Source of the DNA: Thalassovita mediterranea
GTDB taxonomy: Bacteria > Pseudomonadota > Alphaproteobacteria > Caulobacterales > Hyphomonadaceae
Direction: 5' to 3'
Length of the DNA stretch: 64,000 nucleotides
Assembly: GCA_019448215.1 (NCBI GenBank)
Contig: CP080408.1
Span: 2,790,001-2,854,000 of the forward strand
The position numbers and the translations under genes are program-made. Under the pieces are notes generated by a model. That model saw only the letters and a list, made by a program, of their open reading frames with translations, searched no databases and was not told the DNA's origin. Shown piece by piece: positions 1-64,000 of the stretch (position 1 is the stretch's first letter; each line of letters begins with the position of its first letter).

Positions 1-1338
1 GGGCATCTGCATGACGCGGCCGACGTCCCGCACCACAGCCTTTGCCTGCAGCGTACCGAAGGTGATGATCGCGGCCACACTGTCGGCGCCATACTTGTCG
101 CGCACATAGCGGATCACCTCGCCGCGCCGCTCCTGACAGAAGTCGACGTCAAAGTCAGGCATCGACACGCGTTCCGGGTTAAGGAAGCGTTCGAACAGAA
201 GATCAAAGCGAAGCGGATCGAGGTCCGTAATCGTCAGCACCCAGGCGACGACAGAACCCGCACCAGAGCCACGGCCCGGCCCAACAGGGATCCCCTGCTC
301 CTTGGCCCATTTGATGAAGTCGGCAACGATCAGGAAGTAGCCCGGAAAGCCCATCTTCTTGATGATGCCCAGCTCATAATTGAGCCGCTCTATATAGGTC
401 TCTTTCGGCGCGTAGAGCTGCGGCGCTTCGGCAAGGCGCTGCTCCAGCCCTTCCTCTGCCTGAACGCGCAACTCTTCAAACTCTGAGCGTGTTCCGTCGC
501 CAAAGTTCGGCAGGATCGGCTCATGCGTGCGCGCACGCACCGCGCAGCGTTTCGCGATCTCTACCGTCGAGGCGACCGCTTCCGGCAGATCGGCGAAGAG
601 CTCGATCATCTCGGCAGGCGCCTTCAGATACTGGTCCTGCGAGACCCTTTTGCGGTCGTCCTGACCAAGATACTCACCATTCGCGATACACATCATCGCG
701 TCATGAGCGTGGGCGTGCTTCGGGTTCAGGAACCGCGCATCGTGCGTGGCGACCACTGGCAGGCCCAGCTTGTAGGCCGCTTCCAGCAAGCCCGGTTCAC
801 TGTCCGCCTCTTCCTGCAGACCGTGGCGCGTAAGTTCGACATAGCAGCGCCCCGGATAGGCTTCAGCAAAGCTCGACAGGGTCGCCTCGGCGTCGGCCTG
901 CTTGTTCTTCAGGATATACTGCGCAGCCTCGCCCCGCATGCCGCCGGTCAGAAGGATCAGGCCGTCCGTCTTCTCAAACAGATGCTCTCTCTTGAGGCGC
1001 GGCACGCCATCCGCCGCCTCAAGATAGGCATAGGAGGACAGCTCCATGAGACGTTTGTAGCCAATCTCATTCTGCGCATAGACCGAAACCTGCGTCAGCC
1101 ACTCCTGATGCCCACCATCGGTCACATCGAAACAGCACGCCATGATCGGCTGAATGCCAGCGCCAGACAGCGTTTCGGAAATCTCCAGTGCGCCGAACAG
1201 ATTATTTCTGTCAGTCACCGCAACGGCCGGGACCCCATTGCCGACGGCCCAGGCTTTAAGATCCTTTGGCGTGATCATGCTCTCGAGAAGCGAGAAGCTG
1301 GTACGCACGGCAAGATGGATAAAAAGCGGCTCGGACAA
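1..1338 (-). CDS. dnaE: DNA polymerase III alpha subunit, 5' portion (partial)
   Basis: Catalytic subunit of the replicative DNA polymerase. The first 446 residues are visible and the gene runs off the left edge. An N-terminal PHP domain is followed by the start of the polymerase domain, with PGRGSGAG and the catalytic DFDVDF motif at about residues 395-400. No ATG suits the start; a TTG at 1338 fits because it follows a strong GAGAGGAG site and gives MSEPLFIHL, which matches the family N-terminus. In the PHP domain His8 is kept, but the second His of the usual HxxxH start is Arg12, so this domain is probably not an active exonuclease. It lies 55 bp after lolD on the same strand. Confidence 0.95.
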
Positions 1339-1393
1339 GGCGGGCTCCTCTCAGGCGAGGATTATGCCCCGTATTGCCGATGAGTCGAAGGGC

Positions 1394-2083
1394 TCAGCCT
1401 GCAAAGGCTGTGAGTTTTCCTGCCTTCAGCGTCAGCACCCGGTCCATATGCTGGTTGAGCGCCATATTGTGCGTGGCGACGAGGACCGCAGCCCCCTCCA
1501 TACGCGCAATCTTGATCAGGCTGGCAAAGACACGCTCGGTGGTGGCCGGGTCGAGATTGCCGGTCGGCTCATCGGCGATGACAAGCTTGGGGTCATTCAC
1601 CAGGGCGCGGGCAATCGCGACGCGTTGTTGCTCACCGCCTGAAAGCGCGCCCGGCTGGTGCTCAACCCGCTCTGAGAGGCCCATCTCCGCCAGAAGCTCA
1701 CGGGCTTTCTCCCGCGCAAGGCTCCGCTTCACCCCATTCACCATGAGCGGCATCGCGACATTATCGAGCGCGTTAAACTCCGGAAGCAGGTGGTGGAACT
1801 GGTAGACGAAGCCGAGCTTTTCGCGGCGAAGGCGCGTGCGCACAGCATCGGAAAGGTTCAGAACCCCCTCGCCATCCAGCAGGACTTCACCGCCCTCTGC
1901 CCGCTCCAGAAGGCCGGCCGTATGCAGCAGCGTCGACTTGCCCGACCCCGACGGACCGACAAGACCGACCAGCTCGCCGCGGTTCAGCGTCAGGTCGGCA
2001 TGATCCAGAACCTGAAGCACAGTTGGGCCGGAGCGGTATTCGCGAACGATGCCGCGAAGTTCAAGAACAGGTGCAGCGCTCAT
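1394..2083 (-). CDS. lolD: Lipoprotein-releasing ABC transporter ATPase LolD
   Basis: ATPase that powers release of outer-membrane lipoproteins from the inner membrane to the LolA carrier. All ABC motifs are present: Walker A GPSGSGKST at 43-51, signature LSGGEQQ from 148, Walker B LVIADEP from 167, and a switch His in VATHN. The length of 229 aa is normal. The ATG at 2083 overlaps the permease stop by one base (TGATG), indicating translational coupling; a GTG one codon earlier is also possible. The permease gene directly upstream completes the complex. Confidence 0.95.
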   Translation of the reverse strand: MSAAPVLELRGIVREYRSGPTVLQVLDHADLTLNRGELVGLVGPSGSGKSTLLHTAGLLERAEGGEVLLDGEGVLNLSDAVRTRLRREKLGFVYQFHHLLPEFNALDNVAMPLMVNGVKRSLAREKARELLAEMGLSERVEHQPGALSGGEQQRVAIARALVNDPKLVIADEPTGNLDPATTERVFASLIKIARMEGAAVLVATHNMALNQHMDRVLTLKAGKLTAFAG

Positions 2084-3351
2084 CACTCGAACCTCAACGC
2101 ATCAACAGGATCGAGACGTGCCGCGCTCCAGGCCGGCCAGATCGTCACCAGGATCGACATGCTCATCGCCCACAGCGTCGTGAATACAGCCTCCGCCCAG
2201 TCGAGCTCTGCTGGCAGGCCATCAAGGCCATAGACTTCAGCATCGAAGATATCCCGACCGAGAATGGAGCTGAGGAAGCCTTCGACTACACCGATGTTCA
2301 GTACGATCAGTACGCCCAGCGCGAGACCGATCAGGGCGCCGGTCAGACCCAGGATTGCGCCAATCATGATAAAGACCCGCATGATCGCGCCGCGCGGTGT
2401 GCCAATGGTTCGAAGGATGGCGATGTCGCGCGTCTTGTTCTTCACCAGCATGACCACGCCCGTGATAATGTTCAGCGCCGTGATCGTGATAAGGATCAGC
2501 ATGATGACCCGCATCATCCCGCGCTCGACATTCAGCGCATTGAAATAGGAAGCGCGCCGCAGCTTCCAGTCCTCGACGCGTAGCCCGCCCGTGAGCGACC
2601 GAATCTCCGCCATGACAGGTTCAGTCCGCATCGGATTGTAGAGCCGTGCATCAATCGCCTGGTATTCGCCGCGCTTGTTGAAGAAGAGCTGGGACTGCTC
2701 CATCGGCATCAGGACATAAAGCTTGTCGAGTTCTACACTGCCGGTCGTGAACGTGTCGCCGATCGTATAGGCCTTGGAGCGCGGCGTGACGCCAAACGGC
2801 CCGGCCACACCCTCAGGCGCGATCAGCGTGATCTTGTCACCGATGCGGAGCCCGAGATCCTGCGCAAGGAAGGCGCCGATCAGGACAACGTCGCCGCCAT
2901 TACGCCCCTCACCGAAACCGGCTGCATCCGCTGTCGACTGGCCGCCTTCGAGATAAGGCAGGTTTCCGATGTCCTCGGTGCGCACGCCGCGCACAATGGC
3001 GCCCGTCCGGCCATATTCGGACGTCGCCAAAACCTGCTGCTCAATGATTGGGAAGGCATGCTCGACGCCTTCCAGCTCGATAATCTCATTCGTCAGGATA
3101 TCGACATCGGCTTCAGGCAGACCGCCAACGGAAACGAAGACATGCCCCTGCCCGCCTAGAAGCGCGTTCAGCAGCGTCGAGCGAAAGCCCGCCATGACGG
3201 ACATGATGACGATCAGCGCCGTCACGGCCAGCATGATGCCAAAGAAGGAAATGATCGAGATGAGGGACACACCGCCATGCTGGCGGCGTGCGCGCAGATA
3301 GCGCCAGGCGAGCGCCCGCTCCACCTGGCCGAAAGGCGCAACTTTCGCCAT
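2083..3351 (-). CDS. Lipoprotein-releasing ABC transporter permease (LolC/LolE family)
   Basis: Inner-membrane permease partner of LolD. It has the family architecture: a short cytoplasmic N-terminus, a first membrane helix at about residues 27-50, a large periplasmic domain to about 270, then three helices at about 280-305, 325-350 and 385-405. Only one permease gene is present, so the transporter may be a homodimer of a LolF-type subunit rather than LolC plus LolE; a second copy elsewhere cannot be excluded. The start overlaps the proS stop as TGATG and the stop overlaps lolD, so the three genes are coupled. Confidence 0.92.
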   Translation of the reverse strand: MAKVAPFGQVERALAWRYLRARRQHGGVSLISIISFFGIMLAVTALIVIMSVMAGFRSTLLNALLGGQGHVFVSVGGLPEADVDILTNEIIELEGVEHAFPIIEQQVLATSEYGRTGAIVRGVRTEDIGNLPYLEGGQSTADAAGFGEGRNGGDVVLIGAFLAQDLGLRIGDKITLIAPEGVAGPFGVTPRSKAYTIGDTFTTGSVELDKLYVLMPMEQSQLFFNKRGEYQAIDARLYNPMRTEPVMAEIRSLTGGLRVEDWKLRRASYFNALNVERGMMRVIMLILITITALNIITGVVMLVKNKTRDIAILRTIGTPRGAIMRVFIMIGAILGLTGALIGLALGVLIVLNIGVVEGFLSSILGRDIFDAEVYGLDGLPAELDWAEAVFTTLWAMSMSILVTIWPAWSAARLDPVDALRFE

Positions 3352-4670
3352 CAGTCGGCCTTCACCATCTCGATGGCCTGCTCCAGCGTCATGTCGGACT
3401 TCTCGCCGGTCTTGCGGTTCTTCACCTCGACCATACCAGCCTCGACACCGCGTGGGCCAATCACGATCTGCCAGGGCAGACCAATGAGGTCCATCCGGTT
3501 GAACTTGGAACCCGGGCGTTCATCGGTCTCATCATAAAGCACGTCGAGACCAGCTGCCTGCAGCGCCGCATAGGCGCCATCAGCCACGCCCGACACTGTC
3601 TCATCCTTCGGCTTCATCGAGATGAGACCCACGTCGAACGGCGAAACGGCTTTCGGCCACACAATGCCATTCTCGTCATGGCAGGCCTCGATGATGCCGC
3701 CAACAAGACGCGAAACGCCGATGCCATAGCTGCCCATCTGGACGGGAACATTTTCACCCTCAGCGGTCTGCACGGTGGCATTCATCGCCTTGGAATATTT
3801 CGTGCCGAAGAAGAAGATGTGCCCAACCTCGATCCCGCGGGCCGACACCTGACGGTCTTCCGGCACCTTGGCGAATTCGGCCTCGTCATGCTTCTCCTCG
3901 GTCGCCGCATAGTATTGCGTGCGCCGTTCCATGACGTCTGACAGCTCACCGTCAAAATCGAGGTCCAGCCCCGGCGCAGGCACGTCTAGCAGCGCGCGGT
4001 CACAGAAAACGGCGCTCTCGCCCGTATCTGCGAGGATAATGAATTCATGGCTGAGGTCGCCGCCAATCGGGCCGGTATCAGCCTGCATCGGAATGGCGGT
4101 CAGTCCCATCCGGTCGAACGCGTTGAGGTAGGCACAGAACATCTTCTGATAGCTCTTGCGCGCGCCTTCTTCGGTGAGGTCGAAGGAATAGGCGTCCTTC
4201 ATCAGGAATTCGCGGCCCCGCATCACGCCAAAGCGCGGGCGGATCTCATCACGGAACTTCCACTGCGTGTGATAGAGGTTCAGCGGTAGCGCCTTGTAGC
4301 TTTTCACATAGGCGCGGAAGACATCGGTGATCAGTTCTTCATTCGTCGGGCCGAACAGCATTTCGCGCTCATGACGGTCGGTGATGCGCAGCATCTCCTT
4401 GCCATAGGCCTCATAGCGTCCGCTCTCCTGCCAGAGCTCGGCCTGCTGGATCGTTGGCATGAGCAGCTCAACCGCCCCTGCCCGGTCCATTTCCTCGCGG
4501 ACGATCTGTTCGATCTTCTTGAGGACACGAAAGCCGAGCGGCAGCCAAGTATAGATACCGGCGCCGTTCTGGCGGACCATGCCGGTGCGCAGCATGAGCT
4601 GGTGCGAAACGATGGCCGCATCAGCTGGCACATCCTTGGAAACTGGCAGGAAATATCTGGACAGGCGCAT
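3351..4670 (-). CDS. proS: Prolyl-tRNA synthetase
   Basis: Charges tRNA-Pro with proline. Class II synthetase of 439 aa with motif 2 ([20 protein letters not shown]) and motif 3 ([10 protein letters not shown]) and a C-terminal anticodon-binding domain. It appears to lack the large editing insertion (INS) found in E. coli ProRS, as is usual in alphaproteobacteria. The ATG at 4670 (MRLSRYFLP) is chosen because it gives the conserved N-terminus; the longer reading frame upstream looks unrelated to the family. A tRNA-Pro(TGG) lies at 26981-27057 in the same window. Confidence 0.95.
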
Positions 4671-4783
4671 TGAGACTGGCTCACTCCTAACAAGGCGGGT
4701 CGCGGCCCCCTGTGTTATTGTCAGTCGCTGCAATTGGCTAGTGTGCGCCTGCAAGCACGCAGCGCTTTTTCACGCCCGGTTGG

Positions 4784-5026
4784 TCAGGCGCCGTAATAGC
4801 GAAGCAACGGCACGACGATGATGCCGGCGATTGCCGTGCACACCACCGCGCCAATCGTTGCCCAGATAGCCTTCTTGGCCAACATCGGCTCAGCAGGCGC
4901 GCCCTCTTCAGTGCCTTCCGGGATCTCGCCATCCTCGAACTGGCCGCGCACGCCAATCGGCAGGACGATAAACAGGCACATCCACCAGGATATGCAGAAG
5001 ATGACGATACCGCCGACGAGTGACAT
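4784..5026 (-). CDS. DUF1467 family small membrane protein
   Basis: Protein of 80 aa with two predicted membrane helices (about residues 5-26 and 53-75) separated by an acidic loop rich in Glu and Gly. It matches the DUF1467 family of alphaproteobacterial inner-membrane proteins, whose function is unknown. The start codon overlaps the stop of the epimerase gene as TAATG, so the two are probably translated together. A 113-bp gap separates it from proS. Confidence 0.85.
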   Translation of the reverse strand: MSLVGGIVIFCISWWMCLFIVLPIGVRGQFEDGEIPEGTEEGAPAEPMLAKKAIWATIGAVVCTAIAGIIVVPLLRYYGA

Positions 5027-5457
5027 TAGTGGTCGCCCTTCGGGGTCTCCATCAGCTCGACGAGGACACCGTTCGAGTTCTTCGGGTGCACGAAGACAAT
5101 CGGCGTTCCATGCGCACCAATGCGGGGCTCACCAAGCACGGTCGCGCCGCGCGTCTTCATCACCTCGACGGCCTGATGGATATCAGCCACTTCGAAGCAG
5201 ACATGGTGCTGGCCGCCCTTCGGGTTCTTCTGGATGAAGTTATGGATCGGGCTCTCTTCGTTCAGCGGCTCGATCAGCTCGATCTGGCTGTTCGGCAGGT
5301 TCACGAAGCAGACTTTCACGCCCTGCGCAGGCATGTCGAACGGCTCGGTAATGTCAGTTGCGCCATACAGCGTCTTGTAGGTCTCGATTGCATCGGGAAG
5401 CGACGGCACAGCAACACCGACATGGTTTAACGGGCCCAGTTTGAAGTCTTCAGCCAT
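5026..5457 (-). CDS. mce: Methylmalonyl-CoA epimerase
   Basis: Interconverts (R)- and (S)-methylmalonyl-CoA in propionyl-CoA breakdown. The 143-aa protein has two glyoxalase/VOC modules: NHVGVAVPSL at about 10-19, QHHVCFEV in the middle and a C-terminal VLVELME carrying a metal-ligand Glu. The ATG at 5457 gives MAEDFKLGPLNHVG, the normal family start. The gene sits 8 bp after the RNase J stop. No mutase or propionyl-CoA carboxylase gene is in this window. Confidence 0.93.
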   Translation of the reverse strand: MAEDFKLGPLNHVGVAVPSLPDAIETYKTLYGATDITEPFDMPAQGVKVCFVNLPNSQIELIEPLNEESPIHNFIQKNPKGGQHHVCFEVADIHQAVEVMKTRGATVLGEPRIGAHGTPIVFVHPKNSNGVLVELMETPKGDH

Positions 5458-5465
5458 TTTATCCC

Positions 5466-7145
5466 TCACACTCTCATAACCATGACATCGACCAGCGGCT
5501 TGCGGCCGAACGTTCGTTCGCACGCCTTGCGGATGGCCCGCACCAGCGTGGTTTCAACTGCGTCGTCATCTAGGCGCTTTTTGCGCGAAAGACCATCGAG
5601 CGCCTCGTCGCAGGCAGCTTCAATGGCATCGACGGACTCATCGGCGAGGCTGCCATCCTCTTCGGACATGCCGCGCACCGCGAGATACGGTCCGTCAGCG
5701 ATACTGCCGGACTCATCAAAGGACACGCTGGCCGAGACATAGCCAAACTTCGAGATCGCAATCCGCTCCTTCAGGCCTTCAGAGCCTGCAGGCACCAGCC
5801 GGTTGCCATCAAGGTGCAGCCTGCCATGCGGCACCGTGTCGATCACTTCAGCCTTGCCGGGAGCCAGCCGGATCATGTCGCCATTGCGGGGCGTCACAGC
5901 TTCGGGCACCTGCATGGAGCGGGCAAAGCCTGCATGCTCCACGATATGCCGCCGCTCGCCATGGACCGGCACCGAAATACGTGGGCGCACCCATTGATAC
6001 ATTCGTTCCAGCTCATCGCGCGCTGGGTGGCCAGACACGTGGATGACGTCCTTCGACATCTTGTCGGTGATGATGCGCACGCCCTTCTCGGCCAGCGCAT
6101 TCTGCATCTCGAAGATGCCCTTCTCGTTGCCCGGAATGACACGCGAGGAAAAGATCACCGTGTCCCCGGCATTCAGCGAGATATGCCGGTGCGTATTGGC
6201 CGCAATCCGGCCCAGCGCAGCACGCTCCTCGCCCTGGCTGCCTGTACAGAGGATCAGGATATTATCTGCCGGAAAGCTGCCCACATCTGCCTCGTTGACG
6301 AGGTCAGGCAGGTCCTTCAGCACACCCGTCTGGACGGCTGCATCGACAATCTTGTGCATGCTGCGACCCGCCAGGCAGACACTCCGCCCCGCCTGACGCG
6401 CCGCTTCGATCACCGTCGACACCCGCGCAACGTTCGAGGCAAATGTCGCCACAGCCACCCTGCCCTTCAGACCGCCAATCAGTTCGATCAGATTCTTGCG
6501 CACGGTCGCTTCAGAGCCGCTTTCGCCATCGACGAAGACGTTCGTGCTGTCGCAGATCATGGCCAGCACACCTTCATCGCCGAGCTTCTTCAGCCCTTCG
6601 ACATCGACGCCTTCACCGATCAGAGGATCAGGATCGATTTTCCAGTCGCCTGTATGAAGGATCGTCCCGGCAGGCGTCTCAATGGCGAGCGCATTCGGCT
6701 CCGGAATGGAGTGCGTCAACGTCATGTAGCGGACCTTGAAGGGGCCGGCTTCGACCTCTCCCTCGAGCGGCACCACATTCACATCGACATGTTTCAGCCC
6801 ACGCTCGGCCAGCTTTCCGGCGACGAGATGGGCGGTAAACGGCGTCGCATACAGCGGCGCGCGAAGACGCGGCCAGAGCAGGCCCACAGCCCCGATATGG
6901 TCTTCATGCGCATGCGTCAGGAAGATCGCGTCGATCTGGTCAGCATGCTCGACGATGAATTCAGGGTCCGGCGTGATGAGGTCGATGCCCGGCGTGGTGT
7001 CGTCGCCAAAGGTCACGCCAAGGTCCACAAGGATCCAGCGCCTGTCATGCGCCGGGCCATAGCCATAGGCGTTCAGGTTCATACCGATTTCGCCGCAGCC
7101 CCCAAGCGGAAGAAAGACGAGTTCGGGCGTGTCCTTATTTGGCAT
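5466..7145 (-). CDS. rnj: Ribonuclease J
   Basis: Metallo-beta-lactamase-fold RNase with likely endo- and 5' exonuclease activity in mRNA decay and RNA maturation. The 559-aa protein carries the metal-binding HAHEDH motif at residues 78-83, further ligands in HTGDWK and SGHPARDE, and the beta-CASP region. The start overlaps the last codons of coaX by 11 bp. Length and motif order are normal for the RNase J family. Confidence 0.95.
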
Positions 7146-7920
7146 CGGATCCTTTCCGGTTCCGGCGGTAAATCTCCAGAAGCCCAGACTCCATCAGGGT
7201 CTGGTCGTAATGGTCGATGGTCGCGCTCGCACCTTCAAAGAGCGAGGCAACGCCGCCAGTCGCAATTACTGTCATCGGCTGGCCGTATTCTTCCTTCACG
7301 CGCCTGACAAGGCCGTCGATGAGGTCGATATACCCCCAGAAGACGCCCGTCTGCATCGCGGCCACGGTGGAGTCGCCGATGATCTTCTCTGGCCGCTGGA
7401 TGGCAATTCGCGGCAGCTGGGCCGCCGCATCGTGCAGCGCGCGCATGGAGAGGTTGATGCCGGGGCTGATAATGCCGCCCTCGAACCCGCCATCCGGGCC
7501 GACAATGTCCAGCGTCGTTGCCGTGCCGCTATCGATCACGATCAGCGCGCCCGGATAGGCGATGTGCGCACCGATTGCGGCGACCAGACGGTCAGCACCC
7601 ACCTGTTCAGGGCGCGGGATGCGGATAGGAACACCAAGCTCCACCGACGCCTCACCGACGACCAGCGGCTCTGTCGCGAAATAGCGGCGGGCGAGGTTGC
7701 GGAAGTTGAACAGCGCCTGTGGCACCACGCAGGAAATCACACACGCATCAATGTCGTAGCTCGACACCTTGCGCATATTCATCAGGGGCTCGAGCCAGAC
7801 GATATAGTCGTCAGCCGTCCGGCGCGCGTCAGTGGCGCTGCGCCACATAGCGACCCAGTCCTCGCCATCATGGAGCGCGAAGACCGTATTCGTATTGCCG
7901 ACATCAATCGCGAGCAGCAT
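7135..7920 (-). CDS. coaX: Type III pantothenate kinase
   Basis: Phosphorylates pantothenate, the first step of coenzyme A synthesis. The 261-aa protein has the ASKHA-fold motifs: DVGNTNTVF near the N-terminus, GADRLVA, and [10 protein letters not shown] in the phosphate-binding region. The ATG at 7920 (MLLAIDVGN) is preferred over a TTG three codons earlier because it has a GGAG site at suitable distance. It overlaps the end of birA by 17 bp. Confidence 0.95.
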
Positions 7921-8665
7921 GACTGCCAATCTCCTTTACCAGCTCTACATCGCCTGCACGGATCGTGTGCGTCGTCCCGTCCGCACTTGCAAGCAGCAGC
8001 GCCCCATCAGGCCCGACACCTTTGAAGATGCCGCTTTGCGCGTCAGCGCCTTTGCCGACAGTCACTTGCTTGCCCAGTCCTTCGGCATGTTTCTGCCAGT
8101 CGGCGAGCAGGCTCTCAAAGTCAGATGAGGCCTGCGCGCACCGTTTCACGAAAGCAGGACGGAGCGCGTCGAGGAACATCTCTGCATTGACGATCTCTGA
8201 TGCACCAAGGTCCAGCAGGCTCGTTGCCGCCTGCCCTGCGCCCTCTGGCGCAAACCGGACATTCACCCCCATGCCACACGCGACCCAGCATGACTTCGCC
8301 GTCGTGGTGCCAGCCTCAACCAGAATACCGCAAAGCTTCTGGCCACTCGCGCGGACATCATTTGGCCATTTCAGCTGAAGCTGTCCGCCTTCAATAAAGG
8401 CAGAAGCGGCATCGAGAATGGCGAGCCCGGCAGCGAAGGGATAGCGGGTCGCCTTTACCAGCCCGCCCACTTCTTCGAACAGGGCGGTGACAAACAGATT
8501 GCCGGTCGGCGAATCCCATTGGCGGCCAAGGCGACCACGACCAGCGGTCTGCTTGCGCCCGGCAATCCAGACAGGTCCGAAATCATCGGCCTGCGCCCGC
8601 CTGCGGGCTTCTTCATTGGTGCTGTCGATCTCGTCGAACCAGAGAACTGGTGCGTCTGGTCTCAC
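7904..8665 (-). CDS. birA: Biotin--[acetyl-CoA-carboxylase] ligase
   Basis: Attaches biotin to the carboxyl-carrier protein of biotin enzymes. The catalytic domain is clear: STNEEA at 15-20, the biotinyl-AMP loop GRGRLGRQW at 42-50 and the LKWPNDV motif. There is no N-terminal helix-turn-helix, so unlike E. coli BirA this 253-aa protein should not act as a repressor. It starts at GTG 8665, overlapping the nuoN stop by four bases (GTGA). The birA-coaX-rnj order after nuoN is common in alphaproteobacteria. Confidence 0.94.
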
Positions 8666-10086
8666 TGAATGAACCCGGCCGACGCTTGCGTCGCCCAGTC
8701 AATGAATGGCGACACGAAGACGAAGAGAACAAGACAGGCAGCCGCCGCGGCATAGACCGAAAGGGCTACAGTCGTGCCAACCGGCTGGAAGCGCTCTGCT
8801 GGCTCCTTCACCCACATCACAAGGATGATACGTAGATAGTAGCCAAAGGCGATCACCGAGCTTAGCACCAGCACGATCAGGAGCGGCAGGAGACCGGCAT
8901 TCCAGCCAGCCTGGAACACGACCAGCTTACCGATGAAGCCAACGGCGAGCGGGAAACCTGCAACCGAAATCACGAGGATCGTCAGCGCGATGGCAAGTCC
9001 GGTGCGGCGACGAACCAGGCCAGCCAGCTCATCAATGCTCTCGACCATACCACCCTCACGGCGCATGGAGAGGACACCACCGAAGAGGCCAATGGATGCG
9101 ATGACGTAGGTCGTCATGAACACCAGAAGCGCTGCCGCGCCATACTCGGCGCCCGCTGCCACAGCGACCAGCGCATAGCCCATATTGGCGATCGAGGAAT
9201 AACCAAGAAGCCGCTTCAGGTTCGTCTGGATCAGCGCACCGAAGGCGCCAATCAGCATTGAAAGCGTCGCAATGATACCGATGATCATCTGCCAGTCTTC
9301 GAACACGCCAGAAAACGCGGTGAAGAGCAGGTTTGCGAAGACGACCATGCTCGCCATTTTCGGCGCTGTCGCGAAGAAGGCGACAACCGGGCTCGGCGCG
9401 CCTTCATAGACGTCCGGCGTCCAGACGTGCATCGGTGCCGCAGACACCTTGAACGCCATGCCGGAAATCATCAGCACCATACCGAAGACGAGGCCAATCG
9501 TGCGCTCAGAGCTCGCGATATCGCCATAGTCGACCGAACCGGTGAAACCATAGACCAACGAAATGCCATAAAGCAGGATGCCCGAGGCAAGCGCACCCAG
9601 CACGAAATACTTCAAGCCAGCTTCCGAAGAGCGGATCGAGTCGCGATGGAATGAGGCGAGCACATAGGATGAGAGGCTGAGCGTCTCGATACCCATATAG
9701 AGCGTCATCAGGTTCGACGCCGACAGGATGATCCCCATGCCGAGTGAGGCAAAGATCACCAGAAGCGGGTATTCGTAACGGATCGTCTCGTGGCGCTTGA
9801 GGAAGCCCTCAGCCATGAGCAGCGTCACGGCACCGGCCACGAAGCTGATACATTTTGCAAAGTTCACGAACGGGCCGGTCGTGACGAGGCCGCCAAAGGC
9901 TTCGCCGCCTTCCCAGTTCATGATGACAACGAGTGCGGCCAGCAGGAGCGTTGCCGCGCCCAGCTTGAAGGACAGGCCGTTGAAGCGGTCGCCCATATAC
10001 GCGCCAGCAAGCACACCGGCGAGGCCTGCGAGCGCAAGCAGCAGCTCCGGGCCAATGGCAGAGATCATCGCCTGAAAGTCGAGCAT
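8662..10086 (-). CDS. nuoN: NADH-quinone oxidoreductase subunit N
   Basis: Antiporter-like proton-pumping membrane subunit of complex I. The 474-aa protein has about 14 predicted helices, with the conserved Glu in [11 protein letters not shown] and a Lys in the [15 protein letters not shown] stretch. It is the last structural nuo gene and ends in a four-base overlap with birA, so birA and the following genes are probably expressed from the nuo transcript. Confidence 0.96.
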
Positions 10087-10095
10087 AATGTGCCT

Positions 10096-11589
10096 CTATC
10101 CTCCGGTGATCATCTGAAGCGCGCGCAGGCTGCTTTCGCGCGTGATGTCGAATACGAGATTTGGCGTGACGCCAAGCAGGATGGTGCCGATGATCAGCGG
10201 GACAATGGTGACAAGGTCCTTCTTGCCCACATCGGTGATGTTTTCGAGCGCCGGATTGGTCACCGGGCCGAAGACCGTGCGACGGTAGAGCGTCAGCATG
10301 TAGACAGCCGAGAAAATTACACCAAGCGCGGCGCCAGCTGCTGCCCAGGTGGAAGCCTGGAAGGCGCCTGTCATGGTCAGGATTTCCCCGACAAAGCCAC
10401 TGGTGCCAGGCAGGCCGACATTGGCCATGGTGAACAGCATAAAGATGGCCGCATAGATCGGCATCTTGTTCACGAGGCCGCCATAGGCTGCGATCTCACG
10501 GGTGTGAACCCGGTCATAGACCATGCCAACGACCAGGAAGAGCGCGCCGGAGATAAGCCCGTGCGAGATCATCTGGAAGATCGCGCCCTGCACGCCGACC
10601 TCGGTGAAGGAGAAGATGCCGAGCGTCACGAAACCCATATGGGCGACGGACGAATAGGCGATCAGCTTCTTCATGTCCGTCTGGCGGAAAGCGACCAGCG
10701 ACGCATAGACGATGGCGATCACCGACAGCGCGAACATCATCGGCTGGAAGAACTCACTCGCATCCGGGAACATCGGCAGCGAGAAGCGCAGGAAGCCATA
10801 GCCGCCCATCTTCAGCAGCACGCCTGCCAGGATCACAGAACCGGCCGTCGGTGCCTGAACGTGCGCATCCGGAAGCCAGGTATGGACCGGCCACATGGGC
10901 AGCTTCACCGCAAAGGACGCAAAGAAGGCGAGCCACAGCCAGGTCTGCACTTCAGGTGCGAAGGCATAGGTCTCCAGCACCATGATGTCGGACGTGCCGG
11001 CCTGAAGGTACATGAAGACAATGGCCGCCAGCATGAAGAGCGAGCCGAGCAGCGTGTAGAGAAAGAATTTGAACGAGGCGTAGATACGGTCCGCCCCGCC
11101 CCACACGCCGATGATGATGAACATCGGGATGAGGCCTGCCTCGAAAAAGACATAGAACAGGACGAGGTCCATCGCGCAGAACACACCGATCATGAACGTC
11201 TCGAGGACGAGGAACGCGATCGTGTACTCGGTCAGGCGGTGCTTTACCGTGCCATAGGACGCAATGAGGCTGATCGGCGTCAGCAGCGTCGTCAGCAGGA
11301 TCAGCAGAAGCGACATGCCATCGATGCCCAGCTTGTACTGGATACCGGCAAACCAGCTCACCTGCTCGACAAGCTGATAGCCTGGCGCATCGACCTCGAA
11401 GCTCGCCAGCATGACCAGCGACGCCACGAAGGTGGCCGCGGAGAAGATCAGGCCCGCCATGAGCGACTGGCGCCCACGAGTCTCTTCATCCTGGCCATTG
11501 CTGCCAGTGGCTGCCTGCACAAGCATGATCAGCAAGGCACCAGCCAGCGGCAGGAAGGTGACCGCTGTCAGAATTGGGAAATTGCCCAT
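10096..11589 (-). CDS. nuoM: NADH-quinone oxidoreductase subunit M
   Basis: Second antiporter-like subunit of the complex I membrane arm. The 497-aa protein has about 14 helices and key residues in [13 protein letters not shown] (Glu) and [16 protein letters not shown] (Lys). The ATG at 11589 is chosen because it overlaps the nuoL stop as TGATG and gives the normal N-terminus [12 protein letters not shown]; the frame is open further upstream but only antisense-like sequence is added. Confidence 0.96.
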
Positions 11590-13751
11590 CAGCCCGCGCC
11601 TCCGACACGCCAGAAGATCACCGCGCCAAAGACGAGGGCCGCAAGGATGATCACGAATGCATAATGATAAAGATAACCGGTGTGCATGGCCGACAGACGG
11701 CGCGAGCCCCACCGGACGAGCGAAGTCACGCCATCCGGGCCGAAGCCGTCAATGATGCGCTTGTCGCCGGTTTTCCAAAGGAAGCCGCCCAGCCAGCTCG
11801 TGCCTTTGACGAAGGTCGCATTGTAGATCTCGTCAAAGTACCACTTGTTGGCGAACAGGCTGTGCAGTGGACCGCCCGATGCCGCGATCTTCGCGCCGAA
11901 ACCCCGGTTGAAGAAATAGGTGAAGGTCGCGATCAGGAAGCCGGTCACCGTCACGAAGAGCGGCGCCCAGAACACCCATTCCGGCACATTGTACTTGTCA
12001 GCCAGCACGGTGTTGTCCGCCGCGTTGTAGATCGCGCCAGCCCAGAACTCGGCCTGGTAGTGACCCACAAAGGAGTCGTAGAAGACAAAGCCGGCAAAGA
12101 TCGCACCGAGCGACAGGAGGCCGAGCGGGATCAGCATGACGAGCGGGCTCTCATGCGGGTCCTCGTGATGGTCATGGTGGTGACCATGATCATCGACCGA
12201 CAGGTGCTCATCGGCGTGGCTGTCGACTTCCGGCGTTTCCGGCGGGATCGAATCCTCACGCGGGCCGTGGAACGTCATGTAGATGAGGCGCCAGGAATAG
12301 AAGCTGGTCAGCAGCGCGGCCACGATACCGAAGATGAAGGCCAGCATACCAAAGCTCACACCATTCGATCCGGCCGCAAACGTCGTTTCGATGATTGCAT
12401 CCTTGGAGAAGAAGCCAGCAAAGCCGAACGAAGTATGCGGGATACCAAGACCGATGATGGCAATCGTACCGATCATCATCGCGGCATAGGTCAGCGGCAT
12501 GAACTTCGCGACACCGCCCATGCGGCGCATGTCCTGCTCATGGTGCATGCCGTGAATGACAGAGCCTGCCCCGAGGAAGAGAAGCGCCTTGAAGAAGGCG
12601 TGTGTGAACAGGTGGAACATCGCGGCCTGATAGGCACCGATACCAGCGGCAAAGAACATATAGCCGAGCTGCGAACAGGTCGAATAGGCGATGACGCGCT
12701 TGATGTCGTTCTGCGCCATGCCAACCGTCGCCGCATAGAGCGCGGTCACTGCGCCGATCAGCGTCACCATGCCGGCAGCGAACGGTGCGTACTCATAGAT
12801 CGGCGACACGAGACAGACGAGATAGACGCCCGCGGTCACCATCGTCGCGGCGTGAATGAGCGCGGACACAGGCGTCGGGCCTTCCATCGCATCCGGCAGC
12901 CAGACATGCAGGAAGAACTGCGCCGACTTGCCCATCGCACCGATGAAAAGAAGAACACCGATCAGCTCAAGCGCTGGAACGTTGAGGCCGAGGAATGGCA
13001 CGATCAGCTCGCGGATCGGCGCAGCTTCCGCCAGCGCCAGCGGCGTCACGGTCGCATTCTCACGGATCGCGCTCAGCACGGGCTCGAACTCAACCGAACC
13101 GAACACCACGAACACACCCATGATACCGAGGGCCAGACCAAAGTCGCCGACGCGGTTCGTCACGAAGGCCTTGATGGCTGCGCTGTTCGGGGCTGCTTTC
13201 GTATACCAGAAGCCGATGAGCAGGTAGGAGGCGAGACCAACACCTTCCCAGCCGAAGAAGAGCTGGATGAAATTGTCCGCCGTCACCAGCATGAGCATCA
13301 TGAAGGTAAAGAGCGACAGATAAGCAAAGAAGCGCGCCCGGTGCGGGTCTTCGCTCATATAGCCCCAAGAATAGAGGTGGACGAGGCCGGAAACGCCCGT
13401 GATGACCGCCATCATGACGATAGACATCGCATCGACGCGGATCGCCCAGTCAGCCTGGAACTGGCCAACATCCATCCAGGTCAGCAGCGTGATGATGTGC
13501 TGGACCGGCGCAACGACGGCCGCCCCATGATCCCCGGCTGCAGGCGCTGCGGTATGGACCGCCTCTGCGACACCGCCGCCAAAGGCGAACATGAAAAGCT
13601 GGATGACCGACAGGATGCCGGCGAGCCCGACCGTACCAGTCGTGATCACCATGGCCCCGGTATCGGTCACATATTTCTGGAACACCCCGGCGATCAGGGC
13701 AGCGAGGCCCGGCGCCAGGACGATGAAGAGAAGTGCAAAATCAGGAAGCAT
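11589..13751 (-). CDS. nuoL: NADH-quinone oxidoreductase subunit L
   Basis: Distal antiporter-like subunit of complex I, with the long lateral helix at its C-terminus. The protein is 720 aa, longer than the E. coli homologue (about 610). Family motifs include [17 protein letters not shown] and [20 protein letters not shown]. The loop at about residues 510-535 is crowded with histidine ([15 protein letters not shown]), an insertion that could bind metal. It starts 7 bp after nuoK. Confidence 0.96.
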
Positions 13752-13758
13752 ATCCGGC

Positions 13759-14067
13759 CTAGCCCTTCATCAGGTCGATGCTCTCGACGGCGATGTCGCC
13801 GCGATTGCGGAAGAAAACAACGAGAATGGCGAGCCCGACAGCTGCTTCGGCAGCAGCCACTGTCAGAACCAGCATGGCGAAGATCTGGCCGACAATCGTG
13901 CCCGAGAACACCGAGAAGGCGACCAGGTTGATGTTGACGGACAGAAGGATGAGCTCGATCGCCATCAGGATGACAATGATGTTCTTGCGGTTCACGAAGA
14001 TGCCGACGACACCCACCGTGAACAGGATAGCCGAGACAGCCAGGAAGTGATTGACGGTAATATCCAT
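13759..14067 (-). CDS. nuoK: NADH-quinone oxidoreductase subunit K
   Basis: Three-helix membrane subunit of complex I (102 aa). Both membrane Glu residues expected in the family are visible: one in [17 protein letters not shown] and one in [12 protein letters not shown]. It lies 3 bp after nuoJ. Confidence 0.96.
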
Positions 14068-14070
14068 GAC

Positions 14071-14676
14071 CTAAAGCCCCTTGCCTGACTCAACGTCGAT
14101 GCGGCGGATCGCATCCTTGCGGGTGCGTGCGGTCTGCTTGGCGATGTTTTGGCGTTTCACGTGCGGCTTGTGGCGCAGCGTCAGCACAATCGCGCCGATC
14201 ATGGCGACCAGCAGGATGATACCGGAGAGTTGGAACAGCAGCAGGTACTCGGTGTACATCACCTGCCCGATGGCCTCGGCATTCGTTGCAGCGCCCGGAT
14301 TGGCATTGATCTCATCACCTGTCGTGGCGCGCGCAAAGGTCACCAGCGCAATCTCGGCCGCGAATGCGACGCCCACCAGGGCGGCAAACGGCCAGTAGCC
14401 CAGCGTGCCCTGCTTCAGCTCGACGAAATCCACGTCCAGCATCATGACCACGAACAGGAAGAGCACCGCGACCGCGCCGACATAGACGACGACCAGCAAC
14501 ATGGCGAGGAATTCCGCCCCGATCAGGACGAGCAGACCCGCAGATGTGAAGAAGGCCGTGATCAGCCAGAGCACGGAATGAACCGGGTTCTTGGCGGCAA
14601 TCACGGCGACTGCCGAGACCGTCACGATCGCTGCCAATATGTAAAAGGCGATGAGTTCCACCGGTGTGAGCCCCAA
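14071..14676 (-). CDS. nuoJ: NADH-quinone oxidoreductase subunit J
   Basis: Membrane subunit of complex I with five predicted helices (201 aa). The conserved motif EFLAMLLVVVYVGAVAVLFLF is recognisable, covering the helix that forms a pi-bulge in known structures. The C-terminus is basic. It follows nuoI after a 46-bp gap, one of the larger gaps in the operon. Confidence 0.95.
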   Translation of the reverse strand: MGLTPVELIAFYILAAIVTVSAVAVIAAKNPVHSVLWLITAFFTSAGLLVLIGAEFLAMLLVVVYVGAVAVLFLFVVMMLDVDFVELKQGTLGYWPFAALVGVAFAAEIALVTFARATTGDEINANPGAATNAEAIGQVMYTEYLLLFQLSGIILLVAMIGAIVLTLRHKPHVKRQNIAKQTARTRKDAIRRIDVESGKGL

Positions 14677-14722
14677 TGTTGACAGCGGTCAGACCGCTGC
14701 AGGAAAGTGAAGGCGCCCCGCC

Positions 14723-15208
14723 CTAACGGTACGGCGCGTCGAGTTCAAGATTGCGTGCGATGAGGCGCTCCCAGCGGTCGCCATTCGCAAGCAGACGGTC
14801 TTTGTCGTAATACAGTTCTTCGCGGGTTTCGGTCGCGAATTCGAAGTTTGGCCCTTCGACGATGGCGTCTACCGGGCAGGCTTCCTGACAGAAGCCGCAA
14901 TAGATGCACTTCACCATGTCGATGTCATAGCGGGTCGTGCGGCGCGAACCATCTTCGCGCGGCTCTGCCTCAATGGTGATCGCTTGGGCCGGACAGATCG
15001 CTTCGCAGAGTTTGCACGCGATGCAGCGCTCTTCGCCATTCGGATAACGGCGCAGCGCATGCTCGCCGCGGAAACGCGGGCTGAGCGGGTTCTTCTCGAA
15101 CGGATAGTTCACGGTCGCCTTGCGCTTGAACATTTCCTGGATGCCGATTTTGAAGGCATGCAGGAAGTCCGTCATCATGGCGCCGCGGAGGGACTGAACG
15201 ATGTTCAT
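14723..15208 (-). CDS. nuoI: NADH-quinone oxidoreductase subunit I
   Basis: Carries two [4Fe-4S] clusters (N6a, N6b) linking the peripheral arm to NuoB. Both ferredoxin motifs are intact: [12 protein letters not shown] (Cys 62, 65, 68, 72) and [12 protein letters not shown] (Cys 101, 104, 107, 111). The 161-aa length is normal. The start overlaps the nuoH stop as ATGA. Confidence 0.97.
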
Positions 15209-16281
15209 GCCTGGACTCCTGTGTAAACGACATAGCCTGCAACGATGAAGACGGCAGCCAGCGAGGTCGGAAGGAAGATCTTCCAGCCAAGGCGCATCAG
15301 CTGGTCATAGCGATAGCGCGGCACGACAGCCTTCACGAGTGCAAACAGGAAGAAGCAGAAAACGGTCTTCGCCATGAACCAGGCGAGGTGGCCAAGATTG
15401 ACCATCCAGACCGGGAAGTTCGAAACGAACTCTTCGCCGAACGGAATTGGACCGTGCCAGCCGCCGAGGAAGAGAAGCGTCATCATCGAACACATCAGCA
15501 CGATGTTGAGATACTCACCGATCATGAAGAGCAGGTACGGCGTGGAGGAATACTCCACCTGATAGCCAGCCACGAGTTCGGATTCTGCTTCCGGAAGGTC
15601 GAATGGCGGGCGGTTGGTTTCAGCCAGCGCCGAGATGAAGAACATCACGAAGACGACCACCATCACCGGGAAAAGTATGATGTTGTTGAAGCTGAACACG
15701 TGCCAGGTCCAGAAGCCGCCCGACTGGTTGTTGGCGATGTCGCTGAGGTTCATAGACCCGACGAGCAGGATCACCGTGATGATGATGAAGCCGATGGAGA
15801 CTTCATAGGATACCATCTGCGCCGCTGAGCGAAGTGAGCCCAGGAACGGATATTTCGAGTTCGATGCCCAGCCGCCCATGATGATGCCATAGACACCGAG
15901 CGAGGAGACCGCGAACAGGTAAAGAATACCAACATTGAGGTCAGCAACGACCCAGCCCGGCGCGACCGGGATCACGGCCCAGGCAGCGAATGCCAGTGTC
16001 AGAGACAGGATGGGCGCCAGAAGGAAGACCGTCTTGTTCGCGCCTGCCGGAATGATGATTTCCTTCAGCAGGAATTTGCCGAAGTCCGCAAAACTCTGAA
16101 GCAGGCCGAAAGGCCCGACAACGTTGGGTCCCTTGCGCATCATCACAGCTGCCCAGACCTTGCGGTCCATGAGCAGGAGGAAGGCCAGCGAAAGCAGCAG
16201 GACAACCGTAAACAGCAGGATTTGACCAATGACGGTCAGCCAGCCGAAAAGCAGTCCATGTTCCTGGATGAATGCACTCAT
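15205..16281 (-). CDS. nuoH: NADH-quinone oxidoreductase subunit H
   Basis: Membrane subunit that forms the quinone chamber with NuoB and NuoD. The 358-aa protein has about eight to nine helices and the signature [20 protein letters not shown]. The [14 protein letters not shown] segment near the N-terminus is also conserved. It lies 9 bp after nuoG and overlaps nuoI by four bases. Confidence 0.97.
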
Positions 16282-16290
16282 GGCGCTCGC

Positions 16291-18390
16291 CTACTCCGCT
16301 GCTACCGGCGTTTCAAGGCCACGCTTCATGAGCGAGCATTCCGCCATCGTCTTTGACGCCCGTGCGATCGGGTTGGTCAGATAGAAATCTTCGAAGGGCG
16401 CTTCAAAAGGACGCGCTCCGGCGAGGGTTTTGGCCTTTTCAGGCGCCTTGGACAGCGCCTCATGGCCGGCCTTGCCCGGGGCAAAGCCAAGACCTGCGAA
16501 CACCGGATTATGCTCGCGAATCTGTTCGCGAAGCTGGTCTGCCGAATCATAGGACAGCGGCTTGCCGGTCAGCTCGGACAGCGCACGGAAGATCGCCCAG
16601 GCCTCACGGGCGTCGCCTTTCGGCTGGACCGCCTTGCGGGTCATCTGCACGCGGCCCTCGGTGTTCACATAGGTCGCTTCCATCTCGGTATAGGCCGCAG
16701 AAGGAAGAATGATGTCAGCGCGCGAGGCGCCGCGATCACCGTGAGAGCCGACATAGATCACGGTCGTATCACCGAGCTTGCTGAGGTCGAGCTCGTCGGC
16801 GCCCAGAAGGACCAGCGTGTCCACGCCGCCTTCGAGCATTGCCTTTGTATCAAGACCGCCCTCGCCCGGCACGAAACCGGTATCGAGCGCGCCAACACGG
16901 CCAGCCGCATTGTGAAGCACGCCAAAGCCGCTCCACTCTTCGGTGATTGCGCCCGCATCGAGCGCGATCTGGTGCGCCGCGTTCAGCACATCGAGCCCAT
17001 GGTCGCCGACCAGCGCGTGCTCACCAATGACAACCATAGGGCGTTTGGCATTCTTGAAAGCTTTGACGAAAGCGCTGTCGCCTTTCAGCAGGCCATCAAG
17101 GTCTGCCGGGCCCGTGCCGAGGTGATCGTAGTCATAGGTGAGGTCGACGCCTTCGCCGACCAGACCAACCTGAAGATCATTCCAGAGCCAGGCCTTGCGG
17201 ATACGTGCGTTCCAGACCGAAGCTTCGACACGCGGATTGGTGCCGATCAGCAGCAGCGCATCGGCTTCCTCAACGCCCATAAGCGTCGGGTTCAGAATGT
17301 ACTTCTCGCGTACACCGTCAGCGCCATAGGCTGCGCCTGCCGGGCGGCAATCAGTCGATGCAATGTCGAGGCTGCGTGCAAGATCCAGCGCCGCACGGGC
17401 CTGTTCAACTTCAACGAGGTCGCCTGCGATAAAGCCTGTCTTCTCTTTCGAGGCTTTCAGCGCCTCCGCGGTCTTCTGGAGCGCCTCGCTCCAGCTTGCC
17501 GGGCGCAGCTTGCCATTCTCGCGGACATAAGGCTTGTCGAGGCGCTGACGGGCTAGGCCGTCCCAGACGAAGCGCGACTTGTCTGACAGCCACTCCTCGT
17601 TCACCTCTTCATTGATGACCGGCATGATACGCATCACGCCAGCACCCTTGGCGTCGACGCGGATGCCTGCGCCCATCGCATCCATGATGTCGATCGACTC
17701 GGTCTTGCGCAGCTCCCATGGGCGCGCATTGTAGGCGTAAGGCTTCGACGTCAGCGCGCCGACCGGGCAAAGGTCGATGACATTGCCGGAAAGCTCCGAC
17801 GACAGCGACTTTTCCAGATAGGTCGTGATCTCGGCATCTTCGCCGCGCGAAATCATGCCCAGCTCTTCGACACCGGCGACTTCGGCTGCAAAGCGCACGC
17901 AGCGCGTACACTGGATGCAGCGGGTCATGATCGTCTTGACCAGCGGGCCCATATTCTTGTTCTCGACCGCGCGCTTGTTCAGCGCATAGCGCGAGCCAGA
18001 CCGGCCATAGGCCATGGCCTGGTCCTGAAGGTCACACTCACCGCCCTGATCGCAGATCGGGCAGTCCAGCGGGTGGTTGATGAGCAGGAACTCCATCACC
18101 CCGTTGCGGGCCTTCTCGACATAGTCGCCAGAGGTCAGGATGTTCGGCGGCGTGCCATCCGGATTGAGGCGCATGTCGCCAACGGTCTGGGCACAGCTCG
18201 CAATCGGCTTCGGCGCGCCCTTCCACTGAACCAGGCACATACGGCAATTGCCGGCCACCGACAGGCGCTCATGATAGCAGAAGCGCGGGATTTCGGCGCC
18301 AGCTTCCTCACACGCCTGCATCAGCGTGTAGTGCTTGGGCACCTCAATATCCTTGCCATCGATGTTCAGTTTGAAAAGGTCGTCAGCCAT
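16291..18390 (-). CDS. nuoG: NADH-quinone oxidoreductase subunit G
   Basis: Iron-sulfur subunit of the electron-input module. The 699-aa protein has an N-terminal [2Fe-2S] domain (Cys 38, 49, 52, 66), the His/Cys4-type motif HPLDCPICDQGGECDL, a [4Fe-4S] site CIQCTRCVRFAAEV, then a molybdopterin-oxidoreductase-like domain. The ATG at 18390 (MADDLFKLNIDGK) gives the family start; the frame is open for 21 more codons upstream. A 126-aa membrane protein gene lies between nuoF and this gene. Confidence 0.97.
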   Translation of the reverse strand: MADDLFKLNIDGKDIEVPKHYTLMQACEEAGAEIPRFCYHERLSVAGNCRMCLVQWKGAPKPIASCAQTVGDMRLNPDGTPPNILTSGDYVEKARNGVMEFLLINHPLDCPICDQGGECDLQDQAMAYGRSGSRYALNKRAVENKNMGPLVKTIMTRCIQCTRCVRFAAEVAGVEELGMISRGEDAEITTYLEKSLSSELSGNVIDLCPVGALTSKPYAYNARPWELRKTESIDIMDAMGAGIRVDAKGAGVMRIMPVINEEVNEEWLSDKSRFVWDGLARQRLDKPYVRENGKLRPASWSEALQKTAEALKASKEKTGFIAGDLVEVEQARAALDLARSLDIASTDCRPAGAAYGADGVREKYILNPTLMGVEEADALLLIGTNPRVEASVWNARIRKAWLWNDLQVGLVGEGVDLTYDYDHLGTGPADLDGLLKGDSAFVKAFKNAKRPMVVIGEHALVGDHGLDVLNAAHQIALDAGAITEEWSGFGVLHNAAGRVGALDTGFVPGEGGLDTKAMLEGGVDTLVLLGADELDLSKLGDTTVIYVGSHGDRGASRADIILPSAAYTEMEATYVNTEGRVQMTRKAVQPKGDAREAWAIFRALSELTGKPLSYDSADQLREQIREHNPVFAGLGFAPGKAGHEALSKAPEKAKTLAGARPFEAPFEDFYLTNPIARASKTMAECSLMKRGLETPVAAE

Positions 18391-18394
18391 CGCT

Positions 18395-18775
18395 TTAGAA
18401 CTCTTGTACGGGATTGAATTTCGTCTCGCGCGACAGCGAATTCCAGCGCGCAAGGAGATAGGTCGGAACGATCACGAGCAGGCTGTCCAGCATCGTAGAC
18501 GGGCGCCAGACCCGCATCACGAGCAGGTCATGCGCTAGCGTCAGCACAAGTGACAGCACAGACACCCCCAGAATCACCCATAGATACTTTGTCGAGACCA
18601 ACGACAGGATACCGAGCACGATCATCGCGCCCATCTGCACTACTGGTAGCAGGACTGAATTCAGCGCCAGCACATCCACGCCGAAATACTGCGCTGTGAC
18701 GATCAGGGCGAACGTATTCGTCCCGATGATCACGGCGCACCAGATGGCGGTGAGGATGTTGCGGAGCATGGTCAT
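18395..18775 (-). CDS. Unrecognised small membrane protein inserted between nuoF and nuoG
   Basis: I do not recognise a family. The 126-aa protein looks like an integral membrane protein with about four hydrophobic segments (about residues 8-30, 38-60, 66-87 and 95-110), then a polar C-terminus. It is in the same direction as the nuo genes, 14 bp after nuoF and 4 bp before nuoG, so it should be co-transcribed. It starts at ATG 18775, or at a second ATG two codons later. Its place suggests a complex I accessory or assembly factor, but it could equally be an unrelated passenger. Confidence 0.75.
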   Translation of the reverse strand: MTMLRNILTAIWCAVIIGTNTFALIVTAQYFGVDVLALNSVLLPVVQMGAMIVLGILSLVSTKYLWVILGVSVLSLVLTLAHDLLVMRVWRPSTMLDSLLVIVPTYLLARWNSLSRETKFNPVQEF

Positions 18776-18789
18776 CAGTCGTGTCTGCC

Positions 18790-20094
18790 CTACTCCGCTG
18801 CCACGTTTGCGCCCTGCACCATGGTGCGCGGCGCCCGGTACTCGGAAATGCGGTCTTCGATCTCATGACGGAAGTGGCGGACAAGGCCCTGCACCGGCCA
18901 CGCCGCAGCATCGCCAAGCGCGCAGATCGTATGACCTTCGACCTGACCAGCCACATCGAGCAGCATGTCGATATCCGACATCTCTGCCTGACCTTTGGCC
19001 ATCCGCTCCAGCACGCGCCACATCCAGCCGGTGCCTTCGCGGCACGGCGTACACTGGCCGCAGCTCTCATGCTTGTAGAAGTAGGAAATCCGCGCAATCG
19101 CCTGGATGAGGTCAGTGGACTTGTCCATCACGATGACGGCCGCCGTACCGAGACCTGAGCGCAGGTCCCGCAGCGTGTCGAAATCCATATAGGCGTCCAT
19201 GATCTGCTCGGCCGGCACCATCGGCACCGATGAGCCACCCGGGATCACCGCCTTCAGATTGTCCCAGCCACCGCGGATACCGCCGCAATGGGTCTCGATG
19301 AGATCACGGAAAGTGATCGACATCTCTTCTTCGACATTACACGGCTTGTTCACATGGCCGGACACGCAGAACAGCTTCGTGCCGGTATTGTTTGGACGGC
19401 CAAAGCCCGCGAACCACTCAGCGCCGCGGCGCAGAATGGTCGGCGCGACCGCGATCGACTCGACATTGTTCACTGTGGTCGGGCAGCCATAGAGGCCGGC
19501 ATTGGCCGGGAATGGCGGCTTCAGGCGCGGCTGGCCCTTCTTGCCCTCGAGGCTTTCCAGAAGTGCCGTCTCCTCGCCGCAGATATAGGCACCTGCGCCA
19601 TGGTGGACATAGAGATCGAAATCCCAGCCATTCTTGTTGTTCTTGCCGATCAGGCCTGCCTCGTAGGCTTCTTTCACCGCCTTCTCGAGCGCCTCGCGCT
19701 CAGCGATATATTCGCCGCGCAGATAGACGTAACAGGCATGTGCGCGCATCGCATAGGAGGCGACCATGCAGCCTTCGATCAGAAGGTGCGGGTCATGGCG
19801 CATGATCTCGCGGTCCTTGCACGTGCCCGGCTCGGACTCGTCTGCATTGACGACCAGATAGTGCGGCCGGTCACGGACTTCCTTCGGCATGAAGGTCCAT
19901 TTGAGACCCGTCGGGAAGCCAGCCCCGCCGCGGCCACGAAGGCCGGACGCCTTGATCTGGTCGCAGATCCATTCCGGCGTCTGCTGCAGCATCTCACGCG
20001 TGAGATGCCAGGCACCGCGCTTCTTGGCCGCTTCGAGGCCTGGCGAGTGCGCGCCGTAAAGGTTTGTGAAGATGCGATCCTTGTCCTGCAGCAT
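18790..20094 (-). CDS. nuoF: NADH-quinone oxidoreductase subunit F
   Basis: Binds FMN and NADH and carries the N3 [4Fe-4S] cluster. The 434-aa protein has the NADH/FMN glycine-rich motif [13 protein letters not shown], the [14 protein letters not shown] segment and the cluster motif [12 protein letters not shown] with a later Cys in HTICALGDA. It starts in a TAATG overlap with nuoE. Confidence 0.97.
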
Positions 20095-21119
20095 TAGCTC
20101 TTGTCCTCAGATGCAAGTGTCTTGGCCTGCTCGATCCAGGATTCCCGTTCAATCCGGCCCCGGAAAGACAGATACCCGTCGACCCATTTCACATTATCGC
20201 CGCTCCAGGCCGCGATCTGCGCATAGGTGTTCACACCAAGCTCATTGAGCTGTTTCTCAATTTTCGGCCCGATGCCCTTGATTTTCTTGAGATCATCGCC
20301 GCCCTCAGCGCCCGTCTCAGACGCGGCTGGACGCTCACCCTCAAGCTCCATCTCTTCATCGGCAGCTTTCACCGTCGACTTGGATGGCTCTTCGCGGTCA
20401 GTATTGGTCGGCTTCGACCGGGCCGGCTCACCCTTGGCTTCCGGCTCAGGATTGTCGCCCTTCGTCGCCTCTGGAAGATTTGGCAGGCCGGACACGCCAT
20501 TGCGCGAGCCATCAAACAGGGCCGCCTCTTTCAGCGTTGTCGCTCCGCCAATCGGCGCACTGTTCTGGCGATCCACGAATGTCCCCGGAGGCACATCGAC
20601 ACCGCCCGCAAGACGCGACAGGATCTCATCGAGAGATTCCGGCGTCAGGTCTTCATAGTAATAATCGTTGATCTGGACCATCGGCGCATTCACGCAGGCG
20701 CCGAGACACTCGACCTCTTCCCATGACAGGCGGCCATCATCGGTCACGGCCATCTTCTTGCCGATGCGCTTCTCGCAGACCTTTTTCAGGTCGTTGGCGC
20801 CGCGCAGCATGCACGGCGTCGTGCCGCAAAGCTGGACGTGATTCTTGCCGACCGGCTGGAGGCGGAACATCGTGTAGAAGGTCGCAACCTCATAGACGCG
20901 GATATACGGCATCTCGAGGCGGTCAGCGACCGTGCGCATGGCCGGCTCGGACAGCCAGCCATTATTGTCCTTCTGCGCCAGCCACAGCAGCGGGATGACG
21001 GCCGAACGCTTCTTGTCCTCTGGGTACTTGCCCAGCCAGAACGCAATCGTCGGCTCTGTTTCGGCTTTGAAAGCGAAAGTCTCGCCCCCTGCCTCAAGAT
21101 CAAAACGGCGAAGTGCCAT
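20094..21119 (-). CDS. nuoE: NADH-quinone oxidoreductase subunit E with C-terminal helix-hairpin-helix extension
   Basis: Thioredoxin-fold [2Fe-2S] subunit of the NADH module, with cluster ligands at Cys 98, 103, 138 and 142. At 341 aa it is about twice the usual length. After about residue 200 there is an acidic, low-complexity linker rich in Glu, Pro, Ser and Thr, then at about 277-335 a helix-hairpin-helix-like domain with [19 protein letters not shown]. Such tails are known on some alphaproteobacterial NuoE proteins; their role is not known to me. The ATG at 21119 overlaps the nuoD stop as TAATG. Confidence 0.95.
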
Positions 21120-22327
21120 TAGCGGTCGATCTCCCCAAACACGATGTCGAGCGAACCCAGTATGGCAGAGACGTCTGCCAGCATATGCCCCTTGCACAGG
21201 TGATCCATGGCCGCGAGGTGCGGATAGCCCGGCGCCCGGATCTTTGCGCGATATGGACGGTTCGTCCCGTCAGAAACCAGATACACACCAAACTCGCCCT
21301 TCGGCGCCTCGACGCAGGCATAAACCTCGCCTTCGGGCACATGGAAGCCTTCGGTGTAAAGCTTGAAGTGGTGGATGAGCGCTTCCATTGAGCGTTTCAT
21401 GTCACCGCGGCGCGGTGGCGACACCTTGGAGCCTGCCAGCAGAACTTCGCCTTCCGGCATGTTCTCGATGCACCACTTCATGATGTCACAGGAGATGAGC
21501 ATCTCCTCCATGCGACAGACATAGCGGTCGTAATTGTCGCCATTATTGCCGACCACGACCTTGAAGACGTCGCCCGGAATCTCGTCATAGATTTCGTAGG
21601 GCTGTGAACGGCGAAGGTCCCATGCGAGGCCAGAGCCACGCACCATGACGCCTGAGAAGCCCCATTCCATGATGATCTTCTCGTCCACGACGCCGATATC
21701 TACGTTACGCTGCTTGAAGATGCGGTTGTCCGTGATCAGCCCTTCGATATGCGCAATCGCGTCCGGGAACCGGCCGCAGAAATGCAGGATATCGTCGAGC
21801 AGATCAGGTGGCAGGTCCTGATGGACGCCGCCCGGACGGAAATAGGCAGAGTGCATGCGCGAGCCGGAGGCGCGCTCATAGAAGCCAATCAGCACTTCGC
21901 GCTCTTCAAAGCCCCACGTAATCGGAGCCAGCGCGCCGCAGTCCATCGCCTGCGTCGTGATGTTCAGCATGTGCGACAGGATGCGGCCGATTTCGGAATA
22001 CAGCACGCGAATGAACTTGGCACGGCGGGGCACTTCGAGACCAAGCAAACGCTCGATCGCAAGGCACCAAGCATGCTCCTGGTTCATAGGCGCGACATAG
22101 TCGAGCCGGTCAAAATAAGGCAGGCCCTGAAGGTAGGTCTTGTACTCCAGCAGCTTTTCGGTGCCGCGGTGCAGAAGACCGACATGGCTGTCGATCCGCT
22201 CGACGACTTCGCCGTCGAGATCCATGATCATGCGCAGCACACCGTGCGCAGCCGGGTGCTGCGGGCCAAAGTTCAGCGTAAACTTGCGGTCGTCGTCGGA
22301 GGACGAAATGTAAGCGCTATCAGCCAT
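21119..22327 (-). CDS. nuoD: NADH-quinone oxidoreductase subunit D
   Basis: 49-kDa-type subunit that forms the quinone-reduction site with NuoB. The 402-aa protein shows the family motifs [25 protein letters not shown] and RYVCRMEEM, and the C-terminus DIVFGEIDR. It is separate from NuoC, unlike the fused NuoCD of E. coli. The ATG at 22327 overlaps the end of nuoC by 8 bp. Confidence 0.97.
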
Positions 22328-22937
22328 TGTCAGCCTCCTTCTCCGCCTTTTCATCGCCCGGCAGCTCTTTGGTCATGCCTTCCCAAGGCGAAAGGAAATC
22401 GAAGTTCCGGTATTCCTGAACGAGGCTCACCGGCTCATAGACAACCCGCTTTTCAAGGTCGTCATAACGTACTTCGGTATAGCCCGTCAGCGGGAAGTCC
22501 TTGCGCAGCGGATAGCCTTCAAAACCATAATCGGTCAGGATGCGGCGCATGTCCGGGTGGCCGGCAAAGCGGATGCCGTACATGTCAAACGCTTCGCGCT
22601 CGAACCAGTCGGCGCTCGGGTGCAGGCCGGTAAGGCTCGGCACAGCCGCGCTCTCATCGGTCGAGACCTTCACCCGGATACGCTGGTTCAGGCGCATCGA
22701 CAGGAAGTGATAGACGACCTCAAAACGCTGGCTGCGCTCAGGATAGTCGACACCGCAAATATCGATCAGCGTCTCGAACACGCACTGATTGTCGTCTTTC
22801 AGGAATTTCGACAGGCGCAGGATCGAATCGCGTTCGGCGAGCAGCGTCAGCTCGCCATGCTTCACATGGAAGCTTTTCACCATATCAGCGCACGAGTCGC
22901 TGATATGCTCGCCAAGCTCTTTCAGGGCTTCACTCAT
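22320..22937 (-). CDS. nuoC: NADH-quinone oxidoreductase subunit C
   Basis: 30-kDa-type subunit of the peripheral arm, 205 aa. Conserved segments include [33 protein letters not shown] and the [20 protein letters not shown] signature. The C-terminal tail is charged (Glu/Lys-rich). It begins 20 bp after nuoB. Confidence 0.97.
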
Positions 22938-22957
22938 GACCAGTAAATCCTTTCCGC

Positions 22958-23527
22958 CTAGCGCTCGATCGAGCCTTCGCGGCGGATCTTCTTCTGAAGT
23001 TGCAGCATACCATAGACGAGCGCTTCTGCGGTCGGCGGACAGCCTGGCACATAGATGTCGACAGGCACGATACGGTCACAGCCGCGAACGACTGAATATG
23101 AATAGTGATAATAACCGCCGCCATTCGCGCACGAGCCCATGGAAACAACGTAACGCGGCTCCGGCATCTGGTCGTAGACCTTGCGAAGCGCTGGCGCCAT
23201 CTTGTTGGTGAGCGTACCTGCGACGATCATCACGTCTGACTGACGCGGAGAGCCGCGCGGTGCCATGCCGAAGCGCTCCAGGTCGTAACGCGGATTGCCT
23301 GCCTGCATCATTTCAACAGCGCAGCACGCCAGACCGAACGTCATCCACATGAGTGAACCGGTCCGCGCCCACGCAATCAGGTCGTCTGCCCGCGCGGTGA
23401 AATAGCCTTTGTCGGCAAGGTGATCGGAAAGTCCGGCAAAGAACGGGTCATCAGCGCGCACATCGTGCCCGCCTTCGACACCGGCGCGGCCGGCTCCAAG
23501 TGCATATGGCTTATAGTCGTCGGCCAT
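22958..23527 (-). CDS. nuoB: NADH-quinone oxidoreductase subunit B
   Basis: PSST-type subunit carrying the terminal [4Fe-4S] cluster N2. The 189-aa protein has the ligands Cys68, Cys69 ([10 protein letters not shown]), Cys133 ([11 protein letters not shown]) and Cys163 ([11 protein letters not shown]). The ATG follows the nuoA stop directly, with no gap. Confidence 0.97.
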
Positions 23528-23902
23528 CTATTCCCACTCCAGCGCCCCACGGCGCCATTCGTATATGAAACCTACCGTCAGCACGCCGAGGAAGACGACC
23601 ATGGACCAGAAGCCGAACACGCCAATGGTGCCGAGGCTGACAGCCCACGGGAAGAGGAAGGCCACTTCCAGATCGAAGATGATGAAGAGGATGGCCACCA
23701 GATAGAAGCGGACATCGAATTTCATGCGCGCATCGTCGAAAGCGTTGAAGCCACACTCATAGGCCGAATTCTTTTCAGGGTCCGGGTTGGACGGGGCCAA
23801 AATGGCAGCGCCAATAATGAAGAGCAGCGACAGGATCACACCAAGTCCCAGAAACAGGATCACTGGCAGATAGTCGAGGGCAAAGCGTTCAATCTCGGTC
23901 AT
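23528..23902 (-). CDS. nuoA: NADH-quinone oxidoreductase subunit A
   Basis: Small membrane subunit, 124 aa, with three predicted helices and the conserved loop [20 protein letters not shown] before the second helix. It is the first gene of the operon. GAGGAG lies about 10 bases before the ATG, and two perfect inverted repeats lie in the leader just upstream. Confidence 0.97.
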
Positions 23903-23932
23903 ATGAGGTGAGCTCCTCGAAGGACGGGCGTC

Positions 23933-23957
23933 GAAAGCGTCGGGTTAGGACGCTTTC
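23933..23957. repeat. Perfect 9-bp inverted repeat in the nuoA leader
   Basis: Arms GAAAGCGTC (23933-23941) and GACGCTTTC (23949-23957) flank a 7-base loop. It ends about 30 bases before the nuoA start. No T-run follows on the minus strand, so it is not an ordinary intrinsic terminator; an operator or an mRNA hairpin is more likely. Confidence 0.6.
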
Positions 23958-23962
23958 AGCGC

Positions 23963-23979
23963 GATGGCAACATGCCATC
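23963..23979. repeat. Perfect 7-bp palindrome near the predicted nuo transcription start
   Basis: Arms GATGGCA and TGCCATC are separated by three bases. It sits just downstream (minus strand) of a TATGAT hexamer at 23983-23988, so it would cover the start point of transcription if that hexamer is the -10 box. It resembles a repressor operator; which protein would bind is unknown. Confidence 0.5.
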
Positions 23980-23982
23980 CCC

Positions 23983-23988
23983 ATCATA
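23983..23988 (-). promoter_or_regulatory. Possible -10 box of the nuo operon
   Basis: The minus-strand hexamer TATGAT resembles a sigma-70-type -10 box and lies about 80 bases before nuoA. No good -35 box is seen at the right distance, so the promoter is tentative or may need an activator. Confidence 0.3.
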
Positions 23989-24199
23989 ACTAACGTGGCT
24001 GACAGAAAATTCTGCCCCCTCGCATGCGGCGAGGCGACGCGCTGGCTGCAACCGGCATCCAGCTGAAAATGCGAAGGATTTGCAAGTCATACAGCTCCCC
24101 CTCGCCCACACTTCCCAAACACCGTCACTGCACCGTCAGAAACACCACGCCTGCACCAGAGTTTCCGACACCTGAGGGCACCGGGGTACAGTGGCACCC

Positions 24200-24583
24200 A
24201 TGATCGCCCGTGACTGGATCCTTGATGTGTTGGCAGAGCTGGAGCTCTGGTACTGGCCCATCTTCCTCTGGGAACTGTACTGGCTGGACCGCTACCTCAT
24301 AGCGAGACGCGCAGAACACCGCTCTGGCCTTGTTGGCTACTCGGTCTGCAAGAAAGGCCGCATCTATATCACGCTCCAGGCCTTCGCGGACAAACCAGCC
24401 CCGAATGACTGGACCGTGTTTGCGCCGCGTGCGCCTTGGAAGCGGCTGTCTCTGGATGTCTCTGAGGTGTGGCAGGGCCTGAAGGCTACTGAATCTCAAA
24501 CACCCGCCCAGCGTCCATCTTTCAGCACGTCCGAACCATGGAAAATCTCCGCCGCCACAAACCTCAATCTCATTCCACCCTAG
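24200..24583 (+). CDS. Hypothetical small tryptophan-rich protein
   Basis: Frame of 127 aa not recognised as any family. It begins at ATG 24200, or at GTG 24191. The N-terminal two thirds is unusually rich in Trp and Tyr (ELWYWPIFLWELYWLDRYL) and could sit at a membrane surface; the last 30 residues look like random translation. It is divergent from nuoA and followed by repeat-rich non-coding DNA. It may be a real orphan gene or a chance frame. Confidence 0.4.
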   Translation: MIARDWILDVLAELELWYWPIFLWELYWLDRYLIARRAEHRSGLVGYSVCKKGRIYITLQAFADKPAPNDWTVFAPRAPWKRLSLDVSEVWQGLKATESQTPAQRPSFSTSEPWKISAATNLNLIPP

Positions 24584-24674
24584 ACACAGCGCCCAACCCA
24601 AACTCCGCATGGTGAGCGAAGCCGAACCACGCGGCCAACATCAACCCCACCACCCCAAACACCCACCTCCCGAA

Positions 24675-24696
24675 GATACCTGCGAAGGCAGGTATC
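24675..24696. repeat. REP-like palindrome
   Basis: Perfect 9-bp arms GATACCTGC and GCAGGTATC around the loop GAAG. The CTGCGAAGGCAG core resembles a short palindromic repeat common between genes in several alphaproteobacteria (recalled, not searched). Confidence 0.6.
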
Positions 24697-24755
24697 CAAG
24701 ATGCAGCCTCTGAGCCTAAGCAAGCACTCTCAAAGCCGCATCATGGACACCTGCC

Positions 24756-24780
24756 CCTCATCCTGTGCTTGTCGAAGGAC
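24756..24780. repeat. Dispersed repeat unit, copy 1 (degenerate)
   Basis: Contains CCTCATCCTG followed by GTGCTTGTCGAAGGAC. It matches the unit at 24838-24863 except for a few bases and has a weaker palindrome. Confidence 0.6.
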
Positions 24781-24837
24781 GCAGGCGTCTGCGGATACAA
24801 GACCGCAGCCCGACCGGGCCTGCGGCCGCACGCGCTT

Positions 24838-24863
24838 CCTCATCCTGAGCCTGTCGAAGGATG
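24838..24863. repeat. Dispersed repeat unit, copy 2
   Basis: Contains CATCCT (24841-24846) and AGGATG (24858-24863) as inverted arms around GAGCCTGTCGA. It is the better-preserved copy of the unit at 24756-24780, 82 bases away in the same orientation. Confidence 0.65.
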
Positions 24864-24904
24864 AAGCAGGAAATCACTGAAGGAAGCGCCATAAGCCTCC
24901 TGAG

Positions 24905-24924
24905 ACCCCGGCCTGCGCCGGGGT
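24905..24924. repeat. GC-rich palindrome
   Basis: Arms ACCCCGGC and GCCGGGGT enclose CTGC. This is a strong hairpin on either strand without a T-run; it resembles another family of short intergenic repeats in alphaproteobacteria. Confidence 0.6.
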
Positions 24925-25063
24925 GAGCGGATTGAGTGAAACGCAGCCCTGAGCCCGATCCATCGCGAAGCGAGATCAAACCAAAAGAGCACCACTCAGA
25001 TGAAGAGGGAAGCGGGGAAACGGAGCGAAAAGCACAAAGCCCCTGCCGGGGCATTCATTTCCT

Positions 25064-25088
25064 ATTTTCGATCCACCGGATCGAAAAT
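25064..25088. repeat. Perfect 11-bp inverted repeat downstream of tRNA-Phe
   Basis: Arms ATTTTCGATCC and GGATCGAAAAT are separated by only three bases, making a very stable hairpin. It lies 26 bases beyond the 3' end of the minus-strand tRNA-Phe and could help end its transcript, although no clear T-run follows. Confidence 0.6.
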
Positions 25089-25113
25089 TTCGCTGCGCAA
25101 ATCGGAAAGTGAA

Positions 25114-25188
25114 TGGTGCCCGGGGGCGGATTTGAACCACCGACACGCGGATTTTCAATCCGCTGCTCTACCCCTGAGCTACCCGGGC
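25114..25188 (-). tRNA. tRNA-Phe (anticodon GAA)
   Basis: A full cloverleaf can be folded by eye: acceptor GCCCGGG pairs with CCCGGGC, the anticodon stem GCGGA/TCCGC holds loop TTGAAAA, and the T-arm has GGTGG-TTCGAAT-CCGCC. The discriminator is A and CCA is encoded. A minus-strand promoter lies at 25209-25237. Confidence 0.97.
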
Positions 25189-25208
25189 GGGTTACTGGGG
25201 AAACGGCG

Positions 25209-25237
25209 TCATAACGCCGGGACTTGCCATTGTCCAA
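25209..25237 (-). promoter_or_regulatory. Predicted promoter of tRNA-Phe
   Basis: On the minus strand TTGGAC and TTATGA are spaced by exactly 17 bases, about 20 bases before the tRNA. The fit to sigma-70-type consensus is moderate. Confidence 0.5.
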
Positions 25238-25276
25238 TCCCCTGTTTGATCTTTTTGCAGCAAGCTGCAGACAACC

Positions 25277-26518
25277 TCAATTATAGCGCGGCTGAACCGT
25301 CTCTGCCGGGGCAGATTCGCCAGCCCGGACAGTTTCACACGCCGCGTCGAGATCGCGCAGATAGTCATCGATCATATCGGCATGTTTCGGCGACAGCATG
25401 AGATGAAGACTGCGCGGCTCCTTGGTGACCGAGGTGAACCAGCCACGCTTGTAGAGCTCGCCATAAAGCGCAAAGGAATGAAGGTCCGGATGGCGAAACG
25501 CGATGAGGCCAAGCAGCGGCGTGCCAAGAATCTCGAACCCACGAGAGCGCAGCCCCTGCTCTACTCTCTCGCGCGCGGCGCAGACCTTGCCCTGGAGGCG
25601 GCAATATCCCTCGACACCCAAATGGTTCATCACCGCCCAGGCCGCAGAAATCGCCCCGCCCGGCCGCGTCCCGGCGAGGGTCGGGGTCTTCATCGGCGCG
25701 CCAGACCAGCCCGCAAAGTCGAACGGCATGTGCTGATAGAGGTCAGCCGAGCGGAACAGCACGGTCGATGCGCCTTTGGCCGCATATCCATACTTATGAA
25801 GATCAGCGCTCATCGACTGGACGCCCTCCAGCTCAAAATCGAAAGCCGGCACAGGAACGCCATTCATCCGCGCAAATGGCGCAAGGAAGCCGCCAACGCA
25901 GGCATCGACATGAAGCCAGACGCCTTTCACAATGGCGAGGTCAGACAGCGCCGCGATCGGGTCGATGATTCCGTGCGGGAAATTCGGCGCGGAGCCGACG
26001 ATCATCACAGTGTTCGAATCAATCAGCTCAGCCATGGCGGCAGGGTCAGCTTCATAGCTGCCATCGGTCTTCAGAGCCGCACGGCGCACTTCAATGTCCA
26101 TGAGGTGCGCTGCTTTATCGAAGGCAAGATGTGCCGACTGCGGCAGGACGATATTCGCAGGTCCCGACTGGCCTTTCGAGCGGGCAAAGTCGCGCGCTGT
26201 CTTGAGCGCCATCGTGATCGAATCGGTTCCGCCGGATGTCATCGCGCCGGTCGACCCTTCTGGCCCATGCAGGAGGTCCAGCGCCATGGAGACGACATCC
26301 TTCTCCATCTTCGCAAGCGACGGAAAGGCAAGCGGCCCAAGGCCGTTCTCTGACATGAAGGCGGTGTAGGCTTCCTTCTGGACCTGCTCGACCTCTGGAC
26401 CGGCATTAAAGACATAGACCGCCGTCTTGCCGTCGCGCCACTTGGCATCGCCTGCACCGCGCGCCGACATCTCGGATTTTAGCTCGGTCCAGCTCGTTCC
26501 TGTTTTCGGTAGTTTCAT
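25277..26518 (-). CDS. PLP-dependent lyase similar to sphingosine-1-phosphate lyase
   Basis: Fold-type I PLP enzyme of the group II decarboxylase family. Cofactor features are TSGGTDS at 94-100, HVDACVGG with Asp205, and the Schiff-base lysine in SADLHKYGYAAKG (Lys242). That last block, with PTLAGTRPGG further on, resembles eukaryotic S1P lyase more than glutamate or DOPA decarboxylases. S1P lyase cleaves phosphorylated sphingoid bases to an aldehyde and phosphoethanolamine. The 413-aa protein lacks the N-terminal membrane anchor of the human enzyme. Start ATG 26518 lies 41 bases after tRNA-Arg. The substrate is inferred from sequence only. Confidence 0.8.
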   Translation of the reverse strand: MKLPKTGTSWTELKSEMSARGAGDAKWRDGKTAVYVFNAGPEVEQVQKEAYTAFMSENGLGPLAFPSLAKMEKDVVSMALDLLHGPEGSTGAMTSGGTDSITMALKTARDFARSKGQSGPANIVLPQSAHLAFDKAAHLMDIEVRRAALKTDGSYEADPAAMAELIDSNTVMIVGSAPNFPHGIIDPIAALSDLAIVKGVWLHVDACVGGFLAPFARMNGVPVPAFDFELEGVQSMSADLHKYGYAAKGASTVLFRSADLYQHMPFDFAGWSGAPMKTPTLAGTRPGGAISAAWAVMNHLGVEGYCRLQGKVCAARERVEQGLRSRGFEILGTPLLGLIAFRHPDLHSFALYGELYKRGWFTSVTKEPRSLHLMLSPKHADMIDDYLRDLDAACETVRAGESAPAETVQPRYN

Positions 26519-26559
26519 CGCTGCCTCCCAATCGGGCAGCATAATCGAACCGCCAGCAA

Positions 26560-26636
26560 TGGCGACCCCTACAGGACTTGAACCTGTAACCGTCGGATTA
26601 GAAGTCCGGTGCTCTATCCAGTTGAGCTAAGGGGCC
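26560..26636 (-). tRNA. tRNA-Arg (anticodon TCT)
   Basis: The acceptor GGCCCCT pairs with AGGGGTC (one G-U pair), the anticodon loop CTTCTAA gives TCT, the T-arm is ACAGG-TTCAAGT-CCTGT, discriminator G, and CCA is encoded. It lies 15 bases after the NDUFS4-like gene. No clear promoter of its own was seen, so it may be co-transcribed with that gene. Confidence 0.97.
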
Positions 26637-26651
26637 GGAAAGCGCGCCGGA

Positions 26652-26960
26652 CTAATGCGTCCAGGGCTGTTTGCGATCGGCAGCGAAGTTCTGGGAGTAA
26701 GATTTCACCAGACGCTTTGGCTCACGCGGCTCATCGACAGTGAAAGTCAGCTTTTCGCGCTTGGCAAAGTCGATTGCCTGTTCACGCGTTTCGAAGTGCA
26801 TGCGCACTTGGCCTGTTGTGTCGTTGATGCTGGTCCAGCCCATCAGAGGGTCAGCGAAGCGGGCATCGTGATCGGCACGAAACTCAAGAACCCATTCGCG
26901 CGTCTTTCCCCGGCCTGACTGCATGGCAGTCTTTCTGGGCTTATAGATCCGCGCGTCCAT
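26652..26960 (-). CDS. NDUFS4-like complex I accessory subunit
   Basis: Protein of 102 aa matching the ETC complex I subunit conserved region (NDUFS4 family), an accessory subunit of alphaproteobacterial and mitochondrial complex I that stabilises the junction of the NADH module. Recognisable stretches are MDARIYKPRKTAMQSGRGKT at the start, WVLEF, and DPLMGWTSINDTTGQVRMHF, with YSQNF near the end. ATG 26960 is set by this N-terminus. The gene is alone, over 2 kb from the nuo operon, and lies between tRNA-Pro and tRNA-Arg on the same strand with gaps of 20 and 15 bases. Confidence 0.9.
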   Translation of the reverse strand: MDARIYKPRKTAMQSGRGKTREWVLEFRADHDARFADPLMGWTSINDTTGQVRMHFETREQAIDFAKREKLTFTVDEPREPKRLVKSYSQNFAADRKQPWTH

Positions 26961-26980
26961 GTTCGCCTCCAGTATATCGA

Positions 26981-27057
26981 TGGTCGGAGCGAGAGGATTC
27001 GAACCTCCGACCCCCTGATCCCAAATCAGGTGCGCTACCAGGCTGCGCCACGCTCCG
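26981..27057 (-). tRNA. tRNA-Pro (anticodon TGG)
   Basis: The acceptor CGGAGCG pairs with CGCTCCG, the anticodon stem CCTGA/TCAGG holds TTTGGGA, and the T-arm is GGAGG-TTCGAAT-CCTCT. Discriminator A and encoded CCA. It leads the NDUFS4-like gene by 20 bases. Confidence 0.97.
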
Positions 27058-27072
27058 ACATCGGATTGCCCT

Positions 27073-27100
27073 TCTATGCAGACGCGCCGGACGCCGCAAG
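27073..27100 (-). promoter_or_regulatory. Possible promoter of tRNA-Pro
   Basis: The minus strand has CTTGCG and CATAGA separated by 16 bases, ending about 15 bases before the tRNA. Both boxes deviate from consensus. It lies immediately at the 3' end of the thioesterase gene. Confidence 0.35.
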
Positions 27101-27102
27101 CC

Positions 27103-27534
27103 CTATTTAGCGGTTCGACGCAGCACGCGGAAAACTGCGTCCGCCCGCGCGGCCAAAACCGTGCCCACCAGCATGTCCGCCGTGACGTGCACAACGCCGT
27201 TATCGCTAGATATGACGCGGGGATGCGCCTCGAGCCAGTCGCCCGGACGGATGGTGCCGTAGAAGCTGGTGGTGAGCTTCAGTGTCACTGACATTTTCCG
27301 GGTTTCATACCAGACGGCCCAGGCAAGCGCGCCATCTGCAAACGAACTCACCATGCCGCCATGCATGAAACCCATGCTGTTGCAATGGCGGTCCAGGACC
27401 CAGATGCCGCTGCGCATGTCGCCTTCTGCCGTCGCGCGGCAGACGGGTCCGTTGCGTGTGGTGAACGGGCCGCGGGAAGAGGATATCTCGAAACCCGCAG
27501 GCGGGTCGCGGTGAACTTCGCTATTCTGCGGCAT
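27103..27534 (-). CDS. PaaI-family hotdog-fold thioesterase
   Basis: Protein of 143 aa with a hotdog fold. The active-site region MGFMHGGMVSSFADGALAWA has the HGG motif at 58-60 and a catalytic acidic residue at Asp67, as in PaaI/YbgC-type acyl-CoA thioesterases; the natural acyl-CoA is unknown. ATG 27534 is chosen because the longer frame merely reads into the DUF192 gene; it overlaps that gene's end by 14 bases, so the two are probably one transcript. Confidence 0.87.
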   Translation of the reverse strand: MPQNSEVHRDPPAGFEISSSRGPFTTRNGPVCRATAEGDMRSGIWVLDRHCNSMGFMHGGMVSSFADGALAWAVWYETRKMSVTLKLTTSFYGTIRPGDWLEAHPRVISSDNGVVHVTADMLVGTVLAARADAVFRVLRRTAK

Positions 27535-28006
27535 CGTTGCCGAAGATTGCGTGACGGACGGTGTCGCCCGGCTCGATGCCAAGCTCTGCTGCCCTGCCGC
27601 CATTGATCTCGAGGACGCCTTTTACCGGGGTGCCCGGCGAAATGGTGCGCAGAGAGCCCGGAACAGCATTACGGGCAATCATCACGACAGAACCGGTCGA
27701 AGAGATGAACAGCATGTCCAGCGGGATCAGCGTGTTCTTCATATACATCGCCGGCTCACGCGGATTGCCGAAGTCAAACAGCATCCCTGCATCTGGTGCC
27801 AGCGATTCGCGGTTCATGAGGCCGTAGGAAATCTCATCGCTCTCATCGGCGATCTCGATGTCGAACTGGTGGCTACCATTTGCCGAGTCGATCGTGACGC
27901 TCGAGGTCTCAAGCGGATCGGCAGGCGCGGTCTGCGCAAAAGCAGTGGAAGACGGCAGCACCATGGTGCTGAAGCTCAGGGCCGCAATGGCGAGAAGTGT
28001 TTTCAT
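27521..28006 (-). CDS. DUF192 family exported protein
   Basis: Protein of 161 aa starting with a signal peptide (about residues 1-25, ending SSTAFAQ). The mature part shows the DUF192 pattern: YGLMNRESLAPDAGMLFDF, MYMKNTLIPLDMLFI, and VLEINGGRAAELGI. The function of the family is not established. ATG 28006 is preferred since it begins the signal sequence MKTLLAIAAL. It overlaps the thioesterase gene at its 3' end. Confidence 0.9.
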   Translation of the reverse strand: MKTLLAIAALSFSTMVLPSSTAFAQTAPADPLETSSVTIDSANGSHQFDIEIADESDEISYGLMNRESLAPDAGMLFDFGNPREPAMYMKNTLIPLDMLFISSTGSVVMIARNAVPGSLRTISPGTPVKGVLEINGGRAAELGIEPGDTVRHAIFGNDAAE

Positions 28007-28067
28007 GCCAGCGGGTTTAGCCCGCACCTTTCGCACGCACAACACGTCTTGGAAGCCAGCGATGTAT

Positions 28068-28586
28068 CTATTCTGTAAGGACGGCGCTCACATAGGCGCC
28101 GCGCGTGCCTTCGGAGATTGTCACGGTGAACTGCTCGCCCGGCTCTGCCGACGAGATGCCGCTACGGCGAAGAACGGAAATGTGGATGAAGACATCCCCC
28201 TCCTCCTCGACCCGATTTACAAAACCGAAGCCGCGTTCTGTGCTGAACCACTTAACAATGACGTCTTCAGGTTCAGGGGCAGTGCCTTTTTCCTTGGCGA
28301 TCACCTCGCGAGGACGGTCCATCTCGATGATATGCTCAACCTGCCAGCCCCGATCGCCGGCTACAGCGTCGCAGACGATACGTGCCCCTTCATCGGCATC
28401 AGACTCGCCATAGGCCCGCAGCGCCGAGATATGGATCATCACATCGCCCGAAAGCTCAGATGAGGTAACTGAATCAGGAATGACGAAACCGTAGCCCTTT
28501 GCAGGGTCAAACCATTTGATAGCGCCAATCACCCGCACTGAGGTTGAAGGCTCTATATTCTGGATTTCAGGTTTCACCGCACTCAT
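28068..28586 (-). CDS. Protein with two cold-shock domains
   Basis: RNA/single-strand DNA-binding protein of 172 aa with two cold-shock domains. The first, at about 17-85, has GAIKWFDPAKGYGFV (RNP1-like) and DVMIHIS (RNP2-like); the second, at about 105-170, has VKWFSTERGFGFV and DVFIHIS. Double-CSD proteins are typical of alphaproteobacteria and usually act as RNA chaperones. Start ATG 28586 follows a GGTGGG stretch. It lies downstream of tRNA-Glu on the same strand. Confidence 0.92.
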   Translation of the reverse strand: MSAVKPEIQNIEPSTSVRVIGAIKWFDPAKGYGFVIPDSVTSSELSGDVMIHISALRAYGESDADEGARIVCDAVAGDRGWQVEHIIEMDRPREVIAKEKGTAPEPEDVIVKWFSTERGFGFVNRVEEEGDVFIHISVLRRSGISSAEPGEQFTVTISEGTRGAYVSAVLTE

Positions 28587-28686
28587 CGACCCACCATTCC
28601 CGTTAAGAATAGTAGAAAAGCCGAATCGGAATGTCATCCCCGAAGGGGACAACAAATCGTGTTTTACGCGAAATTGTCCAAAAAAA

Positions 28687-28761
28687 TGGCACTCCCTAGG
28701 GGAATCGAACCCCTCTTTCCAGGTTGAAAACCTGGCGTCCTAACCGATAGACGAAGGGAGC
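28687..28761 (-). tRNA. tRNA-Glu (anticodon TTC)
   Basis: The acceptor GCTCCCT pairs with AGGGAGT (terminal G-U), the anticodon loop TTTTCAA gives TTC, the T-arm is GAGGG-GTTCGAT-TCCCCT-like, discriminator G with encoded CCA. A run of six T follows directly on the minus strand. The glutamyl-tRNA synthetase gene is also in this window. Confidence 0.97.
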
Positions 28762-28779
28762 GCTCGGTTTGGAACGCGC

Positions 28780-28808
28780 GATATAGCTGTCACTCGCGCG
28801 GCTTGCAA
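28780..28808 (-). promoter_or_regulatory. Predicted promoter of tRNA-Glu
   Basis: On the minus strand TTGCAA and TATATC are separated by exactly 17 bases, and the -10 box ends 18 bases before the tRNA. This is one of the better sigma-70-type promoters in the window. Confidence 0.6.
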
Positions 28809-28906
28809 GCGGCTCTATGCGGACAAATCAGTTTTTTGCAGTTGGGCGCCTTTTCGCTGGATGCACACCAGACCGGGATCCCCCGTCATGCAAGGAAATC
28901 CGGGGC

Positions 28907-30691
28907 TTAACCGCCTGTTGGCGCAGCATCCACGAGTTCCAGTTGCGCGCGGCGGCGGCCATTCCACTCGTCACATTTCAGGCGTCCGACCAGATGAAAG
29001 CGCCCTCGCGCCTGCAGCGCATCGCCCAGCGGCGTGCCGACACTGCGCCAGCTCAGCACTTCGACTCGCCCTGTCGTGCTCTCAGCTGTCAGGCGCAGAT
29101 GATTGGCACCGATGGGCCGCGCATGCGTGATCTCCATATCCGTCAGCGCAAAATATGGTTCAGGTGCGCCTTGCCCGAACGGGCCGAGCTGCGCGATGAG
29201 ATCAAAAGTGTCAGGCGACACAGCACCCGCGTCCAGCAAGGCGTCGACTTTCAGTTCCCGCGCCGCATCCCGTTCATCTGAAAAGGCGCTGAGATGGGTA
29301 TTAAGCCAGTCGGAGAACGGCCCGATCTGGTCTGGCTCAAGGCTGAGGCCGCCAGCCATCGCATGACCACCGCCTGAGAGAATATGCCCTTCGCGTGCAG
29401 CCTGGGCGATCGCGTCCCCGATATTCACACCGCGTACAGACCTCGCCGATCCCTTGGCGACTGGACCAAGCTCCCTGCCCCAGCCGATCACGATTGTTGG
29501 CCGGTGGAAGCGGTCCTTGATTCGCCCTGCCACGATGCCGATGACGCCGGGATGCCAATCTTCGCCAGATACGACGAGGGCATGACGGTCAGGATCCTGC
29601 TCCAGCTGACGTTCTGCCTGTGCCGTTGCGATTTCTAGAATATGGGCCTCTACGGCCTTTCGCTCATCATTCAGACCATGAAGCCGCTCTGCGAGTTCAA
29701 TCGCTTCCTGACGGTCATCTGTCGCGAGCAGCTTTGCCGCAAGCCACGGGTCACCGACCCGGCCGCCTGCATTGAGGCGGGGCCCAAGAACGAAGGTCGC
29801 ATGATACACGCTTTCAATCCGGCCGATCCCGGCAACGTCTGCCAGCGCGCGGAGCCCCGGATTTCCGTCACGGGCCATGATCTTCAGCCCCTGATGGACA
29901 AAGGCGCGGTTGGCATCGCGCAAAGGCGACATGTCGCAAAGCGTGCCAAGGGCACAAAGGTCGAGCCAGTCGAGCATGTTGGGCAGGCCGCCAGCAGGCG
30001 CGATATTCCGCTTGCGCGCTTCTGCGTTCAGAGCTGCGAGCATGACATAGACCACGCCAGCCGCCGCGAGGTGGCCATAGCCGGATGTGTCATCCGGCCG
30101 ATTGGGATTTACCAGCGCGGCCACTTCCGGCCATTCATGCCCCATCAGGTGGTGGTCGATGACGATGACCGGCAAGCCAATGCGGTTGGCTTCTTCAAGC
30201 GCTTCCGTCGCCGCAGCCCCACAATCAACCGTGATGACGAGGTCGGCGCCCTGTTCTTTCAGATAGCGAAAGGCAGCTGGAGACGGGCCATAGCCTTCCG
30301 TCAGGCGATCCGGGACGTAGAGGCCAAGCTCTCGCCCCCAGGCGCGAAAGTACCGGGCAAGCAGGGCCGATGAGGTGCCGCCATCGACGTCATAATCAGC
30401 AAAGACAGTAACGTTCCGGCCATCTGCGATCGCGTCCATAATAAGACGCGCCGCCTTCTCCATATCCTTGAAGGTGGAGGGGTCCGGAAATGTGTCACGA
30501 AGCTTCGGCGCCAGAAATCCCGGCGCTGCGCCCGCTTCTACGCCTCGAAGAAAAAGCAGTCTGGAAATAAAGTCCGGCGTGCCAAGCGAAAGGCTCAGCT
30601 GCCGGACCTTGTTGTCGTCGACGTCGGCGAGCGACCAGTATCGATCGCCGAGCGACTGACCGACATTGAACAGGTAGCCGCCGCCCGGCAT
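28907..30691 (-). CDS. recJ: Single-stranded-DNA-specific exonuclease RecJ
   Basis: 5'-3' exonuclease of recombination and mismatch repair. The 594-aa protein has the DHH-family motifs ADYDVDGGTSSA (about 99-110), VDCGA (about 156-160) and IDHHLMG (about 179-185), and the DHHA1 motif SGGGHAMAGG near the C-terminus. ATG 30691 or a GTG one codon earlier starts the gene directly after the glpX stop. The hom-glpX-recJ order is common in alphaproteobacteria. Confidence 0.95.
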   Translation of the reverse strand: MPGGGYLFNVGQSLGDRYWSLADVDDNKVRQLSLSLGTPDFISRLLFLRGVEAGAAPGFLAPKLRDTFPDPSTFKDMEKAARLIMDAIADGRNVTVFADYDVDGGTSSALLARYFRAWGRELGLYVPDRLTEGYGPSPAAFRYLKEQGADLVITVDCGAAATEALEEANRIGLPVIVIDHHLMGHEWPEVAALVNPNRPDDTSGYGHLAAAGVVYVMLAALNAEARKRNIAPAGGLPNMLDWLDLCALGTLCDMSPLRDANRAFVHQGLKIMARDGNPGLRALADVAGIGRIESVYHATFVLGPRLNAGGRVGDPWLAAKLLATDDRQEAIELAERLHGLNDERKAVEAHILEIATAQAERQLEQDPDRHALVVSGEDWHPGVIGIVAGRIKDRFHRPTIVIGWGRELGPVAKGSARSVRGVNIGDAIAQAAREGHILSGGGHAMAGGLSLEPDQIGPFSDWLNTHLSAFSDERDAARELKVDALLDAGAVSPDTFDLIAQLGPFGQGAPEPYFALTDMEITHARPIGANHLRLTAESTTGRVEVLSWRSVGTPLGDALQARGRFHLVGRLKCDEWNGRRRAQLELVDAAPTGG

Positions 30692-30694
30692 CAC

Positions 30695-31651
30695 CTAAGC
30701 GGTGCGGTAGCGCGACTGGATCTTGCGGACCATGCCGTCGGCCGAGCTCATGACGAGCGTATCTGTCGTGATGACGCCAGGACGAACGACGACGCCGTCC
30801 ACCAGGCCGCCCTTTGTTACGCCCGTTGCGCAGAAGACAGTCTCTCCGCTTGCAAGCTCATCAAGATCATACTTGCGATCGAGATCGGTGACGCCAACGC
30901 GCTTGGCGCGTGCGCGCTCATCGTCATTGCGGAAGAAGAGACGGCCCTGCATCTGACCGCCAACGCATTTCAGCGCCGCTGCCGCGAGCACGCCTTCTGG
31001 CGCGCCGCCCTGCCCGATATAAAGGTCGATGCCGGTGTCCGGATTGGTGGTGTTGATCACGCCAGCGACATCGCCATCAGAGATGAGGCTGATGCGGGCG
31101 CCAACGCTGCGGATACTCTCGATGATATCGGCATGACGCGGACGATCGAGAACGCACACCGTCATCGACTCGACAGGCCGTCCTGCAGCTTTCGCCATGG
31201 ACTTGATGTTCTCGGCAGGCGTCGCATCGAGATCGATCACACCTTTTTCGTAACCCGGGCCGATGGCGATCTTGTCCATATAGGTATCAGGCGCGTGCAG
31301 CAGGCCGCCACGCGGCGCAATCGCAAGAACAGCGAGCGCGTTCGCCATATTCTTGGCGGTGAGCGTTGTGCCCTCAAGCGGGTCGAGCGCAATGTCGATC
31401 TCCGGGCCGTTCCCGGTGCCGACTTCCTCGCCGATATACAGCATCGGCGCTTCATCGCGTTCGCCTTCGCCGATCACAATCCGGCCTTTGAAATCAACCG
31501 AGTTGAAAGCCGTGCGCATCGCATCGACAGCGGCCTGGTCAGCGGCTTTCTCATCGCCCAGACCCGCGAGCTTCTGCGCCGCAATCGCCGCCACTTCGGT
31601 TACACGTACCATCGCATCAGCAAGATGCGGGACGAGAATGCTATTTGTCAT
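30695..31651 (-). CDS. glpX: Class II fructose-1,6-bisphosphatase
   Basis: Hydrolyses fructose-1,6-bisphosphate in gluconeogenesis. The 318-aa protein shows the metal-site motifs GEGERDEAPM at 61-70 and DPLEGTT from Asp90, and the GQGGAPEGVLAAAALKC stretch. ATG 31651 begins the family N-terminus MTNSILVPHLADAM; upstream codons are unrelated. It sits 31 bp after hom. Confidence 0.95.
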   Translation of the reverse strand: MTNSILVPHLADAMVRVTEVAAIAAQKLAGLGDEKAADQAAVDAMRTAFNSVDFKGRIVIGEGERDEAPMLYIGEEVGTGNGPEIDIALDPLEGTTLTAKNMANALAVLAIAPRGGLLHAPDTYMDKIAIGPGYEKGVIDLDATPAENIKSMAKAAGRPVESMTVCVLDRPRHADIIESIRSVGARISLISDGDVAGVINTTNPDTGIDLYIGQGGAPEGVLAAAALKCVGGQMQGRLFFRNDDERARAKRVGVTDLDRKYDLDELASGETVFCATGVTKGGLVDGVVVRPGVITTDTLVMSSADGMVRKIQSRYRTA

Positions 31652-31682
31652 ATTCTTCCTCGCAGCCAGAATGGCTGTCCCC

Positions 31683-32969
31683 CTACTCCGATGAAGCCTC
31701 AATGGCCATTATCTGCGGTGTTCCTACATTGGACGCCAGCGACTGCAAGCGCTCGCGTGCATTCGATATCTCCTTGCGTGAACAGAGATGCGTCACGATA
31801 GCAATCGGCGCGGCGCCGTCCTCGTCAGCCGAGTCCTGCAGCAATTTGTCGATCGACACGCCCGCCTCGGCAAGTGCTTCGGTAAGTTCTGCGAGCGAAC
31901 CGGCTTTATCCATCAGCTTGACGCGGACAAAATATGCAGCGGTTTCATCGGCTTCTGCGACAACGAACTTGCGGCGCGCATGGTGTTCGGCGTGACCGAA
32001 CGCTGGGCGCGCAATCGGATTGAAGAGCTTTGCCACGTCGCCCATGACGGCGCTCGCCGTAGGTCCGGGACCTGCGCCGGGGCCTGTCAGCGTAACGGCA
32101 CCTAGCGGATCACCTTCTACACGGACGGTGTTAAGGCTGCCATTGATGCGGGCCAGCGGGTGATTCTTCGGCAGGGCGAATGGCTCGACGCGGCAGACAA
32201 CACCGTCGCCTGCAATCTTGCCCTCTGCGATGAGCTTGATTCGAAGGCCGAGCCTGTCAGCAAGATCGAGGTCAAGCAGCTCGACACCATCGACGCCGGA
32301 CACCGACACTTTTGAGAAGTCGAGGTCGGCTGAGAATGCGATGGCCGCAAGGATGGCCGCCTTGTGAGCCGCGTCCATGCCGGACACGTCGAGGGTCGGG
32401 TCAGCTTCAGCAAAGCCGAGACGCTGAGCCTCAGCCAGAACGGTGTCGTAAGACTTGCCGGTGTCGAGCATCTCGCTCAGCAAAAAGTTACACGTGCCAT
32501 TCAGGATGCCGGTAACGCGGTTGATTTCGACGCCAGCGAGCGAGTCGCGCAGCACGCGGACAATCGGAACACCGCCTGCGACCGCCGCTTCGAAAAGAAG
32601 GTCGACACCGTTCTCGCGCGCAAGCTCTGCAAGGGCCTGCCCATGCATGGCGATGAGCGCCTTGTTGGCGGTTATGACGGATTTCCCGGACTTGATCGCG
32701 GTTTCGACGGCGACCTTGGCAGGACCGTCAGAGCCACCAATCAGCTCCACGAAGACATCGACGGAGTCATCTGCCGCAAGTTTCGCGGCATCATCAAACC
32801 AGCGATAGGAGTCTGTCTCGACAGGCCGGTTGCGGCTCCGGTTACGTGCCGTGACGCCCGTAATCTCGACCTGACCCGGAAGGCGCAGGTTTTCCTGGCG
32901 CTGTACAAGGTCAACGAGACCACAGCCGACATGGCCGAGCCCTGCGATACCGAGCTTCAATGTCTTCAC
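31683..32969 (-). CDS. hom: Homoserine dehydrogenase
   Basis: Reduces aspartate semialdehyde to homoserine on the way to threonine and methionine. The 428-aa protein has an N-terminal nucleotide-binding GLGHVGCG, the catalytic region GGVPIVRVLRDSLAG and NGTCNFLLSEM, and a C-terminal ACT domain (YFVRVKLMDKAGSLAEL) for feedback control. It starts at GTG 32969, with AAGGAG close by, in a four-base GTGA overlap with the aminotransferase gene. Confidence 0.96.
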   Translation of the reverse strand: MKTLKLGIAGLGHVGCGLVDLVQRQENLRLPGQVEITGVTARNRSRNRPVETDSYRWFDDAAKLAADDSVDVFVELIGGSDGPAKVAVETAIKSGKSVITANKALIAMHGQALAELARENGVDLLFEAAVAGGVPIVRVLRDSLAGVEINRVTGILNGTCNFLLSEMLDTGKSYDTVLAEAQRLGFAEADPTLDVSGMDAAHKAAILAAIAFSADLDFSKVSVSGVDGVELLDLDLADRLGLRIKLIAEGKIAGDGVVCRVEPFALPKNHPLARINGSLNTVRVEGDPLGAVTLTGPGAGPGPTASAVMGDVAKLFNPIARPAFGHAEHHARRKFVVAEADETAAYFVRVKLMDKAGSLAELTEALAEAGVSIDKLLQDSADEDGAAPIAIVTHLCSRKEISNARERLQSLASNVGTPQIMAIEASSE

Positions 32970-34195
32970 GACAGCTCCTTTCCTTCAAATACCGGTCCTT
33001 CATTCTCCGCAGCCGCTTTGCCGTGGGTCTGAAGGAATTTCTTGATGTTGCGGGCTGCCTGCCGGATGCGCTGCTCGTTTTCAACCAGCGCGATGCGAAC
33101 ATAGCCTTCGCCGCGCTCTCCGAAGCCAGAACCGGGCGCCACAGCCACGCCTGCCTCATTTATGAGCGCAAGTGAGAATTCGAGACTGCTCATGGATTTG
33201 CACTGCTCGGGCACAGGCGCCCAACAGAACATGGAAGCGGTCGGCTTCGGCACGTCCCATCCGGCACGGCGGAAGCTGTCGACGAGAGTGTCGCGGCGCG
33301 CCCGGTAGATTTCACGGGCTTCAGCGACGCAATCCTGCGGGCCGTCCAGAGCGGCGCAGGCGGCGACCTGAATTGGCGTATAGGCGCCATAGTCGAGGTA
33401 GGACTTCACGCGGCCAAGCGCGCCAATCAGCCGCTCATTGCCCGCCGCAAAACCGATCCGCCAGCCTGCCATGGAGTAGGTCTTCGACAGGGTCGTTGTC
33501 TCAACGGCGATCTCACGTGCGCCTTCGACCTGAAGGATGGATGGTGGCGGATCCTCGAAATAGATTTCGTTGTAGGCAAGATCAGACAGGATCCAGAGAT
33601 CATGCTGACGGGCGATCTTTACGGCTTCGCGGTAGAAATCGAGATCAGCCACAGCGCCTGTCGGGTTGGACGGATAGCAGAGCACCATCGCGGTCGGCGG
33701 CGGCACGCTGTAGCGGATCGCGTGATCAAGATTGGAGAGGTACTGTTCCGGCGTCTGGGCTGGCACGCCGCGGATCGAGGCGCCAGCGATGATGAAGCCG
33801 AACGAGTGCAGCGGATAGGAGGGGTCGGGCGCTAGGATAACGTCGCCCGGGGCGGAAATTGCCTGTGCGAGGTTGGCGAAGCCTTCCTTCGACCCCAGCG
33901 TCACGATGACTTCGCGGTCCTTGTCCAGCGTCACGTCGAAGCGGCGCTTATAGTAATTCACGAGCGAGCGGCGCAGGCCATTGATGCCGCGCGAAGCGGA
34001 ATAGCCATTCACGTCCGGCTTCTGTGCGGTCTCACAAAGCTTGTCGACGATGTGTTTTGGTGTCGGCAGGTCCGGATTGCCCATGCCGAGGTCAATAATA
34101 TCCGCGCCATTCGCCCGCAGCGCCGCCTTGCGACGGTTCACCTGTTCAAAAACATAGGGCGGCAAACGCCTGATCTTATAAAATTCTCCGGCCAT
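32966..34195 (-). CDS. Class I/II aminotransferase (AlaC / LL-DAP-aminotransferase-like)
   Basis: PLP-dependent aminotransferase of 409 aa. The Schiff-base lysine is Lys238 in LSKTYSMAGWRIGF; PSNPTG at 175-180 and SDLAYNEIYF are fold-type I motifs. This group is usually annotated as alanine/valine-pyruvate or LL-diaminopimelate aminotransferase and is often next to hom in alphaproteobacteria. The coupled start of hom supports a role in the aspartate-family or alanine pathway; the substrate is not certain. Confidence 0.9.
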   Translation of the reverse strand: MAGEFYKIRRLPPYVFEQVNRRKAALRANGADIIDLGMGNPDLPTPKHIVDKLCETAQKPDVNGYSASRGINGLRRSLVNYYKRRFDVTLDKDREVIVTLGSKEGFANLAQAISAPGDVILAPDPSYPLHSFGFIIAGASIRGVPAQTPEQYLSNLDHAIRYSVPPPTAMVLCYPSNPTGAVADLDFYREAVKIARQHDLWILSDLAYNEIYFEDPPPSILQVEGAREIAVETTTLSKTYSMAGWRIGFAAGNERLIGALGRVKSYLDYGAYTPIQVAACAALDGPQDCVAEAREIYRARRDTLVDSFRRAGWDVPKPTASMFCWAPVPEQCKSMSSLEFSLALINEAGVAVAPGSGFGERGEGYVRIALVENEQRIRQAARNIKKFLQTHGKAAAENEGPVFEGKELS

Positions 34196-34242
34196 GACCG
34201 AACTCCGCAGGGCAAATGGGCTGTAGCGATGGAAAGGAAGTG

Positions 34243-34674
34243 TCAGCGCCGCGCGCGGGGCCTGTCAAACCTTGCCCGCAGGGAAGCAACTTCCTGATCT
34301 GACAGGAAGTCGGCGGGAGCTGGCCGACCTTCGAGCTTGTTAAGCTGCGCATCGCCCCAGGCCGCGATTTCCTGCGGCGTGAGATAAGTCGGCGCTGAAC
34401 GCGGGTCCTTGAGCATGGCCTGATACAAGGCGCTGCGGCGGCGGACCGCCTCATCCTTGGCGCGCTTGGAGTCCGAGTCCACGCCTTCATCCGTCTCGAC
34501 TTCAGCCTGAGGTAGCGTCGGGACATCAGCAATTTTCGGGAAGCCACGTTCCGCCAATTCCGCCTGGCGCTTTTCATACCATTCCGGCGGCTGCACGGTG
34601 CTGCTCGAGGTCGCAGTTGTCGTGCATCCGACCAGCATCAGCGTAAAAACGGGAATCAACCAGGCTTTCGTCAT
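34243..34674 (-). CDS. Putative lipoprotein of unknown function
   Basis: Protein of 143 aa with a short signal and lipobox LVGC (Cys17), followed by Ser/Thr-rich then charged, mostly helical sequence. I do not recognise the family. It is the first gene of the minus-strand run leading to the aminotransferase and hom, 47 bp ahead, and is divergent from phaC. Confidence 0.75.
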   Translation of the reverse strand: MTKAWLIPVFTLMLVGCTTTATSSSTVQPPEWYEKRQAELAERGFPKIADVPTLPQAEVETDEGVDSDSKRAKDEAVRRRSALYQAMLKDPRSAPTYLTPQEIAAWGDAQLNKLEGRPAPADFLSDQEVASLRARFDRPRARR

Positions 34675-34749
34675 AAACTTCGGTACTCTTCATTCATCCT
34701 GAAACATTTATTCCCTACCGCTGTTTGTGTAGAATAGCGATAGAGGGTG

Positions 34750-36792
34750 ATGAAAAGCACGAGCGATATGAGCGATCCAGAACACCGCACACTGAATGCG
34801 ATCCTCGCTGATCAATCACCTGAGCAGTTACAGGCGATCGGGCAGGCCCTTGCCGAAGCCGCGATCGAGTCGCAGGCGCTGCTCAATGAAGTGCTTGCGA
34901 CAGCGAACCCCGGCGAAGGGCTTACGTCAAACCCAGACCCATTCGGTGTCGGCAACACCTACGGCCGCCTCGGACAGTCGCTGGCGAGCAATCCGCAGGC
35001 CTTGCTCGACGCAAATCTGGAGCTCTGGACCGGCTGGATCAGCCTCTGGAAGGATTTCACGCTCGGTCAGATCAGCGATGCGAAGGACAAGCGCTTCTCT
35101 GACCCCGAATGGTCGTCCAACCCGGCATTCGAGTTCATGCGCAAGGCGTATGAGCTGAACTCATCCTGGATGATGTCGCTGCTGGAGGCCGCGCCTGATC
35201 TTTCGCCAAGCGACAAGCGCAAGGCCCAGTTCTACACGCGCCAGACAATAGACGCGCTGTCCCCGACCAATTTCTTCGCGACCAATCCTGCAGCCCTGCG
35301 CGCCATGTTGAAAACGGGCGGGCAGAGCCTCGTTGACGGCTTGCGGAATGCCCGCGCTGATATCGCCAAAGGTGGCGGCCGCCTGTCGATCAGCCAGTCG
35401 GATGAAACGCCATTTGAGATCGGCAAGAATATCGCAACCGCCCCCGGCAAGGTCGTGTTCCGTAACAAGCTGATCGAGCTACTTCGGTTCGAACCATCCA
35501 CCGAGGATGTTTATGAGCGCCCGCTGCTCATCTTCCCGCCCTGGATCAACAAATACTACATCATGGACCTGCGCGAGGAGAACTCGCTGATCCGCTGGCT
35601 CGTCGACAAGGGCCTGACCGTCTTCGTGGTCTCGTGGCGGTCTGCGGATGCCGTGACGCGTGATTTTACGTGGGATGACTATATCGAACACGGAGCGTTC
35701 GCGGCGATGAACGAAGCCCTCGCCCAAACCGGTGCGGGCAAGCTTAACGCCATTGGCTATTGTATCGGTGGCTCGCTTCTCACCGGGGCGCTTGGCCACA
35801 TGGCGAAGACGGGCGACGAGCGCGTCGCATCGGCCACCTTCTTTGCGTCGCAATCAGACTTCTCCGATGCAGGCGACCTGATGGTGTTCACCGATCCGGA
35901 GTCACTCGGCAGCATCGATTCCGTCATCGACGAGAATAATGGCATCATGCCGGGCGAGATGATGGGCCAGACTTTCAACTGGCTGCGCCCTGTCGACCTC
36001 GTCTGGCGCTACGTTGTCGACAATTACATGATGGGCAAGAAGCCTCGCCCGTTTGACCTTCTGTTCTGGAACGCGGATCAAACGAATATTCCGGGCGAGA
36101 CGCATCGTACCTATCTGAAAAACCTGTATGGAAAGAATGAGCTATCCCAAGGACGTTTCAAAATCTTCGGTGAGCCTGTTTCCATGGGGGACATCTCTAT
36201 TCCCGTCACCATTCAGGCGAGCCGCGAAGACCATATCTGTCCGTGGCACTCCATCTATCGCGGTGCCCAGAAGTATGGCGGCGACGTAAATTTCATCCTG
36301 GCCGGGTCGGGCCACATCGCTGGCGTGATCAACCATCCGAGCGCCGAGAAGTACCAGCACTGGACAAATGAGGGCTTGGCGAAGACGCCAGAGGCCTGGC
36401 TGTCTGGAGCCGAAGAGACCAAGGGCTCATGGTGGCCGACTTGGTGGGAATGGCTTGAGCCTAAGGCGGGCGACCTTCAACCAGCTGAGCCAGTTGAAGA
36501 CAAGGGGCTGGGCGACGCACCCGGCACCTATGTGAAGATGCGCCTCTCTGACATCGCGCAGGGCAAGATGCCCGCGACCGAGTATTCGACGCCTTCCAAG
36601 CCTGACCGCCCGGCCCCAAAGCCGAAGCCGGCCGCCAAAAAGGCGTCTTCGCCTAAGCCCAAACCGGCTGCCGCCAAGGCAAAAAGCAGCTCTACGACTT
36701 CGACGAAGTCAAAGGCGGGCGCGAAGAAGCCGGCCAAGAAAACTGCGTCTCAAGGGAAGAGTGGCAGAAGTGCGTCGAGCCCCAAGGCCTGA
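34750..36792 (+). CDS. phaC: Class I poly(3-hydroxyalkanoate) synthase with basic C-terminal tail
   Basis: Polymerises 3-hydroxyacyl-CoA into PHA storage granules. The alpha/beta-hydrolase core has the lipase-like box GYCIGG with catalytic Cys at about 338, then an Asp in REDHICPW and a His in GSGHIAGVINHP. The core ends near residue 600; the remaining roughly 70 residues form a Lys/Ala/Pro/Ser-rich tail (KPKPAAKKASSPKPKPAAAK), making 680 aa against a usual length of about 590. ATG 34750 is tentative (GTG 34747 and ATG 34768 are alternatives). The 3' end overlaps the convergent argC by 43 bp. Confidence 0.95.
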   Translation: MKSTSDMSDPEHRTLNAILADQSPEQLQAIGQALAEAAIESQALLNEVLATANPGEGLTSNPDPFGVGNTYGRLGQSLASNPQALLDANLELWTGWISLWKDFTLGQISDAKDKRFSDPEWSSNPAFEFMRKAYELNSSWMMSLLEAAPDLSPSDKRKAQFYTRQTIDALSPTNFFATNPAALRAMLKTGGQSLVDGLRNARADIAKGGGRLSISQSDETPFEIGKNIATAPGKVVFRNKLIELLRFEPSTEDVYERPLLIFPPWINKYYIMDLREENSLIRWLVDKGLTVFVVSWRSADAVTRDFTWDDYIEHGAFAAMNEALAQTGAGKLNAIGYCIGGSLLTGALGHMAKTGDERVASATFFASQSDFSDAGDLMVFTDPESLGSIDSVIDENNGIMPGEMMGQTFNWLRPVDLVWRYVVDNYMMGKKPRPFDLLFWNADQTNIPGETHRTYLKNLYGKNELSQGRFKIFGEPVSMGDISIPVTIQASREDHICPWHSIYRGAQKYGGDVNFILAGSGHIAGVINHPSAEKYQHWTNEGLAKTPEAWLSGAEETKGSWWPTWWEWLEPKAGDLQPAEPVEDKGLGDAPGTYVKMRLSDIAQGKMPATEYSTPSKPDRPAPKPKPAAKKASSPKPKPAAAKAKSSSTTSTKSKAGAKKPAKKTASQGKSGRSASSPKA

Positions 36793-37793
36793 TCCCATCC
36801 CATCATAAGGTTGAGGTTCTGGATGGCCTGACCGCTGGACCCTTTGACGAGGTTGTCGATGACCGCGATCACAATCACACGGCCTTTTGCGCTGTCAGGG
36901 AAAACGGCAATCCGGCAATCATTCGTCCCGCGCACATGACGCGTATCCGGCGGCGGTGATCCGAGCGGCAACACGCTGACAAAAGGCTGATCTGCATAGG
37001 CCGCCGACAGAGCTGCATGGACCGAATCGACGTCTCCGCGCAGATGGCAGGTAACGTGTTCACCTCGTGCCATCGGGATCAGGTGGGGCGTGAACGTCAC
37101 TTCGATGTCATTGAGGCCTGCCCGCAGATTAAGCTCCTGCTCAATCTCCGGCGTATGCCGATGGGTGCCGACTCCGTACGCGTGCAAGCCCTCGGTGACT
37201 TCGCTGAAGAGGTTGCCTTCTTTCAGACCCCGCCCTGCCCCGGTCGCACCGGACTTGGCGTCGATAATGATCGCATCACGATCAATAATCATAGGACTCA
37301 TTAGCGGCAGCAGAACCATGAGAATCGCCGTCGGATAGCAACCCGGACAGGCGACAAGATCTGCGCCTTTCATGGCATCGCCAGCGTGTTCGCTAAGGCC
37401 GTAAATTGCAATTGCCGTACGATCGGGCGCGATATGCTCGCGGCCATACGCCTTAGAATAGGCCACTGCATCGCGAAACCGGTAGTCTGACGAGAGATCG
37501 ACGACCTTAACATGGGATGGCAGCGTCTCGATCAGGTCCTGGCTTGTCCCATGCGGCAGGCAGCCGAATGCGACGTCAATGCCGTCCCAATCAACATCCT
37601 CAGCCTTGATGACGTCGAGGTCGTACTTGCCGCGAAGGTGCGGGAAAATATCCGACAGTGTCTTGCCAGCGAGCGCGTTCCCCGTGGCAGCGACGGGCGT
37701 GACAGACGGGTGATTGCGCAGGAGTCGGACGGTCTCAGCGCCGGTATAACCGGACGCGCCCAGAATAGCGGCTTTCAACGGTTGATCGGTCAT
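36750..37793 (-). CDS. argC: N-acetyl-gamma-glutamyl-phosphate reductase
   Basis: NADPH-dependent reductase of arginine synthesis. The 347-aa protein has the dinucleotide motif GASGYTGAE at 12-20, the active-site cysteine in VACPGCYPTA and the C-terminal segment VKGSSGQAIQNLNLMMGW, ending GLDALLPLFP. The conserved C-terminal codons overlap the phaC tail on the other strand (36750-36792). It is separated from rpsI by a terminator. Confidence 0.95.
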   Translation of the reverse strand: MTDQPLKAAILGASGYTGAETVRLLRNHPSVTPVAATGNALAGKTLSDIFPHLRGKYDLDVIKAEDVDWDGIDVAFGCLPHGTSQDLIETLPSHVKVVDLSSDYRFRDAVAYSKAYGREHIAPDRTAIAIYGLSEHAGDAMKGADLVACPGCYPTAILMVLLPLMSPMIIDRDAIIIDAKSGATGAGRGLKEGNLFSEVTEGLHAYGVGTHRHTPEIEQELNLRAGLNDIEVTFTPHLIPMARGEHVTCHLRGDVDSVHAALSAAYADQPFVSVLPLGSPPPDTRHVRGTNDCRIAVFPDSAKGRVIVIAVIDNLVKGSSGQAIQNLNLMMGWDQALGLDALLPLFP

Positions 37794-37824
37794 GAAGCCT
37801 CTTTGTCATGTCAGCGGGCAAAGA

Positions 37825-37856
37825 AAAAGGGCGCTCCGGTTTCGAAGCGCCCTTTT
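37825..37856 (-). terminator. Intrinsic terminator after rpsI
   Basis: An 11-bp perfect stem (37825-37835 with 37846-37856) has the core GGGCGCT/AGCGCCC. On the minus strand it is followed by TTTTTCTTT. It lies between the rpsI stop and the argC start, so it should end the rplM-rpsI transcript. Confidence 0.85.
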
Positions 37857-37881
37857 CGGGAAAAAGATTCTGAATGCGAAC

Positions 37882-38367
37882 CTAGCGCTTCGAGAACTGG
37901 AAGCTGCGGCGTGCTTTTGCACGGCCATACTTCTTACGCTCAACCGTACGCGGGTCGCGGGTCAGGAAGCCGAATGGCTTGAGAACCGAACGCAGGCCTG
38001 GCTCGTAGTTCACGAGTGCGCGGGCAATGCCGTGACGCACAGCGCCAGCCTGACCGGAAAGGCCAGAGCCCTTTACGGTGCAGATCACGTCGAACTCGGT
38101 GCGGCGATCGGTTTCAATCAGCGGCTGTTCGATCACCATGCGCAGAACCGGACGAGCGAAATACTGCTCCTGGTCCTTGCCGTTGACGGTGATCTTGCCG
38201 GTGCCTGGCTTCAGCCAGACGCGAGCCGTTGCGGACTTGCGGCGGCCGGTGCCGTAAGAGCGGCCGAACTCGTCGATCTTTGGCTCTGCAGTGACAACCG
38301 TCTCGGTTGCAGCTTCGCCGCTAGTGACGGTTTTCAGGTCTTCAAGAGAATTGGCGGTATCGGACAT
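37882..38367 (-). CDS. rpsI: 30S ribosomal protein S9
   Basis: Small-subunit protein with the typical [20 protein letters not shown] start and the basic C-terminus [13 protein letters not shown] that reaches the P-site tRNA. At 161 aa it has an extra N-terminal stretch of about 30 residues, acidic and Thr-rich, as in many alphaproteobacteria. It follows rplM after 4 bp. Confidence 0.97.
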
Positions 38368-38371
38368 ATGA

Positions 38372-38836
38372 TCAGTCGTCTCTCAGATTCTTGACGTTCA
38401 TCGATGCGAAATCGACGGTTTCCGGCTTCTGGGCCTCATGCGGGTGCTCAGACCCTGCATAGACGCGAAGCTTGGAGAATTGCTGGCGGGCGAGCGGGCT
38501 TTCACCCGGCATCATGCGCTTCACAGCGAGCTCAATCGCGCGCTCTGGGAAGCGACCGCCGAGGATCTTCTCTGCCGTGGTCTGCTTAATGCCGCCTGGG
38601 TATCCGGTGTGACGGTAATAGGTCTTGTCACGCAGCTTGTTGCCGGTGAAGCGAGCCTTTTCCGCATTGATCACAACGATATGGTCGCCCGTATCGATGT
38701 GCGGAGTGTAATCAGCGCGGTGCTTGCCGCGCAGGCGTTTGGCGACATATGAAGCAAGGCGACCGACCACAACATCAGTTGCGTCGATAACGATCCACTT
38801 GTTCTCCACGTCAGCTGGTGCGTTATAAGTCTTCAT
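38372..38836 (-). CDS. rplM: 50S ribosomal protein L13
   Basis: Large-subunit protein of 154 aa with the motifs [27 protein letters not shown] and [24 protein letters not shown] 38836 (MKTYNA) follows GAGGAGC at suitable distance. It is first of the rplM-rpsI pair; its promoter is predicted at 38889-38916, inside the divergent gene. Confidence 0.97.
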
Positions 38837-38872
38837 TGCTCCTCGGGAGCCTCTCATTCGGAGTGTTGGAAT

Positions 38873-39895
38873 ATGTTCAAGCGCCCGCGTTTAAGCGCGC
38901 AGACCTTCCCTGTCAACGCAGGGATCGCCGGTTTCCTGCTATTCTATGCTGCATCCTGCTCTGGCCCGCAAGAGCCAGCAGAACAGGGCGAACCAGCGGC
39001 CCAGGAAGAGGACGCTGTGTCTGAAACCACTGATACGGCAGCAATAAATATGTTGCCGGCTGTCTGGTCGACCCGCCAGCTCGATTCGCCGGTTGCCAGC
39101 ATCGGCGTTGCGGGCGGTGCCGGATCGACATTCGCCGTCGCCTATGACGATGGCAGCGTCCAGATTTTCGACTTCGATGGTGAACGTATCACCGAGACGA
39201 CCGGTGAAGGTACGCGCGCGCTCGCGGAGGGACGCTATGCGATGCTTGCTGGTACGCCGGTCACGATCTTCCCTGGCATCGACGCAGAGGGCAGCCTGAA
39301 AGTCTGGATCTATGGCGGCGGCGTTGCCGCGCCTATCCAGTATGATCTGCAAGGGGACCAGACCGGTCCTGCAGCGGGCATCTGTGCCGCCCCGCCTGCG
39401 GACGATGCTGATTCCACCCATCGGATTGCGTACTGGACTGAAACGGAGCCGGACACGCTCTATAATGGCGCTATTCGGGAATCGGGCGGCGAGCTTGTCT
39501 TTGAAGTCGAAGATGAGCAGACCGCCAGCGGCCCGATCACCGCCTGCGTCATCAGCGCTGACGAGGCGACGGTGTTTACGGCGCCTGTTGATGCAGCGGC
39601 CAGCCTTCGCCGTCTGGGACGCGAAACGCTGATCCTGTCCGAAGGCAATGGACGTCTTAAACTGGCCGTTGGCGACAATGAGCCGGCAACATTCGATATT
39701 CGTGAAGGCATCACGGTCGAAGTGCCGAGCATGTTTACGTCGCTGGCGGCAACGGGCGATGCGCGCGGCGGCGGCTATCCCGGCGGCGTCATCATTGTCG
39801 GCGGCACGGTCAGCGGCGACGATCACCGGGTCGTCATGATAGACCCGAGCCGCATTACGATGTCGCCGATTGAGGTTCCGACGCCGACCGAGTGA
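38873..39895 (+). CDS. Putative lipoprotein with beta-propeller-like repeats
   Basis: Protein of 340 aa not assigned to a named family. The N-terminus looks like a signal with a weak lipobox (YAASC at about 25-29), followed by an acidic, Glu/Ala-rich spacer. The rest is beta-rich, with propeller-like strands such as [21 protein letters not shown] periplasmic or outer-membrane location is inferred. ATG 38873 follows GGAG by nine bases. It starts only 36 bp from rplM on the other strand and overlaps ctaA at its 3' end by 41 bp. Confidence 0.75.
38889..38916 (-). promoter_or_regulatory. Predicted rplM-rpsI promoter inside the divergent lipoprotein gene
   Basis: On the minus strand a perfect TTGACA (38911-38916) and TTAAAC (38889-38894) are separated by 16 bases. 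The start point would fall about 45 bases before the rplM ATG. The promoter overlaps codons of the divergent gene's signal sequence. Confidence 0.65.
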
Positions 39896-40904
39896 TCCAG
39901 ACAAGGCGCACGGCGGCGATGAACACGATCACGCCGAGCGCCTGATGGACGATGGCAAGCTTTAGCGGTGCGCCGCTGACGAGTGTGTAGATGCCCCAAG
40001 CGGCCTGAGCCGTGATCAAGGTGGCAAGCAAGGCAAAGGGTTTGGCGGCAGGCTTGCCCCAGGCAAGGACTGCCCCGCCCAGCGCCGCGCCCCAGAGGAC
40101 ATAGGCGAGCAACCGGTGATTGAACTGGGTCGCCGCCAGCCCTTCGAACAGGCTGCGGATGCCAAGACCGTCCTGAATATATGAAGCGGGCACGAAGGCG
40201 CCGTCCATGAGTGGCCAGTCAGTATAGGTGCGCCCGGCATCAAGGCCTGCTACGAGGGCGCCTGATGCCATCTGGATCGAAACCAGGGCGAGCAGCACGA
40301 TCGACAGTGAAGAAAGAAGCCGGGAAGCGGTGATGCGGCTCGTGCGGCCAAGATCCAGCCATAGCCAGACCGTGTAACCAATGATGACGAGCGCCAGAAC
40401 GAAGTGTGTCATCAACCTGTACGGCGCGACATCCAGACGGTCTGTTTCACCAATCCCGCTGGACACCATCCACCAGCCAATCGCACCCTGCAGGCCGCCA
40501 AGCGCAATCAGAATGATGAGGCGCGTGGTGAGCGCCCGGCCGATCCACTTGCGGGCCAGAAAGAAAACGAGACCACCGACAGCAAAAAGGCCGATGAGCC
40601 GCCCGAAGAGACGGTGCCCCCACTCCCACCAGTAGATGTACTCAAACTCCGCCAGCGTCATATTGTAGTTCTGCTGCTGGAATTCGGTGGTCTGCTGGTA
40701 CTTCGCGAACTCTTCCGCCCAGTCCTGCTGGTTGAGTGGCGGGAGAGATCCGCTAATCACGTCCCATTCGGTGATTGAGAGACCTGAATCGGTAAGGCGC
40801 GTCATGCCTCCGATCAGGATCATCGCATAGACCATCAGCGCGATAACGACGAGCCAGCGCCGGATCCATTTGTCTGCAAGCGGGGACTTTGCCATTTGTG
40901 TCAT
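39855..40904 (-). CDS. ctaA: Heme A synthase (COX15 type)
   Basis: Converts heme O to heme A for aa3-type cytochrome oxidases. The 349-aa membrane protein has about eight helices and conserved heme-ligand His in EWGHRLFGR, RLMTHFVLAL, FNHRLLAYVLW and VHQALGVIVF, and the N-terminal GGMTRLTDSGLSITEW. The last 14 codons overlap the convergent lipoprotein gene. Confidence 0.95.
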   Translation of the reverse strand: MTQMAKSPLADKWIRRWLVVIALMVYAMILIGGMTRLTDSGLSITEWDVISGSLPPLNQQDWAEEFAKYQQTTEFQQQNYNMTLAEFEYIYWWEWGHRLFGRLIGLFAVGGLVFFLARKWIGRALTTRLIILIALGGLQGAIGWWMVSSGIGETDRLDVAPYRLMTHFVLALVIIGYTVWLWLDLGRTSRITASRLLSSLSIVLLALVSIQMASGALVAGLDAGRTYTDWPLMDGAFVPASYIQDGLGIRSLFEGLAATQFNHRLLAYVLWGAALGGAVLAWGKPAAKPFALLATLITAQAAWGIYTLVSGAPLKLAIVHQALGVIVFIAAVRLVWITRSASEPQSATS

Positions 40905-40986
40905 GGCGACCTATCTGAGCCCATACCGCGATTTCGCAAGCCGTCACGCGGTCGCAGGTGTATCGAAGTCAGGACCGGAACCCATC

Positions 40987-41187
40987 ATGCGCAAACCGCT
41001 CGCGGCCATCGCAATCCTTGCCATCATTGCAATCTGGATCTTTCTGGTCGGGACAATCGGCAGCCGTATGACAGATTGGCCGTTCTGGCTCGAACTGCCA
41101 TTTTACATCATTGCAGGCGTCGCCTGGATCCTGCCTGTGCGGCCGGTCCTGCGCTGGATGAACAGCGCAGAGCCAAGCCAGGACTAG
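40987..41187 (+). CDS. DUF2842 family small membrane protein
   Basis: Protein of 66 aa with two hydrophobic segments (about 5-23 and 35-50) and the family-like end AWILPVRPVLRWM. DUF2842 proteins are small alphaproteobacterial inner-membrane proteins of unknown role. ATG 40987 is chosen from the N-terminus MRKPLAAIA. It is divergent from ctaA and its stop overlaps that of the Psd-like gene by four bases. Confidence 0.8.
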   Translation: MRKPLAAIAILAIIAIWIFLVGTIGSRMTDWPFWLELPFYIIAGVAWILPVRPVLRWMNSAEPSQD

Positions 41188-42353
41188 CGGTTTTCCTGAT
41201 CGTCATCCTCGCCAGCAAGCCGACGGGCCTGCTGGCGCAGTCGCTCGAACATGGTGGACGGGTCTTCGCCTTCATCGCTTTCAGCATTTGAGGCCGTGTC
41301 AGCGTCAGGTTCAAAGTCAGGGGTGTCCGAAACCTCTTCTGCCACCTCTGGCGGCAGCGTCTCCGGCGTTGGTTCATCACTCCAGCTGGCCTGGCTTTCA
41401 GCGACCTCTTCTTCGGCTTCAGCCTCTACTGGGGCTGGAACCACTTCCGGCGTTGGTTGCGAGTCGGCAGAGTACGCTTCGGCTTCTGGCACATCCGCTT
41501 CATCTACGGGAGCGTCTGCCTCAACGAGTTGCTCGGGCATGACCTCAGGCGACGCAGCTGCGGCGGCAGCGGCAGTCGTTGCGACCGTGGCGGTATTATC
41601 AGAATAGCTCCCGGCCGTTGCCTGCGCTGCGTAATCAGTCTGTGGTTCTGATGCGACGCTTGTGAGCGAGAGATCCCAGAGGATGGTTTCGCCGCCCGTG
41701 AGGGTACGACCCGGCTGCACGATGCAGCTGCCCGGTGAGCGCGCCGGAATGTAGACATCACACCAGCCGCCGAGCCGGCGCGTTGCGACCGTCTTGCCCT
41801 TGGCGACCCGGTCACCAGCGTCAGACTTGGTAACAAGGCGCGGGCCGAGACCGCCGGATGCAAAGACGAAACCGGCGCGGATATTGTCATTGCTGAAGAC
41901 CGCAGAGAGACGCGCAAGCCCTTCGGATTCGGCCTTCATGGCGATCACGGCCTTGGGCTCCCCCTCTGTGCACTCGATACGGTCAATGGCGCCCGCAATT
42001 GGCGCGTGAACGTTGTTGGTAGAAACGGGAGACGATGCGATGCGGATGCGGACGGTCGGACCTGCCATACGCAGCCCCTCAGGCGCTTCAGTCTCTCCAA
42101 CCGAAACGACGACGCCGTCGCAAGGCGACGTCACATGGTCGACCGACTGCGGTGTGACCCGTTCTGCCGTGCGCGTGGCAAAGAGGATGATGACGCCCGG
42201 AATGAAGCCGAGCCAGAAAAGCGGCTCCCACAGCATGGCGAGCAGGATGCCGAGCAACCATGCCGCCAGGAATCCGACAACGCCCTCAAGGTCAAAACCG
42301 CTCCTGAACCAGGGGAAGGTCTTGTGAGAAAGTGACGCGTCACGGTCTGCCAT
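41184..42353 (-). CDS. Phosphatidylserine decarboxylase-like protein lacking catalytic residues, with acidic tail
   Basis: The first 230 residues align well by eye with short-type phosphatidylserine decarboxylases: a membrane helix pair with EPLFWLGF, then AERVTPQ, SPCDGVV (Asp79 kept) and GWCDVYIP. Two residues needed for activity are changed. The Ser of the GS self-cleavage site, source of the pyruvoyl group, is Gly196, and the His before NRAP is Asn113. About 150 residues of Ala/Glu/Pro-rich acidic tail follow (389 aa in all). It lies 11 bp after the Atm1-type exporter on the same strand. Probably a pseudoenzyme with a scaffold or lipid-binding role. Confidence 0.8.
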   Translation of the reverse strand: MADRDASLSHKTFPWFRSGFDLEGVVGFLAAWLLGILLAMLWEPLFWLGFIPGVIILFATRTAERVTPQSVDHVTSPCDGVVVSVGETEAPEGLRMAGPTVRIRIASSPVSTNNVHAPIAGAIDRIECTEGEPKAVIAMKAESEGLARLSAVFSNDNIRAGFVFASGGLGPRLVTKSDAGDRVAKGKTVATRRLGGWCDVYIPARSPGSCIVQPGRTLTGGETILWDLSLTSVASEPQTDYAAQATAGSYSDNTATVATTAAAAAAASPEVMPEQLVEADAPVDEADVPEAEAYSADSQPTPEVVPAPVEAEAEEEVAESQASWSDEPTPETLPPEVAEEVSDTPDFEPDADTASNAESDEGEDPSTMFERLRQQARRLAGEDDDQENR

Positions 42354-42364
42354 GGTAGTTCCTC

Positions 42365-44215
42365 TTATTCGGCGGCAGTTGCGAGGCGATCCCTCGCAAC
42401 CTGATGCGCCCACATTTGTGCATACTTGCCATCAGAGCGCAAAAGTTCGCCGTGCGTTCCGCGCTCCAGTATTCGTCCTTGCTCGAGAACGACGATTTCG
42501 TCGGCGTTCTGCACGGTCGACAAGCGGTGCGCGACCATCAGCGTTGTGCGCCCGCGCGACGCTTCATCGAGCGCATCCTGCACAGCTGCCTCGGTTGCGC
42601 TGTCGAGAGCGGAAGTCGCTTCATCGAGGACGAGAACAGCCGGGTCAGCGAGGATGACGCGGGCGATACCGACGCGTTGCTTTTCGCCGCCAGAAAGTTT
42701 CAGGCCGCGTTCGCCGACTTCGGTCTGCCAGCCATCCGGCAGCGCTTCGATGAATGGCAGAAGTTGTGCACGGCGTGCGGCGTCCTCGAGCGCTTCGATG
42801 GAAGCGTCCGGATTGGCGTAGGCGATGTTTGCGGCGATCGTGTCGTTGAACAGGACGACATCCTGCGGGACGAGGCCCAGCGCCTGTCGCAGAGATGCCT
42901 GCGTCATGTCGCGAACGTCTGTGCCGTCGATGCGCACGCTGCCAGTCTGTACATCGTAAAAGCGGAAGAGAAGCTTTAGCAGTGTCGATTTGCCTGCACC
43001 GGATGTGCCGACAAAGGCGATCTTACGCCCCGGTGCGACGTCGAAGCTGATATCGGCGACGCCAACCGTTCGGGCATCGTGCGTGAAGCTGACGTCTTCG
43101 AAGCTCACCGCGCCTTCTGGCTTGTCGAGCTCTACCGCCTTTGCCCTGTCCTGTACTTCAGGGACCATGGCGAGAAGACCGTGAAGCTTTTCGAGATCGA
43201 CAGCGCCCTGTTTGATCTCGCGCCAGGCCCAACCGAGGATATTGAGCGGGGCATAGAGGCTGAGCAGGACGAGCATGACTGCGGTGAGGTCACCAATCTG
43301 CATCGTGCCCTGGCTGTAATTCCAAGCTGAAAGCGCCAGCACGGCCAAGAGGCCTGCATTCATGATGAAGGCCTGCACGCCGTTCAGCAGGTACATGCTG
43401 CGGACCGCTTCAACGTAGCGCTTGTTGTAGCGACGCATGGCGGTGTCATAGCGGCCTGTCTCACGCTTTTCGGCAGCGAAGGCTTTCACCGTTTCGAAGT
43501 TTGTCAGCGTGTCGATTGAGACGGCGCGAAGCTCGGTATCCGCCTTGTTCATGCGCCGACGCTGCCGCACGCGCCATTCGGTAATGATAACAGTCGCGAT
43601 GACGTAGAGAATGATCGTGACGACGGCGATCAGCGCGAGCCGATAGTCATATGCCGCGCCAAGCGCGATGGAGGCGAGCGCGAGACGGACGAAAGTCGGG
43701 CCGATATTGAAGGCGAGAAAGCGGATCAGGTAATCGATCGCGCTCGCGCCCCGCTCAATGACGCGGTTAAGCGCGCCAGAGCGGCGCGTCTGATGGAAGC
43801 CGAGGGAAAGCGATTGCGCGTGACCAAAGGCGTCGACGCAGGCGATGCGCTGAGCATCCTGGCTGACCGGGCTGAACAGCGCGTCACGCGCCTGCGGTAG
43901 CGCGGCCGCCAGAAAGCGAAGTCCGATCGCAAGCGCGATCCAGCCTATGGCAATTGCAAGCGGGGCAGCCTCCACGCCGTCTTCCCCCGCAACCCGGTTG
44001 ATCGCATCGCCGAGGATGATGGGCGAGACAACTTCCAGCACGGCTGCGCCAAGCGTCAGGATAATGGCGACCACCATGATGGGTCGCCACTTCTTCATCT
44101 CCGGACGGGCGAGGAGTTTCAGGATCTTGACGATCGCGCTACCAAGACCGCCATCGGCGCTCTCGATCCGGTCGCGGTCTGGCTGCGAAAAAGTGGGTGC
44201 GGTCATGGCTGCCAT
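42365..44215 (-). CDS. Atm1/HMT1-type ABC exporter (permease-ATPase fusion)
   Basis: Homodimeric ABC exporter half of 616 aa: a six-helix membrane domain, then an ATPase with Walker A GTSGAGKST, signature LSGGEKQRVGIARV and Walker B VLVLDEATSALD. The segment RRRMNKADTELRAVSIDTLTNFETVKAF resembles the Atm1/ABCB7 subfamily, whose bacterial members export glutathione conjugates or glutathione-metal species. A glutathione reductase is also in this window. The gene precedes the Psd-like gene and is probably co-transcribed with it. Confidence 0.88.
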   Translation of the reverse strand: MAAMTAPTFSQPDRDRIESADGGLGSAIVKILKLLARPEMKKWRPIMVVAIILTLGAAVLEVVSPIILGDAINRVAGEDGVEAAPLAIAIGWIALAIGLRFLAAALPQARDALFSPVSQDAQRIACVDAFGHAQSLSLGFHQTRRSGALNRVIERGASAIDYLIRFLAFNIGPTFVRLALASIALGAAYDYRLALIAVVTIILYVIATVIITEWRVRQRRRMNKADTELRAVSIDTLTNFETVKAFAAEKRETGRYDTAMRRYNKRYVEAVRSMYLLNGVQAFIMNAGLLAVLALSAWNYSQGTMQIGDLTAVMLVLLSLYAPLNILGWAWREIKQGAVDLEKLHGLLAMVPEVQDRAKAVELDKPEGAVSFEDVSFTHDARTVGVADISFDVAPGRKIAFVGTSGAGKSTLLKLLFRFYDVQTGSVRIDGTDVRDMTQASLRQALGLVPQDVVLFNDTIAANIAYANPDASIEALEDAARRAQLLPFIEALPDGWQTEVGERGLKLSGGEKQRVGIARVILADPAVLVLDEATSALDSATEAAVQDALDEASRGRTTLMVAHRLSTVQNADEIVVLEQGRILERGTHGELLRSDGKYAQMWAHQVARDRLATAAE

Positions 44216-44303
44216 ATGGGACGAAATGTGCGCGGCGAACAGGGCGAGGCTGGAACGAATCCACGCAGTAGCCTAAACGCGCTTGAAAACGAATGAGACT
44301 GAA

Positions 44304-44864
44304 ATGGCGAAGCTGAAATCAATCTGTGTCTATTGCGGGTCATCTGACGATGTACGCCCCGGCTATCTGACCCTTGCCCGCAATCTTGGCCGCGCGCTTG
44401 CGGATCAGGACCTGAAGCTGGTCTATGGCGGCGGCGGTGTCGGCCTGATGGGCGCTTGCGCGCGCGCTGCCCACGAAGCTGGCGGCGAAGTGCTGGGCAT
44501 CATGCCGAAATTCCTGCTTCAGAAGGAACGCGTCTTCGATGAAGTCGAACACCGCATCGTCGATGACATGCACACGCGCAAGCAGATGATGTTCGACGAG
44601 TCAGACGCTTTCATCGTGCTGCCCGGCGGCATCGGTACGCTGGAAGAGGCTGTCGAGATGCTGAGCTGGGCGCGCCTTGGCCTTCACGCAAAGCCAATGG
44701 CCTTCCTCGATGAGGACGGTTTCTGGGCCCCGTTCTTCGAGCTGATGAACCACATCATTGATGGCAAGTTCACGCCTGAAAGCTTCCGCAGCGCACTGGT
44801 GCACGAGAGCACGCCAGAGCTTGCGATTTCTGCCCTGCGCGACCGGGTTGTAGCGATTTCCTGA
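44304..44864 (+). CDS. LOG family protein (TIGR00730, cytokinin riboside 5'-monophosphate phosphoribohydrolase-like)
   Basis: Rossmann-like protein of 186 aa with the family signatures VYCGSSDD near the start, YGGGGVGLMG, the catalytic HTRKQMMFDESDAF and PGGIGTLEE. LOG proteins cleave nucleoside monophosphates to base and ribose 5-phosphate. ATG 44304 begins MAKLKSICVYCG; a TTG seven codons earlier is less likely. It is divergent from the ABC exporter and converges on gltX. Confidence 0.93.
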   Translation: MAKLKSICVYCGSSDDVRPGYLTLARNLGRALADQDLKLVYGGGGVGLMGACARAAHEAGGEVLGIMPKFLLQKERVFDEVEHRIVDDMHTRKQMMFDESDAFIVLPGGIGTLEEAVEMLSWARLGLHAKPMAFLDEDGFWAPFFELMNHIIDGKFTPESFRSALVHESTPELAISALRDRVVAIS

Positions 44865-44876
44865 TCAGTCTCTGCG

Positions 44877-46232
44877 TCAGGCGCGGGAAAGCCGGCGTTC
44901 GGCTGCCTCGCGCCCGATCAGCGGGAAAATTACTGACATATCCGGGCCGTGCTCCTGACCGGTCAGTGCCTTGCGAAGCGGCATGAAGAGCCCCTTGCCT
45001 TTGCGGCCGGTCGCCTCTTTCAGCTCCGTCGTCCAAGCCTTCCAGCTTTCACTGGTGAGCTCACCTTCCGGAAGGCGATTGCGCGCCTCTGCGATGAAGT
45101 CGGCGTCCTCGTCATCAATGACTGATGAAATCGTGCCATAGGCGATGTCAGCGAATGGCTTTGCGTCGTGAACGGTCTCACAATTCTCGCGGACGGCCAG
45201 CCAGAAGGCTTCGTTGGCCGCATCAGGCGCGATGCGCTCAAGGTCTGCGCGAACCGCTTCGAATGACAGGTCGTGTACGAGGACCGCGTTCAGGGCGAGA
45301 AGGTCCTTCTCGTCAAACTTAGCGGGTGCGCGGCCGATTTTCGAGAAGTCGAACTCTGCCGCGAGCGTCGCCAGATCACTGCGCACTTCGATATTGTCGC
45401 TGGTGCCGAGCTTGGCGAGCAGTGACAGGATCGCCATCGGCAGGATGCCGCGTGCCTCGAGCGTGTCCATGCTGAGCGAACCGAGGCGCTTGGAGAATGC
45501 GCCGCCTTCTGCATCGACCAGAAGCGGGGTGTGCGCCATATCGGGCGCGGTACCGCCAAGCGCCTTGAAGATTTCGATCTGGGCGCCCGAATTGGTGACG
45601 TGGTCCTCGCCGCGCACGACGTGGGTGATCTTGGCGTCGATGTCATCGACAACGGATGGCAGCGTGTAGAGATACGAGCCGTCCTCGCGGATCAGAACCG
45701 GATCAGAAACGCTGGACGTGTCGATGCTTTGCGGACCGCGAACGAGGTCATTCCATTCAACGCGGTCACCGGACAGCTTGAAGCGCCAGTGCGGCTTCCG
45801 GCCTTCGGCTTCCAGCTTCGCCTTGTCCTCATCCGTGAGGTTCAGCGCCGATCTATCATAGACCGGCGGGCGGCCGCGTGAGAGCGCGATCTTGCGCTTG
45901 CGGTCAAGCTCGTCAGCGGTCTCATAGCACGCATAGAGGAGGCCCATGCCGCGCAGCTTGTCGGAAGCTGCATCGTACTGGTCGAACCGTTTGGACTGGT
46001 TGAACGTGTCATCCCAGACGAGGCCGAGCCAGGTCAGATCAGCCTTGAGGCCATCTTCATAGGCCTGCGTCGAGCGTTCGGTATCGGTGTCATCGATACG
46101 AAGGATGAACTTACCCTGCTCTCCTCCCGTCTGCCCCTTAGCAAAGAGCCAGTTGATGAGGGCTGTGCGGACATTGCCGACATGAAGCTTGCCAGTTGGC
46201 GAAGGCGCGAAACGGACGACAGGTGCGGTCAT
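44877..46232 (-). CDS. gltX: Glutamyl-tRNA synthetase
   Basis: Class I synthetase of 451 aa with the HIGH-equivalent in APSPTGKLHVGN and the KMSKS-equivalent in AFSKRLG. Alphaproteobacteria often have two GltX paralogues, one of which may charge tRNA-Gln; which one this is cannot be decided here. The ATG at 46232 overlaps the nadE stop as TGATG. Confidence 0.94.
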   Translation of the reverse strand: MTAPVVRFAPSPTGKLHVGNVRTALINWLFAKGQTGGEQGKFILRIDDTDTERSTQAYEDGLKADLTWLGLVWDDTFNQSKRFDQYDAASDKLRGMGLLYACYETADELDRKRKIALSRGRPPVYDRSALNLTDEDKAKLEAEGRKPHWRFKLSGDRVEWNDLVRGPQSIDTSSVSDPVLIREDGSYLYTLPSVVDDIDAKITHVVRGEDHVTNSGAQIEIFKALGGTAPDMAHTPLLVDAEGGAFSKRLGSLSMDTLEARGILPMAILSLLAKLGTSDNIEVRSDLATLAAEFDFSKIGRAPAKFDEKDLLALNAVLVHDLSFEAVRADLERIAPDAANEAFWLAVRENCETVHDAKPFADIAYGTISSVIDDEDADFIAEARNRLPEGELTSESWKAWTTELKEATGRKGKGLFMPLRKALTGQEHGPDMSVIFPLIGREAAERRLSRA

Positions 46233-47890
46233 CAATCATCCCTGAAACGGTTGGTAATCGGATAGCGACGGTCGCGGCCGAAATTCTTGCCGCCGACTTT
46301 GACGCCGGGCGGCGCTTGCCTACGCTTGTACTCGGCAATGTACAAGAGATGCTCGATACGTCTTACAGTTGCCTCATCGTGCCCGCGGGCGAGAATGTCG
46401 TCGATATCAGCCTCTTCATCGACGAGGCCGCGCAGGATGTCATCGAGATCGTCATAGGATGGAAGCGAGTCCTCATCCTTCTGGTCCTCGCGCAGTTCTG
46501 CCGATGGCGGCTTGGCGATGATGCGTTCGGGAATCACTTCTCCGGGTGGGCCAAGCGCGCCCTTTGGATGGTTCGCATTGCGCCAGCGGGACAACTCAAA
46601 CACTTCGGTCTTGTAGAAGTCCTTCAGCGCATTGTAGCCGCCGCACATGTCGCCATAGAGCGTCGCGTAACCAACCGCCATTTCAGACTTGTTGCCGGTC
46701 GTCACAACCATGTGGCCGAACTTGTTGGAGAGCGCCATCAGGGTCAGGCCGCGAAGGCGGGACTGGATATTCTCTTCGGTCGTGTCGCTTTCACGTCCGG
46801 CGAAGAGATCACCAAGCATGTCGTCCATCGCGCCGACACCGGGCGCGATGTTGACGATGTCATAGCGCACGCCGAGCAGCTCTGCGCATTTTTTTGCGTC
46901 TTCGAGGCTTTCCGACGAGGTGTATTTCGACGGCATCATCACGCACCAGACCCTATCGGGCCCGAGTGCATCTACCGCTATTGCCGCTGTCAGCGCACTG
47001 TCGATGCCGCCGGACATGCCGAGGACGACACCCGGAAACCGGTTCTTGTTCACATAGTCGCCGAGCGCGAGCGTGGCGGCGCGGTACTCCATGTGCCAGC
47101 CATCTGGGTCCAGCTCACATCCCGCATCGGGGAGCTTCAGCTTGCGCGTCTCAAGGTCGAACTCAACCATGGACATGCCGGTGTCGAACTGGCCAACGAG
47201 ACCACAGCGCTGAGAATGGGTGGTGTTCGTTGCGTAGGAGGCGCCGTCGAAGACAAGCTCATCCTGACCGCCCACCTGATTGACGAAGATGTAAGGCAAG
47301 CCGAGCCTGCTCCAGCGATCAAAAGCCTCGGCGCGTTCGCTATGAATACTACGGCGCCACGGCGACCCATTGGGAATGACGAGAAGTTCGGCGCCAGCCG
47401 CCTTTGCCGCATTCGGGACGCGGTCGAACCAGACGTCTTCACAGATGGCGAGACCGATCTTTACGCCCTTCACTTCAACGATACAGGCAGGCGACTTACC
47501 CTTGGTGAAGAGACGCTGCTCATCAAAGACACCGTAATTGGGAAGTTCCTGCTTGTCGTATCGCGCTTCAATGGCGCCATCGCGGCAGAAGAGTTCTGAA
47601 TTGTAGAGCTCACCATCTTCGGCCCAGGGCGAGCCGATGATGAAGGCTGGCAGGTCGGCCGATCCCTTGGCGAGGTCGGCGACCGCTTTCATGCTGAGCT
47701 CAACCGCGCTCGGCTTCAGGACGAGATCTTCCGGCGGATAGCCGAGGATGAACATCTCGCTGAAGACGACGAGATCAGCCCCATCGCGCGCGCCTGCCTC
47801 AAGCGCCTCGAGTGCAAGCTTCGCATTGCCGTTGATGTCACCGACAACGGGGTTGAACTGGACCGCCAGTATTTTGAGCACGTCTGTCAT
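46232..47890 (-). CDS. nadE: Glutamine-dependent NAD+ synthetase
   Basis: Makes NAD from deamido-NAD using glutamine. The 552-aa protein joins an N-terminal nitrilase-type glutaminase domain (Glu in FSEMFILGYP, Lys in YDKQELPNYG, Cys in AICEDVWF) with a C-terminal ATP-pyrophosphatase domain (SGGIDSALTAAIAVD). ATG 47890 (MTDVLKILAVQ) is the family start. It is coupled to gltX and 22 bp after the DegT-type gene. Confidence 0.95.
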   Translation of the reverse strand: MTDVLKILAVQFNPVVGDINGNAKLALEALEAGARDGADLVVFSEMFILGYPPEDLVLKPSAVELSMKAVADLAKGSADLPAFIIGSPWAEDGELYNSELFCRDGAIEARYDKQELPNYGVFDEQRLFTKGKSPACIVEVKGVKIGLAICEDVWFDRVPNAAKAAGAELLVIPNGSPWRRSIHSERAEAFDRWSRLGLPYIFVNQVGGQDELVFDGASYATNTTHSQRCGLVGQFDTGMSMVEFDLETRKLKLPDAGCELDPDGWHMEYRAATLALGDYVNKNRFPGVVLGMSGGIDSALTAAIAVDALGPDRVWCVMMPSKYTSSESLEDAKKCAELLGVRYDIVNIAPGVGAMDDMLGDLFAGRESDTTEENIQSRLRGLTLMALSNKFGHMVVTTGNKSEMAVGYATLYGDMCGGYNALKDFYKTEVFELSRWRNANHPKGALGPPGEVIPERIIAKPPSAELREDQKDEDSLPSYDDLDDILRGLVDEEADIDDILARGHDEATVRRIEHLLYIAEYKRRQAPPGVKVGGKNFGRDRRYPITNRFRDD

Positions 47891-47912
47891 GGCGCCCACT
47901 TAAGAGAAACTG

Positions 47913-49070
47913 TCAGCGCTGCAAAGCACCAAGGAGTGCGTCACAAACCCGGTGGATCTGATCTTCCGACAGGTATGGGTGCATTGGCAGGCTGAGAACC
48001 TCCTTCGAGGCACGCTCACATTCCGGCAGACCGCCCGGAGGTGAGAACTGTTCGAAGGCCGGCATCTGGTGGATCGGCGTGTCGTAATAGATCGCCGTCG
48101 GTACGCCCTTTTCCTGCAGCGCGGCCCGGATGGCATCACGCTCTGGCACGCGCACAGTGTAGAGACCGTAGGCCGACTCGTCGCCCGCGGCGCCGATCTG
48201 GCCTTCGACCTTCCCTGCAAGGCGCTCATCATAGATTTTCGCCGAAGCGATGCGGCGCTGGCGCTCATCTTCAAAGATGCCAAGCTTTTCGGAGACGACA
48301 GCGCACTGGATCGAGTCGCAGCGGCCATTGATGCCGACGCGGATCGATTCCTTGCGATTGTCGCCTGTGCCGTGCCAGCGGATCGAGCGAAGCAGGTCGC
48401 CAACTTCCTTGTCCCGCACAAGGATTGCGCCGCCATCGCCATATCCGCCAAGTGTCTTGGTTGGGTAGAAGCTGGTTGCCGTGATTTCCGCCAGCGTCCC
48501 GATCCACTTGCCATCCTGACGGCCGCCAAAGGCCTGTGCGGCATCGGCCACCATGCGGAGGTTATGCGTATCAGCGACTGCCTGAATGGCCGGGTAGTCA
48601 GCTGGCAGGCCGTAGAGGTCGACAGGCATCACAGCGCGGGCGCGAAGATTGCGGTTGGCCTTCACGCGCTGGATTTTCCGCTCAAGGTCCTCAGCGTCCA
48701 TATTGAACGACTTCGGATCGATATCGACCAGGACCGGCGTCGCACCTGCGAGAAGGACCGCGTTCGCCGTGGCGTTATAGGTGAAGCCGGGGATGAAGAC
48801 CGCATCGCCATGACCATAGCCGAGCGCGATGAGCGGCATGACGAGCGCCTGCGTCCCCGAACCAACAACGACCGCGTCAGCTGCACCCGTGAACTCACAG
48901 AGCTTCTGCTCGCACTCATCAACTTCCGGCCCGCCAATATAGCGGCCGTGATCGAGAATGGTCGTCCAGCGTTCTTCGAGCGCGCCGCGGATCGAGGCCT
49001 GCTGGGACTTCAGGTCGAAAAACTGGATCGGCGCGTCGCCAGATGGGGTGATTTTTTCGGCAGCGGCCAT
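47913..49070 (-). CDS. DegT/DnrJ/EryC1-family sugar aminotransferase
   Basis: PLP-dependent aminotransferase of 385 aa with the Schiff-base Lys205 in SFYPTKTLGGYGDGG, Asp in MVADAAQAFGG, and the family start FFDLKSQQASIRGALEERW. It resembles WbpE/WlbC-type enzymes that aminate C3 of UDP-linked N-acetylglucosaminuronic acid. It is 3 bp after a Gfo/Idh-type dehydrogenase, which fits the oxidation-transamination pairing of that pathway. The substrate is inferred. Confidence 0.88.
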   Translation of the reverse strand: MAAAEKITPSGDAPIQFFDLKSQQASIRGALEERWTTILDHGRYIGGPEVDECEQKLCEFTGAADAVVVGSGTQALVMPLIALGYGHGDAVFIPGFTYNATANAVLLAGATPVLVDIDPKSFNMDAEDLERKIQRVKANRNLRARAVMPVDLYGLPADYPAIQAVADTHNLRMVADAAQAFGGRQDGKWIGTLAEITATSFYPTKTLGGYGDGGAILVRDKEVGDLLRSIRWHGTGDNRKESIRVGINGRCDSIQCAVVSEKLGIFEDERQRRIASAKIYDERLAGKVEGQIGAAGDESAYGLYTVRVPERDAIRAALQEKGVPTAIYYDTPIHQMPAFEQFSPPGGLPECERASKEVLSLPMHPYLSEDQIHRVCDALLGALQR

Positions 49071-49073
49071 GGG

Positions 49074-49991
49074 TCAGGCTCCGGTGGTTGTCTTTATTGT
49101 CGTTTCTAGGGCTTCGGCCACGCGTACAGCTTCGACTGCTTCGCGCCCCGGCACAAGGACAGGGCCTTTGCCGAGGCAAGCAGCGAAAAAGGCATGGTCG
49201 GCAGCGCCGAGTGGGTCAGGAAGGGATTGCGAGACATCTGCGCGGACTTCAAACGGTGTTGAATTGCGGACTTCACGCGTCAGGAAGTCGATTTCGATCT
49301 CGCCGCTCTTGAAGGCGAGGCGCATCTTGCGGCGGCGTTCTTCTGCGGCGCGGCTGGATGTGACGACGGCGCTTCGATCATTCGCGAAGCCGAGCGTCGC
49401 TGTGGCCTCGTCGATGTGGCCGGAATGGATGATAGCCCCCTGCCCTTCGATTGTGTCGGCGCGCCCCATCAGGCACGCGACCATGTCGAGGTCATGGATC
49501 ATCAGATCGAAGATTACTGACACGTCGCCGGCGCGGCCGGTTGGCGCTGGCGGGCTTTCGCGCCATGCTTCGATTTCGGTCGGCGTCTCAGGCAGGTCGA
49601 ACAGGCCCATTTCCTTGAGGACGAGGCGCTCCTGATGGCCGACCTGTAGAACAAGTCCGGCTGCATCTGCCTGCGCAGCGAGCGCTTTTGCAGTCTCGCC
49701 TGTGAGAGCGAGCGGCTTTTCGACCAGCACATGGCAGTTTGCGGCCAGCGCGGCCTCAACCGTCGCGGCATGATAGATCGCAGGGCACGCAACAAGGACA
49801 GCGTCGGCAGCTGCGAAAAGCTCAGCCTGCGAGGCAAACGCATTCACGCCGTGCTTTTCAGCAAGCTCAGCAGCGCGCGCGGCATCGGGATCAAACACAC
49901 CGACAAAGTCAGTGGTCTGCGCTTCTGCGATCTTGCCCGCATGATAGCCGCCGAAAACGCCGGCGCCGATCAAGCCTGTTTTGAGGGACAT
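49074..49991 (-). CDS. Gfo/Idh/MocA-family oxidoreductase
   Basis: NAD(P)-dependent dehydrogenase of 305 aa with GAGVFGGYHAGK at 9-20, EKP at 91-93 and the catalytic-type FDLMIHDLDM (His166). In partnership with the adjacent DegT aminotransferase it could oxidise C3 of a UDP-sugar, as WbpB/WlbA does. It is the first gene of a run Gfo-DegT-nadE-gltX. Confidence 0.87.
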   Translation of the reverse strand: MSLKTGLIGAGVFGGYHAGKIAEAQTTDFVGVFDPDAARAAELAEKHGVNAFASQAELFAAADAVLVACPAIYHAATVEAALAANCHVLVEKPLALTGETAKALAAQADAAGLVLQVGHQERLVLKEMGLFDLPETPTEIEAWRESPPAPTGRAGDVSVIFDLMIHDLDMVACLMGRADTIEGQGAIIHSGHIDEATATLGFANDRSAVVTSSRAAEERRRKMRLAFKSGEIEIDFLTREVRNSTPFEVRADVSQSLPDPLGAADHAFFAACLGKGPVLVPGREAVEAVRVAEALETTIKTTTGA

Positions 49992-50166
49992 ATGACTTAC
50001 TCCAGATTAGCTGCCCCTTCGCATTGAGGCGCGCTCACACGCAAGCTGGTGGCACAGGTCGAGAGGTCAAAGAGTCTTGCGAATTCTTTCGCTCTCGCCT
50101 TCACAGCGACCTTGGCATGACCCATGTTGCGGCCACATACCTATCAAAAATATGAGGAATCGCGAC

Positions 50167-51189
50167 ATGTCAGATATGAACGGAACGGGCTGGGCCCTTG
50201 CCAAGCGTCCAGTTGGGATGCCGAAGATGGACGACTTCAAGAAGGTCGAGATCTCTGCTCCTGCGCCGAAGGATGGCGAGATACAGGTGCGCAATAGCTG
50301 GATGTCCGTCGACCCTTATATGCGCGGCCGGATGTACGACCGCGAAAGCTATGTGCCGCCCTTCCAGATCGGCGAGGTGCTGACCGGCAGTGCTGTCGGA
50401 CGCGTCGAAGCATCAGGCCATCCCGACTACGCTGAAGGCGATCTCGTCGTCTCGATGGCAGGCTGGCGGGACGTGTGGACCGGCAAGCCGGAAGACCTGA
50501 TGGTCAACAAGGTCCCACAGACAGGACTTCCTGATTCTGCGCTTCTCGGTGTTGCGGGCATGCCAGGCCTTACCGCCTATGCCGGGATCCTGCGCGTGGC
50601 CGATCTCAAGGAAGGCGACACGGTCTTCGTTTCCGGTGCAGCGGGCGCCGTTGGCTCGACCGTTGTCCAGATTGCAAAGATCAAGAATTGCACCGTCATC
50701 GGCTCTGCCGGCGGCGCCGAAAAATGCAATCTCGTCAAGGAACTCGGCGCCGATCATGTGATCGATTACAAGGCGCATGATAGCTATGAAGGCCTGCTTG
50801 GCGCGCTGAAGAAGGCGGCCCCTAAGGGCATTGATGTGTACTTCGACAATGTTGGCGGCGATCACCTTCAGGCGGCCATCGAATGTGCCCGTCCGATGGG
50901 TCGTTTTGCGATCTGCGGCATGATCAGCCAGTACAACGCTACGGACGTGCAGCCCGGCCCGAGCAACATTATTCAGGTCGTTGGCAAACAGCTGACACTC
51001 AAGGGCTTTATTGTATCGACCTACGCAGATATGCAGCCCCAATTCCTGAAAGACATGGCCGCCTGGATCAAGAATGGCGACATGAAGTTCGAGGAAACTG
51101 TTATGGAAGGTATCGAGATGGCGCCTGAAGCGTTTCTCGGCCTTTTCCAGGGTCGCAATACAGGGAAGATGCTCGTCAAACTCGCCTGA
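50167..51189 (+). CDS. Zinc-independent NADP-dependent MDR oxidoreductase
   Basis: Medium-chain reductase of 340 aa in the leukotriene B4 dehydrogenase/CurA group: MSVDPYMRGRM near residue 45, the nucleotide-binding GAAGAVGSTVVQIAK, and VYFDNVGGDHLQAAI. Zinc ligands are absent. Members reduce double bonds of enones or prostaglandin-like substrates; the natural substrate is unknown. ATG 50167 follows GAGGA by eight bases. Confidence 0.9.
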   Translation: MSDMNGTGWALAKRPVGMPKMDDFKKVEISAPAPKDGEIQVRNSWMSVDPYMRGRMYDRESYVPPFQIGEVLTGSAVGRVEASGHPDYAEGDLVVSMAGWRDVWTGKPEDLMVNKVPQTGLPDSALLGVAGMPGLTAYAGILRVADLKEGDTVFVSGAAGAVGSTVVQIAKIKNCTVIGSAGGAEKCNLVKELGADHVIDYKAHDSYEGLLGALKKAAPKGIDVYFDNVGGDHLQAAIECARPMGRFAICGMISQYNATDVQPGPSNIIQVVGKQLTLKGFIVSTYADMQPQFLKDMAAWIKNGDMKFEETVMEGIEMAPEAFLGLFQGRNTGKMLVKLA

Positions 51190-51215
51190 GCATGCCCCCC
51201 CAATGGAGGTAAGTC

Positions 51216-52124
51216 ATGGCGCGTCTCTTCGACGCTTACATCATCGTGGACTGGAGCGCGTCAAGCAAACCTGCGCTCGGTGCCAATTCTGTCTGGATCG
51301 GCGCTCTTGCACGTGACGCGCGCCTGAAATTCCAGTTTCAGGCCGCGAACCCGTCCACGCGGAAGAAAGCGCGAGAGCTGATACACGGTCTTGTCGAGCG
51401 TTTCGTGAAGCGCGGCGACAAGGTTCTGGTCGGCTTTGATTTCAGTCTTGGCTATCCGGCAGGAACGGCTGAGCTGGCCGGCCTGTCGACGGACAAGCCA
51501 GCTTGGCAGGCCATGCATGACCACCTGGCATCGAAGGTCAAAGAGACTGACGATAACAGCAATACGCGCTTTGCCGTTGCGGCCAGCCTTAACTACGCCA
51601 TGAGCAAGGGGCCGCTGCCCTTCTGGGGCGCACCGGCGCGTGACCGGCTGACGACGCTTACCTCCACCAAGGGTAATTTCGAGGACATTGCGCTCAACGA
51701 GTACCGGCGCGTCGAAAGCTGGGTCCGCGAGAACCATAAGGCAAAGCCGAAGTCGAGCTGGCAGCTTTATGGTGCGGGCTCCGTGGGAAGCCAGTCGCTA
51801 CTCGGTATTCCGACAGTGCATGCGCTTCGCCACTCCTTGCCGAATAGCAAGATCTGGCCATTCGAAACTGGGCTTGCGCCTATGGACGCCGAGACGCTCG
51901 ACGGCATCGATGTTGTTTTCGCTGAGGTGTATCCGTCGCTCGTCGATGCAAAGCCGCGCACCGGCGAGGTGATGGATCAGGCGCAGGTCGAGGCACTCGC
52001 CCGTCACTATTACAGTCTGGACGAGGCAGGCCGCTTAGGCGCCCTGTTCGGTCCTCCCGAAGCCCTCTCAAGCGAAGAAATTGCACAGATTGAGGGCGAA
52101 GAGGGGTGGATTCTGCTGAAATAG
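51216..52124 (+). CDS. Uncharacterised protein, possibly RNase H-fold (DUF429-like)
   Basis: Protein of 302 aa without a firm family match. The starts FDAYIIVDWSASSKP and VLVGFDFSLGYPAG give two strand-associated Asp residues in a pattern like the RNase H-like fold of DUF429 proteins; later blocks are WQLYGAGSVGSQSLLGIP and VFAEVYPSLVDAK. The start has AATGGAGG upstream. It lies 26 bp after the MDR gene, so the two may share a transcript. Confidence 0.7.
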   Translation: MARLFDAYIIVDWSASSKPALGANSVWIGALARDARLKFQFQAANPSTRKKARELIHGLVERFVKRGDKVLVGFDFSLGYPAGTAELAGLSTDKPAWQAMHDHLASKVKETDDNSNTRFAVAASLNYAMSKGPLPFWGAPARDRLTTLTSTKGNFEDIALNEYRRVESWVRENHKAKPKSSWQLYGAGSVGSQSLLGIPTVHALRHSLPNSKIWPFETGLAPMDAETLDGIDVVFAEVYPSLVDAKPRTGEVMDQAQVEALARHYYSLDEAGRLGALFGPPEALSSEEIAQIEGEEGWILLK

Positions 52125-52219
52125 CCCGTGGTTATTGGGTTTACAGCATATCCACCCCATTCGAATCGTGTAGAAAACTCATACGGCACAAAATCGCCGT
52201 TAACAAAGAGGAGTGCCCA

Positions 52220-52486
52220 ATGAATAAGGGTGAACTTACGAAAGCCGTCGCAGAATCTGCTGGCATGTCACAAGCAGACGCCGGCAAAGCGGTGGACGCA
52301 GTCTTCGACACCATCTCTGGCGCAGTGAAAGACCGCAAGCAGGTCGCTATCGCTGGTTTTGGTACCTTCCACGCCAAGACCCGCGGCGCTCGTGAAGGCC
52401 GTAACCCGGCAACCGGCGAAACGATCCAGATCCCTGAAAAGACGTCTGGTGCTTTCAAGCCTGCTTCGGCTCTGAAAGACATCTAG
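52220..52486 (+). CDS. hup: DNA-binding protein HU
   Basis: Nucleoid protein of 88 aa with the HU signature GFGTFHAKTRGAREGRNPATG from about residue 47 and the DNA-binding beta arm RNPATGETIQIPEK. ATG 52220 has a strong AAGAGGAG site. It has its own 95-bp upstream region and a possible terminator inside the convergent MATE gene. Confidence 0.96.
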   Translation: MNKGELTKAVAESAGMSQADAGKAVDAVFDTISGAVKDRKQVAIAGFGTFHAKTRGAREGRNPATGETIQIPEKTSGAFKPASALKDI

Positions 52487-52500
52487 GTCCCGTCAGGAAC

Positions 52501-53883
52501 CTATTCGGGGCGGCGCGTTGGCTTCAGCTGGCGCGCCGCTTTCGATTCCAGCAGGGCTGTCTGTGCAAGCCCCGCGATGAATGACGCGATCAGGACTGCC
52601 TGCATCATGCCCATGGCTCCGCCGCCGCGCTCCATCCCCAGATACCATGTCAGCGGCAGCATCAGCAGGAAGTATGAGCCAAGGTGGATGAAGGTCGGCG
52701 GCCAGATAACATTCTGTGCGCGCATCGCCATGGAGGCGACGTTCTGAAGCCCGTCGAATACGATCACAAGCGAGGTGAAGCCAATGATCGGCACGAGCGC
52801 CGCATGGATCGCGACACCGGCCACTTCTGCATCCGACCGGATCAGGATTGACGCCAGCTGTTCGCGGAACGTCCAGACAAGCAGACCCAGCAACAGCCCA
52901 ATCAACACCGTCGCCACGATGCCGAGACGCGAGGCTTCGCGGACCTGATCTGCATTCTTGCGTCCATACGCCTCCGCAACGCGAACGCTGGTCGCCGTTC
53001 CAAGGCCGAGGAAAGCCATGAAGCAGAAACCGATGACGTGGATTGCCATGCCGTAAACCGTGTTCACGGCGGTGCTGATCAGCGTGGCGATAATGAAGGT
53101 CGAATTGAAGCCGCCCCACTCAGCGACATTCGAGACGGCTGTACCGTATCCGACAGAGAACATGCGCTTGCCTTCCTCTGCTGGCGCGTCGCTGGACGGC
53201 CTGAAGGCGGGCGTCATTTTCCAGACGGCGACCAGAAAGAGTATGACGAGAAACCAGCGCGTCCCGGTGGTCGCGATCGCAACACCGTCGGCGCCGAGCT
53301 TGGGCATACCCCACCATCCAGCGACGACAGCAAGATCAATCACCAGATTGACCAAGACGCCCGCATACATGATCGTGGTGACGATCAGCGGACGTCGGAG
53401 CGCCTCCAAATATGATCCGGCGACATGGGTCAGCATGTGGCCGATCAGTCCGAGTGCGAGAATGCGGGTGACTGACGCTGTGCCGGCCGCGACCTCGTCA
53501 TCGAAACCGAACAGTCGGAACATGGACCCGGCCGTCAAGAAGATGACTACTGTCAGGATCGCCCCGAACCAGAGCGAGAAGCGGATACCGCGCCTGAATA
53601 TGCGCCCGGTGTCCTTGCCCTGCCCTATGCCCGCAAGTTCAGCCGTCAGGACCGAAACCCCCATCAGAAGGCCCATGGTCAGTCCAAGCGACACACCGAT
53701 CGGCAGCCAGGAATTCAGGACAAATGGGACCTCTTCCGGTGCATTCTGGCCAAGGACGATGACGTCCGTCAGGCCCATCAACATCATCGCCGCGCGCGAG
53801 ACAGCAATCGGCCCTGAAAGCCGCAACAGGTCTGCAATGTCCGATGGCCGCGCCCAGGCGGGCCAAACCCGCCTGCGACGCAT
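52501..53883 (-). CDS. MATE family efflux transporter
   Basis: Membrane protein of 460 aa with twelve predicted helices in two repeated six-helix halves, as in NorM-type cation/drug antiporters. Recognisable segments are SRAAMMLMGLTDVIVLGQ near the start and AEWGGFNSTFIIATLIS at the start of the second half. Substrate unknown. It lies 16 bp after the DAHP synthase gene. Confidence 0.9.
   Translation of the reverse strand: MRRRRVWPAWARPSDIADLLRLSGPIAVSRAAMMLMGLTDVIVLGQNAPEEVPFVLNSWLPIGVSLGLTMGLLMGVSVLTAELAGIGQGKDTGRIFRRGIRFSLWFGAILTVVIFLTAGSMFRLFGFDDEVAAGTASVTRILALGLIGHMLTHVAGSYLEALRRPLIVTTIMYAGVLVNLVIDLAVVAGWWGMPKLGADGVAIATTGTRWFLVILFLVAVWKMTPAFRPSSDAPAEEGKRMFSVGYGTAVSNVAEWGGFNSTFIIATLISTAVNTVYGMAIHVIGFCFMAFLGLGTATSVRVAEAYGRKNADQVREASRLGIVATVLIGLLLGLLVWTFREQLASILIRSDAEVAGVAIHAALVPIIGFTSLVIVFDGLQNVASMAMRAQNVIWPPTFIHLGSYFLLMLPLTWYLGMERGGGAMGMMQAVLIASFIAGLAQTALLESKAARQLKPTRRPE
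52510..52539 (+). terminator. Possible hup terminator within the MATE gene 3' end
   Basis: An 8-bp stem GCGGCGCG/CGCGCCGC with a 14-base loop is followed on the plus strand by TTTCG. It lies 23 bases after the HU stop, inside the convergent coding sequence. The T-run is short. Confidence 0.4.
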
Positions 53884-53899
53884 GGCGATCTCTCCCCAG

Positions 53900-55279
53900 T
53901 CAGCTCGCTTGGCGAGCCTCGGCGTTTACCGCCTCTTTCATGAGCTGGAGCTTCTCTGCGATCAGGAAGGCAAGTTCAAGCGCCTGTTCGCCATTCAGGC
54001 GAGGATCACAATGAGTGTGGTATCGCGATGACAGGTCTGCTTCGGAGATTGCCTGTGCGCCGCCGATGCATTCGGTGACGTCCTGACCGGTCATCTCGAA
54101 GTGCACACCGCCCGGATAGCAGCCTTCGCTCGACACGATGTCGATGAACTGGCTCACCTCGGACAGGATCCGGTCGACCGGACGGGTCTTGAAACCGCTA
54201 TCGGTTTTCAGCGTGTTCCCGTGCATCGGGTCACAGGACCAGACCACATTGCGACCGCTCTTCTTGACGGCGCGAACGAGCGGCGGAAGACCTTCCTTCA
54301 CACCTTCAGACCCGAAACGCGAGATGAGCGTAATGCGACCGGCCTCGTCCTTCGGATTGAGCGTTTCGATCAGGCGAAGCAGCTCATCGGTTTCCATGCC
54401 CGGACCACATTTGATGCCAAGCGGGTTATGAATGCCCTTGCAGAACTCAACATGCGCATGATCGACCTGGCGTGTGCGGTGACCGATCCACAGCATGTGT
54501 GCTGACGTGTCGTACCAGTCGCCGGACGTTGAATCGACGCGTGTCATCGCCTCTTCGAAGCCGAGCAGAAGCGCCTCATGCGAGGTGTAGACATCAACCT
54601 GCGCCATTTGCGGCACGGTCTTGGAGCTGACGCCGCACGCTTCCATGAAAGAGAGCGCATCAGTGATACGCTCTGCGAGCGCCTTGTAGCGCTCTGCCTG
54701 AGGCGAGCGGTCGACGAAGCCCAGCATCCAGCGGTGCACGTTTGCAAGGTCCGCATAGCCACCATGGGAGAAGGCGCGAACGAGGTTCAGCGTGGAGGCA
54801 GATTGCGAGTAGCTCTGGATCAGACGCTCTGGGTCCGGCATCCGGGCCTCGGGCGTGAAGTCCATGCCGTTGATATTGTCGCCGCGATAGGATGGCAGCG
54901 TGACACCGTCGATTGTCTCAATCGGTGCAGAACGCGGCTTGCCGAACTGGCCAGCAAGACGGCCGACTTTCACGACTGGTTTGGATGCAGCGAAGGTCAG
55001 AACGACCGCCATCTGCAACATGACGCGTAGCGTGTCGCGAATATTGTCGGCGCTGAATTCCTTGAAGCTTTCGGCGCAATCGCCGCCCTGAAGCAGGAAT
55101 GCCTCACCTTTTGACACCGTAGCGAGTTGCTGTTTCAGCCTGCGAACTTCGCCCGCAAAGACAAGCGGCGGGAACGCCTTCAGGCGTGCCTCGACATTCG
55201 CGAGTGCGTCAACGTCCGGATAGTCATCCGGAATGTGGTTGGCGGGCCGAGCCCTCCAGCTGTTTGGCGTCCAGGTCAT
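53900..55279 (-). CDS. Class II 3-deoxy-7-phosphoheptulonate (DAHP) synthase
   Basis: Condenses phosphoenolpyruvate and erythrose 4-phosphate, the entry to the shikimate pathway. The 459-aa protein has class II (plant/Mycobacterium type) motifs: [36 protein letters not shown] and [11 protein letters not shown] 55279 ([13 protein letters not shown]) has GGAG at eight bases; an ATG two codons earlier is possible. Confidence 0.95.
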
Positions 55280-55419
55280 ATTCATATCTCCAGAGCGGGG
55301 CGTATTAGCGGCCTCCGTTCGAATGGGCAAGTTTTACCACAGATGAGGCTGCTGTATCGCAATCATTGCAGTCGGCGGGCCAACTCAGCGCGAAGCCCGC
55401 AAGAATTTACCGCGCGCGA

Positions 55420-56820
55420 TCAGGCCGGTTCTGTTTCCGGCACCCATTTCTGTCGAAGGGTCACGATCTCTTCTGCGATGGTCGGGTGAACGGCGCAGGT
55501 CGCATCAAATTGCGCTTTCGTTGCGCCCATTTTCACAGCGACGCCGATCATCTGGATCATCTCACCCGCATCCGGGCTGACGATGTGAACGCCAACGACA
55601 CGATCAGTGTCGCCATCGACAACGAGCTTGATCATGACCCGCTCCGGGTCATCGAGCAGCATCGTCTTCATGGGCCTGAACTTCGTTTTGTAGATATCGA
55701 CATTGTCGAGCGCCTTGCGCGCTTCGGCCTCTGTCATGCCGACGGTGCCGACTTCCGGTTGCGTAAAGACAGCCGAGGCGACATTGTCATGCTCGAAGTG
55801 CCAGTCCTTGTCGCCGAATATGCTGTCGGCAAAGGCATGACCTTCGCGAATGGCGACAGGTGTAAGCTGGATACGGTCGGTCACATCACCGACGGCAAAG
55901 ATGTTCGGGACGCTGGTGCGCGAGGTGTCATCGACGATGACGGCGCCCTTGTCGGTCAGCTTCACGCCAGCAGCGTCGCAGCCTAGCCCGTCAGTTGCCG
56001 CGCGGCGGCCCACCGCCATGACAATCTTGTCGGCGTTGATCTCCATGCCATTGCTGAGCTTGATGCAGTACGGACATTCTTCGCCTTCGACTTCGCGGAT
56101 CTCTTCGAAGATGGCCGAGGTGATGACGCGCACGCCCGCTTCCTTGAGGCCTTCGTGAACAGCCGTGCGAACGTCCCAGTCAAATCCGTTGAGGACTGTG
56201 TCCCCGCGATAGACGAGACAGGTTTCGACACCGAGACCTGCAAAGATGTGCGCAAACTCGCAGGCAATGTAGCCGCCGCCCGCAATGACAACGTGCTTTG
56301 GAAGCTCGTCCAGCAGGAAGACTTCATTCGACGTCATCGTATGCTCGACACCGGGAAGCTCCTCCGGTGACGGGCGCCACGGCGTGCCGCCTGTCGCAAT
56401 GAGGACCTTATCGACGGTAAACGTCTTGCCGCTCTCTTTCAGGACGACAGTATGGGCGTCCTTGAGTTCGGCGCGTTCTTCGAAGACATCAACACCAGCA
56501 TTGGCAAGATTGCGCAGATAGATGGCGGACAGACGGTCCACCTCGGCATTCATCGCTGACATGAAAGCGGGGAAATCAAACCCCTTTTCTTCGACCTGCC
56601 AACCATACTGGCGGGCTTCCTCGATCTTGCGGCCATAATCGCTCGCATAGACCATGAACTTCTTGGGGACGCAGCCGCGGATGACGCAGGTGCCGCCCAC
56701 GCGGTACTCTTCAGCGATGGCCACGCGCGCACCTGCCTGGGCAGCAATCCGGGCGGCGCGAACACCGCCGGACCCCGCACCAATGACGAACAGGTCGAAG
56801 TCGTATTCAGCTTCAGCCAT
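55420..56820 (-). CDS. gor: Glutathione-disulfide reductase
   Basis: FAD-dependent reductase that recycles glutathione. The 466-aa protein has the FAD motif GAGSGGVRAA, the redox disulfide GGTCVIRGCVPKK (Cys45, Cys50), the nucleotide motif GGGYIACEFAHIFAGLG and the catalytic C-terminal CAVHPTIAEE. ATG 56820 follows a TTG codon that could also start. This and the Atm1-type exporter suggest active glutathione metabolism. Confidence 0.95.
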   Translation of the reverse strand: MAEAEYDFDLFVIGAGSGGVRAARIAAQAGARVAIAEEYRVGGTCVIRGCVPKKFMVYASDYGRKIEEARQYGWQVEEKGFDFPAFMSAMNAEVDRLSAIYLRNLANAGVDVFEERAELKDAHTVVLKESGKTFTVDKVLIATGGTPWRPSPEELPGVEHTMTSNEVFLLDELPKHVVIAGGGYIACEFAHIFAGLGVETCLVYRGDTVLNGFDWDVRTAVHEGLKEAGVRVITSAIFEEIREVEGEECPYCIKLSNGMEINADKIVMAVGRRAATDGLGCDAAGVKLTDKGAVIVDDTSRTSVPNIFAVGDVTDRIQLTPVAIREGHAFADSIFGDKDWHFEHDNVASAVFTQPEVGTVGMTEAEARKALDNVDIYKTKFRPMKTMLLDDPERVMIKLVVDGDTDRVVGVHIVSPDAGEMIQMIGVAVKMGATKAQFDATCAVHPTIAEEIVTLRQKWVPETEPA

Positions 56821-56875
56821 CAAGAAATTCCTTTTGGTACTTTGAACTCTGCCAGCCTAGGTGGCGGCAGTGGCC

Positions 56876-57574
56876 TCAATATTCAAATATTGAAGCACCT
56901 TCATCGCTTCCAATGATCACGGTGCGGGCAAGCCCGATAAAGAGGCCATGCTCGACGACGCCCGGAATGACGGACAGGAGTTCTGCGGCATAGGCCGGGT
57001 CTGGGATGACCGAGCAAGCGCAGTCGAGAATATAGTTGCCACCATCGGTCACGAGAGGCTTGTCGCCGCTGCCCCGGCGCACGTCGATACGCGGCCGCGA
57101 TACGCCGGACGTCTTGAGCGCGTCGTAGACCTTCTTGGCGGTAATCGTGAAACCAAACGGCGTCACTTCAACCGGTAGCGGGAAAGAGCCGAGCACTTCG
57201 ACCTGCTTTGAAGGGTCTGCGATGACAACCATTAGATCGCTGGCATTCGCTATGATCTTTTCGCGCAAAAGCGCAGCACCGCCGCCCTTGATCAGCTGCG
57301 CATGCTCATCGACTTCATCGGCGCCATCGACGGTGAGGTGAATACGGTCAACCTGCTCCACCGGCACAAGTGGGACGCCAAGTGATTCAGCCAGACGGCG
57401 GGTTTCTTCACTCGTCGGCACGCCGCGCACGACAAGACCGTCCGCAATCTCATCAGCCAGCGCCTCAACGAAAAACTTCGCTGTGGAGCCCGTGCCAAGG
57501 CCGATCGTCATGCCGTCTTCGACAAACTCGATCGCGGCCGTCGCCGCGTTTTCCTTCTCGCGTTCAAATGCCAC
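56876..57574 (-). CDS. rpiA: Ribose-5-phosphate isomerase A
   Basis: Interconverts ribose 5-phosphate and ribulose 5-phosphate. The 232-aa protein has GLGTGSTAKFFVEAL, the catalytic DGADEVD, LIKGGGAALLREKI and GNYILDC. The start is GTG 57574, which follows AGGAG by about eight bases and gives a normal N-terminus; no ATG fits. It begins 10 bp after glmU. Confidence 0.94.
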   Translation of the reverse strand: MAFEREKENAATAAIEFVEDGMTIGLGTGSTAKFFVEALADEIADGLVVRGVPTSEETRRLAESLGVPLVPVEQVDRIHLTVDGADEVDEHAQLIKGGGAALLREKIIANASDLMVVIADPSKQVEVLGSFPLPVEVTPFGFTITAKKVYDALKTSGVSRPRIDVRRGSGDKPLVTDGGNYILDCACSVIPDPAYAAELLSVIPGVVEHGLFIGLARTVIIGSDEGASIFEY

Positions 57575-57584
57575 TTTCAGTCTC

Positions 57585-58937
57585 CTAACGCTTCGAGGAT
57601 TTTTCGCGCTGCTTCTGCTCTCTGAAGCCTTTGCTCCAGCCAGGCTTCTCGACCTGCTTGCCGCGGCCGAGCGCCAGCGCATCGTCCGACACATTGTCTG
57701 TGATGACCGAGCCGGAGCCGACGATCGCCCGTTCTCCGATTGTCACTGGCGCAACCAGCGCACTGTTAGACCCGATAAAGGCATCAGCGCCGATCTCGGT
57801 GCGATATTTCAGGAAGCCATCATAATTACAGAAGATTGTACCGGCGCCGATATTGGCGCCAGCGCCGACTGAGCCATCGCCCAAATAAGCAAGATGATTG
57901 GCCTTGGCGCCCTTTCCGACGCTTGTGTTCTTCACTTCCACGAAGTTGCCGATCCGCGCTTTTTCGCCAATTTCAGCGCCCGGACGGAGGCGGGCATACG
58001 GCCCGACTTCAGCGCCCGTTCGCACGATGGCGCCCTCAAGATGCGAGAAAGCGCGGATGCGCGCGCCCGTCTCCACTTCGACCCCAGTGCCGAAAACCAC
58101 GTTTGGCTCGATCACAACGTCGTTTGCAATCTTCGTATCGTGAGAAAAGAAGACCGTTTCGGGCGCCGTCATGGTGACCCCGTCGCGCAGCAATGCGCCG
58201 CGGCGCTTCTTCTGGAAGACCGCTTCGGCCTGCGCCAGCTCAACGCGTGAGTTGACGCCCAGAACGTCTTCCTCGTCGCATGTCACCGCACGGCAAACAC
58301 GACCTGCCTCATTCGCCAGCCCGACGATATCAGTGAGGTAATACTCACCCTTTGCATTATCGTTGGTGACCTTCGAGAGAAGCTCGAACACGAACTTGCG
58401 CGCCCCGGCCATGACGCCTGAATTGCAGAGCTTTATGGCGAGCTGTTCTTCGCTCGCTTCTTTTGCTTCGACGATGCCCTCCAGCCTGCCATCGGCACTT
58501 TGGATCAGGCGACCATAGGCACCGGGCTCTTCGGCTTCAAAGCCGAGCACGCCGACATCGGCACCGTTCGCGAGTTCGCCAAACAGATCATTCACAGCTG
58601 TTTCAGGGATGAGAGGGCAATCGCCATAGAGCACGATGAGATCACCGTCGAAGCCTGAAAGGGCCTGCTCGCCAGCCTGAACCGCGTGCCCAGTCCCCAT
58701 CGGCGGATCCTGAATGACGAAGGCGCCTTCACCCAGCACTTTCGTCACGTGATCCTGCAGTACCTGAGAGCCCGCGCTGACAACAACGATGATGCGGCTA
58801 CAGCCGGACCGGCGCGCCAGATCTATCGACCAGTCCAGCATGGCACGGCCACCAACCTGATGGAGCACCTTTGGAAGGTCTGACTTCATTCGTGTGCCCT
58901 GGCCCGCAGCCAGGATGAGCGCCGCCCGGTCTTTCAT
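57585..58937 (-). CDS. glmU: Bifunctional UDP-N-acetylglucosamine pyrophosphorylase / glucosamine-1-phosphate acetyltransferase
   Basis: Makes UDP-GlcNAc for peptidoglycan and lipid A. The 450-aa protein has an N-terminal uridyltransferase with LAAGQGTRMKSDLPKVLH, then left-handed beta-helix repeats, with NFVEVKNTSVGKG and NYDGFLKYRTEIG of the acetyltransferase. ATG 58937 is chosen; a TTG two codons earlier also reads in. It is divergent from gph with a gap of 79 bp. Confidence 0.96.
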   Translation of the reverse strand: MKDRAALILAAGQGTRMKSDLPKVLHQVGGRAMLDWSIDLARRSGCSRIIVVVSAGSQVLQDHVTKVLGEGAFVIQDPPMGTGHAVQAGEQALSGFDGDLIVLYGDCPLIPETAVNDLFGELANGADVGVLGFEAEEPGAYGRLIQSADGRLEGIVEAKEASEEQLAIKLCNSGVMAGARKFVFELLSKVTNDNAKGEYYLTDIVGLANEAGRVCRAVTCDEEDVLGVNSRVELAQAEAVFQKKRRGALLRDGVTMTAPETVFFSHDTKIANDVVIEPNVVFGTGVEVETGARIRAFSHLEGAIVRTGAEVGPYARLRPGAEIGEKARIGNFVEVKNTSVGKGAKANHLAYLGDGSVGAGANIGAGTIFCNYDGFLKYRTEIGADAFIGSNSALVAPVTIGERAIVGSGSVITDNVSDDALALGRGKQVEKPGWSKGFREQKQREKSSKR

Positions 58938-59016
58938 GATCAAAAAGTCTCGTTCTGCCTTGCCTTGTCGCCTAAACCATCAAACGACTCGATGCGAGAG
59001 GATAGAACAAGCAAGC

Positions 59017-59703
59017 ATGACTTCCGACACACTTTCCGGCTGGACGATTGTCTTTGACCTCGATGGCACGCTGGTCGACACCGCACCCGACCTTCATCTC
59101 GCCTTGAACCATTGCCTGTCCGAGGCGGGTTTCGAGACGGTACCTTTCGAGAGCATTCGCCACATGATTGGCCAAGGCGCGAAAGCGATGATCGAGAAAG
59201 GACTTGCCTTTCAGAGCGTGACTCAGGAGCCAGCAGAGCATGAACCTCTCTGGAAGTCATTCCTGCAGTACTATGAAGCGAATATTTGTCAGCGCAGTAC
59301 GCCGTTCGAAGACGTCTTAAAGTCTATCGAGGACTTGGCAGCGAAAGGGGCAAAGCTCGCAATCTGCACGAACAAGACCCAGCATCTCGCAGAGATGCTG
59401 ATTGATGCGCTCGGACTGTCGAGCCGCTTTGCAACGATCTGCGGCGCTGACAGCGTTCCGAACAAGAAACCGTCCGGCGATCATATCCTTTATACCGTCG
59501 ATCGCGCCGGGGGCCTGGCGGAAAAGGCAATTATGATTGGCGACAGCCAGACAGACGAAAGGGCAGCCCGGAATGCCGGACTGCCCTTCGTGTACGTTAC
59601 ATTTGGATATGGTCCATCACCCGATAACTGGGATGACACAGCATTTCGCGCATCATCCTATAAAGAGGTAATGTCCGCTATCCGGTCGATCGCGATGCCT
59701 TAG
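59017..59703 (+). CDS. gph: Phosphoglycolate phosphatase-like HAD hydrolase
   Basis: HAD-superfamily phosphatase of 228 aa with motif I FDLDGTLVDTAPD (Asp14, Asp16), motif II CTNKT, motif III Lys in NKKPSGDH and motif IV GDSQTDERAARNAG. The cap and motif spacing fit Gph, which clears 2-phosphoglycolate, though other sugar phosphates are possible. ATG 59017 begins MTSDTLSGWT. The stop overlaps the convergent small gene by four bases. Confidence 0.88.
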   Translation: MTSDTLSGWTIVFDLDGTLVDTAPDLHLALNHCLSEAGFETVPFESIRHMIGQGAKAMIEKGLAFQSVTQEPAEHEPLWKSFLQYYEANICQRSTPFEDVLKSIEDLAAKGAKLAICTNKTQHLAEMLIDALGLSSRFATICGADSVPNKKPSGDHILYTVDRAGGLAEKAIMIGDSQTDERAARNAGLPFVYVTFGYGPSPDNWDDTAFRASSYKEVMSAIRSIAMP

Positions 59704-59948
59704 GCAGCTTCGACGACAGCGTCGTTCGGACGATAGGTCGTGCGAACTTCTTCCTGCGTCTTTGCAATGCGACGGCGTGGCATGCCGTTCACCATGTTGC
59801 TGCGCAGGTCGGTACGCGCGCTGCGCATGGCAGGAACGAAACCAGCATCGACCAGGTCAACGTCGACTTCATAGCCGCGCTCTGCCCAATACTCGCGAAT
59901 TTTCTCACGAAGACGTTTTGCACCTTCGTTGTTGCACCAATCTTTCAT
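59700..59948 (-). CDS. Small hypothetical protein, probably conserved
   Basis: Protein of 82 aa, no named family. It is charged and soluble-looking, with a helix REKIREYWAERGYEVDVDLV then AGFVPAMRSARTDLRSNMVNGMP. Similar small proteins seem to occur in related alphaproteobacteria (from memory, not searched). ATG 59948 has GGAGAG about seven bases upstream. A long non-coding region upstream suggests regulated expression. Confidence 0.75.
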   Translation of the reverse strand: MKDWCNNEGAKRLREKIREYWAERGYEVDVDLVDAGFVPAMRSARTDLRSNMVNGMPRRRIAKTQEEVRTTYRPNDAVVEAA

Positions 59949-60016
59949 TTCAATCTCTCCAGACTATTTATTGAGGCTCGGAGGCTTAGCTCCAGCCCGT
60001 CTGTCCTTCTTTGTTG

Positions 60017-60034
60017 CTCGTTTTATTCAACGAG
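60017..60034. repeat. Inverted repeat upstream of the 82-aa gene
   Basis: Perfect arms CTCGTT and AACGAG flank TTATTC, about 70 bases before the start of the small minus-strand gene. The size fits an operator. Confidence 0.45.
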
Positions 60035-60129
60035 GGACATCTCTATGTCAGACCCCGTTCGTGTCGGTTAAATGACAACTTGAGCGGCGATTCACAACCC
60101 TTTCGGACTATGAAATTAGGTTTAGTTTT

Positions 60130-60170
60130 GAATATGAATGGCTGTTCATACTGAACACTTGTTCATATTC
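60130..60170. repeat. Nested palindromes with repeated GTTCA half-sites
   Basis: Outer arms GAATATGAA (60130-60138) and TTCATATTC (60162-60170) enclose three half-sites: GTTCA at 60144, TGAAC at 60152 and GTTCA at 60161. They form two overlapping small palindromes with spacers of three and four bases. This resembles a multi-dimer operator. The spacing does not match the alphaproteobacterial SOS box GTTC-N7-GTTC. Confidence 0.55.
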
Positions 60171-60405
60171 GGGGAGCGCCCGCAAAATCGCGCCCCTTGA
60201 ACCATTTCAAATGCAACTAAAATGCTTGTTCGATGACTTATTGGAGTGGGCACGGGCAAATTTCACCTCGGTCAATCGCAAATCCGGCATCGAACCAATG
60301 TGTCGCACCCGACTGACGCAAGGTGAGCTGATTGCAATTATGCATATCTAATTTGCGCAATTATTCTGAAAAACATCCTTCCTAAGCGCTTGATGTCTTA
60401 GCGCG

Positions 60406-60432
60406 TTGACCCATCAACGCCCCCGATATAAG
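60406..60432 (+). promoter_or_regulatory. Predicted promoter of tRNA-Val
   Basis: TTGACC (60406-60411) and TATAAG (60427-60432) lie 15 bases apart, or 16 if the -35 box is read one base earlier. The -10 box ends 18 bases before the tRNA. The boxes match well; the spacing is slightly short. Confidence 0.5.
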
Positions 60433-60450
60433 ACCGCGCTTCCTGTTTTC

Positions 60451-60525
60451 GGGCGATTAGCTCAGTGGTAGAGCACTGCCTTCACACGGCAGGGGTCACT
60501 GGTTCGAACCCAGTATCGCCCACCA
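60451..60525 (+). tRNA. tRNA-Val (anticodon CAC)
   Basis: The acceptor GGGCGAT pairs with ATCGCCC, the anticodon stem CTGCC/GGCAG holds TTCACAC, and the T-arm is CTGGT-TCGAACC-CAG-like. Discriminator A, with CCA encoded. It lies 40 bases before the acyltransferase-like gene. Confidence 0.97.
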
Positions 60526-60565
60526 TCCAAACTCCAGGCGACCGAAACGGGAGACGGCCTGCAAG

Positions 60566-61270
60566 ATGAAGTCGCTCCTTCGATCTCCAATCGTTTCCGC
60601 TACGCTCGGCTATCTCATCTGGGCCTATATGGTCCTGTGCGCGCGCACGATCCGCTGGACTGTCGAGGGCGAGGATGCCTTCAAGCAGGCCTGGGCGACC
60701 GAAAGCGGCCTGCTGGTCGCTGGCTGGCACTCGAGAGTCCTTCTTCTGCCTGTGATCTGGAGCAAGATCGCACGCAAGCTCCCCGCGAAGAAGTACCCGA
60801 CCTCAATGCTCATCTCCCTGTCGAAAGACGGTGAAGCGGTCGCCAAGGCTATTGAGCATCTTGGACTGGAAGCGGTGCGAGGATCATCCTCTCACAAGAA
60901 AAAGAACAAGAATAAGGGCGGCGCCGCGGCCGTCGCAGAAACAAGCCGTCGCCTTCGCTCTGGTAGCGTTGTCTGCATTACCCCAGACGGCCCCCGCGGT
61001 CCGGCTGAGACGGTGCAAGCAGGCACACTAATCATGGCGCAACGTACCGACGCGCTCATCATTCCTTATGCACTCGATTGCCGTCCCGTGTTCAGACTGG
61101 ACACCTGGGACAGATTCATGATCCCTCTGCCCTTCACAAAAGGGGCGATGATCCTCGGGTCGCCTCTCAACGTGAGCAGGAACGCCGGTAAGGAAGAAAG
61201 ACTGCGCCAGATAGAAGACGCTATGCGTGCGGCACATCAGCGAGCCGCTGCCATCATTGCAAAGCGCTAG
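60566..61270 (+). CDS. DUF374 family lysophospholipid acyltransferase-like protein
   Basis: Protein of 234 aa with an N-terminal hydrophobic segment. It carries the DUF374 pattern of a short acyltransferase domain: GWHSRVLLLP (HxxxxP-type region, with His54), LISLSKDGEAVAKAIEHLGLEAVRGSS, and TPDGPRGPAETVQAGT. The family lies beside Kdo/lipid A genes in alphaproteobacteria and is thought to act on lipid A or a related lipid. Its neighbours waaA and lpxK support an envelope role. Confidence 0.88.
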   Translation: MKSLLRSPIVSATLGYLIWAYMVLCARTIRWTVEGEDAFKQAWATESGLLVAGWHSRVLLLPVIWSKIARKLPAKKYPTSMLISLSKDGEAVAKAIEHLGLEAVRGSSSHKKKNKNKGGAAAVAETSRRLRSGSVVCITPDGPRGPAETVQAGTLIMAQRTDALIIPYALDCRPVFRLDTWDRFMIPLPFTKGAMILGSPLNVSRNAGKEERLRQIEDAMRAAHQRAAAIIAKR

Positions 61271-61316
61271 CAGTTCAGCGTCTGGCGAAGCCTGTAGAGC
61301 AGATTATCTTCACCAG

Positions 61317-62588
61317 ATGAGCATGGGCCGCATCCTTTACAGAACCACGACGCGTGCCGCGCAGCCCTTTCTGGGCCCCCTGCTGCGCCGACGGGCAAAA
61401 CGCGGCAAGGAAAATGCCCAGCGAATACCGGAGCGTTTTGCGCGTTCGAACGTCGATCTGACCCCGGCCCACCTAGTCTGGATGCATGGCGCCAGCATCG
61501 GTGAGACCAGATTGCTTCTCGACCTTGCCGAAAGGCTGGGTACCACACACCCCGAACTCCACTTTCTCTTTACAAGCCAGACGCAGACGGCCGCTGAGCT
61601 GATAGGTCGGCGCCTCGCAAGCTCTGAAACGCTTGCCGGACGCAGCCGCTATCAAGTCGCGCCGCTTGACACACCGAGCATTGCGGCCCGCTTTCTCGAC
61701 ATCTGGCAGCCGATCCTTTGTGTCTTTGCTGAGGGTGAAATCTGGCCGAACCTCATACTTGAAGCCAGCAGCCGCAAGATTCCGCTAGCCCTAGTGAATG
61801 CCCGCATGACGGCCAAGTCACTCAAGGGCTGGACCAGCTGGCAAGGCTTCGCGCGCGAAGTCTTTTCCAGCTTCGACGCCATCGTGGCTGCAGACGAACG
61901 AACAGCGGACGGGCTGGAAAGACTGGCCGACGGCAAGATCCCATGCCCCGGCAGCCTCAAACTCTCGCTCTCGGTCACAGAAGCCAGCGAAGCGGAGGCT
62001 CAAGCCATTCGCAATACCTTCATTGGTGGCCGCCGGTGTCTTGTCGCCGTATCGACTCATGAGGGCGAGGAAACGTGGATACTTGATGCGGTAGAAGGAA
62101 TTGAGCCGCGACCTGCTCTTGTCATCATTCCCCGGCATCCCGAACGCCGCGAGAAAATCATAAATCTGCTCAATGAACGTGGACTCAGCCACTCCGTTCG
62201 CTCTCGCGAAGAAGTTCCTGAGACCAGCCATGACGTCCTTCTTTGCGACACGCTTGGTGAGGTCAGTCTGTTCGCGAGCGTTGCCGACAGCGTTTATCTC
62301 GGCGGCGGGCATGCAGAGGGGGTTGGCGGACACAACCCCATCGAGATCCTGCGTCTTGGGCGCCCCGTTCTCACCGGTCCGCATATACATAACTTCTCCG
62401 ACCTCGCAGCCACGCTGGAAGACGACCCGGGCTTCAGGATTGTCAAAGACGTCGATACTCTGAGACGCGAATTCCCATTGCCGGCGCCCTCACAGGCTCT
62501 GAGAATTTCGCTTGAGGCACGCGCACTGGAACCGATGCGCGTCACGCTTGAGGCGCTCGACAGCCTCCTGCCACAGTCCGCACCATGA
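61317..62588 (+). CDS. waaA: 3-deoxy-D-manno-octulosonic acid transferase
   Basis: Adds Kdo to lipid A precursors. The 423-aa protein has an N-terminal hydrophobic/basic region, the GT30 catalytic block WMHGASIGETRLL, EGEIWPNLIL, PGSLKLSL, and the donor-site region GGGHAEGVGGHNPIE. The start is uncertain: ATG 61317 and ATG 61323 fit the family length, no strong ribosome site is seen, and the frame is open back to 61227. It overlaps lpxK by four bases. Confidence 0.94.
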   Translation: MSMGRILYRTTTRAAQPFLGPLLRRRAKRGKENAQRIPERFARSNVDLTPAHLVWMHGASIGETRLLLDLAERLGTTHPELHFLFTSQTQTAAELIGRRLASSETLAGRSRYQVAPLDTPSIAARFLDIWQPILCVFAEGEIWPNLILEASSRKIPLALVNARMTAKSLKGWTSWQGFAREVFSSFDAIVAADERTADGLERLADGKIPCPGSLKLSLSVTEASEAEAQAIRNTFIGGRRCLVAVSTHEGEETWILDAVEGIEPRPALVIIPRHPERREKIINLLNERGLSHSVRSREEVPETSHDVLLCDTLGEVSLFASVADSVYLGGGHAEGVGGHNPIEILRLGRPVLTGPHIHNFSDLAATLEDDPGFRIVKDVDTLRREFPLPAPSQALRISLEARALEPMRVTLEALDSLLPQSAP

Positions 62589-63589
62589 TGCGCTCTCCAC
62601 GCTTCTGGGACCGCGACGTCGATCCGAAGTCCAGGGAGGGGGCACCCGTTACGCGGCTGCTCCTGACGCCTCTGGCAGCGATCTATGCAGAGGTCACGGC
62701 ACGGCGGATCAGGAATGCCACTCCATTAAAGCTTGGCATCCCGGTGATCTGCGTGGGCAATCTGACGGCGGGAGGCAGCGGGAAAAGCCCTGTCGTCGCT
62801 GCAATACGTCAGCATCTTGGGAGCCTACCGCGCGGCATACGCGCCGCCAGCCTTTCGCGCGGCTATGGGGGAAAGCTTAAAGATCCTCTTCGAGTTGATC
62901 CTGAAACCCATGACGCCTCGCAGGTCGGCGACGAGGCCCTTATGCTCTCTCAATCGGGAGAAGCGTGGATTGGCGCGGATCGCGCGGCTGCCGGAAAAGC
63001 GATGGAGGCTGATGGTGTTGACGTCATCATTATGGATGACGGGTTCCAGAATCCGGGGTTGGACAAGTCGCTATCTATTATTGTCGTCGACAGCGCAGCA
63101 GGTTTCGGCAACGGCCACGTCATTCCCAAAGGCCCGCTGCGCGAACCTGTTGAGGCAGGCCTTGCCCGAGCAGACGCCATCATTCTCATGGGCGATGGTA
63201 ATCCACCTGCTGGTATCGATGGCTTTGAAGGCCCGGTCATGCGCGCTTCCATCCGGCCCGTATCCGCGCCGCCTCCCGGGACCTATGTCGCTTTTGCGGG
63301 CATCGGACGACCCGAAAAATTCTTCGATACTCTGAAGGCCTGCGGGACGCCTCCGATAGACGCTGTCCCCTTTGGCGATCACCATGTCTACACTGACCGC
63401 GACCTTAGATATCTTCGAGCGCTAGCTGCAGATCACAACGCGCAGCTCATCACTACAGAGAAAGACCTTGTTCGACTGTCGCCTGAGCAGAGGCGGGGTA
63501 TCGTCACCCTGCCCGTCACTGCTCAGTTCGAAGAAGCGGACGATCTGGCGAAACTTCTCAAGCCTGTTACAGACGGGCTGACAAAATGA
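62585..63589 (+). CDS. lpxK: Tetraacyldisaccharide 4'-kinase
   Basis: Phosphorylates the 4' position of the lipid A disaccharide. The 334-aa protein has an N-terminal hydrophobic stretch, the P-loop VGNLTAGGSGKSP at about 57-69, SRGYGGK, DDGFQN with the catalytic-type Asp, and a C-terminal TTEKDLVRL. The start ATGA overlaps the waaA stop, and the stop overlaps the next gene in the same way, so the three are translationally coupled. Confidence 0.96.
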   Translation: MMRSPRFWDRDVDPKSREGAPVTRLLLTPLAAIYAEVTARRIRNATPLKLGIPVICVGNLTAGGSGKSPVVAAIRQHLGSLPRGIRAASLSRGYGGKLKDPLRVDPETHDASQVGDEALMLSQSGEAWIGADRAAAGKAMEADGVDVIIMDDGFQNPGLDKSLSIIVVDSAAGFGNGHVIPKGPLREPVEAGLARADAIILMGDGNPPAGIDGFEGPVMRASIRPVSAPPPGTYVAFAGIGRPEKFFDTLKACGTPPIDAVPFGDHHVYTDRDLRYLRALAADHNAQLITTEKDLVRLSPEQRRGIVTLPVTAQFEEADDLAKLLKPVTDGLTK

Positions 63590-64000
63590 GCGACAGCAAC
63601 ACCCAATACGTTCGACCGAAAGATATTGATGATCGGTCCACCTGGCGCCAGCGCCTGGCCTGGCGGCTGGAAGCAATAGCATGGGATTTCATCTATTGGT
63701 GGCCGATGAAAGCGCTGGGGCCTGAACGCGCATCGAATTTCGCCGGCTGGCTGGTAAAACGCATTGCACCGCTTCTTAGCCAGAACAAGACCGTCAAACG
63801 CAATCTCCGCATGGCTTTCCCTGATTGGAGCGACGAACAAATCGACAAGGTGGCGGAGGCCGCTTGGGAAAGCGTCGGTCGGACCGCTGGCGAACTGCCG
63901 CATCTGCCGAAAATTCATCCTTATGAAGGCGACCGGGTGGACGTCGTTCATCCAGAACGGCTCGATGCCGTGGAAGCCAGCGAAACCGGCGCCGTTTTCA
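63586..64000 (+). CDS. lpxL: Lipid A lauroyl/myristoyl acyltransferase, 5' portion (partial)
   Basis: The first 138 residues of an LpxL/HtrB-type acyltransferase; the gene runs off the right edge. Visible features are an N-terminal hydrophobic segment (AWDFIYWWPMKALG), SQNKTVKRNLRMAFPDWSDEQ, and AWESVGRTAGELPH, which match the region before the HX4D catalytic motif (not in the window). The ATG at 63586 overlaps the lpxK stop as ATGA. It completes a lipid A operon. Confidence 0.9.
   Translation, partial: MSDSNTQYVRPKDIDDRSTWRQRLAWRLEAIAWDFIYWWPMKALGPERASNFAGWLVKRIAPLLSQNKTVKRNLRMAFPDWSDEQIDKVAEAAWESVGRTAGELPHLPKIHPYEGDRVDVVHPERLDAVEASETGAVF

Follow-up and report, generated by a model that had tools for sequence, protein, structure and literature searches.

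A predicted pseudoenzyme branch of the phosphatidylserine decarboxylase family encoded beside an Atm1-like exporter gene in Hyphomonadaceae

What role may be left for a member of the phosphatidylserine decarboxylase (Psd) family in which the residues of catalysis are replaced? The question is raised by a gene of Thalassovita mediterranea, located on the reverse (-) strand of the 64,000-nucleotide stretch of DNA that was analysed (hereafter, the window). Its open reading frame begins with ATG at position 42353, terminates with a stop codon ending at 41184 (41184-42353) and encodes a Psd-like protein of 389 amino acids, designated PSDL. The assignment of the product to the Psd homologues, made in an earlier note from the letters of the window, agrees with the open reading frame and with the Pfam analysis, in which PS_Dcarbxylase (PF02666) was the sole match up to E 0.1 (44.1 bits at a cut-off of 22); the same domain was matched at E 0.001 by all 68 PSDL members compared. 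The statement that the protein aligns closely with short-type Psd proved too strong, as a BLAST comparison with 18 true short-type psd loci gave a match to PSDL in 14, and the identities there were 26-32%. Eleven Psd-type NCBIfam models matched PSDL as well, all far under their cut-offs (the best one reached 93.8 bits versus the required 315). The closest titled relative of the window protein is that of Henriciella algicola (99% over the core).

The catalytic site was analysed in two overlapping alignments. The first comprised 50 distinct PSDL orthologues (59 loci) and 34 distinct true alphaproteobacterial short-type Psds, the latter being mostly high-scoring matches rather than a random sample; duplicate proteins, other Psd types and one contaminant (L002, see below) were excluded from it. 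The second included the window protein and 67 rows from titled records (68 distinct proteins), excluding L185, truncated before the motif, and L187-L193, which are not PSDL. The position of the pyruvoyl-forming Ser, present in 34/34 true Psds, is occupied by Gly196 in 68/68 and 50/50 PSDL proteins of the second and the first set, respectively. Asn113 (codon at 42015-42017, (-) strand) replaces the catalytic His, also found in 34/34 true Psds, in 66/68 (the other two possess Thr) and 48/50 proteins. Asp79, the Asp of the triad, is kept in 68/68 and 50/50, as it is in the true Psds, and it was aligned even in L137, where a simple scan revealed no PxDG pattern. The GSRxD cleavage site of true Psds is degenerated to GGWCD (residues 195-199; 41757-41771, (-) strand), with G195, G196, W197 and D199 each in 68/68 proteins of the second set, Trp197 standing at the position of the Arg that follows the Ser in 34/34 true Psds. 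Cys198 was found in just 63/68, which makes it unlikely as a new nucleophile. PSDL has also lost the KASxxNER stretch of the 34 true Psds. Hence the replacements of both catalytic residues and the retention of Asp79 proposed in the earlier note were confirmed, and, since the substitutions are kept family-wide, a sequencing or strain-specific error is ruled out.

In the E. coli enzyme, according to the available part of the source (PMC7952604), the H144N substitution abolished decarboxylation and the S254A protein remained uncleaved, while H144 mutants still underwent slow cleavage over time. Owing to this residual cleavage, it is the loss of the Ser that carries the argument for a pseudoenzyme. 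Judged by its sequence, PSDL is very probably one.

The search within Hyphomonadaceae revealed PSDL in 80 of 105 genomes, belonging to 5 of 10 genera, in one place each; the titled loci include those of Henriciella, Hyphomonas and Ponticaulis. PSDL loci in metagenome-assembled genomes titled as other phyla (e.g., L154, L163, L164 and L173) were taken as mislabelled. One genome (G014) contained, in addition to PSDL, a fragment of a normal Psd (G014:C150, L002) with an FGSRTD motif, continuous with a stretch judged by eye to be TatC-like; the contig measures only 5.2 kb. As a candidate second psd the fragment was rejected and taken as contamination. In the order, 44 of 249 genomes encoded PSDL, and two further genomes (G260, L099; G206, L100) possessed a different, longer Psd type, not counted as PSDL, with neither the exporter nor a pssA-model match within 12.5 kb; this type was possibly acquired horizontally. 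Some PF02666 match was present in 199 of 289 genomes of the class. PSDL matches in the family scored 26-52 bits with this model, as compared to 144-204 bits outside the family among the class matches listed; weaker matches occurred in the class genomes G348, G370, G375, G449 and G474. A PSDL profile was applied to a class sample of 385 genomes that included two members of the family; these two scored 321 and 344 bits, and none of the other matches listed exceeded 129 bits. In the phylogenetic tree a branch supported at 100/100 separated PSDL from the remaining proteins; as the program warns, long branches meet there. Taken as sequences, these proteins are a real and conserved pseudoenzyme branch of the Psd family.

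Psd-like proteins with neither the catalytic His nor the GS motif were also observed elsewhere: in a gammaproteobacterial metagenome-assembled genome (L190:3962-4630, LGGVVEVYLP), where the gene is flanked by a pssA-model match and by a gene that looked ilvC-like by eye, and in L192:1761-2453 (RLARVAEVYVP). They may represent independent losses of Psd catalysis.

PssA makes the substrate of Psd. No second Psd homologue was found in the source genome, which consists of one contig and has a single PF02666 place; the normal psd gene for which the earlier note recommended a search was thus not found. None of the 105 family genomes exceeded the cut-off of the PssA model TIGR00473 (107 bits), weaker matches being present in 98 of them (best 40 bits), at a control in which 4 of 14 genomes were above the cut-off. 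A PssA profile built from four alphaproteobacteria found no PssA in the source genome and reached at best 39 bits across 150 genomes of the order (weak matches in 84); in the control performed beside psd in 18 short-type psd loci, it gave 228-320 bits in the 14 loci outside the model and 435-465 bits in the four included in it. The sub-cut-off matches were taken as other CDP-alcohol transferases. As for the lipids themselves, the available part of a genome paper (PMC3368421) states that the reports on Hirschia are unanimous in naming phosphatidylglycerol as the only phospholipid, and it cites a study entitled 'Lipid composition of ... Hyphomonas jannaschiana lacking in phospholipids'. For Henriciella and Hyphomonas, the accessible portions of PMC7179689 and PMC13109427 offered no lipid data of use, and among the matches listed in literature searches on the absence of phosphatidylethanolamine (PE) in Caulobacter, on Henriciella/Hyphomonas lipids and on Hyphomonas transposon data nothing usable was found. 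The PE pathway appears to have been lost in these marine bacteria, and very likely the hosts of PSDL do not synthesize PE.

The AlphaFold2 model of PSDL consists of two predicted membrane helices (residues 22-41 and 43-59; 42177-42290, (-) strand; block-mean pLDDT 90-97), a mostly confident Psd-like beta domain (residues 61-228; 41670-42173, (-) strand; block means 84-97, with 76 at residues 61-70) and a low-confidence tail with a terminal helix. The PDB matches of the beta domain are E. coli PSD and EIIAGlc. All four best Foldseek matches in PDB were E. coli PSD (best E 1.8e-3, probability 0.99), with low TM-scores and none at E <= 0.001, and a PDB sequence search with PSDL returned no Psd, only one weak match at E 0.1. 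With VIA-align the best match was EIIAGlc (PDB 1f3g, 1gla; Z 14.3, 2.7 Å over 128 residues), E. coli PSD giving Z 9.4; by sequence, no PTS family was matched up to E 0.1. EIIAGlc is a regulator of an ABC transporter. When a true Psd (L187) was modelled as a control, the EIIAGlc entry matched by PSDL gave Z 13.0 and E. coli PSD 13.2. The likeness therefore belongs to the fold; no functional conclusion was based on it, and the reading of PSDL as an EIIAGlc-like regulator because of its structure was abandoned. The drop of PSDL to Z 9.4 against PSD is just suggestive, because the two models were made with different alignments.

The acidic low-complexity tail spans residues 229-379 (41217-41669, (-) strand), including the C-terminal helix 365-379 (pLDDT block means 75-81). 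The earlier note had recognized the tail, which in the window protein amounts to 161 residues after residue 228 with a net charge of -37, and overlooked the conserved helix at its end. The residues after 228 were net acidic in 68/68 rows (-2 to -38, median -19), and an [FL][ASE]RL[RK] motif was present within the last 70 residues in 59/68. It was missing or altered in the other nine, among which L148 and L157 contain near variants; none of the four Ponticaulis-type rows has it. As modelled, the tail resembles a flexible, acidic arm that carries a putative docking helix at its end.

The core of PSDL is under strong purifying selection. The Nei-Gojobori dN/dS values for residues 61-228 were 0.02-0.04 in the four closest pairs (close pairs include the window versus H. 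algicola, H. marina and H. barbarensis, the last with synonymous sites near saturation), 0.16-0.17 for the linker in the two close pairs where it was computable and 0.01-0.10 for the C-terminal helix region (residues 359-380) in the four closest pairs, with 0.03-0.10 in the three named ones; in more distant pairs the core gave 0.10-0.14 and the linker 0.26. In the PSDL alignment 22 positions are invariant at 41% mean column identity, and no internal stop occurred in any PSDL match listed from the family search. The first 60 codons (42174-42353) displayed a dS of 0.25-0.56 versus 0.33-1.9 in the core in the four closest pairs, perhaps reflecting a constraint on RNA or on a coupled start.

Ten positions were at least 90% fixed in both PSDL and true Psds with different residues, and eight of them (8/10) fall within the old active-site segments. 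The new fixed residues are R104, N113, G168, G170, P171, L194, G196 and W197, next to the kept D79, R172, R193, G195 and D199. Simple enrichment of the switched residues in these segments (p = 8e-5) is inflated, since Psd conservation is itself concentrated there; relative to other Psd-conserved sites the excess is modest (Fisher p = 0.013), with segments chosen by hand and sequences that are not independent.

The gene directly upstream of PSDL (42365-44215, (-) strand) encodes an ABCB/Atm1-like exporter of 616 amino acids and ends 11 bp before the PSDL start, in accordance with the coupling to an Atm1-type exporter suggested by the earlier note; the two genes are probably co-transcribed. The exporter is a relative of the NaAtm1/ABCB exporters (PDB 4mrn; residues 47-610, 452.9 bits), other ABCB proteins scoring equally high. 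On its other side, the PSDL gene overlaps by 4 bp the end of a convergent DUF2842 gene. Further along, a 340-aa protein encoded at 38873-39895 has no NCBIfam match at 1e-5; its gene order is kept at 28-59% identity, and the gene overlaps that of CtaA tail to tail.

In 20/20 PSDL loci laid out, the exporter was directly upstream on the same strand and no pssA was found; the pair was intact also in the six loci where the downstream sequence, although longer than 5 kb, matched neither DUF2842 nor CtaA. The same arrangement occurs at genuine psd genes: the exporter was directly upstream in 4 of 34 true alphaproteobacterial loci, many of which were viewed with a flank of 1.5 kb or less, and three of the four also had pssA downstream in a longer locus. 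Sinorhizobium sp. K101 likewise has an exporter (50% identity) directly upstream of psd; plasmid regions of Ruegeria and Azospirillum contain psd-pssA without the exporter. A DNA similarity search of plasmids yielded 39 records, each below 60% identity, and in the best 10 of the 39 the product was annotated as Psd in six and unannotated in four. Within the order, the exporter was present in 241 of 249 genomes, only 44 of which possess PSDL, and seven loci from family genera without PSDL still contain LOG and the exporter as a pair, DUF2842 and CtaA being located at most ~4 kb away. The simplest history compatible with these gene orders comprises an ancestral exporter-psd-pssA operon, loss of pssA, and a psd that was rebuilt in one branch of Hyphomonadaceae and lost elsewhere. 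Descent of PSDL in place from psd is accordingly likely, its adjacency to the exporter was probably inherited, and horizontal arrival of PSDL beside the exporter is less likely.

Since the exporter also precedes genuine psd genes, little can be concluded from the adjacency about a new partnership, and it is possible, somewhat short of probable, that PSDL works with the exporter. Its more specific form, a membrane-tethered regulatory or accessory subunit of the exporter that would read a ligand via the rebuilt pocket and dock by the tail and the C-terminal helix, is a tentative proposal. About as tentative is the opposite possibility, namely that PSDL acts in the membrane by binding a lipid or another ligand, independently of the exporter, next to which its gene is placed only by the inherited operon order. 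It is consistent with the exporter-psd order at genuine psd genes, with the retention of the exporter without PSDL in most of the order, and with the location of the switched residues mainly in the old pocket segments, whereas the intactness of the pair in every PSDL locus laid out, even where the downstream genes were not matched, speaks against it.

A new catalytic activity, requiring no pyruvoyl group, could also be accommodated in the rebuilt pocket: the old active-site segments are tightly conserved, and among their fixed residues charged or polar ones are either kept (D79, R172, R193, D199) or new (R104, N113). Nevertheless, several of the gained residues are Gly, Pro, Leu or Trp, Cys198 is not invariant, and the neighbourhood suggests no substrate, so that this explanation appears improbable. 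Self-cleavage at a shifted site with preserved Psd function is very improbable: Asp79 is kept and the window protein contains two GS dipeptides elsewhere, one in the tail and one at residues 208-209, but the latter is variable among orthologues and lies just after an insertion seen in 7/50 of them, hence it provides no alternative cleavage site of the kind that the earlier note had considered, the catalytic His is missing, and a convincing PssA to supply the substrate was not found. A decaying relic, conceivable given the lost pathway and the family genera without the gene, is hardly credible in view of the low dN/dS of the core, the uninterrupted reading frames and the invariant positions described above.

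The reading that we favour as reasonably likely, on sequence data, is that of a conserved pseudoenzyme which arose in place after the loss of the PE pathway and would now be a membrane-anchored accessory or ligand-binding protein. The core of the earlier interpretation, a pseudoenzyme recruited to another role, is strongly supported by the family-wide substitutions, the missing second psd, the lack of a convincing pssA and the purifying selection; of the roles that it named, transporter partner is possible, whereas lipid sensing and scaffold are guesses. The proposed course of events would begin in an ancestral alphaproteobacterium, whose psd, as part of an exporter-psd-pssA operon, was probably modified in place. 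Loss of PssA would have left the ancestor of PSDL without substrate, after which the Ser of self-cleavage and the His of decarboxylation may have been replaced and the old active-site segments rebuilt. The present protein is most likely uncleaved and anchored in the inner membrane by its two helices as a binding or accessory protein; the rebuilt pocket may have a ligand that is not phosphatidylserine, and a partner, for which the exporter is the first candidate, may be reached by means of the acidic linker and the C-terminal helix.

PSDL shares with short-type Psd (PF02666, PRK05305) the homologous core, the pair of N-terminal helices seen in the model of either protein, the Asp and, in some species, the exporter neighbour. 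It differs in the loss of the pyruvoyl Ser, the catalytic His and KASxxNER, in the added acidic tail and C-terminal helix, in the lack of a convincing pssA and in scores under every matched NCBIfam Psd cut-off. No description of a dead Psd was found in the literature searched, wider searches being judged by title among the matches listed. A comparable protein is the AdoMetDC prozyme of Trypanosoma brucei, which, according to the available part of the source (PMC5201418), is likewise a catalytically dead paralogue of a pyruvoyl-dependent decarboxylase. The prozyme works with a living paralogue, whereas in the genome with PSDL no other Psd homologue was found.

As PSDL passes the Pfam cut-off for Psd, automatic annotation could credit its hosts with a PE synthesis that is very probably absent. 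PSDL, a member of a pyruvoyl enzyme family, has seemingly outlived its whole pathway, having been rebuilt instead of lost, with no active paralogue to serve, and the exporter common across the order gains in it a candidate partner. Taken together, the data suggest that an old Psd protein was given a new job.
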